Shown here: piece after piece, positions 1 to 60,744 of the stretch
Layout of the letters: each line of letters starts with the position of its first letter
How positions within the stretch are numbered: position 1 is the first letter of the stretch
From: Phycisphaerales bacterium
GTDB taxonomy: Bacteria > Planctomycetota > Phycisphaerae > Sedimentisphaerales > Anaerobacaceae
NCBI GenBank assembly: GCA_003141315.1
Contig: PLLP01000012.1
Coordinates: 1-60,744, forward strand
Direction of reading: 5' to 3'
Length of the DNA stretch: 60,744 nt
Position numbers and translations under genes: made by a program
Notes under the pieces: generated by a model
What the model was told of the DNA's origin: nothing
Seen by the model: the letters and a program-made list of their open reading frames with translations, nothing else
Databases searched by the model: none

Positions 1-113
<113 letters not shown>

Positions 114-549
114 GATTCATGGAAACCCCCGAACCTTTCTTGCGAAAGAAAACAGGGGTATTCATTCAAAGGCTCAACATTTTGATAATACGCATCGAAA
201 GTGTTGAAAAACTGAAAAAATTAAGCTTAACGGCCTAAGCGTATTTTGGCCGAAAAGCTACACCTTCGCTGCATACAGGCTCAACTGTTAACTTGCCAAA
301 GAACTTCTGAAAAGTCCCTGATTATAGAGACAAAAAATAAGCAGTCAAGCAATATTTTACAACAATATTCACTTGCCTGCTCAATCTTCAGAACAACCAT
401 TTTACCTTTAATAAAAAAAACGTCAATAGAAAGTTCAAAGAAAATTATTTTTTTTTATTTCTGCTTTAATATCGCGTTTTTTGCGCAAAATTTGAGGTAT
501 GAATAAATAAGAAGGGTTATCCAATAGTATTTCGCGTGCCGCGTAATTT
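114..549 (-). other. rRNA leader and intergenic region
   Basis: This stretch holds no convincing gene. On the minus strand it carries the rRNA promoter (321-348), a leader of about 200 nt, a boxA-like GTTCTTTGGCA near 294-304 and a small hairpin (arms CTTTC/GAAAG) near 135-150 just before the 16S start. Everything beyond 350 up to the histidine kinase stop at 550 is AT-rich and has no feature I can name. Confidence 0.6.
321..348 (-). promoter_or_regulatory. rRNA operon promoter
   Basis: On the minus strand TTGACT is followed after 16 bases by a perfect TATAAT, about 200 nt upstream of the 16S start. This is a near-consensus sigma-70 promoter in the place expected for rRNA transcription. Confidence 0.8.
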
Positions 550-2025
550 TCAATGAGTAATACAGGCCTGAAGTTCCGGATTTTTAACACCGGCTTCCTG
601 TTTTGGCATGGAGAAATAGAATGTGCTGCCTTCGCCCACTTTCGAGCGTACCCAAATCTTTCCGCCCCAAAGCTCCACAATTTTCTTTGCTATGGTAAGG
701 CCGACACCAGTGCTTTCGGCCTTGTCATTAGATGACAAGGTCTGGAATAACAGGAAGATTTTTTCGAAGTATTTTTCATCAATTCCCTGTCCGCTGTCAG
801 CAACGCTGAACTCCCAGAAGCCGTTCACTTCGGCGCAGCCTATCTTTATCCAGCCCTGCGGCTTACCCATATATTTGATGGCGTTGCTTATAAGATTTTG
901 AAAGACCTGTGTAAGGCGGGTTCGTTCGCATTCGAGGGTCGGCAGTTTGCATTCAATAGTGATGGCAATATCTTTCGGCGGGGCGACCGTATCGATTACT
1001 TCTGATACAAGCTCGTTCAGATTTACCACGACTTTTTCCTCTTTGGTGCGATCTACTCTCGAGAACTGCAGAATTCCGTTAATAAGGTTCTGCATTCGGG
1101 CCACCCTGCTGATAAGCAGATTAAAATGCTCTTTGCCCTGATCGTCGAGTTTATCTGCGTAGTCAGTCGATATCCATTCGGCCAGGGTAGTAATTCCCCG
1201 CAGCGGCGCCTTCAGGTCGTGTGAGATTATATACGCAAAATCTTTCAGTTCCCGATTCACTTTTTCCAGCTCTTCGACAAGCTGTGCCTGGCGTTGTGCG
1301 GCCAGCCTGCGTTCCTGAAAGAATCCGCCTATTCTGTAGTTCGTTGCATTGCCGGTTATATCGGGGTGACTTTGTAAATATGTCTGGACGTGCTGTTCTA
1401 TTTTAGATGAATGTGCCATAATGAATCTGCAGGTGCTATCACCCCTGGCTTTACACATTATCTCGGAGGCGACCAGGGGAATCCCGAAACTTTCCTCACC
1501 CCATCCGGACGAATAGCCGGCATTCATTGCGCAGACGCAAAAATTGCTTTTCCTGCCGTTCTTTTCCCACGCATCAGCCTCGAATGAAAACGGGTGGTCG
1601 TAAATAAGATAGCAGTTCTCGTCCGTTGTCGGTCTTGACTGGGCAGATATATCAACGAAAGCCCAGCCTGTATGAGAAAAGTGAACCGGGCCTGCGGAGA
1701 GCTTCTCTATAGGGTCAATCAGATTCATTCGCTTATGAAAGTTTCTTGCATCCATTTTCCCGATAGCATGGGCGAAGTCGAAAAGGAGGTTCCTGGCCGT
1801 TTCTGATGCCTTATCCTCGCCCCAGTCCTTGAACATATTCTTTATGGTATCGAAGAACTCCACCGACATTGAGGATGCCCTGATGAGAATATACCGTTGG
1901 CCAAAGACTTCTATCTTGCCCTTCGATGCGTCTTCCGTCTTTTGGCTGAAGTAAGTGTTTACATACTCCTGGGCCTTCTGGAAAATCGCCTCAAACTGTT
2001 CCGGGACATTTACAGTATTCAACAT
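550..2025 (-). CDS. V4R/XylR_N-type sensor histidine kinase
   Basis: This 491-residue soluble protein appears to be a cytoplasmic sensor kinase. Residues about 35-110 resemble the XylR N-terminal ligand domain, and residues about 165-205 look like a V4R domain (GYSSGWGEESF, then a Cys pair at CKARGDSTCR). A short coiled coil leads to the HisKA H-box (YIISHDLKAP, phosphoacceptor His269), followed by an HATPase domain with N box (NLISNAIKY), G1 (DSGQGID) and G2 (GVGLTIAK). No membrane segment or receiver domain is visible and no response regulator is adjacent, so its partner is unknown. V4R domains bind small molecules or metal via the Cys residues; aromatic ligands are known for XylR, but the ligand here is not predictable. 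GGAG precedes the ATG. Confidence 0.9.
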   Translation of the reverse strand: MLNTVNVPEQFEAIFQKAQEYVNTYFSQKTEDASKGKIEVFGQRYILIRASSMSVEFFDTIKNMFKDWGEDKASETARNLLFDFAHAIGKMDARNFHKRMNLIDPIEKLSAGPVHFSHTGWAFVDISAQSRPTTDENCYLIYDHPFSFEADAWEKNGRKSNFCVCAMNAGYSSGWGEESFGIPLVASEIMCKARGDSTCRFIMAHSSKIEQHVQTYLQSHPDITGNATNYRIGGFFQERRLAAQRQAQLVEELEKVNRELKDFAYIISHDLKAPLRGITTLAEWISTDYADKLDDQGKEHFNLLISRVARMQNLINGILQFSRVDRTKEEKVVVNLNELVSEVIDTVAPPKDIAITIECKLPTLECERTRLTQVFQNLISNAIKYMGKPQGWIKIGCAEVNGFWEFSVADSGQGIDEKYFEKIFLLFQTLSSNDKAESTGVGLTIAKKIVELWGGKIWVRSKVGEGSTFYFSMPKQEAGVKNPELQACITH

Positions 2026-2243
2026 GCCGTTTCTCCGCTGGTCATTTTTTACCTGGGAATACTATAAGTAGGGTTTCGTCAATATTCAGTCTCCGGTTAA
2101 AGATTAAACAGCATTGCGGCTGAATAACGAAAAAAATATAAAAAACAGGGATATATCGGACTAAATAGACAGCGTGTTATTAAAAGCTCTTTTCAGAGTC
2201 GCAATTTTCTGCTAAACTCCTGCAAATTTTGAAAAGGGAAATT

Positions 2244-3416
2244 ATGACGAATGAACTGCAGTTGCCGCAAAGCGTGGAAGTAGTTAATGTCGACGGGAAA
2301 GAGATTTATCTTGTCGGGACAGCCCATTTATCAAAGCAAAGCGTTGAGGACGTCCGGGCGGTGATACAAATTGTCAGGCCGAATTCGGTCTGTGTTGAGT
2401 TATGCCAGCCAAGATATAAAACGATGACCGACAAAGAAGCCTGGAAGAAGATGGATGTCTTCAAAGTCATCCGGGATAAAAAGGCGATGTTCCTGCTTGC
2501 ACAGCTGATTATGAGCAGCTTTTACCGCAAACTCGGCGAAAAGTTGGGCGTTCAGCCGGGAGCGGAAATGTTGGAGGCAATCAATCAGGCAAAAGAATCT
2601 GGTGCAGAGTTAATCCTTGCCGACAGGGAAATTGAAATTACGCTAAAACGGGTGTGGGGGTATCTGGGCTTCTGGCACAAAATGAAAATGCTCACAGGAA
2701 TTGTAATGAGCCTGTTTGTCGGCGAACAAATCGACGAAAAGATGATTGAGCAACTCAAGCAGGGCGACCAGCTTGAAATCGCCCTTGCAGAATTTACGCA
2801 GAAGTTTCCGGAGGTAAAACGCCGGCTTATCGATGAGAGGGATATATTTTTATCGCAGAAAATTCGCCGGTCGGCAGGGCTGAAGGTCGTGGCTGTTGTG
2901 GGGGCGGGGCATATTGCAGGCATAAAAGAAAATATTCAGAAGGAACAGAGTATCGATGATTTGCTTACGATACCGCCGAAGTCAGTTTGGGGCGATATTT
3001 TCAAGTGGGCAATGCCCCTTATCTTTGCTGTTCTTCTTGTGGCTGGTTTCTTTATAGGATGGAAACACGTAGTCGAGTCCCTTTTAATCTGGATTTTGGT
3101 GACGGGTTCTGCTGCGGCGATAGGAACGATTTTAGCGTTCGGGCATCCGCTTACGATACTTACGGCCTTTATTGTGGCTCCGGTTATGACGCTGCATCCG
3201 TTTCTGGCGACAGGCTGGTTTGCCGGCCTGACCGAGGCGTATATTCGAAAGCCGAAAGTCGAGGATTTTGAAGACCTGCCGAATGCGATTACAACCTTTA
3301 AGGGATTCTGGGAAAACCATGTAACACGTATTCTCCTTGTCGTTGTCTTTTCGAATCTCGGCGCAATGCTCGGCTTTTGGATTGCTACCGTCTGGATTTT
3401 CAAAAGAACTGTTTAA
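2244..3416 (+). CDS. TraB/PrgY family membrane protein
   Basis: A 390-residue protein of the TraB family, whose enterococcal members limit peptide pheromone activity and whose general role in bacteria is unclear. The N-terminal half has the family signatures GTAHLSKQSVEDVR, VCVELCQPRY, LILADREIEITLKRVW and VVGAGHIAGI, whose Glu and His residues are thought to form a metal site related to TIKI/GumN proteins. The C-terminal third has about four hydrophobic segments. A TTG start at 2229 is possible, but the ATG at 2244 has AAAAGGGA at the right distance and is preferred. It stands divergent from the sensor kinase. Confidence 0.88.
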   Translation: MTNELQLPQSVEVVNVDGKEIYLVGTAHLSKQSVEDVRAVIQIVRPNSVCVELCQPRYKTMTDKEAWKKMDVFKVIRDKKAMFLLAQLIMSSFYRKLGEKLGVQPGAEMLEAINQAKESGAELILADREIEITLKRVWGYLGFWHKMKMLTGIVMSLFVGEQIDEKMIEQLKQGDQLEIALAEFTQKFPEVKRRLIDERDIFLSQKIRRSAGLKVVAVVGAGHIAGIKENIQKEQSIDDLLTIPPKSVWGDIFKWAMPLIFAVLLVAGFFIGWKHVVESLLIWILVTGSAAAIGTILAFGHPLTILTAFIVAPVMTLHPFLATGWFAGLTEAYIRKPKVEDFEDLPNAITTFKGFWENHVTRILLVVVFSNLGAMLGFWIATVWIFKRTV

Positions 3417-3458
3417 TTATTCCGAGAAATTTTTGTCATCACCATGAAAGGAACGATT

Positions 3459-6400
3459 ATGTTCAGGATGAACAAATGGGTATACTTGGTTTTGGCAGGA
3501 GTTTTGCTTATAAATGTTCAATGTGCAAATCAACGGGAATATAAATTTTCAAAAGAAACAGAACCGGCAAAATCCGGCACGTTGACGAGCGCGGTAAGGC
3601 TTCACGATGGCACGCCTGCGTTGTATGTGAACGGAAAATTGACAAGCCAGGTTTTTGCGGCGCCTTATCGGCCCGGGCTGTCGGATTTCAATGATTTTCG
3701 TAGTGCGGGGATTTCGATTTTCAATATTTATCTGCGGTTTGCGTGGACAGGGCCGGAGGAGTATGATTTTAATTCAATCGACCGCAAGATGGATTCATAT
3801 TTGAATACTGACTCGAACGCGATGTTCATACCCAGAATACTCCTGACGCCCGGAGCGTGGTGGTGTAAGGAATTTCCAACGGAGATTACGATGCGTGATG
3901 ACGGCAGTCCTGCGGGGATGTTCGGCTCTCCTTGTCATCCTTCACTGGCGTCAGAAAAATACCGACAGCTCTCGCACAAGGCGATGATAGCGTTTATTAA
4001 TCATGTTGAGGGGAAATACGGCGACCATATTATCGGCTATCAGGCGGGAAATGGTTTTGGCGGCGAATGGCTGATGTTCAATTCCTTCTGGGAAGTTAGG
4101 CCCGGAGCGGAGCCGCCAACAAAGTTCGGCGTAGAGGATTACAGTCCGCCGGCACAAGCGGCTTTTCGAGAGTGGCTCAAAAGGAAATACAACAATGTTG
4201 AGGAGCTTCGCAAAGCTTGGTCTGACCCCAATGTTACCTTTGAGAATGCGCCGCCGCCGAATGAGGTGGAGCGGTACAGTTCAACGCACGGCATATTTTT
4301 CGACCCGGCTGTTAGCAGGAAGGTACCGGATTATTTTTCCTTCTTTAATGATATGGTGTCCGATGTGCTGCTTGAAAACTGCCGATGGGTCAAGGATCTG
4401 ACGCATCGCAAAAAAATCGTCGGAGTTTTCTACGGATACCTATGGTGCAATTTTCCCAATTTGAGCGTAAATCATACGGGACACCTTGGCCTTGCGAGAG
4501 TGTTGAATTCAGCGGATGTGGATTTTATCGCAAGTCCATATACTTATGACAATAAGGAAATCGGAGGGCCGGATAATTCACAGACGCTGCCGGAAGATGC
4601 AATTATGCACGGCAAGCTTTATTTTAATGAAGTGGATACCGAAACGCACCTCCACCAGCGGCAGTGGCGATGGGGTGATTGTCTTAATCTGCCAAAAAAC
4701 TTCGATGAAACAAAGGCGCTTCTTATCCGCGATTACAGCTATGTGATGACAAAGGGATTCGGGATGTGGTGGACGGACCTGCGCGGCGAAAACTTCCACG
4801 ATGCCAACATTATAAAACTTCTCAGCGACCTGAAGAAAATCGACGAAAAATATCTAAAAGCCGACAAAAGGTCGAATGCAGATGTCGCGGTGATTCTGGA
4901 CGAAGAGACTTTTAAATATTTTGGGGACGGCGAGCCGCTCTTCAATGCACTGCTTACTGCCCAGAAGCAGTGGCAGTTGGGTTTCCTGGGCGCACCATGG
5001 GAGCCGTATCTATTGACCGATATGGACAATCCGAAGTTGCGAGATTTTAGGGTCTACATTTTTTTGAATACGTTCCACGTCACAGGCAAACAATGTGAAG
5101 CGATACATAAAAGGCTTAGTCGGAACGGTGCAACAGCGGTCTGGATATATGCACCGGGGTATATTAAGGATGATAAGCTGTCGCTGGAGCAAATGTCGGC
5201 TTTGACGGGAATTAAACTTGCAGAAAGTGATACTGCAGGAGAATTAAGGGTAGAAATTACGAATTTCGATAATCCATATACAAAATCGCTGCACAGAGGA
5301 TTCGTCTATGGAACAGATGTGGATGTCAACAGTATTATTCGATGGTATGACCACCGGATTTATCTGAAGGATCCGCGAGACCCGAGTCTGCGGCGGGATT
5401 TGCCGGGGTTTCGCATCAGTCCGCGATTTTACAGTGCGGATAGCGAAGCGATAGTTCTGGGTGAATTGGCAGGTGTCGATAAGCCTGGCCTGGTAGTCAA
5501 GAAGCAGCCTGGCGGCTGGACTTCGGTCTATTCCAGCGCACCAATTTTGCCTGCGGGGTTTTTGCGAAACGTCGTGCGGGCAGCGGGCGGGCATATTTAC
5601 AGCGATGCCAACGATGTTGTATATGCGAACAAAAATACCCTGTGTATATACGCACCGGCAGGCGGAATGAGAATGGTAAAACTGCCGCAGAGTGCAAAAG
5701 TAGTTGATTTGCTTGATGGAACGGTTTATGCAGATGGTGCGACGGAGTTTCCGCTCACACTTGCGCCAAACAGTTCTATCCTTTTAGGTCTGGAAAAGCC
5801 GGCAAAGCCCGCAAAGGCAGATGTGTTTTTAAGTTATCAAGCGGATGAAGATGTAGAGCTGACAGCTGACCCGAATTCGGCGTTCTGGAAGGGTTTGCCT
5901 CCGCTGATTGTTGACAGAACAATTCTCGGTGTATCTTTGCCGCAGATGTGCTCATATATGTGGTCGCGATGGACAAAGGACAATATCTATTTCTTGTTCG
6001 CGGGTACCTATGAAACTCTTACCTTAAAGCCGGACCCGAATACTTCAAGCGAAACATTTGGGCTCTGGCGATGGGACGACTTTGAGTTGTATATCGGCGC
6101 TGACTTCGAGCATATAAATTTGTATCGGGAGTTTGAGGTTTCGCCGCAGGGCGAGTTTTTGGATTTGAATATCGACTCAACGAGACCTAAAGCAGGGCGT
6201 AATGATGAGCAGTTCTGGAATTCGGGTTTTAAGGTAAAGGCTCGTATTGATGAGAAAAATAAAATATGGTATGCAGAGTTGAAAATCCCGGTAAGCTCTA
6301 TTGACAAACGACCGCCCAAAACCGGTAATGAAATGAGAGTGAATGTTTATAGGCTTCAGAGACTGCAGAAAAAATTAGAGTTTCTGGCCTGGAGACCTGC

Positions 6401-6461
6401 AGGTGCCTGGAATCCGCATCATCCGGAAAAATTCGGCATGTTGCGGCTCGTAAAAAAATAA
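3459..6461 (+). CDS. GH42-like glycoside hydrolase lipoprotein with C-terminal CBM9-like domain
   Basis: A 1000-residue exported protein. Residues 1-22 form a lipoprotein-like signal (lipobox-like INVQC, Cys22; the Gln at -1 is unusual). Residues about 45-480 look like a GH42-type TIM barrel ([27 protein letters not shown]), about 490-610 like the flavodoxin-like trimerisation domain of beta-galactosidases, and about 800-1000 like a family 9 carbohydrate-binding/DOMON-like module ([20 protein letters not shown]). It probably degrades extracellular or periplasmic polysaccharide. The usual acid/base Asn-Glu pair appears as Asn198-Gly199 with Glu203 nearby; a nucleophile candidate is in [10 protein letters not shown] (about residue 391). 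The ATG at 3459 has GAAAGGAAC before it and is preferred over 3444. Confidence 0.75.
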
Positions 6462-6505
6462 AACCAAACCCGCTAAATAGAGTAAATTTTTTGAAAGGAG
6501 TACGT

Positions 6506-6907
6506 ATGAAATGGGTAGAGGAATTTAAGTCGTTTGCTATCAAGGGAAATGTTGTGGATATGGGCGTCGGTATAATTATCGGTGCAGCGTTCGGCAAAAT
6601 CGTGTCGTCGTTTGTGGCCGATGTGATAATGCCGCCGCTCGGGCTTTTAATCGGCGGAATTAATTTCAGCGACCTTGCTGTGACATTGAAGTCTGCTGCA
6701 AACGGCACCGCAGCGGTGACTTTGAATTACGGAAAGTTTGTTCAGACCACCGTGGATTTTGCCATCGTTGCATTTGCGATATTTGTGGTTATCAAGGGCA
6801 TTAATTATCTCAAAAGAAAAGAAGAGGCAAAACAGCCTGAGAAGCAGGTCGTAACTGAAGTGGCTGTCCTTTCTGAGATACGCGACATCCTCAAAGAAAA
6901 ACGATAA
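6506..6907 (+). CDS. mscL: Large-conductance mechanosensitive channel MscL
   Basis: A 133-residue inner-membrane channel that opens under high membrane tension to release solutes during osmotic downshock. The N-terminal amphipathic helix ([19 protein letters not shown]), the pore helix with [20 protein letters not shown], the PPLGLL loop, a periplasmic loop containing ALNYG-like LNYGKFVQ, and TM2 ([20 protein letters not shown]) are all present, followed by a C-terminal charged bundle. Length is typical. The ATG at 6506 is preceded by a strong GAAAGGAG and is chosen over an upstream TTG at 6491. Confidence 0.97.
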
Positions 6908-6942
6908 AAACCATAGATAACATCGAGAGCAGATTGTTTTTT

Positions 6943-7938
6943 TTATCTTTCGATGAGTGTTTCGTCAACCTTGAGGCCGAAATGTCGGCCGGTCTTCTCG
7001 ACGTGAGCGAGGACTTTGTCGCCGGGCTTCAAATCGGTAATCGAAACAGGCTGGCCATCGGGTCGAACAAGGCGAATCGTCTCTGCGTTCTGCATAACAA
7101 GACTTACAGGCGAATTGTCGGCCTCAGCCTCGATGAGCATCATAGGCCTTTTTTCAATCTTGTTTCTGCCGAGATAAGCCGTCTGCGTTTTGCCTTCGAA
7201 ATTTACTATCAGCACTTCATCGCCTGATTTGAAATCGGCCAGATATTTTGTCCTGTTGCCCGGCGTAAGCGTGTATGCGTGAACAGCGCCCGCGTTGACC
7301 CTGAAAGGCCTGGAGGCGACATATGGGTTGTCGATAGATTCGGAATGCACCAGGAAAAATGCGGATGCGGTATTGCCGACGAGTATGCCTTCGCCGGGAT
7401 TCATCTGCGTGCAGGTATCGAGGCAGGAGCGGTCGCCCATACCGAGCTGACGAATGGTGGTTATAGTTGCAGGGGCAAGAGAAATTCGCTCCGTTATGCC
7501 GGCGATTATGTCGGCTGTCTTTTTGATATCGTTTATGTCGGTGGTGTTGAGGACGACGCCGTCGACGCCTTTTTCGAGGATTTCGGTCATAAGCTGTGCG
7601 TGTCTGCTGGTCTGGACCTGCACGAGTATGTTTTTGCCGCGGCGGGCGATGAGGTTTTCGATTGGGATTACCGTCCAGTCGAGCATACGCAGGACAACCA
7701 TTTTATTCGAAGGAACGGCGGCGGCCTTGTCTTCATCAGATTTACTGGTGATGTCGATGAACTCGACGTCTTTGCCCGGCACAATGTCGCCGTCTTTGGC
7801 AACTGTTTTAATCTTGCCGAACTGGCGAACGGCTTCGCTTTTGCCGTCGGGCAGTATTACGGCCTCGGCGCCGCTTTCGAGGGCTGCGATAACCACATCC
7901 TTGTTATAGGGATTTGCATTTACCCAGAATTTTTTCAT
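6943..7938 (-). CDS. 3-dehydroquinate synthase II (archaeal-type)
   Basis: A 331-residue enzyme matching DHQ synthase II, which uses NAD to convert 2-amino-3,7-dideoxy-D-threo-hept-6-ulosonate to 3-dehydroquinate, replacing the classical AroB step. Family features seen are the N-terminal KKFWVNANPYNKDVV, the run GVDGVVLNTTDINDIKKT, the highly conserved MGDRSCLDTCTQMNPGEG, GNTASAFFLVHSES and SRPFRVNAGAVHAY, ending in a beta-rich domain with EADNSPVSLVMQNAETIRLV. It lies downstream of the matching ADTH synthase gene on the same strand, with a hairpin between them. The route is mainly archaeal but is known in a minority of bacteria. Confidence 0.93.
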   Translation of the reverse strand: MKKFWVNANPYNKDVVIAALESGAEAVILPDGKSEAVRQFGKIKTVAKDGDIVPGKDVEFIDITSKSDEDKAAAVPSNKMVVLRMLDWTVIPIENLIARRGKNILVQVQTSRHAQLMTEILEKGVDGVVLNTTDINDIKKTADIIAGITERISLAPATITTIRQLGMGDRSCLDTCTQMNPGEGILVGNTASAFFLVHSESIDNPYVASRPFRVNAGAVHAYTLTPGNRTKYLADFKSGDEVLIVNFEGKTQTAYLGRNKIEKRPMMLIEAEADNSPVSLVMQNAETIRLVRPDGQPVSITDLKPGDKVLAHVEKTGRHFGLKVDETLIER

Positions 7939-7951
7939 CTGAATTTATCCT

Positions 7952-7976
7952 AAAAAATCCCTCGATAAATTGAGGG
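7952..7976 (-). terminator. Possible intrinsic terminator or attenuator between the two shikimate genes
   Basis: On the minus strand CCCTC and GAGGG arms (7959-7976) enclose an 8-nt loop and are followed by ATTTTTTA. The stem is only five perfect base pairs. It lies 15-20 nt before the DHQ synthase II start, so it could reduce read-through from the upstream ADTH synthase gene. Confidence 0.4.
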
Positions 7977-8029
7977 CGATATACGACAACGTAATCCCCG
8001 GCGTAAAATTCGGGAACTCAAAAACTGGA

Positions 8030-8824
8030 TTAACTTTTCAGGATTTTTAGGGCGTCTTTGACGGAGACATCTTCGTGAACCATTTGACAAAGCGCCCTGA
8101 CCATTTTTTCGGGGTGTTTGTGCTGGAAGACGTTTCTGCCGATGGAGATACCTGCCGCGCCGGCCTTCAGTGCGCCGTCGACCATTTTGAAAATCTCTTC
8201 GTCGCTTCCCATTTTTTCGCCGCCTGCGATAACTACAGGGACAGGACAGCCTTTGATTACTTCCGCGAAGCTCTCGGTCTTTCCGGTATAGACGACCTTT
8301 ACAATATCTGCGCCGAGCTCTGCTGCGACCCTGGCAGCAATCTTGGTATTGTTGAGGTCAAATTCGTCTTTTATTTTTGGCCCGCGGGTGTACATCATTG
8401 CGATAAGCGGCATCTGCCAGTAATCGCAGCGTTCGCTGATGAAACCGAGCTGCCTAATCATTTCCTTGTCGGTTGGTGCGCCGAGATTGATATGAACCGA
8501 GACGGCATCAGCGCCGAGTTTGAGGGCCTCTTCGACGGTGCAGACAAGCTCTTTTGCCAGCGGGTCCGGGCTGAGCGATGTGCTGCCCGACAGATGTATG
8601 ATAAGGCCGATGTCTTTGCCGTGGCCCCTGTGGCTGGCGGGGACAATACCCTTGTGCATAAGGATTGCGTTAGCGCCGCCTTCGGCAACCTTCGAAACGG
8701 TGGTTCTCATATCTTCGAGACCTTCGATTGGGCCTACGGTGACGCCGTGATCCATCGGGACGATGACCGTTTTGCCTGAATCACGGTTTATTATTCTTTC
8801 GAGCCTTACTTTTTTGCCTAACAT
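8030..8824 (-). CDS. 2-amino-3,7-dideoxy-D-threo-hept-6-ulosonate (ADTH) synthase
   Basis: A 264-residue class I aldolase-fold protein (DeoC/FbaB/LsrF superfamily). It has the N-terminal [20 protein letters not shown] and [39 protein letters not shown], the Schiff-base segment [17 protein letters not shown], the phosphate-binding [15 protein letters not shown] and [14 protein letters not shown]. These match ADTH synthase, which condenses aspartate semialdehyde with a deoxyhexulose phosphate as the first step of the archaeal-type shikimate route. The related LsrF thiolase is less likely because the next gene is DHQ synthase II. TTTTGGAG precedes the ATG. Confidence 0.9.
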
Positions 8825-9042
8825 TATAGTTCTCCAAAACTTTTTGCAGAATTAAACAGCATAATAGTTTATAAAAAACAAGCCGGAAAGGCAATAGGAA
8901 ATACGCAAAACTTTAAGACGTTTTTTTAATGAAAAATCAGGTTGATAGAAGGCATCGACCTGTGAAATACAGCCCATACATAAATAAACGGCATTTTTCG
9001 GTCTTGTCTTTAAGCTGGATTACTGATATATATTAACTAATT
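8825..9042. other. Divergent intergenic region, shikimate genes
   Basis: This 218-base AT-rich stretch separates ADTH synthase (minus) from aroDE (plus). It holds a good plus-strand promoter at 9004-9032. On the minus strand a weak TTGTTT/TGTTTA pair near 8855-8885 could serve ADTH synthase, but I would not insist on it. Nothing else is recognisable. Confidence 0.5.
9004..9032 (+). promoter_or_regulatory. Promoter of aroDE
   Basis: TTGTCT (9004-9009) is followed after 17 bases by TATATA (9027-9032). The predicted transcription start is about 9039, only four bases before the ATG, and no Shine-Dalgarno sequence is present, so the message may be leaderless. Confidence 0.6.
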
Positions 9043-10659
9043 ATGACGAATTTGACGGTTCCAATATCGGCTTGTGATTTTCCGCAGGCAGCCGGGCAGC
9101 TTAAAGAGGCGAAGGCTGCCGGCGCCGAGGCGGTTGAACTGCGGACAGATTATATCGAGGCACTCAATGTTGAACAGGCCGAAAAAATCGTAAGCGAAGC
9201 CCAAAAGACTCACCTGCCGATAATCGTCACCTGCCGCGACAAAAAAGAAGGCGGAGCGATTGATTACCCCATTCAATTGAGACTTGATGTGTTGAAAAAT
9301 GCAATCGCAGCGAATGTCGATTTTGTTGACTTTGAGTATGAGAATTTTCGGGTTAAGAAAAACCAGGACGCCATTTTATCGGCATTATCTAAAAGCAAAA
9401 CGAGATTGATTTTATCGAAGCATAATTTTGCGGGCAAATTAGACAATCTCGATAAACTTTATAAAGATATTAAAAAGGCATTTCCTTCAGCGATACCGAA
9501 ACTTGTTTATACGGTGAATCATACAAACGATTGTTTCGAGGCGTTTGACCTGCTGCATACTTATCCGCCTCCGGGCGGACCGGGGCGGAATTCAAAAGAG
9601 GACTCGATTGTTTTATGTATGGGCGAGGCAGGACTAATCAGCAGAATTATCGCAAAGAAATTAGGCGGACTAATCACTTATGCAAGTCTGAATGAAAAAA
9701 GCGCGACGGCAGCAGGGCAGATTACCCTTGAGCAAATGAAAAAACTTTACCGCTGGGATAAGATTGATGCTGATACAGAGCTTTACGGCATAATCGGTTC
9801 GCCTGTTGCACATTCCTTATCGCCGCTGATTCATAACAGCTCTTTTGAAAAAATGGGTTTGAATAAACTGTATCTGCCTTTGCTTGTCGATGGCGGCAGC
9901 AAAGAGTTTAATCAATTTATGGAGAATATCCTTAAACGAGATTGGCTCAATTTTAAGGGTTTTAGCATAACGATCCCGCATAAGGAAAATGCACTTAAAT
10001 TCGTAAAAGACAAAGGCGGTTTTGTCGAACCATTAGCCGACAAAATCGGTGCCGCCAACACCATCCTTATTGACGAATCACGAGTCACGAGCGACGAGCG
10101 ACGACTTAGTGCTTACAATACAGATTATGCCGGCGCATTGGATGCGATAACAACAGGAATGGGAATAACCAGAACTGGATTGAAGGGTATGCCTGTTGCG
10201 GTTATTGGCGCAGGCGGCGTCGCAAGGGCAATCGTGGCGGGATTGCGTGATTGCGAAGCCAAAATAGCGATTTATAACCGCACAGTCAAAAGAGCAGAGG
10301 CTTTGGCGAAGGAATTTGATTGTGATTTTGCCGGCCTTGAAGAATTGAAAGATTTAAATGCAAAACTTGTTATCAATTGCACAAGTATTGGTATGCATCC
10401 GAAAATAAATGAAACGCCGATAGCGAAAGGGATTTTGCAAAAGGCACAGAGGCACAAAGGCACAGAGGGGATTGTGGTTTTCGATACGGTTTATAACCCA
10501 GTCGAGACTTTGCTGTTAAAACAGGCCAAAGAAATTGGCGCCAAGACCATTTCCGGCCTTGATATGTTCATTTTCCAGGCTGCTGAACAATTTAAACTTT
10601 TCACCGGCAAGGACGCTAACCCCGACCTTATGCGAAAAATCATTTCTGATTTTTTGTGA
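9043..10659 (+). CDS. aroDE: Bifunctional 3-dehydroquinate dehydratase / shikimate dehydrogenase (AroD-AroE fusion)
   Basis: A 538-residue fusion catalysing two successive shikimate steps. Residues 1-240 are type I dehydroquinase (EAVELRTDYIE, IIVTCRDKKEGG, catalytic His in LSKHNF near 127, Schiff-base Lys in PKLVYTVN near 153, LCMGEAGLISR). Residues about 243-538 are shikimate dehydrogenase (YGIIGSPVAHSLSPLIHN, FSITIPHKENA, AANTIL, YNTDYAGAL, NADP site AVIGAGGVARAIVAGL, INCTSIGMHP, GLDMFIFQAAEQF). The same fusion order is known from plants, chlamydiae and planctomycetes. Three short segments (PPPGGPGR, DESRVTSDERRLS, QKAQRHKGTEG) look like in-frame products of dispersed DNA repeats. It is divergent from the ADTH synthase/DHQ synthase II pair that makes its substrate. 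Confidence 0.95.
   Translation: MTNLTVPISACDFPQAAGQLKEAKAAGAEAVELRTDYIEALNVEQAEKIVSEAQKTHLPIIVTCRDKKEGGAIDYPIQLRLDVLKNAIAANVDFVDFEYENFRVKKNQDAILSALSKSKTRLILSKHNFAGKLDNLDKLYKDIKKAFPSAIPKLVYTVNHTNDCFEAFDLLHTYPPPGGPGRNSKEDSIVLCMGEAGLISRIIAKKLGGLITYASLNEKSATAAGQITLEQMKKLYRWDKIDADTELYGIIGSPVAHSLSPLIHNSSFEKMGLNKLYLPLLVDGGSKEFNQFMENILKRDWLNFKGFSITIPHKENALKFVKDKGGFVEPLADKIGAANTILIDESRVTSDERRLSAYNTDYAGALDAITTGMGITRTGLKGMPVAVIGAGGVARAIVAGLRDCEAKIAIYNRTVKRAEALAKEFDCDFAGLEELKDLNAKLVINCTSIGMHPKINETPIAKGILQKAQRHKGTEGIVVFDTVYNPVETLLLKQAKEIGAKTISGLDMFIFQAAEQFKLFTGKDANPDLMRKIISDFL
9564..9589 (+). repeat. In-gene copy of a TCCGCC/GGCGGA palindromic repeat
   Basis: TCCGCCTCCGGGCGGA followed by CCGGGGCGGA lies inside aroDE and encodes PPPGGPGR between the conserved LLHTY and SIVLCMGE stretches. 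It resembles the intergenic copies at 24.6, 26.3 and 29.6 kb. Confidence 0.5.
10072..10105 (+). repeat. In-gene copy of a GAGTCACGA-type repeat
   Basis: A run of related CACGA/GCGACGA words sits inside the AroE part and encodes DESRVTSDERRLS between the conserved AANTIL and YNTDYAG motifs. The core CGAGTCACGA recurs intergenically at 57644-57653. Confidence 0.5.
10437..10468 (+). repeat. In-gene copy of a GGCACAGAGGCACAAAGG repeat
   Basis: The tandem GGCACAGA, GGCACAAA, GGCACAGA words encode QKAQRHKGTEG in the AroE part. The same vocabulary (CTTTGTGCCTTGGTGG) appears outside genes at 29.0 and 47.1 kb. Confidence 0.5.
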
Positions 10660-10679
10660 CAAAAAAATGATTGTATAAT
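10654..10679 (+). promoter_or_regulatory. Possible promoter of the secreted repeat protein gene
   Basis: A perfect TATAAT at 10674-10679 lies 60 bases upstream of the ATG at 10739. The -35 side is poor (T-rich TTTTTG with 17-base spacing), so the call rests mainly on the -10. Confidence 0.4.
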
Positions 10680-10738
10680 ACAATACTGATATTGTCTTAA
10701 ATGGTATCTTAAACACGGTTTTTTTGTGAGGAATAGTT

Positions 10739-13240
10739 ATGGCAAATAAAATTGGAATAAGGGTGATGGTTTTTGCAGCGGTGTTTTTTGCATTCGGTTT
10801 TACAGCAATAGCATCTGCGGCGACGAGCGGGGCAGAGCAGATTATAACAAAACTGCCGGATGAAACGGTAGCTTTCGTAGCCACAAGCGGCAGCGATGAG
10901 TTGAAACCGGCCTTTGAAAAAACCGTTATGGGCAAGATGTGGAACGACCCCAACGTGCAGACCTTTGTTAACTCAATCAAGTCCGAGGTTATAAGCAAAA
11001 TAAAGAAGGAAATGAATGACGCAAACAGTGCGAGGATATTCGATGAGGCGTCTGATTTTGCAGATTCACTTTTGAAAAGGCCTATGGTAATCGGCGCCGG
11101 CATAGAAAAGAGGGCAGCAGGTTCGACCCCTTCGACACCGCAGGCGGATTCGGCAGGCGCACCTGCGGCGAAATTACCTTTATTCGGGTTTGCGATTGTT
11201 GATGCAAGCAGCAGGCAGCTGGAGATTGCCAAAGCGATTATCAAATTTGAATCGCTGGCGCCAAAGGGTGCTATCGTTGACGTGGATGTTGCGGGGCAGA
11301 AGATGCACTGGTTTGCCGATTCGTCTGAGGTGCCGGGCTACTGGGGTTTTGTGGGCGATTACTTTGTCTTTGCGATAAACGACAAGTCGGGAATTGCGAT
11401 TAAGAATTTGCGAAGCAAAAGCGGCGCGACGGTAAATTATTTAGCTGATGTCGAGGGCAGCGGCGATGCCTGTGTTTTGTATGCCGATATACAAAAAATC
11501 GCAGAGTTAATCAAGACAATGGCACAGCAGGAAGAAGGGCAGGAAGGGCTGGACAAGATTAAAGTAGTATCGGTTGTTATGAAGGAGCTGGGTCTTGCGG
11601 ATGTGAAGTCGCTGAGGGCGAGGGTCGGTTTCTCTGGACAGGATGTTGTAGTGCAGGAGTTTATCGAGATTCCGCAGCCTCGAACGGGAATACCTGCCAG
11701 GTTGAAGCCGATAGATTTGATGACGTTTAACCTGGCGGATTCGCGGGCAAGCACGGCAACGGCTCTTAACGTTGACCTCGGCGGCATATACGATACGGTA
11801 ATGAATACGATTCGTGTTGCTTCGCCGAATGAGGCATATCCTGATGTCGACGAGGCTATAAAAGGGTTCGAATCGAAGGTTGGTTTTAATATCCGCAAGG
11901 ATTTGCTGGCGAACTTTGCCGGCCCGATTGTTTTTTATTCAATACCTGAAGGGGTGTTGAGTGATGTGCCGACCGGCGGGTTTGTTTTAGCTGCAAAGGT
12001 GACAAATGTGAAATCCCTCGAAAAGTCGCTAACAAGTTTAAGTAATTTTGCAGTGGGGGACGTCAACAATGTAATTCAGGATAGTAACAGCGAGGTTGAA
12101 ACCGGTAAAAATTTAATTAAGGATAGTAATAGCGAAGTTAAACAAAGCCAAAATGTAGTTAAGGGCGGTAATAGCAAGGTTAAACCCGGCAAAAATGTAG
12201 CTAATGCCAAGGGTGGTACCGGGGTTAAACAAAACAACAATGTAGTTAAGGACAGTAATAATATTGTTCGGGATAGCAACGCAGTAAAACGCAGCAATAA
12301 TAATATGGTTCAGGTTAAATCGCAGGAAATTGGCGGCAGAACATATCATACATTTGCGGTGATGCCTTATGCTGCGATGCAGATACTGCCTACCTGGACG
12401 ATAACGGATAATAATCAATTAGTTGTGGCGATGAATCAGCCTTTGTGCGTCAGGGCGGCAGCGAGAATAAAAGGGACAGACCGCAGCGATTCGATACGAA
12501 TGACGGCAGGCTTTAAGAAGGCTGTTGGAGAACTTCGCGGCGAACCGGTGTACATGGATTATACCGATTCACAGGTGCAGTTTAATGCGATGTTAAAGGC
12601 GGCACAATCATACTGGCCAATGCTCACAATGATGTCAGCGGGCGCTGGTTTTAAGCTGCCCATCGCACTGCCTTCGCTAAGCCGTATTACAGAAAATATG
12701 GGTTCGACTATTCAATACGGCTATTACGATAACAAGGGGCTGCATAAAAACTATCGCGGCAGCGGAATAGAAATAGTCGCAGCTGCTGGTATAGGCGGGG
12801 GAACAGCAGTTTTGATGGCAGTTTTGATGCCTGCACTTACAAAATCAAGGGAACAGGCTCAAAGAGTAGTTTCGGCCAGCCATTTATCAGATATTGGAAA
12901 GAGAATGTTTGTTTATGCAAATGATTATAATGATGTATATCCTCCTGATTTGAAGGAGCTTATTGAAAAGGCGGATTTGCCGCCAAAGAGTCTTGAGTCG
13001 CCGAGAAAACCCAAAGATTTTAATGGGCCGAGTTTCATATACATTCCCGGCCAGAATCCAATGATGGAATCCGGAAATGTTCTGGTCTATGAGAATCCGG
13101 AATTTTGCAAAGATGGAGTTAATGTCCTGTTTAATGACGGGCATGTTGCGTTTATGGAGCCGGCAGAATTTAAAAAGGAGCTTGAGAAAACTTACAAGCA
13201 GCTCGGGAAACCGATGCCGGCGGTAAAGTTCGGAAAATAA
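10739..13240 (+). CDS. Secreted/membrane planctomycete protein with prepilin-like DGH C-terminal domain
   Basis: An 833-residue protein of unknown function. A Sec signal peptide (cleavage likely after IASA) leads to a large domain reminiscent of DUF3352-type planctomycete proteins ([17 protein letters not shown]). Residues about 443-521 are a degenerate tandem repeat rich in Asn, Lys and Val. Near residue 680 a hydrophobic stretch ([20 protein letters not shown]) is followed by a segment that reads like the body of a type IV prepilin-like planctomycete protein (SKREQAQ-like, [20 protein letters not shown], then [14 protein letters not shown]). Such DGH tails normally sit on stand-alone prepilin-like proteins, so this looks like a fusion. 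GAGGAAT precedes the ATG. Confidence 0.75.
11120..11144 (+). repeat. In-gene dispersed repeat sharing GGTTCGACCCCTTCGACA
   Basis: This 18-base core is identical to the reverse complement of part of 23173-23214 inside a FabZ-like gene. In both genes it is read in the same frame and yields GSTPST. Confidence 0.65.
12067..12300 (+). repeat. Degenerate 42-bp (14-residue) tandem repeat inside the secreted protein gene
   Basis: About five to six units are visible at protein level, such as [28 protein letters not shown] and [14 protein letters not shown]. The 42-bp period preserves frame. It probably forms a flexible linker between the N-terminal and prepilin-like parts. Confidence 0.7.
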
Positions 13241-13263
13241 ATTTTGGGAAGAGGAATAAAAAG

Positions 13264-14475
13264 ATGGCGAAAAAGGAAAAAGTTGTATTGGCGTACAGCG
13301 GCGGGCTGGATACGAGCGTGATTCTGCCGTGGCTCAAAGAAACTTACGGCTATGACGTGATTGCATTTGCGGCAGAACTCGGCCAGGGTGACGAATTAAG
13401 CGGAATAAAAAAGAAGGCGCTTGCCACCGGTGCGATAAAGTGCATCGTAAAGGATTTACGGAAGGAATTCGTCGAGGATTACCTCTGGAAGATGCTGAAG
13501 GCGGGTGCGGTTTATGAAAACGGCTACCTGCTCGGCACGAGCATTGCCCGGCCTTTGATTGCGAAGTATCAGGTCGATGTGGCGCACGCAGAGGGAGCGA
13601 CCGGCGTGGCGCACGGCGCAACAGGCAAGGGCAATGACCAGGTGCGGTTCGAACTTACCTTTATGGCGCTCGACCCGGCGCTGAAGATTATCGCACCGTG
13701 GAAAGACCCGAACTTTAAGCTTACCAGCCGGGAGGCAGCGGTTGATTATGCGAAGGCGCACGGCATACCGATTGAGCAGAGCAAAAAAAAGATTTATTCA
13801 CGCGACCGCAATCTCTGGCACATAAGCCACGAGGGGGCGGATTTGGAAGACCCCGCCAATGAGCCGCTGGATAATCTTTTTGTGATGTCGAGGCCGGTCT
13901 CGAAGACGCCGAACAAAGCGGATTATGTTGAGGTCGGTTTCGAGGAAGGGGTGCCGGTGAAACTGAATGGCAAAAAAATTGACGGCGTAAAACTGATGGA
14001 GCAGCTGAACGCCATCGGCGGGCTGCACGGCGTGGGGCAGGTTGACCTTGTCGAGAACCGCCTTGTCGGGATGAAATCTCGCGGCGTCTATGAGACGCCA
14101 GGCGGCACGATTCTTTATACCGCTCATAATGCTCTTGAAATGCTTACACTTGACCGCGAGACGCTGCACTATAAGCAGCTCGTGGCGCAAAAATATGCGG
14201 AGCTGGTTTATTACGGCCAGTGGTTCACGCAGATTCGCGAGGCGATTGATGCGTTTATCGATATGACGCAGCGGAATGTAAGCGGCAGCGTGCGGCTGAA
14301 ATTATTTAAAGGCCGTTGCAGCCTGGCAGGGATTAAGAGTCCGAAGAGCCTTTACCGGCCGGACCTTGCTAGTTTCAAGATGGGTGCTGAATATAACCCG
14401 ACCGATGCGACCGGCTTTATCCGCCTGTTCGGCTTACCGATGAAGGTTGCAGGAATCGTGAATAGAAAATTATAG
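13264..14475 (+). CDS. argG: Argininosuccinate synthase
   Basis: A 403-residue cytoplasmic enzyme that joins citrulline and aspartate with ATP in arginine synthesis. The ATP pyrophosphatase P-loop ([17 protein letters not shown]) is at the N-terminus, followed by [30 protein letters not shown], the family run [19 protein letters not shown] and [18 protein letters not shown]. Length matches the family (about 400). It has its own GAGG site and sits 23 nt after the secreted protein gene. A short ArgA-like acetyltransferase for the same pathway lies at 29.1 kb. Confidence 0.97.
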
Positions 14476-14494
14476 TAAATCGCAAAGGAGTGTT

Positions 14495-15676
14495 GTGTCG
14501 GTAAATAGCTGGTTGTTATTAGTTTATATTTTTGCGGTCGGCTGCTGCATAGGCAGCTTTTTAAACGTGGTCATTTACCGGCTGCCGCGGGAGAAGTCGC
14601 TGGTTAGTCCGCCGTCGACGTGCCCATCGTGTGGTAATCGAATACAGTTTTACGACAACATTCCTCTTGTGTCATGGTTAGTTTTGCAGGCAAAGTGCAG
14701 GCATTGCAAATCCCCGATTTCGCCGCGATATTTTGTGATTGAATTGCTCACGGGGCTTGTTTTTTTGGGCCTGTTTGTTTTGTATTTTGTCATAGGCGCC
14801 CGGCATTTCGAGATTGACGGCCAAATTGGCATAGCGGCGTTCTTCAAAGGCGGCTGGTTCGTTTATCTGCTGCACATTATTCTGCTGTCGGTCCTGATAG
14901 CGGTATCAGCGATTGATTTGGAATTATGGCTGATACCGATTGTTGTCTGCTGGTTTGCAGCTTTGGCAGGCGTTGCGGGGTCGGCATTGGCTCCTTTTAT
15001 CATAAAACCGGAAAGCATAACGGGCAGGTATCCATTGCCTGTGGCGGGGCCTGATACAGCCGCTCTGGCTGCCGGTGCGGCAATCGGGCTGGTTATTTCG
15101 CTGGTTTTAGTTGCAGCCGGTTGGATTAAGGAAAGTTACGAGGGCAGGATTGACAGTGAAAATCCCGAGAATGGGCAGGAGCCAAAACCGGAACCGGAAT
15201 TTAACGACAGGCTGGAGGCGTTGAGAGAGGTTTTATTCCTGCTGCCGGTAATAGTCTGCTCGATAGGCTTTTACCTGACGATTAGGAACCTGATGCCGGA
15301 TGGGTGGGCAAAATTTGTCGCTATTCCGGCGGCAGGGGGGTTTTTTGGCAGTCTGTGGGGCTTTTTTGCGGGCTGTGCGGTTGTGTGGGCGACGAGGATT
15401 TTGGGGACGCTTGCCTTCGGAAGGGAGGCGATGGGGCTCGGCGACGTACATCTGATGGGGGCGGCGGGGGCGGTTATCGGCGCTCTGCCGGTGGCGGTTG
15501 CCTTTTTTATTGCGCCGTTCTTCGGGCTTGGCTGGGTTTCTATCCAGATGCTCACCAAAAAAATTCATCAAATTCCTTATGGTCCCTTCTTGTCATTGGG
15601 AATATTTACTGTTATGATTTTTCAGGACAGAATTCTTGACATTTGGCGATTGTATGCGTTATCATTTAGCCGATAG
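14495..15676 (+). CDS. Type IV prepilin peptidase (PilD/GspO family)
   Basis: A 393-residue polytopic membrane aspartyl protease that cleaves and N-methylates prepilins or pseudopilins. The N-terminal methylase-type domain has GSFLNVVIYRLPREKSLVSP and a four-Cys zinc site (CPSCGNRI and CRHCKSPI). The two catalytic Asp are in AIDLELWLIP and in GLGDVHLMG. It is longer than usual (250-290) because of an extra segment, about residues 165-270, with an acidic linker between membrane helices. It starts at GTG with AAAGGAG four bases upstream. Its substrates may include planctomycete prepilin-like proteins such as the upstream neighbour, though that is inference. Confidence 0.93.
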   Translation: MSVNSWLLLVYIFAVGCCIGSFLNVVIYRLPREKSLVSPPSTCPSCGNRIQFYDNIPLVSWLVLQAKCRHCKSPISPRYFVIELLTGLVFLGLFVLYFVIGARHFEIDGQIGIAAFFKGGWFVYLLHIILLSVLIAVSAIDLELWLIPIVVCWFAALAGVAGSALAPFIIKPESITGRYPLPVAGPDTAALAAGAAIGLVISLVLVAAGWIKESYEGRIDSENPENGQEPKPEPEFNDRLEALREVLFLLPVIVCSIGFYLTIRNLMPDGWAKFVAIPAAGGFFGSLWGFFAGCAVVWATRILGTLAFGREAMGLGDVHLMGAAGAVIGALPVAVAFFIAPFFGLGWVSIQMLTKKIHQIPYGPFLSLGIFTVMIFQDRILDIWRLYALSFSR

Positions 15677-15721
15677 AAAAGAATACAGGGCATAGTTCTT
15701 TATTTTAAAAGGAGATTTAAG

Positions 15722-16354
15722 ATGAAAGTAAGTAGAGGAATGATTGGGCTTTTGGCGGGATTGTTTGCAGTTGCTGTTCTTTCCGGCTGCACAGACTGGA
15801 AAAAGAAATATGAGGCTTTGGACGTAGCGTATCAGAATACCAAGGGACAGCTCGAAAGAGAGCGTGCCGAGAAGGGCCAGATGGCTATGCAGCTTTCTGA
15901 ACTGCAGAAGCAGCTTGCTGAAGGTCAAAAAACCGGAAAGGATTTGGGTTTCCCGGGCGAGGTGAGCGTTAATGCCGCGGAAGGCACAATCACGGTCACG
16001 CTCGAAGACACAATACTTTTCGATTCGGGAAAAGCGGATTTGAAAAAGGCAACCAGCTCGGAACTTGACCAGATTGTTTCAACACTGAAGGGTAAGCAGG
16101 ATTATGCCGGCAAAAATATAGATATTGTCGGTTATACCGATACGGACCCGATTCACAAATCAACCTGGAAGGACAACTGGGAGCTTTCGTCGGAACGTTC
16201 TTTGACGGTTCTGCGGTATATGGTTAGTCATGGTATCGCAGCCGAAAGGATTCGTTCGATAGGATGCGGCGAAACGAGAGCTGTTGTGCCGAATACATCC
16301 GGTGCAAATAAATCCAAAAACCGCAGGGTCGAAGTTGTCGTGCATATGAGATAA
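15722..16354 (+). CDS. OmpA-family peptidoglycan-binding lipoprotein
   Basis: A 210-residue outer-membrane or cell-wall-linked lipoprotein. The signal peptide ends in a clear lipobox (AVLSGC), followed by a coiled coil (about residues 25-75, YQNTKGQLERERAEK) and an OmpA C-terminal domain (about 85-210) with ILFDSGKADLKKA, the peptidoglycan-binding IVGYTDTDPI, LSSERSLTVLRYMV and the final NRRVEVVV. It resembles Pal-like proteins that tie the envelope to peptidoglycan. A strong AAAAGGAG precedes the ATG, and a terminator follows. Confidence 0.92.
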   Translation: MKVSRGMIGLLAGLFAVAVLSGCTDWKKKYEALDVAYQNTKGQLERERAEKGQMAMQLSELQKQLAEGQKTGKDLGFPGEVSVNAAEGTITVTLEDTILFDSGKADLKKATSSELDQIVSTLKGKQDYAGKNIDIVGYTDTDPIHKSTWKDNWELSSERSLTVLRYMVSHGIAAERIRSIGCGETRAVVPNTSGANKSKNRRVEVVVHMR

Positions 16355-16393
16355 TTACCCCAAAGCCGGTTTGGAAGTTTTGTGATTTTTGAA

Positions 16394-16430
16394 GTGGGCC
16401 TCTGAATTTACGGAGGCTCACTTTTGTTTT
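16394..16430 (+). terminator. Intrinsic terminator after the OmpA-like gene
   Basis: A 9-bp stem (GTGGGCCTC with GAGGCTCAC, one G-U pair) encloses a 10-nt loop and is followed by TTTTGTTTT. It also overlaps the end of the convergent comEC reading frame. Confidence 0.8.
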
Positions 16431-16795
16431 AAAAAGGTATCAAAGGAAATTTTTCCGGATTTACTTATTTTAATTTGTATTGCCCCGTCTCTTGCCGTGA
16501 ACAGATGCACCCCTGTTTTGGAAAATTCCTGCCGGTTTTCATATTGGGTTAAGCCAGAACTGCAAACAAGAAATTGCGGCTGAAGTTTATCAATAAAGAC
16601 AGGGTCAGTTGTCGCAACAGAACCGTGATGGGGCGCGATTACGATGTCAGCCCTGAGGTTGGGATATGCCTCGATAATTTTCTGCTGCGCGACTTTTTCG
16701 ATATCCGAGCAGAAAAGGATTTTGACCCCGGCATATTCGATTAATACTGCTGCACTCCTGTCATTTTTGCTTAACTGATTGTTGTTTATCGCGTC
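16418..16795 (-). pseudogene. comEC: Detached C-terminal part of ComEC (out of frame)
   Basis: On the minus strand, a frame shifted relative to the main comEC frame reads NNNQLSKNDRSAAVLIEYAG, then LFCSDIEK and IVIAPHHGS, ending at a TGA at 16418-16420. These are the conserved last third of the ComEC metallo-beta-lactamase-like domain. It has no start of its own. Removing one copy of the adjacent 7-bp duplication (16794-16807) joins it to the main frame and gives a protein of 851 residues. Confidence 0.88.
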
Positions 16796-18980
16796 CTGTG
16801 TCCTGTGTCGGCCATAATATTTTTATGCCGGCACCGGAATCGATTTGTAATTTGTCAAAATTCTGTATGTCGAGTTTCAGGCCTTTCAGGTAGTCATAAA
16901 GCAGTTTTGGCGCACCGGTATTTTCGCTGTCAGTGAGAAAATCATCGTTTGCATAAATGGATGTGGTTTTGACGTCGCTTACGACTTCGGGGATTGCGTT
17001 TATGTGGTCTATATCGTTGTGGCTGATGATTATCGCATCGAGTTTCGATATCGCCTGCGAACGCAAAAATGGAATGATAATGCGTCTGCCGGCGTCTTCT
17101 TTGTGGAGCGAGCCGGCGTCGAATAACAAATTTTTATTGTGCGGAAGCTGAACTATGATTGCCTGGCCATGACCGACATCGAGGCAATTTAAAATGAGAT
17201 TACTGTGGTATGTCCTTTGGAATTTAACAGAGATGATGGAGATTGCCAGTATCGAAATCAGGGCAAAGCTGATAATTTTTCGCAATAGCGGTCTGCGGAA
17301 AAGACAAAAGGCGGTGAAGATTAAGACGCAATAATAAAAAACTATTAACCAGATTGAAACCTGACCCATAAGGATTTCAGAGATGCTTACTTTGGCAAAA
17401 ATTTTGACAAGCCAAATGAGGATGAAGGTCACGCCTGTTGCGAGAAAACCTAAAATGGCGGCGGCGGTTGGCAGAAAAAAGGAAATGACAATTTTTGATA
17501 AGCCGATTATCGTAATGATGAAGACAAAAAACGAAGCCAATACAGTCCAGACAGCCGTTAATGGCGTGATTGAATAAAAGTGATAGAGCATAAAACCTGC
17601 GCCGCATACCCAGGCGCCGATGCCGGCGGAAAAAAGACTTAAAGTAGAAAAGAGTGACTTTTGGTTTATTAACAGAGGTAATTTTCCTTTTTCAGGTATC
17701 AATCTTAAAAGAACAGAAGTTTTTTCGTAAAGAAATAACTGTATGCGTTTGAAAAACAGCAGGATTCCCAGAGTGGTCGAAAAAGATAGCTGCCAACTCG
17801 CATTGTAGAGGTCGGTGGGGTTGAAAAGCAGCAGGATTATTGCGGAGAGTGCAAGCGAATTAAAGGAGTTCGGTTCCCGCCTGAACAAAAATGATGCACA
17901 AAAGACAAGACTGATAACGGCAGCCCGTAATACCGGCGGATTCGGAGGCACAGCCAGCACAAAAAGGATTGAGACCGCTATGCAGATTAACGCCTGCCGT
18001 CTTTTGCTGAGGCCTGCAAGTTGGCACAGCCACCACACAAAGGCAATCATAATAACAAAGTTCAGGCCCGACAGGCTCACAAAATGCAACAGGCCCGTTT
18101 TGCGAAATGCAATGGATGTTTTATTATCGATTTTAGTCCTGTCGCCGAGAACAAGCGCCGCGATAAGGGCTTTGCTGTTGGGGTTGTCTTCCGGCAGTCT
18201 TTCTGCCAACATATCTCTTGCGGCTCTTTGCAGATAATTGTGAATGTCAAAGAAAGATGAACCTTTGCTCTGGCTTGAAAGCAGCTCGATGCCGTCGCGG
18301 GTTTTAACGGCAGCTGTGATAAAAATATTGTTCTCTGATAATTTTTTTGCAAAGTCGAATTGCCCGGGATTTGTCGGCGGCTGAATTTTTTCCAGCCAGC
18401 AGTACATTTGAACGTTGTCGCCCGCCGTTAAATCTATTACAGGTTCAGCAACCTGCACACGAACCGTGCCTGATACATCGAACCAGCCTGTTTTGCCCTC
18501 TGCGCCGGTTATTTTCAGGTAGAAACTGCTGCCGGGGTCTGTGAATTTGAATTTGGAAAAAACCCAGTCGTTGTTGTCGCTCGTATAGGGTTCGGTGATT
18601 ATTGTTCCGCGAATTGTTGCTAAAGTCCGCTCGACTTTAACAAGATTGCTGATGTCGCTATCTGGCAGGTAGCGATAGGAACTCAGCCGGATTGCACCGA
18701 GAGATATTGAACAAAGAAATGCCAGCAATGCGATGGCATATAAATTCGATTTCGTTCTTTTGATGGCGATATAGATAATTGCAGCCGCCGCAGAAAAAAT
18801 TGCCGGAACAAGCCAGAATAATATGGGGAGTTTAATGGTATTTTGCAGAAATATGCCGATGATGATTGCCACAGCCGGCAGAACCAGCGGCGCGGTATCT
18901 ATAATCTGCCTGACGACATAGCCCGGCCCGAGTGACAATTTCCAGTCTATCAGTTCCAGTTTTTTCTTGATTAAATCCAC
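16761..18980 (-). CDS. comEC: ComEC/Rec2 DNA-uptake channel, C-terminally truncated by frameshift
   Basis: This 739-residue frame holds the inner-membrane channel that passes single-stranded DNA during natural transformation. N-terminal helices and a DUF4131-like beta region (residues about 110-240) lead to the competence domain (LVLGDRTKIDNKTSIAFRKT, HFVSLSGLNFVIMIAF), then a metallo-beta-lactamase-like domain (LDVGHGQAIIVQLP, DAGSLHKEDAGRRI, SHNDIDHINAIPE). The frame ends early after ILWPTQDTGRDKQQ because of two tandem TCCTGTG copies; the rest of the domain follows in another frame. It could be a dead gene, a phase-variable gene, or a sequencing/assembly artefact. Next upstream is serS. 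Confidence 0.88.
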   Translation of the reverse strand: MDLIKKKLELIDWKLSLGPGYVVRQIIDTAPLVLPAVAIIIGIFLQNTIKLPILFWLVPAIFSAAAAIIYIAIKRTKSNLYAIALLAFLCSISLGAIRLSSYRYLPDSDISNLVKVERTLATIRGTIITEPYTSDNNDWVFSKFKFTDPGSSFYLKITGAEGKTGWFDVSGTVRVQVAEPVIDLTAGDNVQMYCWLEKIQPPTNPGQFDFAKKLSENNIFITAAVKTRDGIELLSSQSKGSSFFDIHNYLQRAARDMLAERLPEDNPNSKALIAALVLGDRTKIDNKTSIAFRKTGLLHFVSLSGLNFVIMIAFVWWLCQLAGLSKRRQALICIAVSILFVLAVPPNPPVLRAAVISLVFCASFLFRREPNSFNSLALSAIILLLFNPTDLYNASWQLSFSTTLGILLFFKRIQLFLYEKTSVLLRLIPEKGKLPLLINQKSLFSTLSLFSAGIGAWVCGAGFMLYHFYSITPLTAVWTVLASFFVFIITIIGLSKIVISFFLPTAAAILGFLATGVTFILIWLVKIFAKVSISEILMGQVSIWLIVFYYCVLIFTAFCLFRRPLLRKIISFALISILAISIISVKFQRTYHSNLILNCLDVGHGQAIIVQLPHNKNLLFDAGSLHKEDAGRRIIIPFLRSQAISKLDAIIISHNDIDHINAIPEVVSDVKTTSIYANDDFLTDSENTGAPKLLYDYLKGLKLDIQNFDKLQIDSGAGIKILWPTQDTGRDKQQSVKQK
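16794..16807 (+). repeat. 7-bp tandem duplication that breaks comEC
   Basis: TCCTGTG is present twice head to tail at 16794-16800 and 16801-16807. Seven is not a multiple of three; one copy fewer restores an uninterrupted ComEC frame (checked by codon counting from both ends). Confidence 0.9.
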
Positions 18981-18999
18981 AGTCGAATAGACTACAAAC

Positions 19000-19055
19000 T
19001 CAAGACGCCAGACGCAAGACCCAAGTTAACGTATAGCGTATAGCGGATAGTAGTT
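19000..19055 (-). repeat. Short repeat-rich spacer between serS and comEC
   Basis: The spacer contains near-tandem words (AGACGCCAGACGCAAGAC and GTATAGCGTATAGCGGATAG). They look like the same class of small dispersed repeats seen elsewhere in the window. No promoter is evident. Confidence 0.4.
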
Positions 19056-19062
19056 CGGGGTA

Positions 19063-20334
19063 CTAACTGCGGGCTATTTTTTCTTTGCCGTTCATATAGG
19101 GGCGGAGAACTTTGGGGATGGTGATTGAGCCGTCTTTTGTTTGGTAAAGCTCCAAAATCGGTATCAAAATCCGCGGACTGGCAATCACGGTATTATTCAT
19201 CGTATGGCAGAAGAGGTTCTTTTTCGTCTTCGGGTCTTTATATCGAAGATTCAAACGGCGGGCCTGGAATTCGTAGAACCGGCTTGCGCTGTGGGTCTCG
19301 CCGTAATTTTTCCGCGAGGGCATCCAGGTCTCGATGTCGAATTTTTGCACCTGGCCTCTGCCGAGGTCGCCCGTGCAGACGTTGACAACCCGGTAGGGTA
19401 GTTCCAGAGCCTGCAAAACTCCCTCCGAATTGGCGAGAATCTCGGCGTGCAATTTTTTGCTCTCTTCAATATCGTTTTTGCAGATGATTACCTGCTCGAC
19501 CTTGTCAAACTGGTGGATTCGGTACAGGCCGTAAGTGTCCTTGCCTGCGGCGCCGGCCTCACGCCTAAAACAAGTCGAAAGGGCGACAAATTTTTTCGGC
19601 AGGTCGCCGGCGAGCAGGATTTCATCCTTGTAATATGCGGTGACGGGGACTTCCGCGGTGCCTGCGAGGCTCAATTCATCGAGGGTTCTGTATGTCTGCT
19701 CTTCGGAGCCGGGATAGTAGCCCGTTCCCGTCATAGTTTCGTATTTCATCAGCATCGGCGGCGACATTGGCGTATAGCCTTTTGCGACCATAAAATCGAC
19801 CGCAAATCGCAACACCGCCCAGTGCAGCATAGCGCCATCGCCCTTGAGGAAGTAATTTCTTGCCCCTGCGAGCTTGACGCCTCGTTCGATATCCATAATA
19901 TCCAGCGCCAGGCCGAGCCGGACGTGGTCTTGCGGCTCAAAATCGAATTTGCGTATTTCGCCGACCTTTTTTATTTCGACATTTTCGGTATCGTCTTTAC
20001 CCAGCGGAACATCATCATCTGCCGGTTGCGGCACTTCGAGCATTAGCGCATCGAATTGCGGCTGAAGGTTTTTGGTTGTCTCATTGTAATCCTGCTCCTG
20101 TTGTTTCAGTTGCGCGAGAGTTTCGATGGCCTTTTGCTTTTCGGCATCGGGCAATTTCGGAATTTCTTTGCCGACTTTATTTTTTTCGGTAAGGATGTCC
20201 TGCAGTTTTTGTTTGGCGTCTTTGAGTTTCGAATCTATCTCGATGAGTTTATCGATATCGACGTTAAAATGTTTGTCAGCGGCAGCCTTTTTGAACCGCT
20301 CTGGATTTTCCCGTATTTCCTTAATATCAATCAT
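19063..20334 (-). CDS. serS: Serine--tRNA ligase
   Basis: A 423-residue class II aminoacyl-tRNA synthetase that charges tRNA-Ser. The N-terminal long coiled coil (residues about 25-105) binds the tRNA arm. The catalytic core shows the serine-binding LAGTAEVPV, motif 2 (ALSTCFRREAGAAGKDTYGL and YRIHQFDKVE), IETWMPSRKNYGETHSASRF and motif 3 (NNTVIASPRILIPILE). Length is typical. GAGGGAAT precedes the ATG. It follows the ketosynthase genes by 41 nt on the same strand, so it may share their transcript. Confidence 0.96.
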   Translation of the reverse strand: MIDIKEIRENPERFKKAAADKHFNVDIDKLIEIDSKLKDAKQKLQDILTEKNKVGKEIPKLPDAEKQKAIETLAQLKQQEQDYNETTKNLQPQFDALMLEVPQPADDDVPLGKDDTENVEIKKVGEIRKFDFEPQDHVRLGLALDIMDIERGVKLAGARNYFLKGDGAMLHWAVLRFAVDFMVAKGYTPMSPPMLMKYETMTGTGYYPGSEEQTYRTLDELSLAGTAEVPVTAYYKDEILLAGDLPKKFVALSTCFRREAGAAGKDTYGLYRIHQFDKVEQVIICKNDIEESKKLHAEILANSEGVLQALELPYRVVNVCTGDLGRGQVQKFDIETWMPSRKNYGETHSASRFYEFQARRLNLRYKDPKTKKNLFCHTMNNTVIASPRILIPILELYQTKDGSITIPKVLRPYMNGKEKIARS

Positions 20335-20375
20335 ATTCCCTCATTCTGGGTTTTGTATTCTGTGTCCTGATTTTT

Positions 20376-21680
20376 CTATTCGTATTTTCTAATAATGACG
20401 ACGTTATTTTGTCCGCCGAAGCCGAACGATTCCTTCATAGCCGTTTTGACAGCGGCCTTGCGGGGCTTGTTTGGCACATAATCGAGGTCGAGTGCCGGGT
20501 CGGGGTCGTTATAGTTAATTGTCGGCGGCAAAATCCCGTCCCGAATTGCCAGGACACAACTGATAATCTCAGCCGAACCTGCCGCGCCGATTAGATGCCC
20601 TATCGTGCTTTTGATGCTGCTGGCAGGCGGCTTTGTTGCCCTGTTTTTGAAGACCGCTTTTATCGCCTTTGTTTCGATTGAATCGTTTTCGGATGTGCTT
20701 GTGCCGTGCGTGCTTATGTAATCGATATCGTTATAGCTGATGCCGGCGTCTGCGAGTGCCGCCTCCATCGCCTGGATGGGGCCGCGAGCCTCTTCGTGCA
20801 TATCGGTTATCCGAAATGCGTCGGAGCTGCTGCCGTAGCCGATAATTTCCGCCAGGATTTTGACGCCTCTTTTTTTGGCACTTGTTAGTGATTCGAGGAT
20901 GATGATAGCGGCGCCTTCGCCCATCAGGAAGCCGTCGCGGCTGGCGGTGAACGGGCGGGACGCGGTCTGTGGGCTGTCGTTTCTTCGTGAAAGGGCGGTG
21001 AGCCTGCTGAAACCCATCATGCCGAGCGGATGAATCATCGAGTGTGCGCCGCCGGAAATCATTATGTCGGCTTTGCCGTGTCTGACCAGTATAGCGGCTT
21101 CGCCGACGGCCTGCGTGCCTGCGGCACAGGCGGTAAGGCAGCTGAAGACCGGCCCGCGGGCGCCGATAAGTTTTGCGATATGGGTCGTTGGCATATTCGG
21201 CTCCTGCTCCAGCTCGTTTTCAGCGGTGAAACCTGCGGATGCAATCTGCGCCCATTTGAGCCAGTCCATTTTATTATTCTGGCTGTCCCACGCCCCGGCG
21301 AGGCTGTCGAAAAATACTTCGTTATTGACCGAGCCTTCGCCGCAGCCCATATATATGCCCAATTTTGTGCGGTCTATTTTGTCGGCAGGATTGTTTGTTT
21401 CAATATCAATTTGCGCCTGACGGCAGGCCTGTGCGGCGGCGGCGACTGCAAAGCTGCTGCCGCGATTACTGTCTTTATGCAGCGGCCAGCTCTTTATATA
21501 TTTTGACGGGTCGAAATTTTTCACTTCGGAGCTGAAGGTCGTCGGAAACGTCGAGGCGTCAAAAATGGTTGTGCCTGCGACGGAGCTTTTGCCCGCGAGA
21601 ATTGCCTGCCAGGCGCTTTCGACATCGTGCCCGACCGGACAAACAAGCCCCATTCCTGTTATTACAACGCGTTCTTTCAT
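20376..21680 (-). CDS. Beta-ketoacyl-ACP synthase II (FabF-type, catalytically complete)
   Basis: A 434-residue thiolase-fold condensing enzyme that extends an acyl chain on ACP with malonyl-ACP. The Cys-His-His triad is intact: Cys in SCLTACAAGTQAVGEA, His in STHGTSTSENDSIETKAI and His in KSTIGHLIGAAGSAEI. The ending GFGGQNNVVIIRKYE is typical of FabF-like enzymes. It follows a second, degenerate ketosynthase by 26 nt, with two dehydratases and an ACP upstream, so it probably makes a special fatty acyl or polyene chain rather than serving as the only housekeeping FabF. No clear ribosome site is seen before the ATG. Confidence 0.92.
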   Translation of the reverse strand: MKERVVITGMGLVCPVGHDVESAWQAILAGKSSVAGTTIFDASTFPTTFSSEVKNFDPSKYIKSWPLHKDSNRGSSFAVAAAAQACRQAQIDIETNNPADKIDRTKLGIYMGCGEGSVNNEVFFDSLAGAWDSQNNKMDWLKWAQIASAGFTAENELEQEPNMPTTHIAKLIGARGPVFSCLTACAAGTQAVGEAAILVRHGKADIMISGGAHSMIHPLGMMGFSRLTALSRRNDSPQTASRPFTASRDGFLMGEGAAIIILESLTSAKKRGVKILAEIIGYGSSSDAFRITDMHEEARGPIQAMEAALADAGISYNDIDYISTHGTSTSENDSIETKAIKAVFKNRATKPPASSIKSTIGHLIGAAGSAEIISCVLAIRDGILPPTINYNDPDPALDLDYVPNKPRKAAVKTAMKESFGFGGQNNVVIIRKYE

Positions 21681-21706
21681 TTTTTTAATTTATCAATAAT
21701 CCATCA

Positions 21707-23017
21707 TCAATTTATTTTTTTTAGAATTACAGCGGCTGTTTGTCCGCCGAAAGTATAGCCGCAAATAAGAACATAATTAATATTTTTCTTTTGAGGCTGC
21801 ATAGTTATATTCAGATTGCAGCCCGAAGCTTTTTTGTCGCAATTTTTCGCAGCCGGTATTACGCCGTCGGTAATAGCCATGCAGGCGGCGATGCAATCGA
21901 GTCCGCCCGCCGCTGCGCCGTTATTACTCAGCATACTCTTTGTCGGCCAGACAGGGATATTTTTAACAGCAGTTCCGAGGGCGGCCTCAATTCCTTTTGC
22001 CTCCGCCAAATCATCAGCCGCTATGCCGAGGCCGTGCGGGATAATCAAATCAAGCTGCTGCGGCCCTATACCCGCTTCTGCCAGGGCTTTCTGAATTGCT
22101 ACGGTTATTCCTTTGCCGTCGGGTTCGAGGCATTGGTAAGCAGAATTAAGATTGCTGGATTGGCCTGTGCCGGCGAGTTCAGCGTAGATTCTTGTGCCTC
22201 TTTTACGTGCGGATTCCGGACTTTCGAGGACGACAATACCGGCGGCCTCGCCGAAGACTGAGCCTTTCGCATTCGAATCAAAAGGCCTGCAGGCCTTCTC
22301 GGGATTGTCAGCGTATTCCGTTGTCGCTCTTTTGAGAAGGCACTGGCGGATTAGGCACATCGGGTTGACTTTTACATCCGTTCCGCCCGCCAGAACAATA
22401 TCGCACTTGCCTCGCGTTATTGTAAGGGCGGCCTCGCTTATCGCCAGGTGCGATGACACCTCTGCACAGGTGATGGAGTTGCCGGGCCCCTGTATGTCGT
22501 GAATTATACTTATATGACAGGACGGCATATTCGGCAAATATTTCAGAAGCCACAAAGGCGGCACCAGCTCCAGGCCTTCTTTGCCCCATTTGCGGATGTC
22601 GAACCGGTTTCCGGTTTTGCTTGCGGATGCCGACGGCGCCAATTCCACGAGGTCGCAGCTTATCATACCAGCCCCGACATTCAGGCCGACTCTTGTCGGG
22701 TTTATATTTATTTTCGTGGGGTCGATTGCCTTTGTAATAAGTCCGCTGGAAATAAAAGCCTCATAAGCCGCCCCGACCGCCAGCTCGATATCGCGGGACA
22801 TAATCTTGACATATTTGCGGTAAGTTTTCGGGATGAATTTAGTGACGTTAAAATCTGCGACTTGGCCTGCGATTTTGCAGGGAAAACCAGCTGGGTCGAA
22901 TGCGGTAATCGGGACGATGCCGCAGCGGCCTTCGCAAAGTCCCTGCCACATACTGCTTACGTTTTGTCCGAGGCAGCTTACAGCGCCGAAACCGGTTATT
23001 ACAGGTTTGTCGCTCAT
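21707..23017 (-). CDS. Divergent beta-ketoacyl synthase (possible chain-length factor)
   Basis: A 436-residue KS-fold protein. The nucleophile Cys is kept (SITCAEVSSHLAI) and so is the first His (IIPHGLGIAADD), but the second catalytic His of the KSxxGHxxGAAG motif is replaced: the segment reads KSMLSNNGAAAGGLD, placing Asn where His is expected. It ends with GYTFGGQTAAVILKK. Losing this His should impair malonyl decarboxylation, so it may act as a partner subunit to the intact KS next door, as chain-length factors do; those usually lose the Cys instead. Its ATG overlaps the stop of the upstream dehydratase gene by four bases. Confidence 0.82.
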   Translation of the reverse strand: MSDKPVITGFGAVSCLGQNVSSMWQGLCEGRCGIVPITAFDPAGFPCKIAGQVADFNVTKFIPKTYRKYVKIMSRDIELAVGAAYEAFISSGLITKAIDPTKININPTRVGLNVGAGMISCDLVELAPSASASKTGNRFDIRKWGKEGLELVPPLWLLKYLPNMPSCHISIIHDIQGPGNSITCAEVSSHLAISEAALTITRGKCDIVLAGGTDVKVNPMCLIRQCLLKRATTEYADNPEKACRPFDSNAKGSVFGEAAGIVVLESPESARKRGTRIYAELAGTGQSSNLNSAYQCLEPDGKGITVAIQKALAEAGIGPQQLDLIIPHGLGIAADDLAEAKGIEAALGTAVKNIPVWPTKSMLSNNGAAAGGLDCIAACMAITDGVIPAAKNCDKKASGCNLNITMQPQKKNINYVLICGYTFGGQTAAVILKKIN

Positions 23018-23541
23018 TTAGTTTTGTTCTCCATGCCGATGCCGCGAATGAGCATTTTGAACGTGTCGGTGAAAACGAAATTTTCCTCCGGGAATTCCTT
23101 GCCCGCGATGTTCTTGTCGATATGGCTGAACATTAAATCAATCTCGGCGATGAGTTTTTCGTCCTGCGGTGAGCCTGCTTGCCCTGAGCTTGTCGAAGGG
23201 GTCGAACCTCCGCAGGTGATTTTGCCGCAGGTACTCGCAGCTTCAGCGGTGATGGATTCGATAGTTGCTTCAAGCCGCAGGGTGTCGCCGGGTTTTACGA
23301 AATCGAAAAAGACCGCCTTTTTTATTTTGGCGAGGATAACCTTTTCCTCGAAGTTTCTGGCCTGACCCACGAGGATGCCCGCCGTCTGTGCCATAGCCTC
23401 AATGCAGAGGCTCTCTGGCATAACCGGAAAACCGGGAAAGTGGTCGTGCAGATGCTCCTCGGCAAGCGTGACGTTTTTAACCGATACCGCCCGTTTGCCG
23501 CTTTCGAATTCAACGAATTTATCTATCCATATCCATCGCAT
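23014..23541 (-). CDS. FabZ-like 3-hydroxyacyl-ACP dehydratase (first copy)
   Basis: A 175-residue hotdog-fold protein. The catalytic His is in HDHFPGFPVMP and the Glu in SLCIEAMAQTAG, as in FabZ. It should dehydrate 3-hydroxyacyl-ACP in the same pathway as the adjacent ketosynthases and ACP. The 42-bp repeat-derived segment (23173-23214) encodes STPSTSSGQAGSP, an in-frame insertion near residue 115. The longer frame beginning at 23580 adds 13 residues from repeat-like DNA, so the ATG at 23541 (MRWIWIDKF) is preferred. The stop overlaps the next gene's start. Confidence 0.85.
   Translation of the reverse strand: MRWIWIDKFVEFESGKRAVSVKNVTLAEEHLHDHFPGFPVMPESLCIEAMAQTAGILVGQARNFEEKVILAKIKKAVFFDFVKPGDTLRLEATIESITAEAASTCGKITCGGSTPSTSSGQAGSPQDEKLIAEIDLMFSHIDKNIAGKEFPEENFVFTDTFKMLIRGIGMENKTK
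23173..23214 (-). repeat. In-gene dispersed repeat (TTCGACAAGCTCAGGGCAAGC type)
   Basis: This segment inside the FabZ-like gene is of the kind that yields TSSGQAG or PELVEG peptides in many environmental bacterial genomes. Its part GGTTCGACCCCTTCGACA (minus strand) is identical to 11120-11137 on the plus strand. Confidence 0.7.
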
Positions 23542-23576
23542 TTTTAAGCCACTGGGACGCAGAGAAAAAATTTCAA

Positions 23577-23637
23577 CCACAGATTAACGCAGATTTTCAC
23601 AGATTTTTTTCTTCAGTGAAATCTGTGCAATCTGTGG
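23577..23637. repeat. CCACAGATTAACGCAGATT-type palindromic repeat
   Basis: An imperfect inverted repeat between the ACP and first dehydratase genes: CCACAGATT at one end and AATCTGTGG at the other, with internal CACAGATTT/AAATCTGTG arms. Related words occur at 26.4, 29.0, 43.8, 46.6 and 47.1 kb. Transcribed, it would form a long hairpin inside the operon message. Confidence 0.75.
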
Positions 23638-23642
23638 CTTCT

Positions 23643-24032
23643 TCATTTTATTTTAGTTTCGATATAATTCACGATTGAGCTAACGGTGAACAAGTCGCCG
23701 AGCTTATTCATATCAGGATTTTTCTCGAACGCAGAAAGGTCGGTGTGCGGCATCTTGGCTTTTATCTCAGCGATGCCTTTGGCTGTCATTTTGCCGTCCT
23801 TGACGAATTCGGGATTGCTCATCATAGTTTCAATCGGGAACAGCTCTTCTCTGGCTATTTTGAAACCGAAGGCCTTTTCCAGCCGAAACACGATGTCTAA
23901 AAAATCTATGCTCTCTGCGCCGAGGTCGCCCATCAGCGTTGATTCGGGTTTTACCTCTTCTTCGTCAACGCCTAACGCATCGACCAGTACCGCCTGAACT
24001 TCTTTGAAAATTTCATCCCTGCTTTTTGCCAT
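23643..24032 (-). CDS. Acyl carrier protein, extended form
   Basis: A 129-residue ACP. The phosphopantetheine Ser lies in DLGAESIDFLDIVFRLE, the canonical DSL-type motif. It is longer than a usual ACP (about 78) because of a loop of some 40 residues between helix 2 and the last helix (IETMMSNPEFVKDGKMTAKG and onward). Such extended ACPs are known in specialised lipid or polyene clusters. It sits between two FabZ-like genes and upstream of two ketosynthases, which it most likely serves. GGAG lies a few bases before the ATG. Confidence 0.9.
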   Translation of the reverse strand: MAKSRDEIFKEVQAVLVDALGVDEEEVKPESTLMGDLGAESIDFLDIVFRLEKAFGFKIAREELFPIETMMSNPEFVKDGKMTAKGIAEIKAKMPHTDLSAFEKNPDMNKLGDLFTVSSIVNYIETKIK

Positions 24033-24070
24033 ATTTTTTCTCCGTTGCGATTATTTTAATATGCGATTTC

Positions 24071-24101
24071 CCTATACCCTATTCCCTATCCCCTAAACCC
24101 T
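24071..24101 (-). repeat. CCCTA-word array at the 3' end of the second dehydratase gene
   Basis: The plus strand reads as four to five degenerate CCCTATT/CCCTAAA words. The TAG stop of the downstream-most dehydratase frame (24093-24095) lies within the array, so the repeat supplies the end of that gene. Confidence 0.55.
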
Positions 24102-24563
24102 ATTTAACAATTTCCATCTTTGTTTCATAGCTTCGATTATCTGGCCATCGACGGCGGACATCGATGGGTCGCGGTCTGCGAGGTTGAAATGCCGCAGGCC
24201 GAACTTCGCCTCGACAATCGTCTGGCCTGCCGATACGCCGACGCCAGTAAAACTGCTTATGTTTTCTTCGATAGTCTTTGCCTCGACGGCGTATTCAATT
24301 TGTCCGCCGGGAGCGAGAAAACTTTTGTATTTAACGTTTCTGGCCTCGGCGAGCAAAATCATACTGTGGGCAAAATTCTCTTTTAATCTTACTAACCAGC
24401 CTGCCGATTCGATAAGCCCTTCGAGCAGCAGCACGCCGGGCAGCACAGGAAATGCAGGGAAATGGTCGGCTAAATATTCTTCCGACAGTGAGACGTTTTT
24501 AATAGTCTTTATTCCAACGCCTGCGGTTATAGAAACGACCTTATCGATTAAAATAAACCTCAT
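24093..24563 (-). CDS. FabZ-like 3-hydroxyacyl-ACP dehydratase (second copy)
   Basis: A 156-residue hotdog protein related to FabZ. The catalytic His is in ADHFPAFPVLPG and the Glu in LLLEGLIESAGWLV. It differs clearly from the first copy, so the two may act on different chain lengths or intermediates, or form a heterodimer. It is the first gene of the minus-strand cluster (dehydratase, ACP, dehydratase, KS, KS). Its last two codons and stop fall in a CCCTA-type repeat, which may have replaced the original C-terminus. No ketoreductase or acyl ligase is in the window. Confidence 0.85.
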   Translation of the reverse strand: MRFILIDKVVSITAGVGIKTIKNVSLSEEYLADHFPAFPVLPGVLLLEGLIESAGWLVRLKENFAHSMILLAEARNVKYKSFLAPGGQIEYAVEAKTIEENISSFTGVGVSAGQTIVEAKFGLRHFNLADRDPSMSAVDGQIIEAMKQRWKLLNRV

Positions 24564-24836
24564 ATCGGCTGCATTTTAGTGAAATGCTCGACTTTTTCCA
24601 GCAAATTTTGTTTTTTTTCACCATTCGCCACAGGCGAACCTTTGGCGGACGAGCTCCGGCACGGAGAAAATACTTGTAATTGCGGCAGGTTTTTGTATTA
24701 TCACTGGGGATTAGTCCGCAAACGATAAACCGCAATTAGAATAAGATTAAAATAAAATTACAGACGTGCTGGTTGGTTCGAGGGTAAGCACTACAAAGCA
24801 AAAGGATGTTCCATCGGAAAATAAAATTAATACAAA
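24564..24836. other. Repeat-bearing intergenic region left of the phosphatase/lipid kinase pair
   Basis: This region has a TTCGCC-CACA-GGCGAA hairpin and a TTTGGCGGACGAGCTCCGGCAC repeat at about 24628-24665. A minus-strand frame of 64 codons crosses the repeat and shows no recognisable protein. A GGTTCGAGG word near 24777 recalls a tRNA T-arm, but no tRNA can be folded around it. Confidence 0.5.
24628..24665 (+). repeat. GGCGGACRAGCTCCGRCAC repeat, left copy
   Basis: The core GGCGGACGAGCTCCGGCAC matches, in the same orientation, GGCGGACAAGCTCCGACAC at 26353-26371. The two copies flank the phosphatase and lipid kinase genes. Confidence 0.75.
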
Positions 24837-25307
24837 ATGACGGATATATCCAAAGTGACCGATTATTTATACGTGGGCTCCAGAGTCGGGAAGGAACATG
24901 CCGATGAATTGAAGGTGCTCAATTTTAATCTGATTATTTCCATGATAGGGCAAATGCCGCCTGACAATATCTATACCCTTCCTCCCTTTAAAACCTTATG
25001 GATTAAAACTTATGATACATTTTTTACTCCCATCTCGGTCAAGAAACTGCTGGTAGGGGTTGAGGCAGCCTTGCCTATTATTCAAAACAAAGGCAAGGTA
25101 TTAGTATTTTGCATGCAAGGCAAACGTCGAAGCGTTGCTATGGCCGCCGCCATCCTTATCAGTATGGGACATACCAGCGAACAGGCCATCGACTTATTGA
25201 CCACTGCTCGTAAGGCAGCTGATCCAAGAAGGTGGTATATCCGAAGGCAAATCAAAGCCTTTGAAAAATATTGGCAGAAAAGAGAATTGATATGGCAAAG
25301 AAAATAA
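24837..25307 (+). CDS. Dual-specificity protein/lipid phosphatase
   Basis: A 156-residue phosphatase of the Cys-dependent DSP family. The P-loop CX5R is VFCMQGKRRSVAMAAA, with Cys followed five residues later by Arg and then Ser. The N-terminal SKVTDYLYVGSRVG is typical of DSPs. The Asp in KTYDTFF is a candidate general acid. It overlaps the lipid kinase gene by 16 nt, so the two are translationally coupled; this makes a phospholipid phosphatase (PTPMT1-like) role plausible, though a protein substrate cannot be excluded. The gene is on the opposite strand to its left neighbours. Confidence 0.85.
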   Translation: MTDISKVTDYLYVGSRVGKEHADELKVLNFNLIISMIGQMPPDNIYTLPPFKTLWIKTYDTFFTPISVKKLLVGVEAALPIIQNKGKVLVFCMQGKRRSVAMAAAILISMGHTSEQAIDLLTTARKAADPRRWYIRRQIKAFEKYWQKRELIWQRK

Positions 25308-26203
25308 AAAAAATTCGCATCATTATTAATCCCGCCTCCGGAAAAGAAGAAGCTATCTTACCTGTTATTAATACGTCCATGAAAGAAGCCGGCATTAAGT
25401 GGGAAGCATCAATTACCCACCAGGCGGGCGATGCTATCCAGTTTGCGAAGGCTGCCGCCAAAGAAGAAATCGATGCCCTCGCTGTTTACGGTGGCGACGG
25501 CACACTCATGGAAGCAGCCAGCGGCCTGATTGGCTCAGAGATGCCTTTGGTTATTTTACCGGGAGGATCGGCGAATGTCATGGCCACTGAACTTGGCATA
25601 CCCACCGACCTTAAAGAAGCCTGTATGCTTCTGAGCCACGGCCCGATAGAGATAAAAACCATTGATGTGGGGCAGTTCGATAAGCGTTATTTTATTATAG
25701 GAATAAGCCTTGGTTTTGCGGCAGACATCGTCAAAGGCGCCGATCGCGAGAGCAAAAATAAGATGGGCATCTTCGCCTATTTTCTTTCAGCGGCCGCGGC
25801 ATTAAAGAAAACTAAAAAAGTGATATACCATCTGGTGATCGATGGACAAAAGCACGAAGTTCAAGGTTTAACATGTATCATTGCTAATACAGGAAATATC
25901 GGGTTTAGTACCATATCTTTCGATAAGCATATAGATGTCAGCGATGGGTTCCTGGATGTTATTGTCGTGCGAAAAGCGAATCTCAGTCTGTTTAAGCTTA
26001 TGGTTGTCACCTGGCTTAAACGGGAACGTCCGAACAATTTGGAATTAGTGGGGCACTGGCAAGGCAAAGATATCAGCGTTTCCTCAAGCCCCAAACAAAC
26101 GGTTCAATGTGATGGCGAGGTATTAGAAAAAATTCCTCTTCATATCAAGATCATTCCAGGGGCTATCAAGGTTTTGGTTCCTAAAAAAATGGAGAAAGGT
26201 TGA
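25292..26203 (+). CDS. Diacylglycerol/sphingosine kinase family lipid kinase (YegS-like)
   Basis: A 303-residue enzyme of the DAGK catalytic superfamily that phosphorylates a lipid alcohol with ATP. The ATP site is IRIIINPASGKEEA near residue 10 and AVYGGDGTLMEAASGL near 65, followed by VILPGGSANVMATELGIP, then the second domain with ISLGFAADIVKGADRESKNK and QCDGEVLEKIPLHIKIIPG. Length is typical for YegS-like proteins. The ATG at 25292 is preferred to an upstream TTG because the protein fold starts there; it overlaps the phosphatase gene. Specific lipid substrate is unknown. Confidence 0.9.
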   Translation: MAKKIKKIRIIINPASGKEEAILPVINTSMKEAGIKWEASITHQAGDAIQFAKAAAKEEIDALAVYGGDGTLMEAASGLIGSEMPLVILPGGSANVMATELGIPTDLKEACMLLSHGPIEIKTIDVGQFDKRYFIIGISLGFAADIVKGADRESKNKMGIFAYFLSAAAALKKTKKVIYHLVIDGQKHEVQGLTCIIANTGNIGFSTISFDKHIDVSDGFLDVIVVRKANLSLFKLMVVTWLKRERPNNLELVGHWQGKDISVSSSPKQTVQCDGEVLEKIPLHIKIIPGAIKVLVPKKMEKG

Positions 26204-26340
26204 TTAGCTCTTCAAATTCCTTCGAGGTTTCCTGCAGCTTTGCCAGTTCCGGAGTGCGAGCCACCGGAATATCACCTGCCTCCTGCTTGTCGAGAATATC
26301 CATCACGAAATGAATCGTAAGCTGATTAATAACCACAAAG

Positions 26341-26375
26341 CCATCCGCCTTCGGCGGACAAGCTCCGACACAAAG
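26341..26375 (+). repeat. GGCGGACRAGCTCCGRCAC repeat, right copy
   Basis: TCCGCCTTCGGCGGA forms a perfect palindrome and is followed by CAAGCTCCGACAC. It is a direct repeat of the copy at 24628-24665. Confidence 0.75.
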
Positions 26376-26383
26376 TTTTTTAA

Positions 26384-26402
26384 CCACGGATTAACGCAGA
26401 TT
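26384..26402 (+). repeat. CCACGGATTAACGCAGATT repeat copy
   Basis: It differs by one base from the start of the 23577-23637 element. It lies directly upstream of the helicase-nuclease promoter. Confidence 0.75.
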
Positions 26403-26418
26403 AAAAGAGTAAAAAAGA

Positions 26419-26448
26419 TTGTCTTCTTTCGTTATTTAACGATATAAT
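26419..26448 (+). promoter_or_regulatory. Promoter of the helicase-nuclease gene
   Basis: TTGTCT (26419-26424), an 18-base spacer and a perfect TATAAT (26443-26448) lie 43 bases before the ATG. The gene therefore appears to be transcribed alone. Confidence 0.65.
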
Positions 26449-26490
26449 ATTTCTCTAAGGCCGAAAGAAACGGCTATTGAAAGATAAATT

Positions 26491-29019
26491 ATGGTTGATT
26501 TTAGAAAACACGTTAGCAAAAAACGGGATATAGATTTCACAAACTTGGTCTCGCTTTTTGATTCACTGGATAGGCAAACTTCTCATATTGAGTTGAGAAC
26601 TGTTCAGCAAGATGCCCTTCGGATTTTATCTGAACGAAGATTGGAACGAGACCTTATTCTTAAAATAAGCACTGGTACAGGTAAAACCGCGGTAGGATTG
26701 CTGTATTTGTGGTCCTTCATGGAAGAAAAACATCTGCCTGTAGTGTATCTGTGTCCAACTACACAACTTTGTGAACAAGTCCGTGCAGAAGCTGAGAAGT
26801 TAGGTTTGAAGTCGGTTATATATCCCGCCAACCAACCTCATCCTGACGTGGAAGGTATCCGCGGGAAAGCAATTATCATTTGCACTTACGATAAATTATT
26901 CAATGCAAAAACAACTTTTGATAGATCTGATGTTATGCTTCGTCCTTACGCTATTGTACTTGATGATGCTCATGCAGGTGTCGAAGAAATCCGGAACTGT
27001 TTCACTCTCCATATACTCAATAGCAGCGTACGCGAACAACTTGTTAAAGTACTTGATGGTCCTTGTGCCGAATATAAACTATCAATATGGAATGACATTA
27101 AGAACGAAGATCCAAACCAGCTCATGGAGATCCCTTACTGGATTTGGAAACCTCTATTACCACAAATTGAACAGATTGTCGGTAGTCAGGCCAATGATGA
27201 TAAGCTACAATTTATAATACCGCATATTCGGGATATTTTACGACGATGCCGATGTGTGGTCTCAGGCGCAGCAGTTGAGATGATCCCCGATATATTGCCT
27301 GTTCACAAGAGTCCCGCATACGATAAGGCAAAGCATCGGCTCTTCATGTCTGCCACACTGGCTGATGATTCTGTATTGGTTAGAGAACTTGGCTGTGACA
27401 TCTCAGCCGCCGAAAATCCTGTAACGCCTGCTAATGATAGAGGGATGGGAGAACGCATGGTACTGGCTCCTTCGTTAGTGGATAGCACGCTGGATCGTAA
27501 GTGGGTAATGTCTTTGTGTGGCAGCCTATCGAAGAAACTCAATGTTGTCGTCCTGTCTCCAAGTGAGCCAAAAGCTCGTGAATGGGAAAGCTTTGGTGCC
27601 CAAATTTGTTTAGGTAACGATGTTAAAAAAGCAGTGGAGGGTTTGAAAGATACATCCGGTACACCTTGCTTTGTAGTTTTTGCGCAGCGATATGATGGCA
27701 TTGATCTTCCTGATAAGTCATGTAGAGTTCTCGTTATAGATGGCATGCCTCTCGGTGAGGGAATCCTAGACCGGCTTGACAGCAGCACCAGTGGATTCGC
27801 AGGAGGCACACGCAACAGATTGATTTATCGCATAGAACAGGGCATGGGAAGGGCTGTGCGCTCGCATGCCGATTACGCTGTCATTTTACTTGCAGGTAAT
27901 GAACTTGCTCACTTTATCGCAAAGCATGATGTGTTGTCAGCAATGAATCCGGATACTCGGGCTCAGCTAGAATTAGCAATAGACCTCTCAAAAATGGCGG
28001 TGGAAGATGTTGGGGGTGATCCTGAGACAGCGGTGATAGATATGATAAAGAAGTGTTTGAAAAGAGATGATGGATGGAAGCAATACTACAATGAGACGGT
28101 AAGAAAAAGTTCAATAACCGCATCCGGAACAACAGACCTTAATCGTCTTATGCTGGCGAATGCTGAAAGATGTGCGTTTGAATCCGCGATAAGTAATGAT
28201 CTGCACGGTGCAGTTAAACTCCTACAGGATGCGATTGGCAAATATGTCTCTGATGATCCAGCCACTAAGGGCTGGTATTTGCAGAGAGTTGCGAATTACC
28301 TATATGATATTGATTCTGGACAAGCATTAGAAGCTCAAAGGGCTGCTTACAGAGATAACAAATCGATGTATTGTCCACCGGGTGGTATTATCAAGCGACC
28401 TTCAAAAGTTGAAGAATCAAGTGTTCAAACTGTCATCAGTGAATGGTACCGCCAGTTCGAAAACCCTAATGGTGCAATTGCTAAAATTCAAGACCTTAAA
28501 GCACAGTTGTCCTTTGAAATGTCTCATTCGGTTGTTGAACAAGCCTTGTGCGACCTTGCTCCCCTTTTAGGGGCACAAGGCTCAAGACCAGGGGAAGAGT
28601 ATGATGGGGCGGGGCCAGACGATCTATGGCTTTGGCCGGACATGTCCTTAGTAATTGAGGCCAAAAACGAAAATCAGAATTCTCTACACAAAAAAGATGC
28701 AAGCCAGTTGCTTTCCAGCATACAATGGTTCAAAACAAATTTTGCCACACGTAGGGAACCAATACCAATTATTGTGGCTAAAGTTACCGTTTGTGATTCG
28801 GATGCATATTTTCCTGATAATATGAGAGTGATTACACCGACTACAATGCATAAGCTACTTGAAATGGTTGAGCAATTCTATCATAAGATGATTGCTGAAC
28901 CATTACTATGTTCAAGTGCGAAAAGCATCTTGAAACTACAACAAAATTTTTTGCTTTTGCCCGAACAGTTTTGTGGGAACTTTACAGAGAAACCGCATAA
29001 ATCTAAAAATACTAAGTAA
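26491..29019 (+). CDS. SF2 helicase fused to a PD-(D/E)XK-like nuclease domain (defence candidate)
   Basis: An 842-residue protein. Residues about 35-450 are a superfamily 2 helicase: Walker A STGTGKTA (60-67), CPTTQLCEQV, Walker B/DEAH variant LDDAHAG (about 157), SATL, and a DinG/XPD-like motif VI EQGMGRAVRSHADYAVIL (about 447). Residues about 540-680 are helical and unassigned. Residues about 690-790 look like a restriction-type nuclease: GPDD (about 708), then PDMSLVIEAKNE with Glu723 and Lys725. No Fe-S cluster Cys set is evident. It stands alone on its own promoter, with more AT-rich codons than its neighbours and repeats on both sides, so recent acquisition and anti-phage or anti-plasmid function are plausible. 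Exact family is not recognised. Confidence 0.75.
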   Translation: MVDFRKHVSKKRDIDFTNLVSLFDSLDRQTSHIELRTVQQDALRILSERRLERDLILKISTGTGKTAVGLLYLWSFMEEKHLPVVYLCPTTQLCEQVRAEAEKLGLKSVIYPANQPHPDVEGIRGKAIIICTYDKLFNAKTTFDRSDVMLRPYAIVLDDAHAGVEEIRNCFTLHILNSSVREQLVKVLDGPCAEYKLSIWNDIKNEDPNQLMEIPYWIWKPLLPQIEQIVGSQANDDKLQFIIPHIRDILRRCRCVVSGAAVEMIPDILPVHKSPAYDKAKHRLFMSATLADDSVLVRELGCDISAAENPVTPANDRGMGERMVLAPSLVDSTLDRKWVMSLCGSLSKKLNVVVLSPSEPKAREWESFGAQICLGNDVKKAVEGLKDTSGTPCFVVFAQRYDGIDLPDKSCRVLVIDGMPLGEGILDRLDSSTSGFAGGTRNRLIYRIEQGMGRAVRSHADYAVILLAGNELAHFIAKHDVLSAMNPDTRAQLELAIDLSKMAVEDVGGDPETAVIDMIKKCLKRDDGWKQYYNETVRKSSITASGTTDLNRLMLANAERCAFESAISNDLHGAVKLLQDAIGKYVSDDPATKGWYLQRVANYLYDIDSGQALEAQRAAYRDNKSMYCPPGGIIKRPSKVEESSVQTVISEWYRQFENPNGAIAKIQDLKAQLSFEMSHSVVEQALCDLAPLLGAQGSRPGEEYDGAGPDDLWLWPDMSLVIEAKNENQNSLHKKDASQLLSSIQWFKTNFATRREPIPIIVAKVTVCDSDAYFPDNMRVITPTTMHKLLEMVEQFYHKMIAEPLLCSSAKSILKLQQNFLLLPEQFCGNFTEKPHKSKNTK

Positions 29020-29032
29020 CTCAAAAATATCT

Positions 29033-29085
29033 GTTCTCTGTGGCTATTAACTTTGTGCCTTGGTGGCTTTGTGGTGAAGAAGGGG
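29033..29085 (+). repeat. CTCTGTGG / CTTTGTGCCTTGGTGG repeat copy
   Basis: The segment just after the helicase-nuclease stop carries TCTCTGTGGC and CTTTGTGCCTTGGTGGCTTT, words shared with the 46.6 and 47.1 kb elements. Together with 26384-26402 it brackets the helicase gene. Confidence 0.65.
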
Positions 29086-29124
29086 GTTTGCAATTTTGGG
29101 GGCGGTTTGGTATATTCTTATCTT

Positions 29125-29580
29125 ATGAAAATACGAACGGCGAAAATTTCGGATGCGGCGTTTATCTACGCACTGATAAATAACTACGCAGAGCAGGATT
29201 TGATGCTGTTTCGCTCAATGACGGACATCTACGAAAACCTGCGGTCGTTCCTTCTGGCGGAGACCGGCGGCAAGGTCGTCGGCTGCTGCTCATTACAGAT
29301 TATCTGGTCGGACCTGGCGGAGATAAAATCGCTCGCCGTCGATGAGTCTCATCAGGATAAAGGCGTTGGCAAGATGCTTGTTCAGCAATCGGTAAAGGAA
29401 GCCAGGAAACTCGGCATAAAAAAAGTCTTCGCACTTACGCTTGTGCCGGCCTTTTTCAAAAAATTGGGATTCAAAACGGTTGAAAAAGAAAAGCTGCCGA
29501 TGAAGGTCTGGACAGATTGTGCAAGGTGCACTAAGCAGGATAACTGCGACGAAATTGCGGTAATAAAGGTATTGAAATAA
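29125..29580 (+). CDS. GNAT N-acetyltransferase, short ArgA-like (N-acetylglutamate synthase candidate)
   Basis: A 151-residue GNAT enzyme. It has the acetyl-CoA binding segment LAVDESHQDKGVGKMLVQQS and the C-terminal pattern KVWTDCARCTKQDNCDEIAV, which is the mark of short ArgA-type N-acetylglutamate synthases that start arginine biosynthesis; argG is in the same window. The upstream 24 codons of the open frame come from repeat DNA, so the ATG at 29125 is chosen. No good ribosome site is visible. Another amino acid or small amine substrate is possible. Confidence 0.8.
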   Translation: MKIRTAKISDAAFIYALINNYAEQDLMLFRSMTDIYENLRSFLLAETGGKVVGCCSLQIIWSDLAEIKSLAVDESHQDKGVGKMLVQQSVKEARKLGIKKVFALTLVPAFFKKLGFKTVEKEKLPMKVWTDCARCTKQDNCDEIAVIKVLK

Positions 29581-29592
29581 AGAATCCAGTCC

Positions 29593-29622
29593 GCTACATC
29601 CGCCGCAGGCGGAGCGGATCTC
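29593..29622 (+). repeat. TCCGCCGCAGGCGGA palindromic repeat
   Basis: TCCGCC-GCA-GGCGGA is a perfect hairpin, followed by GCGGATCTCCG, similar to the GGCGGACRAGCTCCG copies at 24.6 and 26.3 kb. It lies between the GNAT gene and the convergent ABC permease and might also act as a terminator. Confidence 0.55.
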
Positions 29623-29718
29623 CGAAATACAGTAGACAGAATGCAAAAGCACAGAAGAGGTTTTTAGTTAATTCCGCAATTTTGATTTTTTACTTTTGAT
29701 TTTTGATATTTGGATTGT

Positions 29719-30681
29719 CTATCCTATTTGTCTTCGCTGGAAGAGGGCGATGGCGACAAACAGCACCGCAGCCGTATAGCAAAGGCTGTAGCTGCCGGCC
29801 ATGGCAATATACCGGAATGTGAGTTTGCTGCCTTCGTGAATAGCGTCGCTAACCCAAAAAATCTGCAGGTTCGGAATAATAAAGTAGAGTGCCTTTGCCC
29901 AGATGTGATTGTCGGCGAGCCTGCCGAATGCGTAATCGGAAGTAATACCTAAAAGAAAAACGCCGATGCAGCAGGCCAAACAGGCTGCGGTATTGAGCCT
30001 CGTTGAAAACGTGACCGCCAGCGCCGCTATAATCATCGCAGCCGGCAGAAGCAGAACCGCGCCGAAACAATCGAGTGCATTAAGGCCATTCCTGGCTGGA
30101 AAAAAATTCCAGTCTTTATCAATAAAAAATAAGAATGTGATGCTCAAAAAAGCGAATATTGCCAGCAGAACGACCGCCGTTGAGGTGAATTTCCAATCGT
30201 AAATATAGTTCAACAAAGCACTTAATAAAAAAGCGGCTATTATGGATACGCCCGCCGCCGTCAAAACAGTCCAGTCGTGAGTATCATTAACCGATTCGAG
30301 GACGCCGTGCCTTATTGCCATAAGAAGGGCGATTGTGCAGATAAAATGTGCCAGGCAAACCGCTAAAGCCACTCCGAGGAATTTGGCGATAATAAATATA
30401 GGACGTTGGATAGGTTTGCTTAGGACTGTCTCGATGGTCTTGCTTTCTATTTCTTCAGCGACTGTGCCGGACGCTGAAAAAATTGCTATGAACAAACTTG
30501 CCAGAAAGAGCGTAGACAGGCCTAACTCCCTAAGGAGTTTGCTGTCTTCGTCCAGCGTGTACATCGTAATCGACGGGCTGAGTATCAGCAGAATCAGGGC
30601 GATGATGATGATAATCGCGTAAATAGGCTGGCGAATAGTATCTTTGAAAGTGTTTTTTGTCAGAACAAATAGTTTTTTCAT
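29719..30681 (-). CDS. ABC-2 type transporter permease
   Basis: A 320-residue membrane protein with six hydrophobic segments. The N-terminus (KNTFKDTIRQPIYAIIIIIA) and the cytoplasmic loop EEIESKTIETVLSKPIQRP are hallmarks of NosY/ABC-2 permeases. No ATPase gene is next to it on this strand; the nearest ATPase (37.2 kb) has its own permease. The divergent operon begins 160 bases away, so the two could be co-regulated. The substrate is unknown. Confidence 0.85.
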   Translation of the reverse strand: MKKLFVLTKNTFKDTIRQPIYAIIIIIALILLILSPSITMYTLDEDSKLLRELGLSTLFLASLFIAIFSASGTVAEEIESKTIETVLSKPIQRPIFIIAKFLGVALAVCLAHFICTIALLMAIRHGVLESVNDTHDWTVLTAAGVSIIAAFLLSALLNYIYDWKFTSTAVVLLAIFAFLSITFLFFIDKDWNFFPARNGLNALDCFGAVLLLPAAMIIAALAVTFSTRLNTAACLACCIGVFLLGITSDYAFGRLADNHIWAKALYFIIPNLQIFWVSDAIHEGSKLTFRYIAMAGSYSLCYTAAVLFVAIALFQRRQIG

Positions 30682-30709
30682 AATAAGTTATCCGGTTATC
30701 CGATAGCTA

Positions 30710-30725
30710 TCCCGATGAATCGGGA
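30710..30725. promoter_or_regulatory. Perfect palindrome next to the SPFH operon promoter
   Basis: TCCCGAT-GA-ATCGGGA is a perfect 7-bp inverted repeat that ends one base before the -35 TTGACG. It may be a repressor or activator site, or a small dispersed palindrome. Confidence 0.4.
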
Positions 30726-30726
30726 C

Positions 30727-30754
30727 TTGACGCAATAATATAAATTATTATACT
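30727..30754 (+). promoter_or_regulatory. Promoter of the SPFH operon
   Basis: TTGACG (30727-30732), 16 bases, TATACT (30749-30754). The predicted transcript starts near 30761, giving a leader of about 80 nt before the first gene. Confidence 0.6.
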
Positions 30755-30841
30755 GCAAGCTTCTAAAAATGTAAAAGGACTTTAATAATCAGGAATGAAT
30801 ACTTTTTTTAAGTCTTTTTGTTCAGGCTGGCGAAGGAAATA

Positions 30842-32947
30842 ATGGCAATATCCTCCAAACGTGCAGAATATTTGTCTCTGACAAGTCTTTTCTTGAGTGT
30901 CCTTTTCTACGTAATCACAATTCTTCTGGGCTGGCAGAGCGGATACTTTGCGATGTATGCCGTAAGCTGGCTTATAGGGTCATCGGCTCTTATATGGCTG
31001 GTTCTGTTAATCCAGTTTCACCAGCGAACGCTTGCGGAGCAGGAAAAGCTGGATAGCCAGCTTGCCGGTATGTCAGAGGCGGCCATTTTCGAGACCAAGG
31101 GTGAGCAGGCAAGGCTTTTCGCCGTTGCGCAGAAACGGCTTGAACTGCTCGAAAAATGGTTTATGCCCGTCTTCTCCGCACTGATAGCGGTGTATCAGTT
31201 GGGTATCGGCCTGTATCTTTTAAATCTGCTGCTGAAAGGCGCTCATACGGCGCCGACGTCTGCTGATTCATCTCTTATTTGTGCGGTGGCGATTGTAGCG
31301 GTTTCATTTATCTGCTTTTTACTATCACGTTATGCGACAGGCCTGTCTTCCGAACCGCGGTGGCGGCCGCTAAAGGCGGGCGGGGCAATACTGGTTGGCA
31401 TTTCGGTAATTGCCTTCGCTATGGCGATAGTGTTTGCGTTTGTCTTTTTCAATTTTCTCATATCGATATTAACCGTATTGAACTGGCTGATACCTGTCCT
31501 GCTTGTTATACTCGGCAGCGAGACGGCGTTTAATGTAATTCTGGATATATATCGTCCGAGATTAAAAGGGCAGTACAGCAGGGCCGCTTTCGACAGCAGG
31601 CTGCTGGGTGTAATCAATGAGCCGGGCGGTATTCTTCATACGGCAGCGACGGCCATCGATTATCAGTTCGGCTTCAAAGTCTCACAGACCTGGTTTTATA
31701 AACTCATGGAGAAGGCAATAGTTCCCCTCGTTTTATTTGGCGGGACTTCAATATATCTTTTGAGCTGTGTTGTTGAGGTTGGCCCGGACGAGCAGGCGAT
31801 AGTCGAGCATTTCGGCAGGCCGGTGAGCGAGGCAAACGCCGTGAAAGTTTATCCGCCAGGGTTAATTTTTAAGATGCCCTGGCCAATCGATATCGCATAC
31901 AAATATCCGACAAACAGGGTTATGGAGCTTTCTATCGGCTTTGTGCCTGATATCGACCCGAAGACGGGCCAGCCTCAGCGCGGGCCTAAACTTTGGGGCA
32001 AGGCGCATTATAAAGAGGAGTATCAGCTTTTAGTTGCGAGCCGGCAGGCTGGCGGCGAAACCACAGAGGGCGGCACAAGGCCCGTTAGTATAGTATTGGT
32101 TTCTATTCCTGTTCAGTATCAGGTTAATGACCTTCATTCGTTCCTTTATAATTATGGCACTTATGAGAAAAGTGACGGCAGCACCGGTTTTCAGGCGGAG
32201 AAAATGCTGGAGGAAATTTGCTATCAGCAGCTTACAAGATTTGCCGCCGGCGCCAGTATTGAGGTGGAAAGCGAATCAGATTTGGAGCACAGCCTTTTAG
32301 GGGCGGGCCGTATCGAGGCGAAAGAAGAATTGACCAGGGCAATTCAGGCTGCTGCCGATAAGGCGAAGCTCGGCGTGAAGGTTATTTTCGTCGGTATGCA
32401 GGGAATGCATCCGCCTGTAGAGCTTGCAGCGGATTATCAGAAAGTCGTAGGAGCCATACAGCAGAAGCAGGCGCTCATCCTTAATGCGGAGGCAATGAGA
32501 AATTACATTCTTACATCTCTTGCCGGCTCCGTCGAAAAATCAAGAGAGCTTTACCGGCTTGCTGCGCAGTATCAGCAGTTAAAGGATAGTTCCGACAGCG
32601 AAAAGTTAAAGGAGCTTTCGGCCCAGATTGACAAGGCCTTTACCGAGGCTGACGGCAAAATCTTCGAAACGCTCAGGGAATCGCAAAGCTATGCCTACGA
32701 AAAGGCTACTATCGCGAAAGGAACGGGCGAGCGTTTTGCAGGGCAGCTGGCGGCATATAAAGCGGCGCCGGAAATTTACAAAAGATGGCAGATACTTACC
32801 GCACTTGAAACAAGCCTTAAAAATATCCGCAAATACGTAATCGTTGCGGATAAGGGACAATATATTATTCAGGAAATAGATGCTACGGAAAAACTCTTGC
32901 CGGGACTGATGGATGTCACCGGCTATGGGGAGAATTCAAAAAAATGA
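30842..32947 (+). CDS. Multi-spanning SPFH/band 7 protein (HflK-like fusion)
   Basis: A 701-residue protein. The first 290 residues have about six hydrophobic segments (FLSVLFYVITILLGW, LIGSSALIWLVLLIQF and others), then one more (IVPLVLFGGTSIYLLSCVV) leads into an SPFH domain (EVGPDEQAIVEHFGRPV, YPPGLIFKMPWPIDI) and a coiled coil with TRAIQAAADKAKLGVKVIFV. HflK/HflC proteins form membrane cages around the FtsH protease; the extra polytopic N-terminus is not part of classical HflK. It opens an eight-gene operon and overlaps the next gene by ATGA. The ATG at 30842 has GAAGGAAA upstream. Confidence 0.82.
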   Translation: MAISSKRAEYLSLTSLFLSVLFYVITILLGWQSGYFAMYAVSWLIGSSALIWLVLLIQFHQRTLAEQEKLDSQLAGMSEAAIFETKGEQARLFAVAQKRLELLEKWFMPVFSALIAVYQLGIGLYLLNLLLKGAHTAPTSADSSLICAVAIVAVSFICFLLSRYATGLSSEPRWRPLKAGGAILVGISVIAFAMAIVFAFVFFNFLISILTVLNWLIPVLLVILGSETAFNVILDIYRPRLKGQYSRAAFDSRLLGVINEPGGILHTAATAIDYQFGFKVSQTWFYKLMEKAIVPLVLFGGTSIYLLSCVVEVGPDEQAIVEHFGRPVSEANAVKVYPPGLIFKMPWPIDIAYKYPTNRVMELSIGFVPDIDPKTGQPQRGPKLWGKAHYKEEYQLLVASRQAGGETTEGGTRPVSIVLVSIPVQYQVNDLHSFLYNYGTYEKSDGSTGFQAEKMLEEICYQQLTRFAAGASIEVESESDLEHSLLGAGRIEAKEELTRAIQAAADKAKLGVKVIFVGMQGMHPPVELAADYQKVVGAIQQKQALILNAEAMRNYILTSLAGSVEKSRELYRLAAQYQQLKDSSDSEKLKELSAQIDKAFTEADGKIFETLRESQSYAYEKATIAKGTGERFAGQLAAYKAAPEIYKRWQILTALETSLKNIRKYVIVADKGQYIIQEIDATEKLLPGLMDVTGYGENSKK

Positions 32948-33837
32948 AAAGTATAGCGATAACTGTTTTTGTTTTACTGGTGGCTTTGGTTCTTGTTCTG
33001 CAGGGGATTACCTTCCAGGTAAGAGAGCCTGAATCTGTTCTTGTGACGACGTTCGGCAAACCGACCCGCACGATAACGACGCCCGGCCTGTATTTCAAGC
33101 TGCCCCCGCCGATAAATAATATTTACAGGTTCGACAGCCGCCTGCGCATCTTTGACGCCGACTTCGCCGAGACAGCGACAAAAGGCAATGATTCCATATT
33201 AGTGCATACATATATTGCCTGGCGTATTGCCGACCCGCTGAAATTCCTCAACTCGGTCGGCTCTGTCACCGAGGCCGAGAACAAACTGCACAGCCAGCTG
33301 AACGATACGCAGAATAACGTTATCGGCAGGTTCTATTTTTCCGATTTTGTCAACAGCGACAAATCGAAGATACAAATCCTGAAGATTCAGCAGGAGATGC
33401 TGGAGAGCCTTTCCCAGAAGGTCAGCGACACTTATGGAATAAAAATAGAAGACCTCGGGATAAAGCAGTTGAAGGTTCCCGCTGATGTCACCAAGGGCGT
33501 ATTCGATAGGATGAGGTCCGAACGAAACCGCAAGACCGTAAGCACGATACAGGAAGGGCAGTCGATAGCGGTAAAAATCAGGTCGGATGCCAATTCTATG
33601 GCGACCGAGCTGCTTGCGGCGGCTGAGGCAAGAGCAAAAACAATTATGGGCCAGGGCGACGCCGAGGCTGCCCGCTATTATCAGTTGCTCGATGCGGACC
33701 CTTCCCTTGCGATATTCCTGCGGGACGTCGAGGCACTGCAGGAGATTTTGCGGCAGAGGTCAACATATTTTATCAGTACCGACAAATGGCCTTTCAATAT
33801 GCTGCGGGAAATGCCCGACTTAAAACCGGAAAAATAA
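32944..33837 (+). CDS. hflC: HflC-like SPFH protein
   Basis: A 297-residue protein with one N-terminal membrane helix (IAITVFVLLVALVLVLQGI) and an SPFH domain (REPESVLVTTFGKPTRTI, PGLYFKLPPPINNIYRFD). The second half has EDLGIKQLKVPADVTKGVFD, RMRSERNRKTVSTIQEGQSI and the Ala/Glu-rich helix LLAAAEARAKTIMGQGDAEA, all close to HflC. It should pair with the HflK-like neighbours in a periplasm-facing cage that regulates membrane proteolysis. Its ATG overlaps the stop of the preceding gene, indicating coupled translation. Confidence 0.88.
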   Translation: MKSIAITVFVLLVALVLVLQGITFQVREPESVLVTTFGKPTRTITTPGLYFKLPPPINNIYRFDSRLRIFDADFAETATKGNDSILVHTYIAWRIADPLKFLNSVGSVTEAENKLHSQLNDTQNNVIGRFYFSDFVNSDKSKIQILKIQQEMLESLSQKVSDTYGIKIEDLGIKQLKVPADVTKGVFDRMRSERNRKTVSTIQEGQSIAVKIRSDANSMATELLAAAEARAKTIMGQGDAEAARYYQLLDADPSLAIFLRDVEALQEILRQRSTYFISTDKWPFNMLREMPDLKPEK

Positions 33838-33884
33838 AAGGTATTTTAAGAATAGGTTGCAGAATTCAGAATTACGACTGATAT

Positions 33885-35174
33885 ATGACAGATAAAAATC
33901 ACGAACATCATATTCACGGGGACGACCAACCTGATACGAAGCCTGCGGCGATTGGGGTTGAGACCGATTCTGCGATGAAATCGCTCTCGGAGGCTTTGCG
34001 AATCAGTTTTATCGTCCTGAAGCTGATAATGATTGCGCTCATAATATTTTTTATCGGCCGCGGTCTCAAAACGGTTCGGCAGGATGAAAGGGCTATCGTG
34101 CTTCGATTCGGCCAAATTCACGGCACCGGCGAAGAAAGGTTATTAAAACCACGCTCCTGGCCTTACTGGATTTTCCCGTATCCGATTGAGCAAATGATTA
34201 CCATTCCCGTTAAAAAACAGGTTGACCTCGATATAGATTCCTTCTGGTATTTTCAAACCGACCAGGAGAAGTTATCGGATACTAAGAAGACAGTTTCGCC
34301 TTCCCAGCCTTTGGAACCGCTGGTTGATGGTTATTGTCTTACCAGGAGCGACATAAGGGCATCGAGCCCTGCATATTCCGGCGAGAGTGATTACAATATC
34401 ATTCATTGCAAGTGGAGGCTTACCTACCAGATTGTTGACCCGATAAGTTTCTATAAGAATATCTATATTGAAGACCCTAAGCCGAACGAGATTTATTTCG
34501 ATGTGGTCAAAAAAGATTTGGCGGGCGTTCTGAAAGATGTTTTAGACAGCGCAGTTGTTTCGACAATGGTTAATTTTACAATCGACGAGGCTTTAATTGA
34601 AAAATTCGGGACGGTTGCCGAGGACGTTAAAGCGCTTGCGCAGCAAAAACTTGACCGTATGGAAAGCGGAATCAGAATCGAATCGATTCAGCGGGTCGAT
34701 AATACCTGGCCGCTGCAGGTCAACGATGCGTTCCTGGCCTCGATAAACGCAAGTCAGATTAAGCAGCAGCTAATAAGCGAGGCGACAACTTATGCCAGAA
34801 ATACCATAAATGAGGCGGGAGGCCCCGTTGCGGACCAGCTTCTCACTGCTCTGCATAAGACGGATGTGAAGCCTGAAGATGTCGAATCGCTGTGGCTGCA
34901 GGTTGCAGGAAAGGCGCAGGAAAAAATCGCAGACTCACGCGCCTACCGCAAGAAAGTGGTGGAATCTGCACATGCGGACGCGGAATATCTCAGGCAGATA
35001 TTGCCGGAATACAAGAAAAGGCCGGCGCTTGTTATAAGCGAGATTTACAGAAACGCGATGTCCGGGATTCTGAAGAACGCCGATGAAAAGTTTTTTGTCG
35101 AACCCGTCCAGACTGACAAGGGCAGCGTGATTATGATAAAGTCTAACAGCGACCCAACCTTGAAACCGAAATAA
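33885..35174 (+). CDS. hflK: HflK-like SPFH protein
   Basis: A 429-residue protein. The His/Asp-rich N-terminus (KNHEHHIHGDDQPD) is cytoplasmic, followed by one membrane helix (LIMIALIIFFIGRGL) and an SPFH domain (VRQDERAIVLRFGQIHGTGE, PYPIEQMITIPVKKQVDLD). The middle has VVDPISFYKNI-like IVDPISFYKN and IRIESIQRVDNTWP, the end a helical region. It is the third SPFH gene in a row. The spacer before it contains GCAGAATTCAGAATTACGA, a small repeat-like word. Three SPFH genes instead of the usual HflK-HflC pair is unusual. Confidence 0.85.
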   Translation: MTDKNHEHHIHGDDQPDTKPAAIGVETDSAMKSLSEALRISFIVLKLIMIALIIFFIGRGLKTVRQDERAIVLRFGQIHGTGEERLLKPRSWPYWIFPYPIEQMITIPVKKQVDLDIDSFWYFQTDQEKLSDTKKTVSPSQPLEPLVDGYCLTRSDIRASSPAYSGESDYNIIHCKWRLTYQIVDPISFYKNIYIEDPKPNEIYFDVVKKDLAGVLKDVLDSAVVSTMVNFTIDEALIEKFGTVAEDVKALAQQKLDRMESGIRIESIQRVDNTWPLQVNDAFLASINASQIKQQLISEATTYARNTINEAGGPVADQLLTALHKTDVKPEDVESLWLQVAGKAQEKIADSRAYRKKVVESAHADAEYLRQILPEYKKRPALVISEIYRNAMSGILKNADEKFFVEPVQTDKGSVIMIKSNSDPTLKPK

Positions 35175-35193
35175 TATAACACGGGAAAACGAA

Positions 35194-37149
35194 ATGGCAC
35201 ATGAACATTTGCATTTTAAGGACGATTTGGCTGTTGAGCATACGCTGAGCAGCCAGTTTCGCATAAGCCTGGCGCTTCTCGGAACACTGGCGGGCGGGAT
35301 GCTGCTCATCAGCTCAGTGGTTGCAAATTACATATATGGGGCCAGGTCTTTTAACACGACTATACTGGCGATAACGGCTGCGATTTTGCTCGGAGCGCCT
35401 ATTGTCTGGCATGCGTTAAAGAGCATTATCAGGCAGGAATCGCACATGGATGAGCTGGTTGCGCTTGCGATAGTGGCTGCCTTTGTCACCGCAGGCCAGG
35501 GGACGGACCAGTCTGCATCTGAAAGCTATATAACAGCGGGCATCATCGCGTTCTTTATGCTCTTAAGCGAGCTAATCGAAAGCAGAACAGCCCTGGGCGC
35601 AAGGGTATCGATAGAGTCGCTGATAAAACTTACGCCGACAAAAGCGAGTATTGTTCGCGGTGATTCGAGCGAGCAGGAGGTACAGGTAAGCAGCCTGAAA
35701 GCGGGCGACGTGGTTCGCGTCAGGCCCGGCGACAATATACCTGCCGACGGCGAAATCGTAAACGGCTTAAGTTCCGTTAACGAAGCGACCATAACGGGCG
35801 AATCGCTGCCAGTTGACAAGGTGCCGGGGATGCAGGTTTTTGCGGGAACGACAAATCTTAACGGCGTTCTCGATTTAAAGGTGACAAAGGCCGGTGCAGA
35901 TACAACGCTCGGCAAAGTTCAGTCCCTGATTATGCAGGCTGAACAGACCAAGATTCCGATAATGAGAATCATCGACCGCTATGTAAAATGGTACACGCCG
36001 ACAGTTTTGATGATAGCGGCTATTGTGTGGTTCTTCACGAACGATGCGAGCAGGGCGATAGCGATTCTGGTTATTTCCTGCCCGTGCGCATTGATACTGG
36101 CGACGCCGACCGCTATGGTGGCAGCCATATCGGCATCCGCAAGGCTGGGAATACTCGTCAAGAACGTCGCTGACCTCGAAGTAGCGGGCAGGATTACCGC
36201 TATGGTCTTCGATAAAACCGGCACACTTACAACCGGCAAACTTTACGTTACGAAACTAACGCCCGCAGGAGCGATTGAGCCTGCCGAGCTGCTCAGGCTT
36301 GCCGCAGCGGCGGAGCGTATGAGTAAGCACCCGGCTGCCCGCGCATTGCAGGATGTTGCAAAGCAGGCAAATTTGTCTTTGGCCGATGCCCTGAATTTTA
36401 AGGAAACGCCGGGTAAGGGCGTTAGCGCGGTTGTTGATTCGCACAGGATTTTTGTCGGACGCGAAAGTTTCCTGAAAGAAAATAAAATTAATACCGCAAG
36501 CGTAAGCAGTCCTTTGCTTCACGAGGAGCAGGGCTTCAGCACGCTTTACGTTGCGAAAGATTCGGAATGTATCGGCTGGATTGGCCTGCAGGATAAAACC
36601 AGGCCGCAGGCGCATCAGGCGGTAAAGGAATTATTTGAAATCGGCATAAAGAAGGTGACGATGCTCACCGGCGACAGGGAAGAGGTTGCAAATCGCGTCG
36701 CCGGCGAATTAGGTTGCACTGATTTTAAGGCAAATTGTTTGCCGCAGGATAAACTCCAGATAGTCGAGCAGCTGCGCAGGGATGGCCATACGGTTGTTGT
36801 TGTCGGCGATGGAATCAATGATGCGCCGGCTCTTGCCGCAGGCGACCTCGGTATCGCGATGGGCGCCGCCGGCAGCGATGTGGCTATAAATTCCGCTTCG
36901 ATTGCGCTTATGAGCGACGACTTGAAGAGGCTGCCTTTCCTCGTGAAATTATCGAGAAAGACCAGGAACGTTATAAATCAGAACCTCGGCTTTGGCGTGC
37001 TGTTTATAATTCTCGGTATGTCCGCCGCCGCTGCCAAGTGGCTGCCTGCGGTTTATGCCGCTTTTCTGCATTTTGCAGGTTCTATCATTGTTGTCTTCAA
37101 CAGCGCTCGTCTGGTTCGTTTCGGCGAAGAGCTTGACCATGAAGCCTGA
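35194..37149 (+). CDS. Heavy-metal translocating P-type ATPase (P1B)
   Basis: A 651-residue ion pump. It has the actuator TGES (TITGESLPVDK), the metal-binding membrane motif SCPCALILATP, the phosphorylation site DKTGTLTTGK, the nucleotide-binding His-Pro (MSKHPAARAL) and the hinge VGDGINDAPALAAGDLGIAM. There is no N-terminal HMA domain; a short His-rich start (MAHEHLHF) is present. The CPC motif fits Cu, Zn or Cd export; the exact metal cannot be told. It is embedded in the SPFH operon, 19 nt after the HflK-like gene, so it may be a client or functional partner. Confidence 0.93.
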   Translation: MAHEHLHFKDDLAVEHTLSSQFRISLALLGTLAGGMLLISSVVANYIYGARSFNTTILAITAAILLGAPIVWHALKSIIRQESHMDELVALAIVAAFVTAGQGTDQSASESYITAGIIAFFMLLSELIESRTALGARVSIESLIKLTPTKASIVRGDSSEQEVQVSSLKAGDVVRVRPGDNIPADGEIVNGLSSVNEATITGESLPVDKVPGMQVFAGTTNLNGVLDLKVTKAGADTTLGKVQSLIMQAEQTKIPIMRIIDRYVKWYTPTVLMIAAIVWFFTNDASRAIAILVISCPCALILATPTAMVAAISASARLGILVKNVADLEVAGRITAMVFDKTGTLTTGKLYVTKLTPAGAIEPAELLRLAAAAERMSKHPAARALQDVAKQANLSLADALNFKETPGKGVSAVVDSHRIFVGRESFLKENKINTASVSSPLLHEEQGFSTLYVAKDSECIGWIGLQDKTRPQAHQAVKELFEIGIKKVTMLTGDREEVANRVAGELGCTDFKANCLPQDKLQIVEQLRRDGHTVVVVGDGINDAPALAAGDLGIAMGAAGSDVAINSASIALMSDDLKRLPFLVKLSRKTRNVINQNLGFGVLFIILGMSAAAAKWLPAVYAAFLHFAGSIIVVFNSARLVRFGEELDHEA

Positions 37150-37184
37150 CCGGGAAAAACATTTCAGGTACACCATATTTTCGG

Positions 37185-38414
37185 ATGCCCGTTATGGAAC
37201 ATGTAATTGAGACATTTTCACTTACCAAGGTGTTTTCCGACTGGTGGGGCAGAAGCAAGGTCTGCGCCGTCGATAATCTGAATCTCAAAATTCATAAAAA
37301 TGAGGTCTTTGGTTTGCTCGGCCCGAATGGTTCGGGTAAAACCACGACGATAAAATTGCTCCTCGGTCTGCTTCATCCGACAAAGGGAAGGTCTCTTATC
37401 TTTGGAGGCGACAGCACTGAGCCGAAGGTAAATTCGAGAATCGGTTTTCTGCCGGAAGAATCGTATTTATACAGATACCTCAACGCCCGTGAGACTTTGG
37501 ATTTTTACGGCAGATTATTTGACCTGCCCGTTGAAGTTCGCAGGATGCGAATCGAGGCCCTTTTGGATATGGTGGGGCTGAAGGCCGTTGCGAACCGGGC
37601 GGTCGGAACGTATTCGAAGGGAATGGCCCGCAGAATCGGCCTGGCAGCGGCGCTGATAAATGACCCCGAGCTGCTGATTCTCGATGAGCCGACAACAGGC
37701 CTTGACCCGATAGGCACAAGACAGATTAAAGACCTGATTCTGGCCCTTGCCAGGCGAGGCAAAACGATTTTGCTTTGCAGCCACCTGCTGGCGGATGTTG
37801 AGGATGTTTGCGACAGGATTGCCATTCTCTACAGCGGAAAAATTGTGACCGAAGGAATGGTAAAAGAGCTTCTCCAGCAGACTGATAAAAGACAGATAAC
37901 TACAGGTCTTGTGAGCGACGCCGTAATCGACAAAATCAGACAGCTTCTTGATTCCTCGAAGACCGAATATTCAATCGCTACCCCTATTGACAGGCTCGAA
38001 ACTTTTTTCATCAGGATTGTATCAGCGGCGCAGCAGAAGGTTCATACGCCCTCCGGTGCGGTAAGCACCACAAAACTCGGCGACTTTCTTGTGGGGCAGC
38101 CTGAAGGAGAAATTAAAGCCGGCATTATCGAGCAGCTTGCTTCAAAAGAAGCTGAAAAAAAATCTGTGGAGCAGCCCGCTTCCACTGGGACAGTAAATAA
38201 GCCCGCGGAGGTGCCTCTGCCGGTTGACCATGATGTGCTTAAGGGGCTTGTAAAACCTCGTGAGCCCGCAAAACCTGTTGCTGTTAAAAAGCAGACCGAT
38301 GAGCCGGCAGAAGAGGTTCGTCAAATCAATAAAAATATTTTAGACGAACTTACCGGCAGCCCGGAAGCGAAAAAAAACAAAGAGGATAAAGCCGATAAGC
38401 AGCAGGGAGGGTAG
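37185..38414 (+). CDS. ABC transporter ATP-binding protein with long C-terminal tail
   Basis: A 409-residue protein. Residues 1-240 are a CcmA/ABC-2 type ATPase: Walker A LLGPNGSGKTTTIKLLLG, signature TYSKGMARRIGLAAAL, Walker B LLILDEPTTGLDP and switch His in LLCSHLLADVED. Residues about 250-409 are an extra region, charged and low-complexity toward the end (KPVAVKKQTDEPAEEVRQ), with no domain I know. It pairs with the permease gene four bases downstream. An ATG nine bases later (37194) is a possible alternative start. Confidence 0.9.
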   Translation: MPVMEHVIETFSLTKVFSDWWGRSKVCAVDNLNLKIHKNEVFGLLGPNGSGKTTTIKLLLGLLHPTKGRSLIFGGDSTEPKVNSRIGFLPEESYLYRYLNARETLDFYGRLFDLPVEVRRMRIEALLDMVGLKAVANRAVGTYSKGMARRIGLAAALINDPELLILDEPTTGLDPIGTRQIKDLILALARRGKTILLCSHLLADVEDVCDRIAILYSGKIVTEGMVKELLQQTDKRQITTGLVSDAVIDKIRQLLDSSKTEYSIATPIDRLETFFIRIVSAAQQKVHTPSGAVSTTKLGDFLVGQPEGEIKAGIIEQLASKEAEKKSVEQPASTGTVNKPAEVPLPVDHDVLKGLVKPREPAKPVAVKKQTDEPAEEVRQINKNILDELTGSPEAKKNKEDKADKQQGG

Positions 38415-38418
38415 GGAT

Positions 38419-39804
38419 ATGCGGAGCATAATGGCCGTTGCGGTCAATACCATCAGGCAGATTCTCCGATTAAAAATAGCCGTGATTTTTATTGTTTTGC
38501 TTGCGGTTCTGCTGCCCGTGATGGGCCTGACTATGACGGGCGACGGAACGATAAAGGGCAGGCTTCAAACATTTATAAGTTATGGCCTTTCGCTGGCAAG
38601 TCTGCTTTTGTGTCTCCTGACGATAATCATTTCGGTCTACACGGTGACAAGCGACATTTCCGGCCGGCAAATTTACACTGTTGTCACAAAACCGGTTCGC
38701 CGCTATCAGATTCTGGTGGGCAAATTTCTCGGTATTATTATTCTTGATTTTGTTTTGCTGATTATTTTTACGGGGGCAATTTATGCCATCACGATAATGA
38801 CGCCTAAGATTGCAGGCGTTTCGGATGAGGAAAAGACGCTGCTTAAGAATGAATTTTTTACTGCTCGCCAGGGTCTTAAGCCCGAACCTGTTGACGTAAG
38901 CAAAGATGTTCAGCAGACCTTTCAGTCGCTTGTTCAGAAAGGCCAGATAAAACCAGAGCAGCTTCAGGATGAGCAGTCCCGCCGGCAAATCATCGATGAT
39001 ATTACCCGGAGCAAGGAGTTGGCCAGCCGTTCTGCCGCACCGGGGCAGATTCTTAATTGGCAGTTCAAAAATATAAAAATAAAATCGACCGACCCCAATA
39101 CGGTTCTCTTCATACGCTTCAAGTATGAAGTTTCCGTTAAACCTGCCGATATGATGGTCAACAGCCTGTGGGAGATTGGCGACGACCGGGACATAAAACT
39201 CGGACAGGTGCCGAAAACGAAAATATATCAGCTCTCACGAAGAGACAGAATCCAGGCATTTCATGAAATTGCGATTCCTGCGGACGCGGTGCCCGCAGAT
39301 GGCTATCTGGCAATCGGTTTTATAAATCCTCCGCAGTTAAATGATACGGTTGTAATTTTTCCGCCCGATGGGCTCGAAGTGCTTTACAAGGCCGACAGTT
39401 TCTCCGCTAATTTCGCAAGGTCGGTTCTGCTGCTTTTTCTGCAGTTGATTTTCCTGTGCTGCCTCGGTATCTGCACCGCCAGTTTTCTATCGATGCCGAC
39501 GGCCCTGTTATGTTGTCTTATAGTCTTTGCGACGGCAACGGTGAGTAGTTTCATTTTTGAATCCTTCGATACGCTCAGCAGCGGCACGGAGCTTTTCTAC
39601 CGTTTTACCATTAAACCTTTGCTGCATATTTTGCCTCAGTTTGACCTGATGAATCCGAACGAGTTTTTGGTCCCGTCGAAATTGCTGAGCTGGTCAGCTC
39701 TCGGCTGGATAGTATTTATTGTTGTATGTGTAAAATCGCTTTTGTTGTTTTTGCTCGGCATATTGCTTTTCAGTTTCAGGGAAATTGCGAAGATTATTGT
39801 TTAG
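38419..39804 (+). CDS. ABC-2 type permease with large extracytoplasmic domain
   Basis: A 461-residue membrane protein. The N-terminal part has the ABC-2 pattern (AVNTIRQILRLKIAVIFIVL, then SDISGRQIYTVVTKPVRRY), with three helices; a soluble domain of about 180 residues (roughly 140-330) follows, then three more helices at the C-terminus. It should form the channel for the ATPase encoded just upstream. The soluble insert, likely extracytoplasmic, contains PDMMVNSLWE-like KPADMMVNSLWEIGDDRD. Exported substrate is unknown. Confidence 0.85.
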   Translation: MRSIMAVAVNTIRQILRLKIAVIFIVLLAVLLPVMGLTMTGDGTIKGRLQTFISYGLSLASLLLCLLTIIISVYTVTSDISGRQIYTVVTKPVRRYQILVGKFLGIIILDFVLLIIFTGAIYAITIMTPKIAGVSDEEKTLLKNEFFTARQGLKPEPVDVSKDVQQTFQSLVQKGQIKPEQLQDEQSRRQIIDDITRSKELASRSAAPGQILNWQFKNIKIKSTDPNTVLFIRFKYEVSVKPADMMVNSLWEIGDDRDIKLGQVPKTKIYQLSRRDRIQAFHEIAIPADAVPADGYLAIGFINPPQLNDTVVIFPPDGLEVLYKADSFSANFARSVLLLFLQLIFLCCLGICTASFLSMPTALLCCLIVFATATVSSFIFESFDTLSSGTELFYRFTIKPLLHILPQFDLMNPNEFLVPSKLLSWSALGWIVFIVVCVKSLLLFLLGILLFSFREIAKIIV

Positions 39805-39820
39805 TTAGAAAATATTCAAA

Positions 39821-41611
39821 ATGCGACTGCGTGATACGATAATCTGTTCTGTTTCAATAGTCTTGGCGGCTGTTTTGTTTATTGCTGCCGGGACACATCT
39901 GGATTTTATCAACGCAGAGCGCAGCCGGCTTAAGCTTACGATGGAAAGGCCCCGCGATATTCCGCCATCCATAGCTTTTGCAACGGTGGCAACGGGAGCC
40001 TTCAGGGGGCTGGTTGTCGATGCGTTGTGGCTGCGGGCGGACAAGCTCAAGCAGGAAGGCCAGTTCTTCGACGCCAAACAGCTTGCAGAGTGGATTACTA
40101 TTTTGCAGCCGCGTTTTGCAACCGTCTGGGATTTTCAGGCCTGGAATATGGCATACAATATATCCGTCACAATGCCTGCTACCGACCCGCAGGAAAGGTG
40201 GCGGTGGGTAAAGAATGGTTTGGAGCTGCTTCGCGACAAGGCGATACCGCTGAACCCGCATTCGATTTTACTGTATCAGAGGCTGGCCTTTATCTTTCAA
40301 AACAAAATCGGCGGCGTCACCGACGATTGTCATTATTATTACAAGCTGCAGCTTGCGCTCGAGATGGAGCCTCTGCTCGGACCGGCTGATAATGAATATT
40401 TCAAGGCTCTTGCCGAAGCGCCTTCTGAATGGCGACGGATTGCCGAAGATGCAAATACGGCCGGCCTGATTGCGGCGCTCCGGGCAGCAGATAAGACCTT
40501 CGCTGCCGCTGATGCAGACCAGTTTGTCGGCAGCTACCTTTCGCTAAGGCAGGTTCCAAAAAGATTTAGTCCGCAGTCATTTAAAGTAATAAACGAATAC
40601 AGAGGCAGCAAAGCCATCAGAAATCTTGACATATTTGCTCGTGCGTATCAATTGAGGAATGTCTGGAAGCTCGAGCCGGAAACGATGGAGAAGCTTAATC
40701 AGCTTTACGGCCCGGTTGACTGGGATGACCCCAACAGGCATCTGCCGCTCGACTGGCGACACCCTGACACACACGCCCTTTATTGGGCATACAAGGGATT
40801 GGAAATAGCAGGCAGCAGCGGGTATTCTGCAAGCCAGGCGGGCACAAACCGGATGATAAATCAAAGCCTGCAGAGTCTTTTCAGGCAGGGGAAAATTTAT
40901 CTCTACCTGGCGGCTTTGCCCCCCCAGGAAGGCCAGGACGCAAATTCGCAGTCCGCCGGCCAGGTTCAGGCCGTTTATCTGCGACCTGATTTGAGAATGT
41001 TTAAATCGTATAATGCTTCCACTATGGCTATAATTGAATGGTATAAAACAATAGAACACATGACTTCCGAGTCGATGCAGATAGGCCACAGGAATATGCT
41101 TAAAAATGCGTTACTTGCCTTTTATCAGGCAGGCCATCGAAAGCAGGCTCTCGAAATTTACGGAATGCTGAAAAAGCTGTATCCCTCCAGTGAGCTTTTT
41201 GATTCTGTCGATGCCTATGCCAGATACATTTTTAATGAGGAGATTCTTGATTTAGGGTTAAATGACGTAAGAGAAATTATCCAGATGTATCTGCAGGAAG
41301 CGTATTTTTATTATTCTATGCGGGATGATGACCAGGCGGCAGTTTATGAAAACCTGGCAAAACAGGCTTATGATGCATATCTGCAAAAATATGGCATCGG
41401 TGGCGCTATCGAGAAGGAAAGACTGGGACTGCCGGAATTCAGCAGATTAAAATATCTCGCACTCATTGATTTTGTTAATGACTATCAGTATCCGTATACG
41501 TTAAAGGAAAGTTTATACAGCCGGATTAAAATTGAAAAGCCGGAGTTGTTTGATGACCTCAACAAACAACGTCAGCAGGCCCTCAAAGAAATGGAAAAGC
41601 AGCCTAAATAA
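39821..41611 (+). CDS. Membrane-anchored helical-repeat (TPR-like) protein
   Basis: A 596-residue protein of unknown function. One N-terminal membrane helix (IICSVSIVLAAVLFIAAGTH) anchors a long, mostly alpha-helical extracytoplasmic body with TPR-like stretches (EGQFFDAKQLAEWITILQP, NALLAFYQAGHRKQALEIYG, MLKKLYPSSELFDSVDAYAR). Aromatic residues are frequent (VWDFQAWNMAYN, RHPDTHALYWAYKG-like). The gene follows the ABC permease by 16 nt and may encode an accessory factor of that exporter. I do not recognise a named family. Confidence 0.7.
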   Translation: MRLRDTIICSVSIVLAAVLFIAAGTHLDFINAERSRLKLTMERPRDIPPSIAFATVATGAFRGLVVDALWLRADKLKQEGQFFDAKQLAEWITILQPRFATVWDFQAWNMAYNISVTMPATDPQERWRWVKNGLELLRDKAIPLNPHSILLYQRLAFIFQNKIGGVTDDCHYYYKLQLALEMEPLLGPADNEYFKALAEAPSEWRRIAEDANTAGLIAALRAADKTFAAADADQFVGSYLSLRQVPKRFSPQSFKVINEYRGSKAIRNLDIFARAYQLRNVWKLEPETMEKLNQLYGPVDWDDPNRHLPLDWRHPDTHALYWAYKGLEIAGSSGYSASQAGTNRMINQSLQSLFRQGKIYLYLAALPPQEGQDANSQSAGQVQAVYLRPDLRMFKSYNASTMAIIEWYKTIEHMTSESMQIGHRNMLKNALLAFYQAGHRKQALEIYGMLKKLYPSSELFDSVDAYARYIFNEEILDLGLNDVREIIQMYLQEAYFYYSMRDDDQAAVYENLAKQAYDAYLQKYGIGGAIEKERLGLPEFSRLKYLALIDFVNDYQYPYTLKESLYSRIKIEKPELFDDLNKQRQQALKEMEKQPK

Positions 41612-41635
41612 AAAACCAGCGATAGCTGAACATAT

Positions 41636-43780
41636 ATGGATGAGCATATTTTCGACAAGCTTACGGAGTCCCAGAAGAAGGCGGTATTTCACAAAGATGG
41701 TCCGCTTCTTGTTCTGGCGGGTCCCGGCAGCGGCAAGACCAGGGTAATTACATACCGTATAGCGGCCCTTGTCGAAAGCGGGGTGCCGGCTTACAGTATT
41801 TGCGCCATCACCTTTACAAACAAAGCTGCCGAGGAAATGAGAAACCGCTGCAGCAGCCTTTTTATGGCGAGCCGGTCGAGCCATCCGGGTTTTCGCAATA
41901 ACGCGCACGTAAGCACATTTCATTCGCTCTGTGTTCGTATTCTTCGCCAATACGGCGAGAAAACGGGCTTGAACCCGAACTTCACTATTTTCGATACCGC
42001 CGACCAGGCCAAATGTATGAGGCAGGCTGTTATTGATTGCCAGCTCGATACGGCAAATTTTTCCCCCGCCCGGATGCTGGAGGCGGTATCGGCATTGAAA
42101 AATAAACTTGTCGATCCGGAATCTTTCAAGCAGCAGGCTTACGACTTTTTTAATACGAAATTATCCGAAATTTATCATCGGTATCAGCAGATTATGACGG
42201 AATTCAACGCCCTCGATTTTGACGACCTGCTTGTAAAGACCGCATTTCTGCTGCGGGATTTCCCCGATGTGCGGGAGGAGCTTGGCAATCGTTTTCGCTA
42301 CCTTTTAATCGACGAATATCAGGATACCAACCACGCACAATACCAGATAGCAAGGCATATCGTATCTTCGCACAATAATATCTGCGCCACGGGCGACCCC
42401 GACCAGTCGATTTACCGCTGGAGGGGCGCCGATATCCGCAATATCCTTGCGTTCGAACAGGATTGGCCCGATGCGGTTATCGTAAAACTGGAGGAGAATT
42501 TCCGCAGCACCCCCAACATTCTTGCACCGGCAGACAGGCTGATTGCCCACAATTTGCATCGCAAATCCAAAATTCTGATTCCGACGAAAGAACGCGGCAA
42601 TGATATTATAATCGAAACCTGCGAGGACGAAATTGACGAGGCGGCGAACGTTGCCGGCAGGATAACGGAGCTTGTCAAAAGAGGATTGTCCCTGCGGAAT
42701 ATCGCTGTTTTTTATCGCATAAATTCTATGAGCCGTATCCTCGAAGAGACCTTTATAAAAAACAAAATTCCTTACCAGATTGTCCGCGGCGTGGAATTTT
42801 ACAACCGTAAAGAAATCCGCGATATGCTCGGCTACCTGAAGGTGCTGGTTAACCCGGCTGACCAGGTGGCTTTGCTTCGGATTATAAATACGCCCGCTCG
42901 CGGAATCGGCAAGACCACTATTGATAAGGTGCAGAATTTTGCGGCGAAAAATCGAATTACGCTCTACGACGCCTTCCGAGATGCGGGAAAAATAGATGAA
43001 ATTTCTGCTGCAACCAAAGCTAAAATCGCCGTCTTTATAAAATTGCTTGAAAATCTGAAAAAAGATATCGAAGGTCCCGTTGCGCCGGTTGTCGAGCGGA
43101 TTTTCAGGGAGTCCGGCCTGGCTGCTGATATTAAGGAAGAAGAAACCCTCGATAATATCGAAGAACTTGTGAATGCTGCCGCCGCCTTTGATAAGCAGGC
43201 GGATAAGCCGACGCTGCTTGATTATCTGCAGCAGGTCTCGCTCTTCAGCGATGCCGATGTCTATGACGCAGAGGCTGACCGTGTTGCCTTGATGACGCTG
43301 CACTGCGCAAAAGGGCTTGAATTTGATGCGGTCTTTATCATCGGCCTTGAGGAAGGCCTGCTCCCGCACGAAAGAAGCACCGAGAACAGTGATGATATTG
43401 AAGAGGAACGCCGGCTCTTTTTTGTCGGCATCACGCGGGCAAGGGAAGAGCTGTTTATCAGCCTGTCGCAATACAGGACAATTCGCGGCCAATTGATGCG
43501 GACTATTCCCTCGCAATTTCTCTACGAGCTTGGTATCGAATCCCGATGCACCGAAAAGCCGGAAGAGAAAAACACAGGCAATTGTTTAGATGATGGCGAT
43601 TATGTAAAATATACACATCCTGCCTTTGCTGATGGCCAGCTCGTCAGGCACAAGTCTTTCGGCCTCGGCAGGGTCAAGGAATTTATCGATATGGGCGAGG
43701 ACAGCATTGTCGTGGTTCATTTTAATACCGGCCAAACCAAATCCCTCCTTGTCAAATACGCAAACCTTTCGATTCCTTAA
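41636..43780 (+). CDS. pcrA: ATP-dependent DNA helicase PcrA/UvrD
   Basis: A 714-residue superfamily 1A helicase. Motifs in order: Q motif LTESQKKAV, Walker A AGPGSGKTRVITYRIA, Ia TFTNKAAEEMRNR, II LLIDEYQDTNHAQYQ, III TGDPDQSIYRWRGADIRN, IV ENFRSTPNIL, V LMTLHCAKGLEFDAVFIIGL and VI ERRLFFVGITRAREEL. The C-terminal Tudor-like domain found in PcrA is present (VRHKSFGLGRVKEF). It unwinds DNA in excision repair and clears RNA polymerase or recombination intermediates. It is last in the SPFH operon, 24 nt after the helical protein. Confidence 0.95.
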   Translation: MDEHIFDKLTESQKKAVFHKDGPLLVLAGPGSGKTRVITYRIAALVESGVPAYSICAITFTNKAAEEMRNRCSSLFMASRSSHPGFRNNAHVSTFHSLCVRILRQYGEKTGLNPNFTIFDTADQAKCMRQAVIDCQLDTANFSPARMLEAVSALKNKLVDPESFKQQAYDFFNTKLSEIYHRYQQIMTEFNALDFDDLLVKTAFLLRDFPDVREELGNRFRYLLIDEYQDTNHAQYQIARHIVSSHNNICATGDPDQSIYRWRGADIRNILAFEQDWPDAVIVKLEENFRSTPNILAPADRLIAHNLHRKSKILIPTKERGNDIIIETCEDEIDEAANVAGRITELVKRGLSLRNIAVFYRINSMSRILEETFIKNKIPYQIVRGVEFYNRKEIRDMLGYLKVLVNPADQVALLRIINTPARGIGKTTIDKVQNFAAKNRITLYDAFRDAGKIDEISAATKAKIAVFIKLLENLKKDIEGPVAPVVERIFRESGLAADIKEEETLDNIEELVNAAAAFDKQADKPTLLDYLQQVSLFSDADVYDAEADRVALMTLHCAKGLEFDAVFIIGLEEGLLPHERSTENSDDIEEERRLFFVGITRAREELFISLSQYRTIRGQLMRTIPSQFLYELGIESRCTEKPEEKNTGNCLDDGDYVKYTHPAFADGQLVRHKSFGLGRVKEFIDMGEDSIVVVHFNTGQTKSLLVKYANLSIP

Positions 43781-43787
43781 AAAATTC

Positions 43788-43838
43788 ACCACAGATGGAA
43801 TTTATCCGCCATTCTTTTGGCGGACAGATTAACATAGA
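43788..43838 (+). repeat. Composite CCACAGAT plus TCCGCC/GGCGGA repeat
   Basis: CCACAGATGG is followed by TCCGCC-ATTCTTTT-GGCGGA and CAGATTAACA. It reads as if one palindromic repeat had landed in another. It marks the left edge of the AT-rich island. Confidence 0.65.
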
Positions 43839-43857
43839 CATTTAAAAAAATAAACGG

Positions 43858-43885
43858 TTGCCAGTTTGTCGGAAACAGGTATAAT
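43858..43885 (+). promoter_or_regulatory. Promoter of the AT-rich island genes
   Basis: TTGCCA (43858-43863), 16 bases, perfect TATAAT (43880-43885), 49 bases before the ATG at 43935. Confidence 0.65.
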
Positions 43886-43934
43886 TATGTATATAAATTG
43901 TGGAGAAAATCAAATAGCAAAAAGAAGGTGATTT

Positions 43935-44897
43935 ATGAATTCTAAAAAATGTTTTGTTTTAGCAGTAACGCTTTTGACCTTTTTAATTGGATTGAACGCT
44001 ACGCTATGGGGACAGGAACAAAAAGACCCAAATGATAAAATCAAGGCTTTAAAGGAAAAGATTGCAGTTGGAAAAAGTGTTTCTGACCCGAATTATAATG
44101 ATAAACTCAAGGCTTTGATTAAGCAGTTGGAAAGTGTTTATGACCCGAATTATATAGTGTATCACGGCAAGGAGAGAAGCCGACTATGGTTTGACAAGAT
44201 GTATGAGAGCTTCTGCGACAAAATTTTTTATGTCGAAGGTAAGTATTTCGATAAAAAAGCCTTTGTTTTTGTTGCTTCTGGGGGTAATTACTTACAAGGC
44301 TGGACATACCCAAACCAAGCACCCGTAGATAGAAATTACTTACTCTGCAAGGGTAATTACTTACGAGGTAACATAAGTTACCCCAAAGGTCAGATAGTTA
44401 CAGTTGAGTATAGTTTGGAAGTGGTACAAGTTCTTGAATCTGGCGAACTTTTGGTTCGCCAAGATAGAGAACCGGATGCACTTTTCCATTTAACCGGAAT
44501 GCGCGAAGGACAGTTGGTCGACAATCAATCTTTTTCATTTAAAGGTTATCTTATTTCTTTGGGAACTTTTGAGTACAAAACTGTCTTGGGAGCCAAAAGA
44601 ACTATCCCAAGTTTTAAGGCGTGTAACTTCCTTCCTTTGACCCGAGAACAATTTGCAGAAGCTCTCAATTACGACAAGAGCCGAAGTGGTATAGACATAG
44701 GTGAATATGAATATGAATTGATAATAGTAGAGTCTGGGACGCAGCTTAAATTCAGTGAAAACAAATATATTTTTCTGGAAAACAAAGACGATGGAAGTGT
44801 GATAATAAAAAAAGGTGACAGAATTATAAGGCGATTGGGTAAAGGAAAGTATTATTTCTACATAATCCAAAAACCAGTCCCCACCAAAGGCAGGTGA
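43935..44897 (+). CDS. Secreted protein of unknown function
   Basis: A 320-residue protein with a Sec signal peptide (MNSKKCFVLAVTLLTFLIG, cleavage probably near LWGQ). A Lys-rich helical stretch (about 25-65) precedes beta-rich sequence with KGQIVTVEYSLEVVQVLES and GYLISLGTFEYKTVLGAKRT, which recalls small beta-barrel or SH3-like domains in other planctomycete exported proteins. I do not recognise a family. AGAAGGTGATTT precedes the ATG. It is the first gene of a small AT-rich plus-strand set bounded by dispersed repeats. Confidence 0.7.
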   Translation: MNSKKCFVLAVTLLTFLIGLNATLWGQEQKDPNDKIKALKEKIAVGKSVSDPNYNDKLKALIKQLESVYDPNYIVYHGKERSRLWFDKMYESFCDKIFYVEGKYFDKKAFVFVASGGNYLQGWTYPNQAPVDRNYLLCKGNYLRGNISYPKGQIVTVEYSLEVVQVLESGELLVRQDREPDALFHLTGMREGQLVDNQSFSFKGYLISLGTFEYKTVLGAKRTIPSFKACNFLPLTREQFAEALNYDKSRSGIDIGEYEYELIIVESGTQLKFSENKYIFLENKDDGSVIIKKGDRIIRRLGKGKYYFYIIQKPVPTKGR

Positions 44898-44909
44898 ATT
44901 ATAAATTCT

Positions 44910-45185
44910 ATGTTCAAAAATGAAAAAAATAAATGTATTTTGATTACCGCGGTAATTATGGGTTTGTGTTTTCTTGGAGGTTATTTAATTGGCAGACACA
45001 GTCAAGATGTCCATGTGATAATTGGGGGGTTTGACGAAGTTATTTCACCAGAGGTACGGGCGAGGTTTGAGGGAAATGGTATTAATTCGCCGCACAATAT
45101 AGCTAAAAGGATGATAGAGGGTTGGCGCAAAGAACACCCCGGAAAAAAATTATTCTCCGATGTCAACGATGAAGGTGTAAAATGA
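44910..45185 (+). CDS. Small single-pass membrane protein of unknown function
   Basis: A 91-residue protein with one membrane helix near the N-terminus (CILITAVIMGLCFLGGYLIG) and a soluble tail containing RARFEGNGINSPHNIAKRMI. It follows the secreted protein by 12 nt and probably shares its transcript. No family is recognised. The ATG has only a weak upstream site. Confidence 0.55.
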   Translation: MFKNEKNKCILITAVIMGLCFLGGYLIGRHSQDVHVIIGGFDEVISPEVRARFEGNGINSPHNIAKRMIEGWRKEHPGKKLFSDVNDEGVK

Positions 45186-45242
45186 AAACCGACGGAATTA
45201 ACGGATGGGAGAATCATTTCCGTAAAAACGGCAAGGTGATTT

Positions 45243-46169
45243 ATGAAAGTTTTCAGAACGTCATACAAAGACGCGATTGAACCAGCAGAAGAAAATATGC
45301 GGAAGATGAATGAAAAAATTCAGAAAATTTTTTTCAGAACGAAACCATTGCTCTATGTACTTTCAAAAACCGTTTTGCCACATCAGCGTATCATAGGTGA
45401 CTGGGTTATCCGTGAAACCTACGAACTACTTGATGATAGCACATTACCCAAAGGTACAGTTTCGTATTCTATTTGGATTGAAACTGACGTTTCTTCGCCC
45501 AAGGAAATTCAGGCTAAAAAAGATACTGGTTTTAAGATAGCTGATGACTTGAATCGTGTCTGGACATATGTCCGCGGTCAACCAATAAACGCTGCTCGTT
45601 TGGGCTTAGTCTTTTGCGACGCACCTGCTGCTTGGACAACAAATATTAAAGAAGTAGAAAAGAAACTTGATGCTGAGATTAGTGGAATGACAGGCAATAT
45701 TATTATCCAACCAGGCCACTGTCTGATGTATGTCACGGAATTACCCCTTTCGAAAGCTCTTGATGTATACGAAAGTTATAAAACCGCCCCGGATTTCATT
45801 CGTGCGTTGATTGAACTTCATTATTCGGCGTTAACATCCAAGCGCTCGGAAGACCGGCTTATCTTCTTTGCAAAGGCGCTGGAAATGGTGCGTGGACTAT
45901 ACCCTGGTAAAAGCAACCAGCAAATACAGGACTCGCTCCCTGTGAACATCACAAGTAATTTACAACAATCGCTGCATTGGCTGTTTGGTATAGCAAATAA
46001 TCGGTTCGATGTCCGTCATGTAGTCCAGCAGAAGGGTACTCCTCCCGTCTTACACCCACGGATATCAATGCAAGAGCACCAATCATTCGAACATGATGCC
46101 GACTTGATCATTCGTACTGTGATTTGTCGGCAATTGGGACATGAACCCTTTTTGGTCAAATATGGATAA
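45243..46169 (+). CDS. Unknown protein with a HEPN-like C-terminal region
   Basis: A 308-residue soluble protein. The N-terminal 160 residues are mixed alpha/beta without a known motif. The C-terminal half is helical and reads like HEPN-type domains: LIFFAKALEMVRGLYPG, then LHWLFGIANNRFDVRHVVQQ with Arg254 and His259 in an RX4H arrangement, the catalytic signature of HEPN ribonucleases. If real it could be an RNA-cleaving defence or stress factor. AAGGTGATTT precedes the ATG. The link to HEPN is from motif reading only. Confidence 0.6.
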   Translation: MKVFRTSYKDAIEPAEENMRKMNEKIQKIFFRTKPLLYVLSKTVLPHQRIIGDWVIRETYELLDDSTLPKGTVSYSIWIETDVSSPKEIQAKKDTGFKIADDLNRVWTYVRGQPINAARLGLVFCDAPAAWTTNIKEVEKKLDAEISGMTGNIIIQPGHCLMYVTELPLSKALDVYESYKTAPDFIRALIELHYSALTSKRSEDRLIFFAKALEMVRGLYPGKSNQQIQDSLPVNITSNLQQSLHWLFGIANNRFDVRHVVQQKGTPPVLHPRISMQEHQSFEHDADLIIRTVICRQLGHEPFLVKYG

Positions 46170-46249
46170 CCAATTTAAACTGAACGAAATAGAGGGTTAG
46201 ACATTTTCTAAAATAAAAGCACTTATTCTGATTTATAAGGAGAGTGTGA

Positions 46250-46537
46250 ATGAGCGAAGAAAACAACATCAAAGAACTATTGGATGATATCAATCGCCAA
46301 TATCAGAACCGGAGTTGGTGGAGAAAATTCAAAGATTTTTGGTTGTATCCAAAGGGGCATAGACAAATAGCAATTAACGAGAGAAGTTTGACAGTCGATC
46401 AATATCTCCTACTTAGAATCCACCAGCAACAAATTCGAGATTCTGCGATAACGCATCGATTACTTATGCTTACTTTGCTGCTGGTTGCAATTGGGTTCAT
46501 TACGTTAATCATAATGCTATTGAGTAAAGACTGTTGA
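46250..46537 (+). CDS. Small tail-anchored membrane protein of unknown function
   Basis: A 95-residue protein with a charged, Trp-rich N-terminal half (QNRSWWRKFKDFWLYPKGHR) and one C-terminal membrane helix (LLMLTLLLVAIGFITLIIML). AAGGAGAGTG gives a strong ribosome site. It follows the HEPN-like gene by 80 nt. If that gene encodes a toxin-like effector, a small membrane partner would be consistent, but nothing proves it. Confidence 0.6.
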   Translation: MSEENNIKELLDDINRQYQNRSWWRKFKDFWLYPKGHRQIAINERSLTVDQYLLLRIHQQQIRDSAITHRLLMLTLLLVAIGFITLIIMLLSKDC

Positions 46538-46602
46538 GGAGCAATTAGAGGGTCAACACATTTCCTGCTAAATCCTTTTTAATTTTATTTTTAATTTTTA
46601 TT

Positions 46603-46625
46603 TTCTCTGTGGCCTCTGCGGTAAA
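46603..46625 (+). repeat. CTCTGTGGCC repeat copy
   Basis: TTCTCTGTGGCCTCTGCGG belongs to the same word family as 29033-29085. Confidence 0.55.
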
Positions 46626-46748
46626 TTTATTTATCGGTCTTGTGTATGCCGGTTTGGGTTTTCGGCAATTTTCCTGTCCTATAAACAAAAATGCTTTCCC
46701 AATACTGAAAACACAAAATCCCAATTTTACCGTCCGCATAACGAAGAT

Positions 46749-47019
46749 GAAACATCTCTTGTCAAGCTTGATATGTCAAATATCAAGCTTGAAACATCGT
46801 ATATCAAACATGAAATGCCGCATGTCAGACATGAAACTTCAAATATCAAGTGTGAAACGTCGCATATCAAGCTTGAAACACGAAGAAGCAAGTGTGAAAC
46901 ATCGTGTTTCATATATGAAATGCCTCGGAGCAAACATGAAACGTCGTGTTTCAAGTGTGAAAATCCTTTCCGCAAGCTTGAAACTTCGAATATCAAGCAT
47001 CAAAATCCTCTTATCAAAT
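46749..47019 (+). repeat. 21-bp degenerate tandem repeat (about 13 units)
   Basis: Units align as GAAACATCGTATATCAAGCT with variants; GAAA starts almost every unit and TCAAGCTT, TCAAGTGT or TCAAACAT ends it. The length of 21 keeps all frames open, giving heptad peptides such as HETSNIKCETSHIK or SSLKHRIS. Copies differ enough to suggest an old array or selection for a loose consensus. Confidence 0.85.
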
Positions 47020-47089
47020 GAAACATAAGACATTTCAAACTTCAAAAATGACAGTTTAAGTCTAATAAACAGTGTTTTTGGTTTGAGTT

Positions 47090-47155
47090 ATCAGTGTCAA
47101 TCCTGTGTTAATCCGTGTCAGAAAATCTTTGTGCCTTCGTGGTAAATATTTCAGG
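47090..47155 (+). repeat. CTGTGTTAATCCGTGTC / CTTTGTGCCTTCGTGG repeat copy
   Basis: Reverse-complement words of the CCACGGATTAAC element are joined to CTTTGTGCCTTCGTGG. It closes the AT-rich island on the right. Confidence 0.65.
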
Positions 47156-47166
47156 GTTAATTACGC

Positions 47167-47985
47167 CTATGGCGTGTTGATAAGTTTTATTATTTTTGAA
47201 TGGGCTTTTTTGTTTGCGGCGACGACCTTGAACCGCTGGCCGCTATAACTATCGAGATTGACAGGGAAGATTTGCTCGCCATTCCAGTCGCTCACAACCG
47301 CACCGGCGGATTCGGCGATTAAAGCGCCGGCTGCTATGTCCCACAGTTTTGCGTGTGAAAAAATGCCTGCTGCCAGGCTTCCCTTTGCGGTATAGGCGAG
47401 GTGAATTGCGGTTGAGCCGAGATTGCGGAACTTTGTCATTTGCAGGATTTTGCAGGCCCAGGCAGCTACCTTCTTATCGAAATAACTGTCTAATGCCACG
47501 CTCGAAAACCGGCCCAGCGGTTCGTCTGTTGCGCAAATCCGTTTGCCGTTAAGCCGGGCGACGCCATCTTTAATGGCCGTGAACATAGAATCGGTAGCGG
47601 GTTCATAAATAACACCGGCTATCGGGTATCCATCTTTCATCGCGGCGATGCTTACTGAAAAAAGCGGCATCCGGTGAGCGAAATTATTTGTGCCGTCAAT
47701 CGGGTCGATGACCCACCATATTTGCTGCGAATTTTTCGGGGGTTGTTTGAAAATTTTTCCACCTTTTCCTTCTTCTGCGATAAAGCCGTGTTCAGGAAAT
47801 CTGTCTCCGATTTTTTTGATGATTAACTGCTGACATAGGCCGTCCGCCTGCGTGACGATTTCATCGCCGTTCTTTACCGACACCTTCAAATGGTTCTGCT
47901 CTTTCAGCGCCAGCCTGCCGGCCAGTCTCGCTGCCGCAACTGCCGTTTCGAGCATCAGATTCAAATTTATTTTGTTCAGGCTCAT
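47167..47985 (-). CDS. Inositol monophosphatase family protein
   Basis: A 272-residue Mg-dependent phosphatase (SuhB/CysQ family). The metal site is seen in GFIAEEGKGG and WWVIDPIDGTNNFAHRMPLF, with LWDIAAGALIAESAGAVVSD at the C-terminal end. The substrate may be inositol phosphate or a related sugar or nucleotide phosphate. The open frame extends to 48237, but the first 84 residues look non-coding; the ATG at 47985 has CAGGGG six bases upstream and starts the normal-length protein. Confidence 0.92.
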   Translation of the reverse strand: MSLNKINLNLMLETAVAAARLAGRLALKEQNHLKVSVKNGDEIVTQADGLCQQLIIKKIGDRFPEHGFIAEEGKGGKIFKQPPKNSQQIWWVIDPIDGTNNFAHRMPLFSVSIAAMKDGYPIAGVIYEPATDSMFTAIKDGVARLNGKRICATDEPLGRFSSVALDSYFDKKVAAWACKILQMTKFRNLGSTAIHLAYTAKGSLAAGIFSHAKLWDIAAGALIAESAGAVVSDWNGEQIFPVNLDSYSGQRFKVVAANKKAHSKIIKLINTP

Positions 47986-48039
47986 AAACCCCTGCATAAA
48001 CAAACCGGCGGCGGATAAATTCTTGACATAAGCCGCCCG

Positions 48040-48531
48040 ATGCCATATTTTAACGAAATTATGCAGACAAGCCAACAACCAAATGCAGTTGAATTTTACC
48101 GCAGGATAGCAGGAAAGCAAAGGCTGCTGGCGGGTATAATCTGTTTGGCTGTAATTGGTTTCTTCGGCACCCTGTATTTGGCAGGGGCAGGCAAAATAAA
48201 TTTGAGCCGCTGGACAGGCGTTTGCGGTTTCAAGCAAAGGTTTAATCTGCCATGTCCATCCTGCTCGATGACAACGTCGTCGATTGCCTTTGTCCAGGGC
48301 AGGTTCGCAGAATCTTTTTATACCCAGCCTGCTGCCGCCTTGTTATGCGTGATGCTGGTAATTTCCGCAATTTTGGCTTTTCTTACAGCCTGTTTTGGTG
48401 TATATTTTGCCTTTGTTGATAATTTTTTTAGTGGTCGGAACATAAAATATATAATTTTGGCCCTGCTGGTAATCGTTGCGGCGGGTTGGGCTGTCACCCT
48501 CGCAAGGGCGCTGGCGGCAAAGGGGCATTAA
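48040..48531 (+). CDS. DUF2752 family membrane protein
   Basis: A 163-residue protein with three hydrophobic segments. The family mark is CGFKQRFNLPCPSCSMTTSS with conserved Cys residues between helices 1 and 2, followed by FVQGRFAESFYTQPAAAL. DUF2752 proteins are small membrane proteins of unknown role common in planctomycetes and Bacteroidota. The start is uncertain (48040 or the ATG at 48061); neither has a clear ribosome site. It is divergent from the phosphatase gene. Confidence 0.85.
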   Translation: MPYFNEIMQTSQQPNAVEFYRRIAGKQRLLAGIICLAVIGFFGTLYLAGAGKINLSRWTGVCGFKQRFNLPCPSCSMTTSSIAFVQGRFAESFYTQPAAALLCVMLVISAILAFLTACFGVYFAFVDNFFSGRNIKYIILALLVIVAAGWAVTLARALAAKGH

Positions 48532-48535
48532 AAAA

Positions 48536-49237
48536 ATGAAAATAAAATTTTATCCGCTTTATTTTTTTTGTATTTTGGCGGCAGGCCTCCTGATTGTCTT
48601 TGTTCAGGGCTGCGGCATAATTTCCATTCTCGGTTCAGAACCGGAATCCACGAAAAAGATACCTGCCGAATTTAAATTCGATGTCAGCAAAGACAAAAAA
48701 GACAAGAAAGTGCTTGTTCTTGTCAATCAGCCTTCATGGCTCAATGCGCCGCCGCTCCTGCAGCAGATGATTACAGAGCAGATTCAAAAAAGGCTTATGC
48801 TCTACGCGGGTCTTAAAAATTTCAATCTTATCTCTTACGAAGCTCTTTCGCAGTATCGTTCCGGAGAGGAAAATTATTCATCGATGACCGCTCCGCAGAT
48901 TGGCACCGCACTTGGGGCCGACTGGGTTTTGCTTGCGGACCTGACTGATTTCAAGTTTGGCAGTATCGGGGAATCTGAGTATTACAGCGGCTCGCTATCA
49001 GGTCACGCCTTCGTCATCGAAACGGCAAATTCCGAAAAGCTGTGGCCTGAAGATGCGGAAAATAAAAAAATCGACGTAGGTTTTGAAGCCTCGAAGGACG
49101 GCCCGCAAGGCTCACTGGCTCATCTGGCGGCAGCATTTGCCCATTGTGCAACAAGGAATTTTTTCGATTGTCCGAAAAGCAGTTTTAAAATTGCAGAAGA
49201 CAGAATCGCCTCATCCCTGAACGAATGGGGCAATTGA
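48536..49237 (+). CDS. Lipoprotein of unknown function
   Basis: A 233-residue exported lipoprotein. The signal helix ends in a lipobox (IVFVQGC). The mature part starts with a Lys/Asp-rich linker (SKDKKDKKVLVLVNQPSWL), then has a fold with LQQMITEQIQKRLMLYAGLK and TALGADWVLLADLTDFKFG that recalls the small CsgG/LpoB-like envelope lipoproteins. The ATG at 48536 follows AAAGGGG and lies four bases after the DUF2752 stop. No firm family is named. Confidence 0.72.
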   Translation: MKIKFYPLYFFCILAAGLLIVFVQGCGIISILGSEPESTKKIPAEFKFDVSKDKKDKKVLVLVNQPSWLNAPPLLQQMITEQIQKRLMLYAGLKNFNLISYEALSQYRSGEENYSSMTAPQIGTALGADWVLLADLTDFKFGSIGESEYYSGSLSGHAFVIETANSEKLWPEDAENKKIDVGFEASKDGPQGSLAHLAAAFAHCATRNFFDCPKSSFKIAEDRIASSLNEWGN

Positions 49238-49259
49238 TTATTATTATGGAGACTGGAAT

Positions 49260-50207
49260 ATGATTAAAATTCTCATTGCAGACAAAATTGCGAAGGAAGC
49301 CATTGACCTGATTAATTCGACCGCCGGTATGCAGGCCGATGTTAAGCAGGGCTTAAGTGAAGATGAATTGTCAAAAATAATCGGCGAATACGACGGGGTG
49401 CTGGTCAGAAGCGCAACTAAAATTACCGCAAAAGTGCTTACTAATCCCGGCAAACTTCGTGCAATCGCCAGGGCGGGCGCCGGCGTAGATAACATCGACG
49501 TGCCTGCGGCGAAAAGCAAAAACATCACGGTTATGAATACGCCCGGCGGCAACACCATAAGTGTTGCGGAGCACGTTTTCGCACTTATGCTGGGAATGAT
49601 ACGGCAGGTTGTGCCGGCCTGCAACAGCCTGAAATCCGGCGCTTGGGACAAGAAAAAATTTATGGGAAACCAGCTTAACAAAAAAGTCATGGGCATCATA
49701 GGTCTCGGTAAAATCGGCCTGGCAGTAGCGGTGCGTGCAAAGGCATTCAATATGAAAATTATCGGCTATGACCCATATACTGTGCCGCCTGATGCGAAAA
49801 AAATTGGTATCGAAATAGCGGATAAGGTGGAGCGTATTTATCGCGAGGCTGATTTTATTACCGTTCACGTGCCGAAATCGAAGGAAACAATCAATATGAT
49901 AGGCGCCGAGCAGATTGCGATGATGAAGCCAACCGTTCGCTTAGTCAACACCGCAAGAGGCGGCATTATCAATGAAGACGCCCTTTGTGATGCGCTTGCC
50001 GCAAACAAAATTGCAGGAGCAGCCCTCGATGTTTATTCGGAAGAGCCTCCGAAAAATACCCGATGTATGAAATTTGATAATTGTCTCGTCACGCCTCATC
50101 TCGGCGCAAATACAACGGAAGCCCAGATAGAATGCGGAATAGAGGCTGCCCAGATTGTTATCGATTACCTTTCAGGCAAACCCGCCAGAAACGTGGTTAA
50201 GGGTTGA
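49260..50207 (+). CDS. serA: D-3-phosphoglycerate dehydrogenase, short form
   Basis: A 315-residue NAD-dependent 2-hydroxyacid dehydrogenase that starts serine synthesis from 3-phosphoglycerate. Visible are YDGVLVRSATKITAKVL, the Rossmann motif VMGIIGLGKIGLAVAVRAKA, substrate Arg in LVNTARGGIINEDAL, and the catalytic His in VTPHLGANTTEAQ. It lacks the C-terminal ACT domain of long SerA, so serine feedback of the classical kind is not expected. Related 2-hydroxyacid dehydrogenases remain possible. A glmM gene follows 35 nt later. Confidence 0.9.
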   Translation: MIKILIADKIAKEAIDLINSTAGMQADVKQGLSEDELSKIIGEYDGVLVRSATKITAKVLTNPGKLRAIARAGAGVDNIDVPAAKSKNITVMNTPGGNTISVAEHVFALMLGMIRQVVPACNSLKSGAWDKKKFMGNQLNKKVMGIIGLGKIGLAVAVRAKAFNMKIIGYDPYTVPPDAKKIGIEIADKVERIYREADFITVHVPKSKETINMIGAEQIAMMKPTVRLVNTARGGIINEDALCDALAANKIAGAALDVYSEEPPKNTRCMKFDNCLVTPHLGANTTEAQIECGIEAAQIVIDYLSGKPARNVVKG

Positions 50208-50242
50208 TTGTCGGGAACACATCGGTTTAATCGAAAGTTTTT

Positions 50243-51622
50243 ATGCCGGAAGAATTGATAATCAGTATCAGCGGGATGAGGGGAATCCTCGGGCAAAATC
50301 TGACTGCGTCGATTGCCGCTGATTACGGCTGCGCTTTCGGCTCTTACCTGCTCACACGTAATCCGGATAAAAAGAGACTGTGCGTATGTATCGGGCGCGA
50401 TTCGAGGCCGAGCGGACAGACGCTTTTGTCGGCTGTAGCAGCAGGGCTTCTTTCCACCGGCATCGATTGCATAGACATAGGCATCATCAGCACGCCGGGC
50501 GTATCGGTTATGCTTCGCCGGCTCAATTGTGCCGGCGGTGTGGTGATTACGGCGTCTCACAATCCCGTGCAATATAACGGGATAAAATTGCTTCTCGATA
50601 ACGGCATAGCGCCGCCGCCGCAGTCGGCAGAGCAGATAAAAAAGGTGTTTGTCGAAAAAAAGTTTTCTTTTGCCTCTTCCGTTGATTGCGGCAGACTTTC
50701 TGAAAATAAAGATGCTGTTAATGTGCATATCGAAAAGGTTCTGGCAAATGTTGATGCCGGCAAAATCGCCTCGAAGAAATACAAAGTGGTTCTGGATAGT
50801 GTCAACGGCGCTGGAGCAGCGGAGGGAAAACTGCTGCTTTTAAAACTGGGCTGCCGCACAACTGCGATAAACGATGAGCCGACGGGCCTGTTTGCACATA
50901 AACCGGAACCTATTGCGGAGAACCTTACCGGCCTTTGCAAACGGGTTCTCGAAGAAAAGGCCGATGTCGGTTTTGCACTCGACCCTGATGCCGACAGGCT
51001 GGCTGTTGTTGACCAGACCGGCAGATACATCGGAGAAGAATATACCCTCGCCCTGGCGGCAAAATATATTTTAATGAAAACGAAAGGTCCCGTTGCGACA
51101 AATCTTTCCACCTCGCGAATGATTGACGATATTGCCGGGGACGCCTTGGTCAAGGTAATCCGAACGCCGGTGGGCGAGGCGAATGTGGCGAACGCGATGC
51201 TCGAAAATAATTGCGTCATCGGCGGCGAAGGCAACGGCGGCGTCATCGATTTGAGAGTTTGCCCCGTCCGCAACAGTATGGTCGCTATGGCCTTTATTCT
51301 GCGATATATGGCAGAGACCGGCAAAACCATCAGCGAACTTTCCTCTGGAATCCCGTCCTATTTTATGATAAAAGACAAAATCAGGATGGATACAGGCGAT
51401 TTCAAAAAAATTATTTCGAAGGTCAGGCAGTTTATTGCCGATGCGAAAATTAACAACGATGACGGGTGCCGGCTCGATTTTGACGATGGGTGGCTGCATC
51501 TGCGAAAAAGCAATACCGAGCCTATCGTGCGAATTATCATCGAGGCAGCGAATAGAGAGCTTGCTGAGAAATATCTCAATGTTGTCCGCAAGGCAGGGGA
51601 GGGGTTTATCGTACAACCTTGA
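50243..51622 (+). CDS. glmM: Phosphoglucosamine mutase / phosphomannomutase family
   Basis: A 459-residue alpha-D-phosphohexomutase. The start ISISGMRGILGQNLTA, the active-site phosphoserine loop VVITASHNPVQYNGIKLL, the Mg loop ALDPDADRLAVVD, the sugar loop IGGEGNGGVID and the C-terminal phosphate loop KSNTEPIVRIIIEA are all present. It probably interconverts glucosamine-6-P and glucosamine-1-P for cell-wall and LPS precursors; phosphomannomutase or phosphoglucomutase activity is an alternative. Confidence 0.9.
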   Translation: MPEELIISISGMRGILGQNLTASIAADYGCAFGSYLLTRNPDKKRLCVCIGRDSRPSGQTLLSAVAAGLLSTGIDCIDIGIISTPGVSVMLRRLNCAGGVVITASHNPVQYNGIKLLLDNGIAPPPQSAEQIKKVFVEKKFSFASSVDCGRLSENKDAVNVHIEKVLANVDAGKIASKKYKVVLDSVNGAGAAEGKLLLLKLGCRTTAINDEPTGLFAHKPEPIAENLTGLCKRVLEEKADVGFALDPDADRLAVVDQTGRYIGEEYTLALAAKYILMKTKGPVATNLSTSRMIDDIAGDALVKVIRTPVGEANVANAMLENNCVIGGEGNGGVIDLRVCPVRNSMVAMAFILRYMAETGKTISELSSGIPSYFMIKDKIRMDTGDFKKIISKVRQFIADAKINNDDGCRLDFDDGWLHLRKSNTEPIVRIIIEAANRELAEKYLNVVRKAGEGFIVQP

Positions 51623-51690
51623 GGCTCCTGGCAGGCGGGCTGCGAATGCAGCTGGGGAACAATGCACTCAAAAAAAAGTTTGGAAAAACT

Positions 51691-51719
51691 TTGATATTTT
51701 TTCATCTTTTTAATAGAAT
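51691..51719 (+). promoter_or_regulatory. Promoter of the acetate operon
   Basis: TTGATA (51691-51696), 17 bases, TAGAAT (51714-51719), 46 bases before the ATG at 51765. Confidence 0.6.
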
Positions 51720-51764
51720 AACCAGTTCATCATTATTGCTTACATTGATTTAGAAAGGATTATA

Positions 51765-53867
51765 ATGAGTCTGGAATCATTTTTTAATCCAAGCTCAGTT
51801 GCTATTGTTGGCGCCTCGCAGAAAAAGGGCAAGGTAGGCTATGAAATCCTTACCAATATTATCAGCGGTGGTTATAAAGGCAGGGTATTTCCCGTTAACA
51901 AAAACGCTGAACAGATTGAAGGATTGAAGTGCTACCCTGACCTCGAAGCCATCGGTGAGGTGCCGGACCTTGTGATAATAGTAGTGCCTGCTCCGTTTGT
52001 GTCGGAAGTGATGTCGCAGTGCGGCAAAATCGGCACAAAGGCAGTCATAGTTATTACCGCAGGTTTTAAAGAGATAGGCAAAGAAGGCAGGGAGCTGGAA
52101 GAGCGGGTAATCGAAATCGCCAAACGGGCGGGTATTCACGTCATAGGGCCTAATTGTCTCGGCTTGATTGTGCCCGGAAACAAACTCAACGCCAGCTTCG
52201 GCGGAGAAATGCCGCTTGCGGGCTCAATCGGCTACCTGTCGCAGTCGGGAGCGCTGCTGGCGGGAATTCTCGACCTGGCAAGAGCCAATGAAATCGGGTT
52301 CAGTAAACTCGTCAGTTTCGGCAACAAGGCTGACATCGATGAGCTTGATGTAATGATGTCTCTCAGCGACGATGACGAAACAAAGGTTATCGCCGGCTAT
52401 CTCGAAAGCATCACGGACGGCAATATCTTTGTTCGCCGTGCGGAAAAAATCTCAAACAAAAAACCGATACTGCTTATCAAGGCCGGTGTTTCGTCCGCAG
52501 GTGCAAAGGCCGCCTCTTCGCATACAGGCAGCCTCGCCGGCGACGATACCGCTTATGAAGCGGTATTCGAAAGGGCGGGCATCATTCGCTGTCATTCCAT
52601 TCAGCAGCAGCTTGACTACGCCCTCGCCTTTGCCCACCAGCCGTTCCCGGAAGGACCTTCCGTTGCGGTAATTACAAATGCCGGCGGCCCCGGTATTATT
52701 GCTGCTGATGCGATTGAAAGGCAGGACCTCGATTTCGCTCAGCTCAGTAAACAAACGGTGGCGAAACTGGCCAAGTTTTTGCCTCCCGCTGCCAATCTTA
52801 TGAATCCCATCGATGTTTTGGGTGATGCGCTTGCCGACCGTTATGAATTTGCGCTCGATGTTGCGCTCGATGACCCGAATGTGAATATTGCAATCGTGCT
52901 GCTTACGCCGCAGGCGATGACGGAGCCGACAGAAACGGCTAATGCGATTGTCAAAATCGCTCGTAAAAAACCGGGCAAACCTGTTTTGGCCTGCTATATC
53001 GGCGCTCAAAAAGTCGAGGAAGGCGTCAAGATACTGCGTGAAAACGGTATCCCAGCCTATAGTTCACCGGAATTTGCGGTTGCTGCGGCAAAGGTGATGG
53101 TCGATTACGTAAGGTGGCGTCAGAGACCGCAGCGGGTTGTAAAACTCTTCCCCGTCAATCGCCGCAAAGTTGAAAATATTATCGAAAGGCATCTTCGGCA
53201 GAACTTGCGCGAAGTAGGCGAGGCAGAGGCAAAAGAAGTTCTCGAAGCTTACGGTTTTGTCACGCCGAAAGGTTCGATTGCAACAACCGCGGAGCAGGCT
53301 GCCAACATCGCCGACCAGATTGGCTATCCTGTGGTGTTAAAAATCTGGTCGCCTGATATTATTCATAAATCAGACGTGGGCGGGGTCAGGCTCGGCTTGG
53401 AAAAACCCGCTCAGGTTAAAGACGCTTTCGATTTGATGATGTACCGGATACCGAAAAGGGTTCCGAAAGCCGAAATTCTCGGCGTCCTTGTTCAACAGAT
53501 GAGCACCGGTGGAAAAGAGGTTATTCTCGGTATGAAGCGGGACCCGCGTTTTGGTCCGCTGATGATGTTCGGAATGGGCGGCACAATGGTTGAGGTTCTA
53601 AAGGATGTTTCGTTTTATCTTGCGCCGCTTACCGAGGAGGAGGCGAAGCAAATGCTTATAAGCACCCGCACATACAAGATATTGACCGGCGTGCGGGGAC
53701 AGGAGGGCGTCGATATTGATGCCATTGCCGAGGGATTGCAGCGATTATCACAGTTGGTCACAGAATTTCCGGAAATAAAAGAGCTTGATATTAATCCTTA
53801 TATCGTTGGCGCTGAAGGCACTGTTCCGATTGCTGTTGATGCCAGGATGAGTATCGAAAAGGTGTAG
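51765..53867 (+). CDS. Acetate--CoA ligase (ADP-forming), fused alpha and beta subunits
   Basis: A 700-residue enzyme converting acetyl-CoA, ADP and phosphate to acetate and ATP, or the reverse. Residues 1-130 are the CoA-binding domain (FNPSSVAIVGASQKKGKVGY), about 140-450 the two ligase domains with the phospho-His in SSHTGSLAGDDTAYEAVFER, and about 480-700 an ATP-grasp domain (ATTAEQAANIADQIGYPVVL, HKSDVGGVRLGL, ELDINPYIVG). The alpha-beta fusion order is the one known from bacteria and some protists. GAAAGGAT precedes the ATG. It leads an operon with the CoA-transferase/GNAT and deacetylase genes. Confidence 0.94.
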   Translation: MSLESFFNPSSVAIVGASQKKGKVGYEILTNIISGGYKGRVFPVNKNAEQIEGLKCYPDLEAIGEVPDLVIIVVPAPFVSEVMSQCGKIGTKAVIVITAGFKEIGKEGRELEERVIEIAKRAGIHVIGPNCLGLIVPGNKLNASFGGEMPLAGSIGYLSQSGALLAGILDLARANEIGFSKLVSFGNKADIDELDVMMSLSDDDETKVIAGYLESITDGNIFVRRAEKISNKKPILLIKAGVSSAGAKAASSHTGSLAGDDTAYEAVFERAGIIRCHSIQQQLDYALAFAHQPFPEGPSVAVITNAGGPGIIAADAIERQDLDFAQLSKQTVAKLAKFLPPAANLMNPIDVLGDALADRYEFALDVALDDPNVNIAIVLLTPQAMTEPTETANAIVKIARKKPGKPVLACYIGAQKVEEGVKILRENGIPAYSSPEFAVAAAKVMVDYVRWRQRPQRVVKLFPVNRRKVENIIERHLRQNLREVGEAEAKEVLEAYGFVTPKGSIATTAEQAANIADQIGYPVVLKIWSPDIIHKSDVGGVRLGLEKPAQVKDAFDLMMYRIPKRVPKAEILGVLVQQMSTGGKEVILGMKRDPRFGPLMMFGMGGTMVEVLKDVSFYLAPLTEEEAKQMLISTRTYKILTGVRGQEGVDIDAIAEGLQRLSQLVTEFPEIKELDINPYIVGAEGTVPIAVDARMSIEKV

Positions 53868-53896
53868 ATACAGGGCGTTCGTAAAACGGAGAAAAA

Positions 53897-55768
53897 ATGC
53901 AAAACTTTGACTGGAAGGAAAAATATAAAAGTAAGATAACGACAGCCGCTGCCGCGATGAAGCTGATAAAATCGGGCAACAGCATATTTATCGGGACGGG
54001 GTGCGGCCAGCCGCAGCATTTGGTTAACGCTCTCGTGGAACATTCATCGGGTATCACCGATGCTCACGTAGTTCACCTGCTGACAATGGGTACTGCGCCG
54101 TATGCCGATGACAAGTTTCGCGAAAAATTCAAGATGAACACTTTCTTTATTGCCGAGAATGTTCGCGATTCACTTGCCAGGGGCATTGGCGATTATACGC
54201 CGATTTTCCTGTCCGAAATCCCGAGGCAGTTCGAAACCGGCAGGATTCCTGTCGATGTTGCCCTGATAAGCGTATCGCCGCCTGATGCGAACGGCCTGTG
54301 CAGCCTGGGCGTCTCGGTTGATATTGTTAAATCCGCTACAGCCAATGCGAAATATATTATCGCGCAGGTCAACGCTAAAATGCCGCGAACGTTCGGCGAC
54401 AGTTTTCTCCACGTTGGCGAAATCGAGGCAATGGTTCCTTTTGATGAGGATATAATAGAGGTGCAGCAGACGCAGCCGGATGATGTCTTGCGCCGCATCG
54501 GCCAAAATATTGCCCGCCTCGTCGAAGACGGCAGCACCATCGAATGCGGCATCGGGCGTATCCCACAGGCACTCGTGGAATTCCTGAAAGATAAAAAAGA
54601 CCTCGGCGTCCATACCGAAATGTTCGGCGACTGGGTTATGGATTTAATCGACTGCGATGTGATTACCTGTGCGAAAAAAACCCTTAACCGCGGGAAAGTT
54701 GTCGCCAGTTTTTGTATGGGAACAAAGCGGCTTTACGAATACATTGATAATAATCCGTTTTTCGAGTTTTATCCGACAGAATATGTCAACGACCCGCTCA
54801 TAATCAGTCAGCATGAAAAAATGGTTGCCATAAATGTCGGTCTCGAAATCGACCTTACGGGGCAGGTTTGTTCCGATTCGCTCGGCTACCAGTTCTACAG
54901 CGGCATCGGCGGGCAGGTCGATTTTATCCGTGGCGCCGCCCGAAGCAGGGGAGGTAAGGCCATTATTGCTTTGCCTTCTACCGCAAAAAATGAACAGATA
55001 AGCAGGATTGTCCCGCGCCTCACAGAAGGCGCAGGCGTTGTCACCACGCGGGGCGATGTCCATTATGTCGTCACAGAATTCGGCATCGCTTACCTGCACG
55101 GCAAAAGCATCAGGCAGCGGGTTATGTCCCTTATTGATATTGCTCATCCCAAATTCAGGGCCAAGCTTATCCAGGCTGCCAAGGCGCAGAAATATATTTA
55201 TTCTGACCAGATTGAACTCGATTCCGAAAATGTCAGATACCCTGAAGAGCTCGAAACCCACAAAACGCTCAACGATGGAACCGAGATATTTTTCAGGCCT
55301 GTCAAGCCCACCGATGAGGCGGCAATTTCTGAGATGCTTTATTCGCTGAGCCCATCGTCGATACGAACGCGATATATGACACAGACTATGACCTTTCCGC
55401 ACAAAGACGTCCAGCGGATTACCAACGTTGACTATTTGCAGAATTTGGCAATCGTAAGCACGGTGCCGGCTGTTACCGGCGAACACATCGTCGGAATTGC
55501 CCAGTATTTCCTCGACCCGAAGACTCGTGCAGCCGAAGTCGCCTTCATCGTGCAGGACGAATGGCAGCAAAAGGGCATGGGAACTTTACTGCTCGAATAC
55601 CTTACGGATGTCGCAAAGCGGCACAGGGTAAAAAGCTTCTTTGCGAAAGTGCTTCCAACGAATAAGCCTATGCTCGCCGTTTTTTACAACTCCGGTTTTA
55701 ATGTGAATACCGAATTTGACGGCGAGGTCTATAACATAAAGTACGACATAGAGAAACAAAAGGAGTAA
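53897..55768 (+). CDS. Acetyl-CoA hydrolase/CoA-transferase fused to a GNAT acetyltransferase
   Basis: A 623-residue two-domain protein. Residues 1-440 are an acetyl-CoA hydrolase/4-hydroxybutyrate CoA-transferase (family I): SGNSIFIGTGCGQPQHLVNA, ISVSPPDANGLCSLGVSVDI, YSGIGGQVDFIRGAARSRGG and VTEFGIAYLHGKSIRQR. Residues about 455-620 are a GNAT domain (IFFRPVKPTDEAAISEMLYS, VAFIVQDEWQQKGMGTLLLE, NKPMLAVFYNSGFNV) like those of Pat-type protein acetyltransferases. The CoA-transferase part may move or hydrolyse acetyl-CoA, while the GNAT part may acetylate a protein such as Acs. It sits between the ADP-forming ligase and a deacetylase gene. Confidence 0.9.
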   Translation: MQNFDWKEKYKSKITTAAAAMKLIKSGNSIFIGTGCGQPQHLVNALVEHSSGITDAHVVHLLTMGTAPYADDKFREKFKMNTFFIAENVRDSLARGIGDYTPIFLSEIPRQFETGRIPVDVALISVSPPDANGLCSLGVSVDIVKSATANAKYIIAQVNAKMPRTFGDSFLHVGEIEAMVPFDEDIIEVQQTQPDDVLRRIGQNIARLVEDGSTIECGIGRIPQALVEFLKDKKDLGVHTEMFGDWVMDLIDCDVITCAKKTLNRGKVVASFCMGTKRLYEYIDNNPFFEFYPTEYVNDPLIISQHEKMVAINVGLEIDLTGQVCSDSLGYQFYSGIGGQVDFIRGAARSRGGKAIIALPSTAKNEQISRIVPRLTEGAGVVTTRGDVHYVVTEFGIAYLHGKSIRQRVMSLIDIAHPKFRAKLIQAAKAQKYIYSDQIELDSENVRYPEELETHKTLNDGTEIFFRPVKPTDEAAISEMLYSLSPSSIRTRYMTQTMTFPHKDVQRITNVDYLQNLAIVSTVPAVTGEHIVGIAQYFLDPKTRAAEVAFIVQDEWQQKGMGTLLLEYLTDVAKRHRVKSFFAKVLPTNKPMLAVFYNSGFNVNTEFDGEVYNIKYDIEKQKE

Positions 55769-55775
55769 AAATTCC

Positions 55776-56909
55776 GTGGCTGGAAAAAAGGCGGCGTTTA
55801 TTTATTCTGAGGAATTTGAAAAATATCCTTATCCGCCGGAAAGTCCCTTTAACACAACAAGGGCAGGAAAAGTTTTCCAGCTCATAAAATCAATGGGATT
55901 GATTTCAGGCCCGGATGCCCGCCTGGTCGATTGCAAAGCTGCCGACAGGCTTGCCCTCAAAAAATTTCACACGGCTTTTTATCTGCATACACTCAAAGAT
56001 GCCAATGACGGCCAATTCTCTCCTGCGGCGATGGCTATGGGTATCGGCACTGTCGATTGTCCGGTATTCAAGGGGATGTATGAATACTCGGCTCTTGCCT
56101 GCGGGGCCACATTAAAAGGCGTCGAACTGATTTTGAATGGAGAGGCGGATATCGCATTTAATCCATCGGGAGGCCTTCATCATTCAGGCCCGGATAAGGC
56201 TGCCGGTTTTTGTTATCTTAATGATAATGCGCTTGCCTGCATGGCTCTTGCCGAATCGGGCAAACGGGTGCTTTATCTCGATATTGATGTTCATCACGGC
56301 GACGGCGTTCAAAATGCCTTCTACGACCGCAGCGATGTGATGACCATATCCTTTCACCAGAACGGCAGAACGTTATTCCCGGGAACGGGCTTCGAGGATG
56401 AAATCGGTTCGGGAGAAGGAAAAGGCTTTTGCGTAAATGTGCCGCTGCCTATCGGCACTTACGACGAGGCTTATATGTACGCCTTTCATGAAATTGCCGA
56501 GCCTTTGATTGCCGCCTATAATCCAGACTGCATCGTCTTTGAACTCGGCGCCGATACTCTCGCGGGCGACCCGCTGGCTAATCTGTGCCTTACCAACAAT
56601 ACTTACGCCGACATAATCAAAATCCTGCTCGGCTTCAATAAGCCGATAATCGCCACCGGCGGCGGCGGTTATGACGTCGTTAATACTGTTCGTGCCTGGG
56701 CCCTTGCCTGGAGCGTATTCTGCGGCAGAGAAGACGGCGACGAAAATCTCGGCCTTGGTGGCGTCCTGCTGCAAAGCACCGACTGGCAGGGCGGCCTTCG
56801 CGATAGGTTGCTTGTTATCGCAAAATCACAGCGTGATACCGTTCTGCCTGCCATCGAGGAGACAATTGAAAAAATCAAACGCAATGTTTTTCCGCTTCAT
56901 AACCTCTGA
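55776..56909 (+). CDS. acuC: AcuC-like histone deacetylase family protein
   Basis: A 377-residue zinc-dependent deacetylase. The active site is complete: the His pair in SGGLHHSGPDKAAGF, metal ligands in LDIDVHHGDGVQNAF, Asp in FELGADTLAGDPLANL and the catalytic Tyr in TGGGGYDVVNTVRAW. AcuC of Bacillus removes acetyl groups from Acs and is encoded with a GNAT acetyltransferase; here the GNAT domain is in the gene seven bases upstream. The start is GTG at 55776 with AAAGGAG nearby. It is the last gene of the acetate operon. Confidence 0.92.
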   Translation: MAGKKAAFIYSEEFEKYPYPPESPFNTTRAGKVFQLIKSMGLISGPDARLVDCKAADRLALKKFHTAFYLHTLKDANDGQFSPAAMAMGIGTVDCPVFKGMYEYSALACGATLKGVELILNGEADIAFNPSGGLHHSGPDKAAGFCYLNDNALACMALAESGKRVLYLDIDVHHGDGVQNAFYDRSDVMTISFHQNGRTLFPGTGFEDEIGSGEGKGFCVNVPLPIGTYDEAYMYAFHEIAEPLIAAYNPDCIVFELGADTLAGDPLANLCLTNNTYADIIKILLGFNKPIIATGGGGYDVVNTVRAWALAWSVFCGREDGDENLGLGGVLLQSTDWQGGLRDRLLVIAKSQRDTVLPAIEETIEKIKRNVFPLHNL

Positions 56910-56912
56910 TAA

Positions 56913-56942
56913 TAAAAACGGCCCGTCAATTTAACGGGCCGT
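56913..56942 (-). terminator. Intrinsic terminator after the acetate transporter gene
   Basis: A perfect 9-bp stem (ACGGCCCGT with ACGGGCCGT, 56918-56942) is followed, read on the minus strand, by TTTTTATTA. It ends the minus-strand acs-satP transcript and could also stop the convergent acuC transcript. Confidence 0.85.
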
Positions 56943-56967
56943 CTGAAAACCCATACCTGAAATTATC

Positions 56968-57561
56968 TTATTTTACTGGGCCTAATGGCAGAACTGTTTT
57001 GCCGTAGCACTCGTTAAGAACCTGTGCGAGACCTGCATAAATTGCCGAAAAGCCGCAGATAAGCCCCTCATAGCCTGCGACCTTTTGTAATAAAGGATCC
57101 GCTCCAGACCAATCCAGTATCGCCAGCAAAAAGAACAGCAGCGCCAGAGTGAAGAACACAACCTGCAGTGCCCTGTTAAGTTTCAAAGTCCCGATGAACA
57201 TTACCAATGTGAACAATCCCCACATAAACAGGTATGCCCCCATAGCAGAGGGCGGCGTCGCTTCAGCCCAGCCGATTTTCGGCAAAACCCATATTACAAC
57301 CAGCGACAGCCAGAAAAACCCATACGAGCAAAAGGCCGTTGTGCCGAATGTGTTTTTCTTCTTCCATTCCATAATCCCTGCGATAACCTGCGCTATCCCG
57401 CCGTAACAAATTCCCATCGCCAAAATCATTGAGTTCAAGCCATAAAAGCCTGCGTTATGCAGGTTCAAAAGGACGGTCGTCATTCCGAATCCGAGCAAGC
57501 CCAGCGGTGCAGGATTTGCAGTCGTATCCTTAATCTCCATTATGCTTTTTCCTTCTTCCAT
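56968..57561 (-). CDS. satP: Acetate/succinate transporter, SatP (YaaH/GPR1/FUN34) family
   Basis: A 197-residue inner-membrane transporter with six helices. The family signature [20 protein letters not shown] begins helix 1, and [16 protein letters not shown] and the Asn/Tyr-rich end (YGKTVLPLG) are also typical. It should take up acetate for the adjacent Acs. The open frame reaches 57630, but the ATG at 57561 has AAGGGAG before it. It follows acs on the same strand with a 94-nt spacer containing a small repeat. Confidence 0.93.
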
Positions 57562-57625
57562 AAAGCTCCCTTTCAAAAATAATCCTGATTCAAATAGCTC
57601 GTGCCCTGCGATCGTCGAATCTCCA

Positions 57626-57657
57626 ATCACAATTCACGAACACCGAGTCACGAAATT
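57626..57657 (-). repeat. TCACGA-word repeat at the 3' end of acs
   Basis: Words AATTCACGAACACCGAGTCA and CGAGTCACGA link this spacer to the in-gene copy at 10072-10105. The acs stop codon (57656-57658) touches the repeat. Confidence 0.5.
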
Positions 57658-59638
57658 ACTTGCCTCTGTTTTTAACCAGCGAATCAACTACGCTCGGGTC
57701 AGCCAGGGTTGTAATGTCGCCGAGATTGGACATATCATTTTCTGCAATCTTCCGCAGAATTCTTCTCATAATCTTGCCCGACCGTGTTTTCGGCAGGCTC
57801 GGTGCAAACTGAATCACATCCGGTGCGGCAATCGGTCCAATCTCCTTGCGGACGTGAGCAATAAGCTCCTTTTTCAAATCCTCGCTTTCGTGCACGCCTT
57901 CCCTTAACGTCACGAAGGCATACAGCGCCTGCCCCTTGATTTCGTGAGGCATCGGGCAAACGGCGGCCTCCGCTACCTTCGGATGGCTTACCAGCGCGCT
58001 CTCTACCTCGGCAGTCCCTATTCTGTGGCCGGAAACATTCACGACGTCGTCAATCCTTCCCATCAGCCAATAGTCGCCGTCCTCGTCTTTGCGGCAGCCG
58101 TCGCCGGTAAAATAAATATTCGGATACATCGTAAAGTATGTATCGATAAATCTGTCGTGGTCGCCCCACATCGTCCGCATTATTCCGGGCCAGGGTTTTC
58201 TGATACAAAGTTTGCCGCCTTCGTTTGTGCCGCACTCTGTTCCGTCGTCCCGCAGGATAATCGGGTCAACGCCGAAAAATGGTCTGATTGCGCTGCCCGG
58301 CTTTATTGTATGTGCGCCCGGCAGGGGGGTAATCAGAATGCCGCCGGTCTCCGTCTGCCACCACGTATCGACAATCGGACATTTGCTGTGGCCAATTTTT
58401 TCGTAATACCAAATCCACGCCTCCGGATTTATCGGCTCGCCGACGGAGCCGAGGATTCTCATCGTATTCAGCTTGTATTTTGCAGGCCATTCTTCGCCGA
58501 GCCTCATCAATGCCCGAATCGCGGTGGGGGCGGTGTAAAAAACCGTCACGCCGAACTTGTCGCAAATCTGCCAGAACCTGCCCGCATCCGGGTAAGTCGG
58601 CACGCCCTCGAACATCAGGCTCGTTGCCCCGTTTGCCAGCGGCCCGTAGACAATGTAGCTGTGGCCTGTCACCCAGCCGATGTCTGCCGTGCACCAGTAC
58701 ACATCGTCGTCGTGAACGTCAAAAATATATTTATGGCTGATAGCTGTATGCAGAAGATAACCTGCCGACGTGTGAACAACGCCTTTTGGTTTGCCTGTCG
58801 AGCCGGATGTGTAAAGAATGAACAGCGGGTCTTCCGCATTTATTTTCTCGGCCTCGCACTTATCGCTTGCGCCCGCAATCAGCTCGTCATACCAGAAATC
58901 CCTGCCCGCTTTCATATCGCAGGGTTCCGGATTGACTTTAACAACTATTACGGATTCAATGGAAGGCGTTTTTTGCAGTGCCTGGTCGGCGATATCCTTT
59001 AACTTTATGTGTTTGCCGGAACGCAGTGATACGTTAGATGTGACGAGTATCCGGCATTTCGAATCGTTAATCCTGTCCTTGAGGGCATCGGCGCTGAATC
59101 CGCCGAAAACTACCGAATGAATCGCACCAATCCTCGCACAGGCAAGCATCGTCACCGCCAGTTCGGGTACCATTGGCAGATAAATAGCCACGCGGTCGCC
59201 TTTTTTGACGCCTTTCGATTTCAGGACATTTGCAAGTTTGCATACTTCTTTATGAAGCTGTTCATAAGTGATTTTTCTTACGTTTTTATCTTCTTCTCCC
59301 TGCCAGAGAATCGCCACCTTCTTTGCTGTAGGTGTTCCCAGATGCCTGTCTAAGCAGTTATATGCAACGTTAAGCTGGCCGTCCGCAAACCATGTGTGCT
59401 GGATTTTGTGGTTTTTTGTATCCCATGTATATTCGAGGCCTTTGGTCGGTTTCTTAAACCAGCTCAGGGTATTTGCCTGCTCTAACCAGAAGCCGTTCGG
59501 GTCTTTTATCGAACTTTCCCACATTTTTTGGTACTGCTCGAAGCTGTTGATGTAGGCCTTTTGCACCGTTGATTTGGAAGGCGGAAATTTTCTCGTTTCC
59601 GTCATTAGAGATGCCATAGCCTTTTGCGAATTTGCCAT
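57656..59638 (-). CDS. acs: Acetyl-CoA synthetase (AMP-forming)
   Basis: A 660-residue enzyme activating acetate with ATP and CoA through acetyl-AMP. Key motifs are [39 protein letters not shown], the hinge [20 protein letters not shown] and the C-terminal [19 protein letters not shown], whose Lys is the residue acetylated by Pat/AcuA-type enzymes. Length matches the family (about 650). The frame begins at 59692, but the ATG at 59638 has a strong AAAGGAG site. A good promoter lies 166 bases upstream. An AcuC-like deacetylase and a GNAT fusion are encoded convergently next door. Confidence 0.96.
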
Positions 59639-59803
59639 AATACTCTCCTTTGGAACAAGTTGTGTCTTAAAAAAAAACATTAAAAACGACAAGCTAATTC
59701 TATAATCGCTTTAAGTCAAACACAAAAACTTACCCGGCCGGGCCGTGATAAGTCATTAAGGTCGTATTATCGCGCAGCAAAGGCCTCGTTGTTAAAAGCG
59801 TGA

Positions 59804-59834
59804 ATTATATATGTATTGACTGGTCGATGTCAAT
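59804..59834 (-). promoter_or_regulatory. acs promoter with an overlapping palindrome
   Basis: On the minus strand TTGACA (59828-59833), 18 bases, perfect TATAAT (59804-59809). A 7-bp inverted repeat, TATTGAC-N8-GTCAATA (59813-59834), covers the -35 box and could be an operator. The predicted leader before acs is about 160 nt. Confidence 0.65.
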
Positions 59835-59877
59835 AGTTAATTGTAATGCCTTTAACCATTGTTATTGTTTGCGTTTA

Positions 59878-59903
59878 GCCCTGCCACCAGTGGGCAGGGC
59901 ATA
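59878..59903 (-). terminator. Hairpin after hcp
   Basis: GCCCTGCC and GGCAGGGC form a perfect 8-bp stem with a short loop, 15-20 nt beyond the hcp stop. No T-run follows on the minus strand, so terminator function is uncertain. Confidence 0.4.
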
Positions 59904-59919
59904 AGTGTTTCTTGCCTTA

Positions 59920-60744
59920 TTATTTTAGCATTTCAGCAAGGTCCGAATCGACATTGCCTATAGGCTTTATGTTGTATTTTTCAACGAGCAGCTTTACGAC
60001 ATTCGGGCTTAAAAACGCCGGCATACTGGGGCCGAGACGAATATTTTTTATCCCGAGATGTAAAAGCGTCAGCAGTATCGCCACCGCCTTCTGCTCATAC
60101 CACGATACGACAAGTGAAAGCGGCAGGTCGTTAACGCCGCACTTAAATGCCCCGGCGAGCGCCGTCGCAATTTTTATGGCGCCATAGCAGTCGTTGCACT
60201 GGCCGGTATCAATCAGTCTCGGGATGCCGTCGATGTCGCCATAGTCCTTGTCGTTTAACCTGTATTTTCCGCACGCAGCGGTGAGAATTATGCAGTTTTT
60301 CGGCACCTTCTCGGCAAATTCTGTATAGTAGTTTCTGCCCGGCTTTGCCCCGTCGCATCCGCCGATAAAAAAGAAGTGCCTGATTTTGCCTTTCTTTACC
60401 GCATCGACGATTTTGTCAGCCAAAGACAAAACCGCCGTCCAGTGAAATCCCGTACTCAGCATCCCGGCAGGTTTTTCCGGCAGGGCGGGTAACGATAATG
60501 CCTTTTTGATTACCTCGCTGAAATCTGTATTCTTTATATGTTTTACGCCTTCGACGCCGGCAATCCCGCAGGTGAACATCCTGCCCTTGTATGAATCCTT
60601 CGGAATCATAACGCAGTTTGTCGTCACCAGAATCGCACCGGGAAATTCATCGAATTCCTTTCTCTGGTTCTGCCACGCCGACCCGTAATTGCCGACGAGG
60701 TGTTTGAACTTCCGAAGTTCAGGATAGCCGTGTGCCGGCAGCAT
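59920..60744 (-). CDS. hcp: Hybrid cluster protein (hydroxylamine reductase), C-terminal part
   Basis: The last 274 residues of Hcp; the 5' part lies beyond the window edge. Hcp carries a hybrid 4Fe-2S-2O cluster and reduces NO or hydroxylamine in anaerobes and facultative anaerobes. Ligand and family segments seen are TTNCVMIPKDSYKGR (cluster Cys), FIGGCDGAKPGRNYYTEFA, LTAACGKYRLNDKDYGDIDG, LIDTGQCNDCYGAIKIATAL and SWYEQKAVAILLTLLHLGI. Class (I, II or III) cannot be decided without the N-terminal Cys pattern. Confidence 0.94.
   Translation of the reverse strand: MLPAHGYPELRKFKHLVGNYGSAWQNQRKEFDEFPGAILVTTNCVMIPKDSYKGRMFTCGIAGVEGVKHIKNTDFSEVIKKALSLPALPEKPAGMLSTGFHWTAVLSLADKIVDAVKKGKIRHFFFIGGCDGAKPGRNYYTEFAEKVPKNCIILTAACGKYRLNDKDYGDIDGIPRLIDTGQCNDCYGAIKIATALAGAFKCGVNDLPLSLVVSWYEQKAVAILLTLLHLGIKNIRLGPSMPAFLSPNVVKLLVEKYNIKPIGNVDSDLAEMLK

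Follow-up and report, generated by a model that had tools for sequence, protein, structure and literature searches.

A 7-bp tandem duplication splits the reading frame of the only comEC gene in a planctomycete draft genome

The single comEC gene in the draft genome of an uncultured planctomycete is interrupted by an exact 7-bp tandem duplication, and we read it as a recent loss-of-function allele with a probability of about 0.6. The window, the whole stretch of 60,744 nucleotides that we analyzed, lies on contig C3 of a 2.35 Mb draft genome (25 contigs, 96.6% complete). A single PF03772 match was found in this whole draft genome, which makes comEC a single-copy gene and rules out a second intact comEC. 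The interruption involves the following features:

16761–18980, minus strand: comEC, truncated frame; 739 residues from a GTG start, with DUF4131 (OB), Competence and the N-terminal part of the metallo-beta-lactamase domain with HNDIDH
16761–16763, minus strand: premature TGA of the two-copy frame, overlapping the KND-motif codons of the other frame
16418–16792, minus strand: C-terminal part of comEC in the other frame, with SKNDRS, CSDIE and APHHGS; a separate start codon was not seen close to where this part begins
16793–16809, minus strand: period-7 stretch GACACAGGACACAGGAC; 17 bases, made up of the exact 7-bp tandem duplication (16794–16807) and a 3-base overlap

In the 739-residue frame, the Competence domain (PF03772) scores 143.7 bits against a cut-off of 23 (residues 276–562) and DUF4131 (OB) scores 70.2 bits against a cut-off of 31.6. 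Lactamase_B (Pfam) matches this protein with its first part only, and the equivalog profile TIGR00361, scored on the 739-residue frame alone, gives 139.1 bits, which is under its cut-off of 190.05. The other frame stays open as far as 16418 and includes SKNDRSAAVLIEYAG, CSDIE and APHHGS. This short tail by itself gave no Pfam match; by sequence it matches solved ComEC structures such as 9vc6 (E 2e-10). The nuclease domain is consequently divided, with HNDIDH in the 739-residue frame and CSDIE and HHGS in the other. With one unit only, the coordinates give a protein of 851 residues. These results agree with the observation of the first-pass annotation, which had described TCCTGTG as doubled at 16794–16807, a frame stopped at 16761 by the two copies, a frame to 16418 and an 851-residue ComEC with one copy, and intact C-terminal SKNDRSAAVLIEYAG and APHHGS segments. 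Re-initiation of the tail can be eliminated: the ATG that overlaps the TGA belongs to the third frame and is followed by a TAA a few codons later.

On the plus strand, 16794–16807 reads as TCCTGTG twice, head to tail; on the coding strand the period-7 stretch consists of two GACACAG units followed by GAC, which amounts to 2.4 copies. The pair TCCTGTGTCCTGTG occurs in the window at this site only, and in 0 of 100 shuffles. This exact duplication within the gene explains the frameshift. In the one-copy sequence, the stretch would start and finish with GAC at a distance of 7 bases, and we infer that the polymerase slipped from one GAC triplet to the other and so added a copy of the 7-base stretch. 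Because an extra overlap of at least 3 bases is expected in about 5% of pairs by simple reckoning and occurs in 5 of the 43 7-bp pairs of our genome sample, the GAC overlap argues only weakly for this cause.

The existence of a 7-bp pair is not unusual in this genome; its location is informative. The window contains 10 such tandem pairs compared with 3.3 in shuffles, and the genome sample (460,744 bases: the window plus 400 kb) contains 43 compared with 26.5 in dinucleotide shuffles. Since only 25 of these 43 pairs lie inside open stretches, which comprise 90% of the bases and carry pairs at about the shuffle level, the excess lies outside. At the genome rate, about 0.13 pairs are expected per gene of comEC length. 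What goes beyond chance is evidently the position: the pair sits exactly where the homologues require a frame change, and the chance of finding a 7-bp pair inside this interval of ~35 bp is ~0.002 by a simple reckoning from the pair rate of this genome. We also asked how often loss of one unit yields a long frame, using tandem pairs of unit 4–29 not divisible by 3 and counting the gain of a long frame. This outcome was seen in 42 of 1,636 frame tests (2.6%) compared with 1,730 of 54,924 random positions (3.1%), which rules out an unusual load of frame-breaking tandem pairs in this sample. Eight of the 42 candidates in the 461 kb were inspected and proved to be gene junctions or shadow frames.

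As a separate observation, 18 of the 43 7-bp pairs fall outside the long open stretches, in just 10% of the bases (p ~4e-8), and pairs of 4, 5 and 6 bp are not enriched outside reading frames (10–12%). The relatives show a weaker gathering of 7-bp pairs outside frames (10 of 50). Clusters of these pairs are located at 19001–19050, 24070–24103 and 29680–29712 of the window and also in the G000 samples C10 and C16; one block lies between comEC and the seryl-tRNA synthetase gene (serS). Degenerate arrays with lags of 14 and 21 are prominent too, and somewhat resemble the heptamer repeats of cyanobacteria. A literature search on heptamer repeats and microhomology-mediated duplication in bacteria gave nothing pertinent.

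Following a proposal of the first-pass annotation, we compared the site with comEC genes from genomes outside the source genus. The named relatives are mostly metagenome-assembled genomes assigned to Sedimentisphaerales, Phycisphaerae or Planctomycetota, and the best comEC relatives share about 45–52% identity with the gene in the window. Four stretches were found in viral contigs, none of them a relative, and a plasmid search gave 0 matches; a literature search on comEC in Planctomycetota returned nothing pertinent. The two parts of comEC share a frame in each of the 48 relative loci L003–L050, which upholds the attribution of the interruption to the 7-bp duplication. Of 16 further loci, 15 can be aligned in one frame with an intact relative as far as that relative's end; for the remaining one, L087, the alignment breaks off early and the sequence beyond is partly masked. 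An anchor for the site was obtained in 62 of 64 loci, 48 of them distinct (the misses are L079, which has VWP, and L087). Within 75 bases past the anchor, a tandem pair of unit 7–12 was found in 0 of the 48 distinct sites, and units of 4–6 are present there in some relatives. Between the W and the ND motif, 43 of 48 relatives have a distance of 14 residues, three have 13, one has 12 and one has 11; the window, read with one unit, has 14. Since the relatives are all in one frame and none has a tandem pair with a unit of at least 7 at this site, the two-copy state is evidently derived.

A tail free of selection for long should have drifted. The difference between tail and upstream identity to 45 relatives is −0.041 for the window and −0.028 among the relatives, which places the window 18th of 46 (1 being the most eroded; L003, L005 and L049, in which the reading is cut off, were left out). 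Of the 25 columns that 90% or more of the relatives conserve, the tail retains 23 (0.92; leave-one-out median 0.96). Given this lack of erosion, the change in comEC is apparently recent, or not real; the earlier description of both halves as otherwise undamaged and of the change as recent fits the uneroded tail.

The rest of the competence pathway, which had also been suggested for inspection, is in unbroken frames. We found dprA (247 bits, over the cut-off), a comF-like gene (95 bits) and a gene for a comEA-like HhH protein (43 bits), the latter two under their curated cut-offs, along with several pilT-family genes and a prepilin peptidase gene. The open frames of dprA, comF-like, comEA-like and pilT genes rule out a general decay of competence genes. 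This state of the pathway fits a recent loss and an assembly error equally well.

In the case of an assembly or consensus error, the population would carry one copy and an intact comEC, and the second copy would stem from assembly, polishing or minority reads. We regard such an error as unlikely, although the genome is a draft in 25 contigs, the other competence genes checked are unbroken and the tail is uneroded. Lone lesions do occur in such drafts, as judged from comEC itself: a comEC match of 600 residues or more is present in 67 of 89 family genomes, and 2 of these 67 (own genome included in the count) carry an internal stop in an otherwise good gene (G009, TAG; G031, TGA) beyond which the alignment continues in frame. 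A third stop lies in the comEC tail of L049 (G064 by its coordinates). In contrast, two long control genes have no internal stops: 0 of 75 for UvrD (own included) and 0 of 53 for a CoA ligase (own included, counting matches with 59% identity or more; weaker paralogue matches in G017 and G085, each with a stop, and other weaker or shorter matches were left out). The difference between comEC and the controls has a p of ~0.12 by hand and rests on few events. Frameshift splits occur in the controls as well (G075 for UvrD and G079 for the CoA ligase, from coordinates), and errors seem frequent in several single-contig genomes of low completeness. Genome G078 was left out: its comEC gives two partial matches, of which one contains a stop, and the tail is masked (L087). 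Also against an error, the eight candidates inspected included no further case of a gene broken in this way, and a clean 7-bp duplication without another lesion is not known as a usual error of short- or long-read assembly. We therefore favor a real, recent loss-of-function allele and consider a consensus error less likely.

Two further observations on comEC in relatives emerged from these comparisons. In three relatives (L005, L023 and L049), an otherwise well conserved comEC contains a single in-frame stop, and no two of these stops share a position. The comEC matches of L017, L088 and L093 (G004, G093 and G094), and also of G068, are split near residue 115–130 in frames of 904–949 residues, which suggests that the OB region carries an additional in-frame insertion.

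The first-pass annotation had further proposed that the duplication could act as a switch, with loss of one unit turning DNA uptake back on. This idea is not supported, given two copies, no repeat in the relatives and a chance-level frequency of such pairs. In a phase-variable comEC, gain and loss of the 7-bp unit would toggle DNA uptake and be kept by selection. The pair is exact, the one-unit frame fits the relatives, the gene is otherwise intact, and reversible short duplications are reported within open reading frames of pneumococcal capsule genes (cited in PMC4022640). Nevertheless we judge phase variation quite improbable. Contingency loci are recognized by a tract of many repeat units that is kept in relatives, whereas this site has just 2.4 copies and its repeat is found in 0 of 48 distinct relative sites (62 of 64 loci anchored). 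Moreover, 7-bp pairs in open frames occur at the chance level, and with frame restoration in 2.6% of tests compared with 3.1% at random the 461-kb sample shows no store of such switches. Loss of one unit would be possible in principle, as in any tandem duplication, and may be slow by the pneumococcal yardstick, according to which insertions of up to 9 bp revert at a rate of at most ~1e-5 (PMC4022640, citing Waite et al.). There is a slim chance that frequent gain and loss of the unit lets comEC-on and comEC-off cells coexist, as a slippage-driven switch of DNA import in a planctomycete with intergenic DNA rich in 7-bp pairs. Among the literature matches listed, no title or abstract opening describes comEC phase variation, and a search on short duplications and phase variation gave nothing further pertinent.

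Returning to a recent loss-of-function allele, the duplication would shift the frame and end translation 15 residues past the ILWP segment, so that the last ~117 residues, from SKNDRS onward, would be lost. The product would keep the OB and channel domains, and the nuclease domain only in part. In the crystal structure of the Moorella glycerini ComEC nuclease domain, H598, D600, D602, H603 and D700 bind metal, and H725 and S728 are putative DNA-binding residues, according to PMC12455585. The same source reports that changes of such residues abolish or lower nuclease activity, and that in Legionella the changes that lower it abolish transformability, the serine excepted. In the window, the aspartate of CSDIE and the histidine and serine of HHGS are spaced by 25 and 28 residues, equal to D700, H725 and S728, and by motif and spacing rather than structural alignment they are the probable equivalents of these residues. 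The 739-residue product retains HNDIDH and lacks all three, including the metal-binding aspartate. Since residues for metal and DNA binding lie in the tail, we predict a dead nuclease for the truncated protein and impaired or absent DNA uptake.

The loss of uptake is probable rather than certain, since some ComEC proteins of competent species have no nuclease domain. The truncated protein might still import DNA if the nuclease domain is dispensable and another nuclease substitutes for it. The complete OB and channel domains would permit this, PMC6299819 lists 14 ComEC proteins of known competent species that match the DUF4131 and Competence profiles without Lactamase_B, and PMC12455585 mentions transformable species without the nuclease domain. 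We find this improbable: the intact relatives keep the full nuclease domain and HHGS, the cut lies within the fold instead of at a domain border, and active-site changes in Legionella abolish transformation (PMC12455585).

Full-length ComEC could also arise from the two-copy mRNA by a one-base ribosomal shift ahead of the TGA. The stop context, AAA TGA C, adjoins a run of five A and loosely resembles known +1 shift sites. However, none of the relatives examined uses two frames at this site, so that no shift site is kept in the homologues, and the duplication by itself accounts for the frameshift. Such recoding is highly improbable.

The surroundings of comEC are the following:

19063–20334, minus strand: serS, upstream of comEC on the same strand
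15722–16354, plus strand: OmpA-family protein, convergent neighbor of comEC
14495–15676, plus strand: prepilin peptidase-like protein (A24_N_bact, Peptidase_A24), possibly a partner of the DNA-uptake pilus

Elsewhere in the window, genes for 3-dehydroquinate synthase II and a DeoC/LacD-type aldolase, which we take to be an archaeal-type entry to aromatic amino acids, adjoin a fused 3-dehydroquinase/shikimate dehydrogenase gene (6943–7938, 8030–8824 and 9043–10659). A 42-bp tandem repeat of 4.6 degenerate copies (12064–12260) lies inside an 833-residue ORF for which no Pfam or NCBIfam match was found. Two degenerate arrays with periods of 21 and 42, similar to TCAAGCTTGAAACGTCGAATA, lie next to each other at 46762–47010. 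An acetyl-CoA hydrolase/transferase fused to a GNAT acetyltransferase domain (53897–55768) adjoins an ADP-forming CoA ligase.

As it stands, this comEC is one ordinary broken allele, and a caution that draft genomes may hide or invent breaks. A real and fixed break would mean that an uncultured lineage lost DNA import very recently; a mixture of one- and two-copy reads would make it a genetic switch for DNA uptake.

In domain order and motifs, the gene is like the ComEC/Rec2 family (TIGR00361; PF13567, PF03772, PF00753), with the difference that the nuclease domain changes frame before its C-terminal part. An exact tandem duplication in an open reading frame that abolishes function, reversibly in principle, is also known from the pneumococcal capsule genes (type 3 locus, cap8E and tts; Waite et al. 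2001, 2003, as cited in PMC4022640); there phase variation was measured in cultures, whereas here a competence gene is represented by one assembled sequence. In Piscirickettsia salmonis, comEC is reported as broken in all genomes (PMC12955456), so that, as here, the single uptake channel is lost with its parts recognizable; that case involves transposable elements and further decay, in contrast to a single 7-bp duplication without decay. Similarly, the inactivation of comM in Acinetobacter baumannii is described in PMC11472951 as the recent loss of a transformation gene within a species, but the gene is a different one, the cause is mostly mobile elements, and losses of other competence genes are rare.

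Follow-up and report, generated by a model that had tools for sequence, protein, structure and literature searches.

The gene at positions 26491-29019 of the window, by which we mean the whole 60,744-nucleotide stretch of planctomycete DNA analyzed here, is very probably (probability about 0.93) a horizontally acquired hna. The discovery of Hna in Sinorhizobium meliloti is said to have been reported by Sather et al. in 2023. Hna (helicase-nuclease abortive infection) is encoded by one gene, originally identified on S. meliloti pSymA, and protects against tailed phages by abortive infection; its mechanism was worked out in 2026 by Hooper et al. (PMC13381803). The initial annotation proposed a mobile defence system in which one gene combines helicase and nuclease. 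This reading is supported by homology to Hna, whose defence role is established by experiment, and by relatives in which the insertion site is empty. The annotation was right about the kind of system, helicase-nuclease immunity, but matched the gene to no named one, although the names Hna and PDC-S28 already exist; the gene is therefore not a new system. From the sequence of the window copy, we infer that it would act in anti-phage defence.

Table 1. Features of the hna locus in window coordinates.
Feature	Position	Strand	Remarks
Accessory insert, ~4.56 kb	24564..29124	.	Between FabA-like gene 24093-24563 and GNAT gene 29125-29580
Dispersed repeat, left, TTTAACCACGGATTAACGCAGATTAA	26379..26404	+	6 genome copies, 0 control matches; outside the hna unit
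Possible sigma-70 promoter, TTGTCT-18-TATAAT	26419..26448	+	10/12 consensus; weak
hna homologue	26491..29019	+	842 aa, ATG start, ORF intact; HEL1 and HEL2 (SF2, DinG/XPD-like), helical linker, C-terminal PD-(D/E)XK nuclease
HEL1 loop and ATP-contact residues T30 S31 H32 I33 E34 L35 R36 ... Q39	26578..26607	+	From alignment; roles from PMC13381803
Walker A STGTGKT, residues 60-66	26668..26688	+	From alignment; T61 G62 G64 K65 T66 invariant
Motif II DDAH, residues 158-161	26962..26973	+	From alignment
Motif VI EQGMGRAVR, residues 449-457, DinG/XPD-type	27835..27861	+	E449 Q450 G453 R454 R457 invariant
PD-(D/E)XK active site P709 D710 ... E723 x K725	28615..28665	+	Aligned with S. meliloti Hna P712/D713/E727/K729; predicted strands 711-714, 719-724
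Dispersed repeat, right, CTTTGTGCCTTGGTGGCTTTGTGGT	29051..29075	+	Unrelated to left repeat; 6 genome copies, 0 control matches; outside the hna unit

The 842-residue product had been described as an SF2 helicase with a DinG/XPD-like motif VI, and this description holds: Pfam matches to DEAD (1.8e-14), ResIII (1.1e-12) and Helicase_C_2 (1.6e-8) mark the SF2 core, and EQGMGRAVR stands at residues 449-457. The C-terminal third has no Pfam match. A GPDD...VIEAKNE segment within it was proposed to be a restriction-type nuclease, in agreement with the alignment of P709, D710, E723 and K725 to the nuclease residues of Hna. The stretch of about 150 residues previously left unassigned (540-680) is predicted to be helical and lies inside the part of the protein that aligns with Hna.

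The PADLOC candidate model PDC-S28 (PDLC04986) matches the window protein over residues 1-837 with a score of 830 bits (7e-250). Against the same model, S. meliloti Hna scores 1020 bits, taken as the 845-residue ORF of the pSymA locus (L053), a length that agrees with the published one (PMC13381803). PDC-S28 and Hna are thus one family, for which PDC-S28 is a provisional name, and the window protein shows no notable difference from it. In a phmmer search of the PDB, the sole strong match was likewise S. meliloti Hna (845 residues; entries 10UJ, 9YHN and 9YKJ; E = 3e-125 over residues 1-755), of which 10UJ shows the monomer and 9YKJ the dimer (PMC13381803). The two proteins are each encoded by a single gene, are 842 (window) and 845 residues long, follow the same domain order, and share the R36/Q39 ATP site and the PD...ExK nuclease residues. 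They differ in that identity is only ~32%, the window protein belongs to a separate, fully supported clade, and Walker A reads HTGQGKT in S. meliloti.

The overall fold agrees with this assignment. An AlphaFold2 model of the window protein, built from 12 homologues (pLDDT 82.1, pTM 0.73), superposes on the Hna monomer along its whole length (Z = 43.0, rmsd 3.4, 812 residues aligned, span 16-838). Its C terminus consists of helix 679-693, strands 696-698, 711-714 and 719-724, helix 734-750 and strand 758-762. In the model, the predicted order of elements is that of a PD-(D/E)XK nuclease, with P709, D710, E723 and K725 correctly placed.

DinG is the second-best structural family for the model (Z = 17.8, with a further DinG match at 16.9), and Hna itself has been described as ExoDinG-like (PMC13381803). 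Such a likeness of the SF2 core speaks for a housekeeping or repair helicase-exonuclease of the DinG/ExoDinG type, with no part in defence. Yet the similarity falls far short of the whole-length match to Hna, and with the NCBIfam model dinG_rel the window protein reaches 17.2 bits, below the cut-off of 547.7. Moreover, the family is present in only about 2-6% of the relatives and phylum genomes, and the gene sits in an insert that is missing from three relatives. We rejected a housekeeping DinG on the dinG_rel score and the fold comparison, and consider any reading of this kind extremely improbable. DinG, CasDinG and ExoDinG helicases do share the SF2 core and motif VI with the window protein, but their fold matches cover the helicase core only (Z = 16-18), and to our knowledge none carries a C-terminal PD-(D/E)XK domain like that of Hna. 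Hachiman (HamAB), mentioned in the initial annotation, also provides immunity by a helicase and a nuclease, but as two proteins, HamA and HamB, whereas the window hna is a single gene; its neighbours are phosphatase, DAGK and GNAT genes, so the two-gene unit is absent here. The HMM match of the window protein to HamB was insignificant (E = 0.056). Both Hachiman and Cas3 were rejected, their HMM scores being insignificant or confined to the helicase core.

S. meliloti Hna is a 3'-5' single-stranded DNA exonuclease that is restrained by ATP and released by phage SSB (PMC13381803). By homology, ATP bound in the helicase core of the window protein would hold it in a nuclease-poor resting state, and ATP binding would favour an autoinhibited homodimer formed via the HEL1 loop. 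Phage SSB, a replication protein of the phage, would then compete for the dimer interface, the freed nuclease would degrade single-stranded DNA 3' to 5', and cell death would precede phage release. Mutation of the S. meliloti protein abolishes nuclease activity in the case of K729A and lowers it in P712A/D713A/E727A, whereas in R36A/Q39A the loss of ATPase activity comes with increased cleavage (PMC13381803). Mutants of the ATP site in this protein are more toxic. R36, Q39, P709, D710, E723 and K725 are all conserved in the window protein by alignment, and this conservation leaves the catalytic part of the putative mechanism well supported in the window copy; the control part is less certain.

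The dimer interface of S. meliloti Hna is made by T30/D31/P34 and its ATP site by R36/Q39 (PMC13381803). At the interface the window protein reads T30/S31/E34, keeping the threonine and replacing D31 and P34. In a tree of 28 distinct Hna sequences, with L072 left out and L094 standing outside it, the window protein forms a clade with L003, L052, L054, L055 and L058 (support 1.00). None of the six members retains D31 or P34, whereas all of them have R36 and Q39; L094 has the same loop, and the loop also varies in other branches. Because the whole window clade differs and other branches vary as well, the T30/D31/P34 loop is not clearly defining for Hna. With D31 and P34 missing across the clade, the off-switch or the phage trigger may differ in the window copy, and the S. 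meliloti autoinhibition model may not apply to it unchanged. The branch, together with the L094 loop, could be held off and triggered through an interface other than that of S. meliloti Hna, since the loop of the autoinhibited dimer and modelled SSB target lacks D31 and P34 branch-wide while all catalytic residues are kept. We put this forward tentatively and consider it rather unlikely, because other Hna branches vary here too and the same mechanism may tolerate loss of these residues.

Members of the family are sparsely distributed. At a permissive threshold, which admits some weak or partial matches, Hna was found in 12 of 198 relatives; at a strict threshold it was found in 8 of 392 genomes of the phylum, the window genome included, which is near the ~2% reported for bacteria (PMC13381803). 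Viral contigs gave no Hna match when scanned with a single protein and 12 more distant Hna loci when scanned with an alignment. One locus filed among phage records (L056) is a bacterial contig, with its hna among the genes of an integrative conjugative element. Another homologue (G283), in an open frame of 1457 residues, appeared to be a fusion, but the extension reads as a spurious GC-rich frame upstream of an ordinary MVDLRK start. In an illustrative scan made without a matched control set, other hna loci adjoined type I restriction-modification genes, a ThsB-like TIR protein and a mad2-like protein.

The insertion site itself points to acquisition. Besides hna, the insert holds a dual-specificity phosphatase gene and a diacylglycerol-kinase (DAGK) gene. 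In three relatives (L087, L088 and L089) the FabA-like and GNAT genes are directly adjacent, 137-226 bases apart, and the outer gene order is the same as far as the contigs read. The nearest hna copy (L002), from another genus, is 85% identical in protein and 88% in DNA, and the DNA common to it and the window runs from 26456 to 29002 only. There (3814-10511 of L002), hna lies downstream of an IetA/IetS pair (PADLOC 6.6e-98 and 3.9e-119) in a small defence island. The unusually AT-rich codons noted at the outset are confirmed by a GC3 of 0.364 for hna, against 0.543 ± 0.061 in 33 other window genes (z = -2.9). Taken with the empty site and the patchy distribution, this AT-rich codon usage is typical of a mobile gene.

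The neighbouring DAGK-like gene (25283-26198) is 90% identical in DNA to a gene of a relative from another genus (G005) over the ORF alone. The G005 counterpart, 86% identical, stands in an otherwise unrelated setting, and G005 has no hna match; the DAGK-like gene seems to have moved on its own. Farther along the window, two AT-rich ORFs (43935-44897 and 45243-46169; GC3 0.36 and 0.40) without Pfam or PADLOC matches are followed by a palindromic repeat cluster at 46762-46960, and 43935-46960 is possibly another acquired segment.

The initial annotation had also taken dispersed repeats on both sides of the gene, and a near-consensus promoter of its own, as consistent with a mobile immunity gene. 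The repeats are genuine, but their use as evidence of mobility is not supported: the left and right ones differ, and the left type also occurs at 23571, inside the fatty-acid gene cluster, which means that no mobile unit is framed by them. As transposon ends they were rejected, being of two kinds with few copies each, found elsewhere, and with ends that do not match. A FabZ-like dehydratase (ORF 23014-23580, - strand) carries a 16-residue in-frame insertion around STPSTSSGQAGSPQD (23155-23225), which is missing from three relatives and contains the dispersed repeat GCYTGCCCTGAGCTTGTCGAAGGG; this repeat occurs nine times in the genome and has no match in the controls. The promoter site is likewise present, but promoter-like sites in the region number 8, compared with 6.5 ± 3.3 in shuffles, and as evidence it is therefore weak.

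This lack of excess would speak for the hna homologue being an inactive passenger, intact in sequence but not expressed or not protective, as would the finding that none of the ten window genes scanned around hna gave a convincing PADLOC defence match. Against such a passenger stand the intact ORF, the full set of catalytic residues and the close similarity in sequence to the copy in the other genus, which is likewise intact, and we judge it very unlikely. A horizontally acquired hna remains the preferred reading.

The gene adds a planctomycete member to the Hna defence family. It also offers a clean case of transfer between genera in which a defence gene travelled almost by itself, as DNA similarity ends no more than tens of bases from either end of the ORF. 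Finally, a branch that is catalytically conserved and has a divergent control loop is a natural case in which to test whether all Hna proteins use the dimer/SSB switch.
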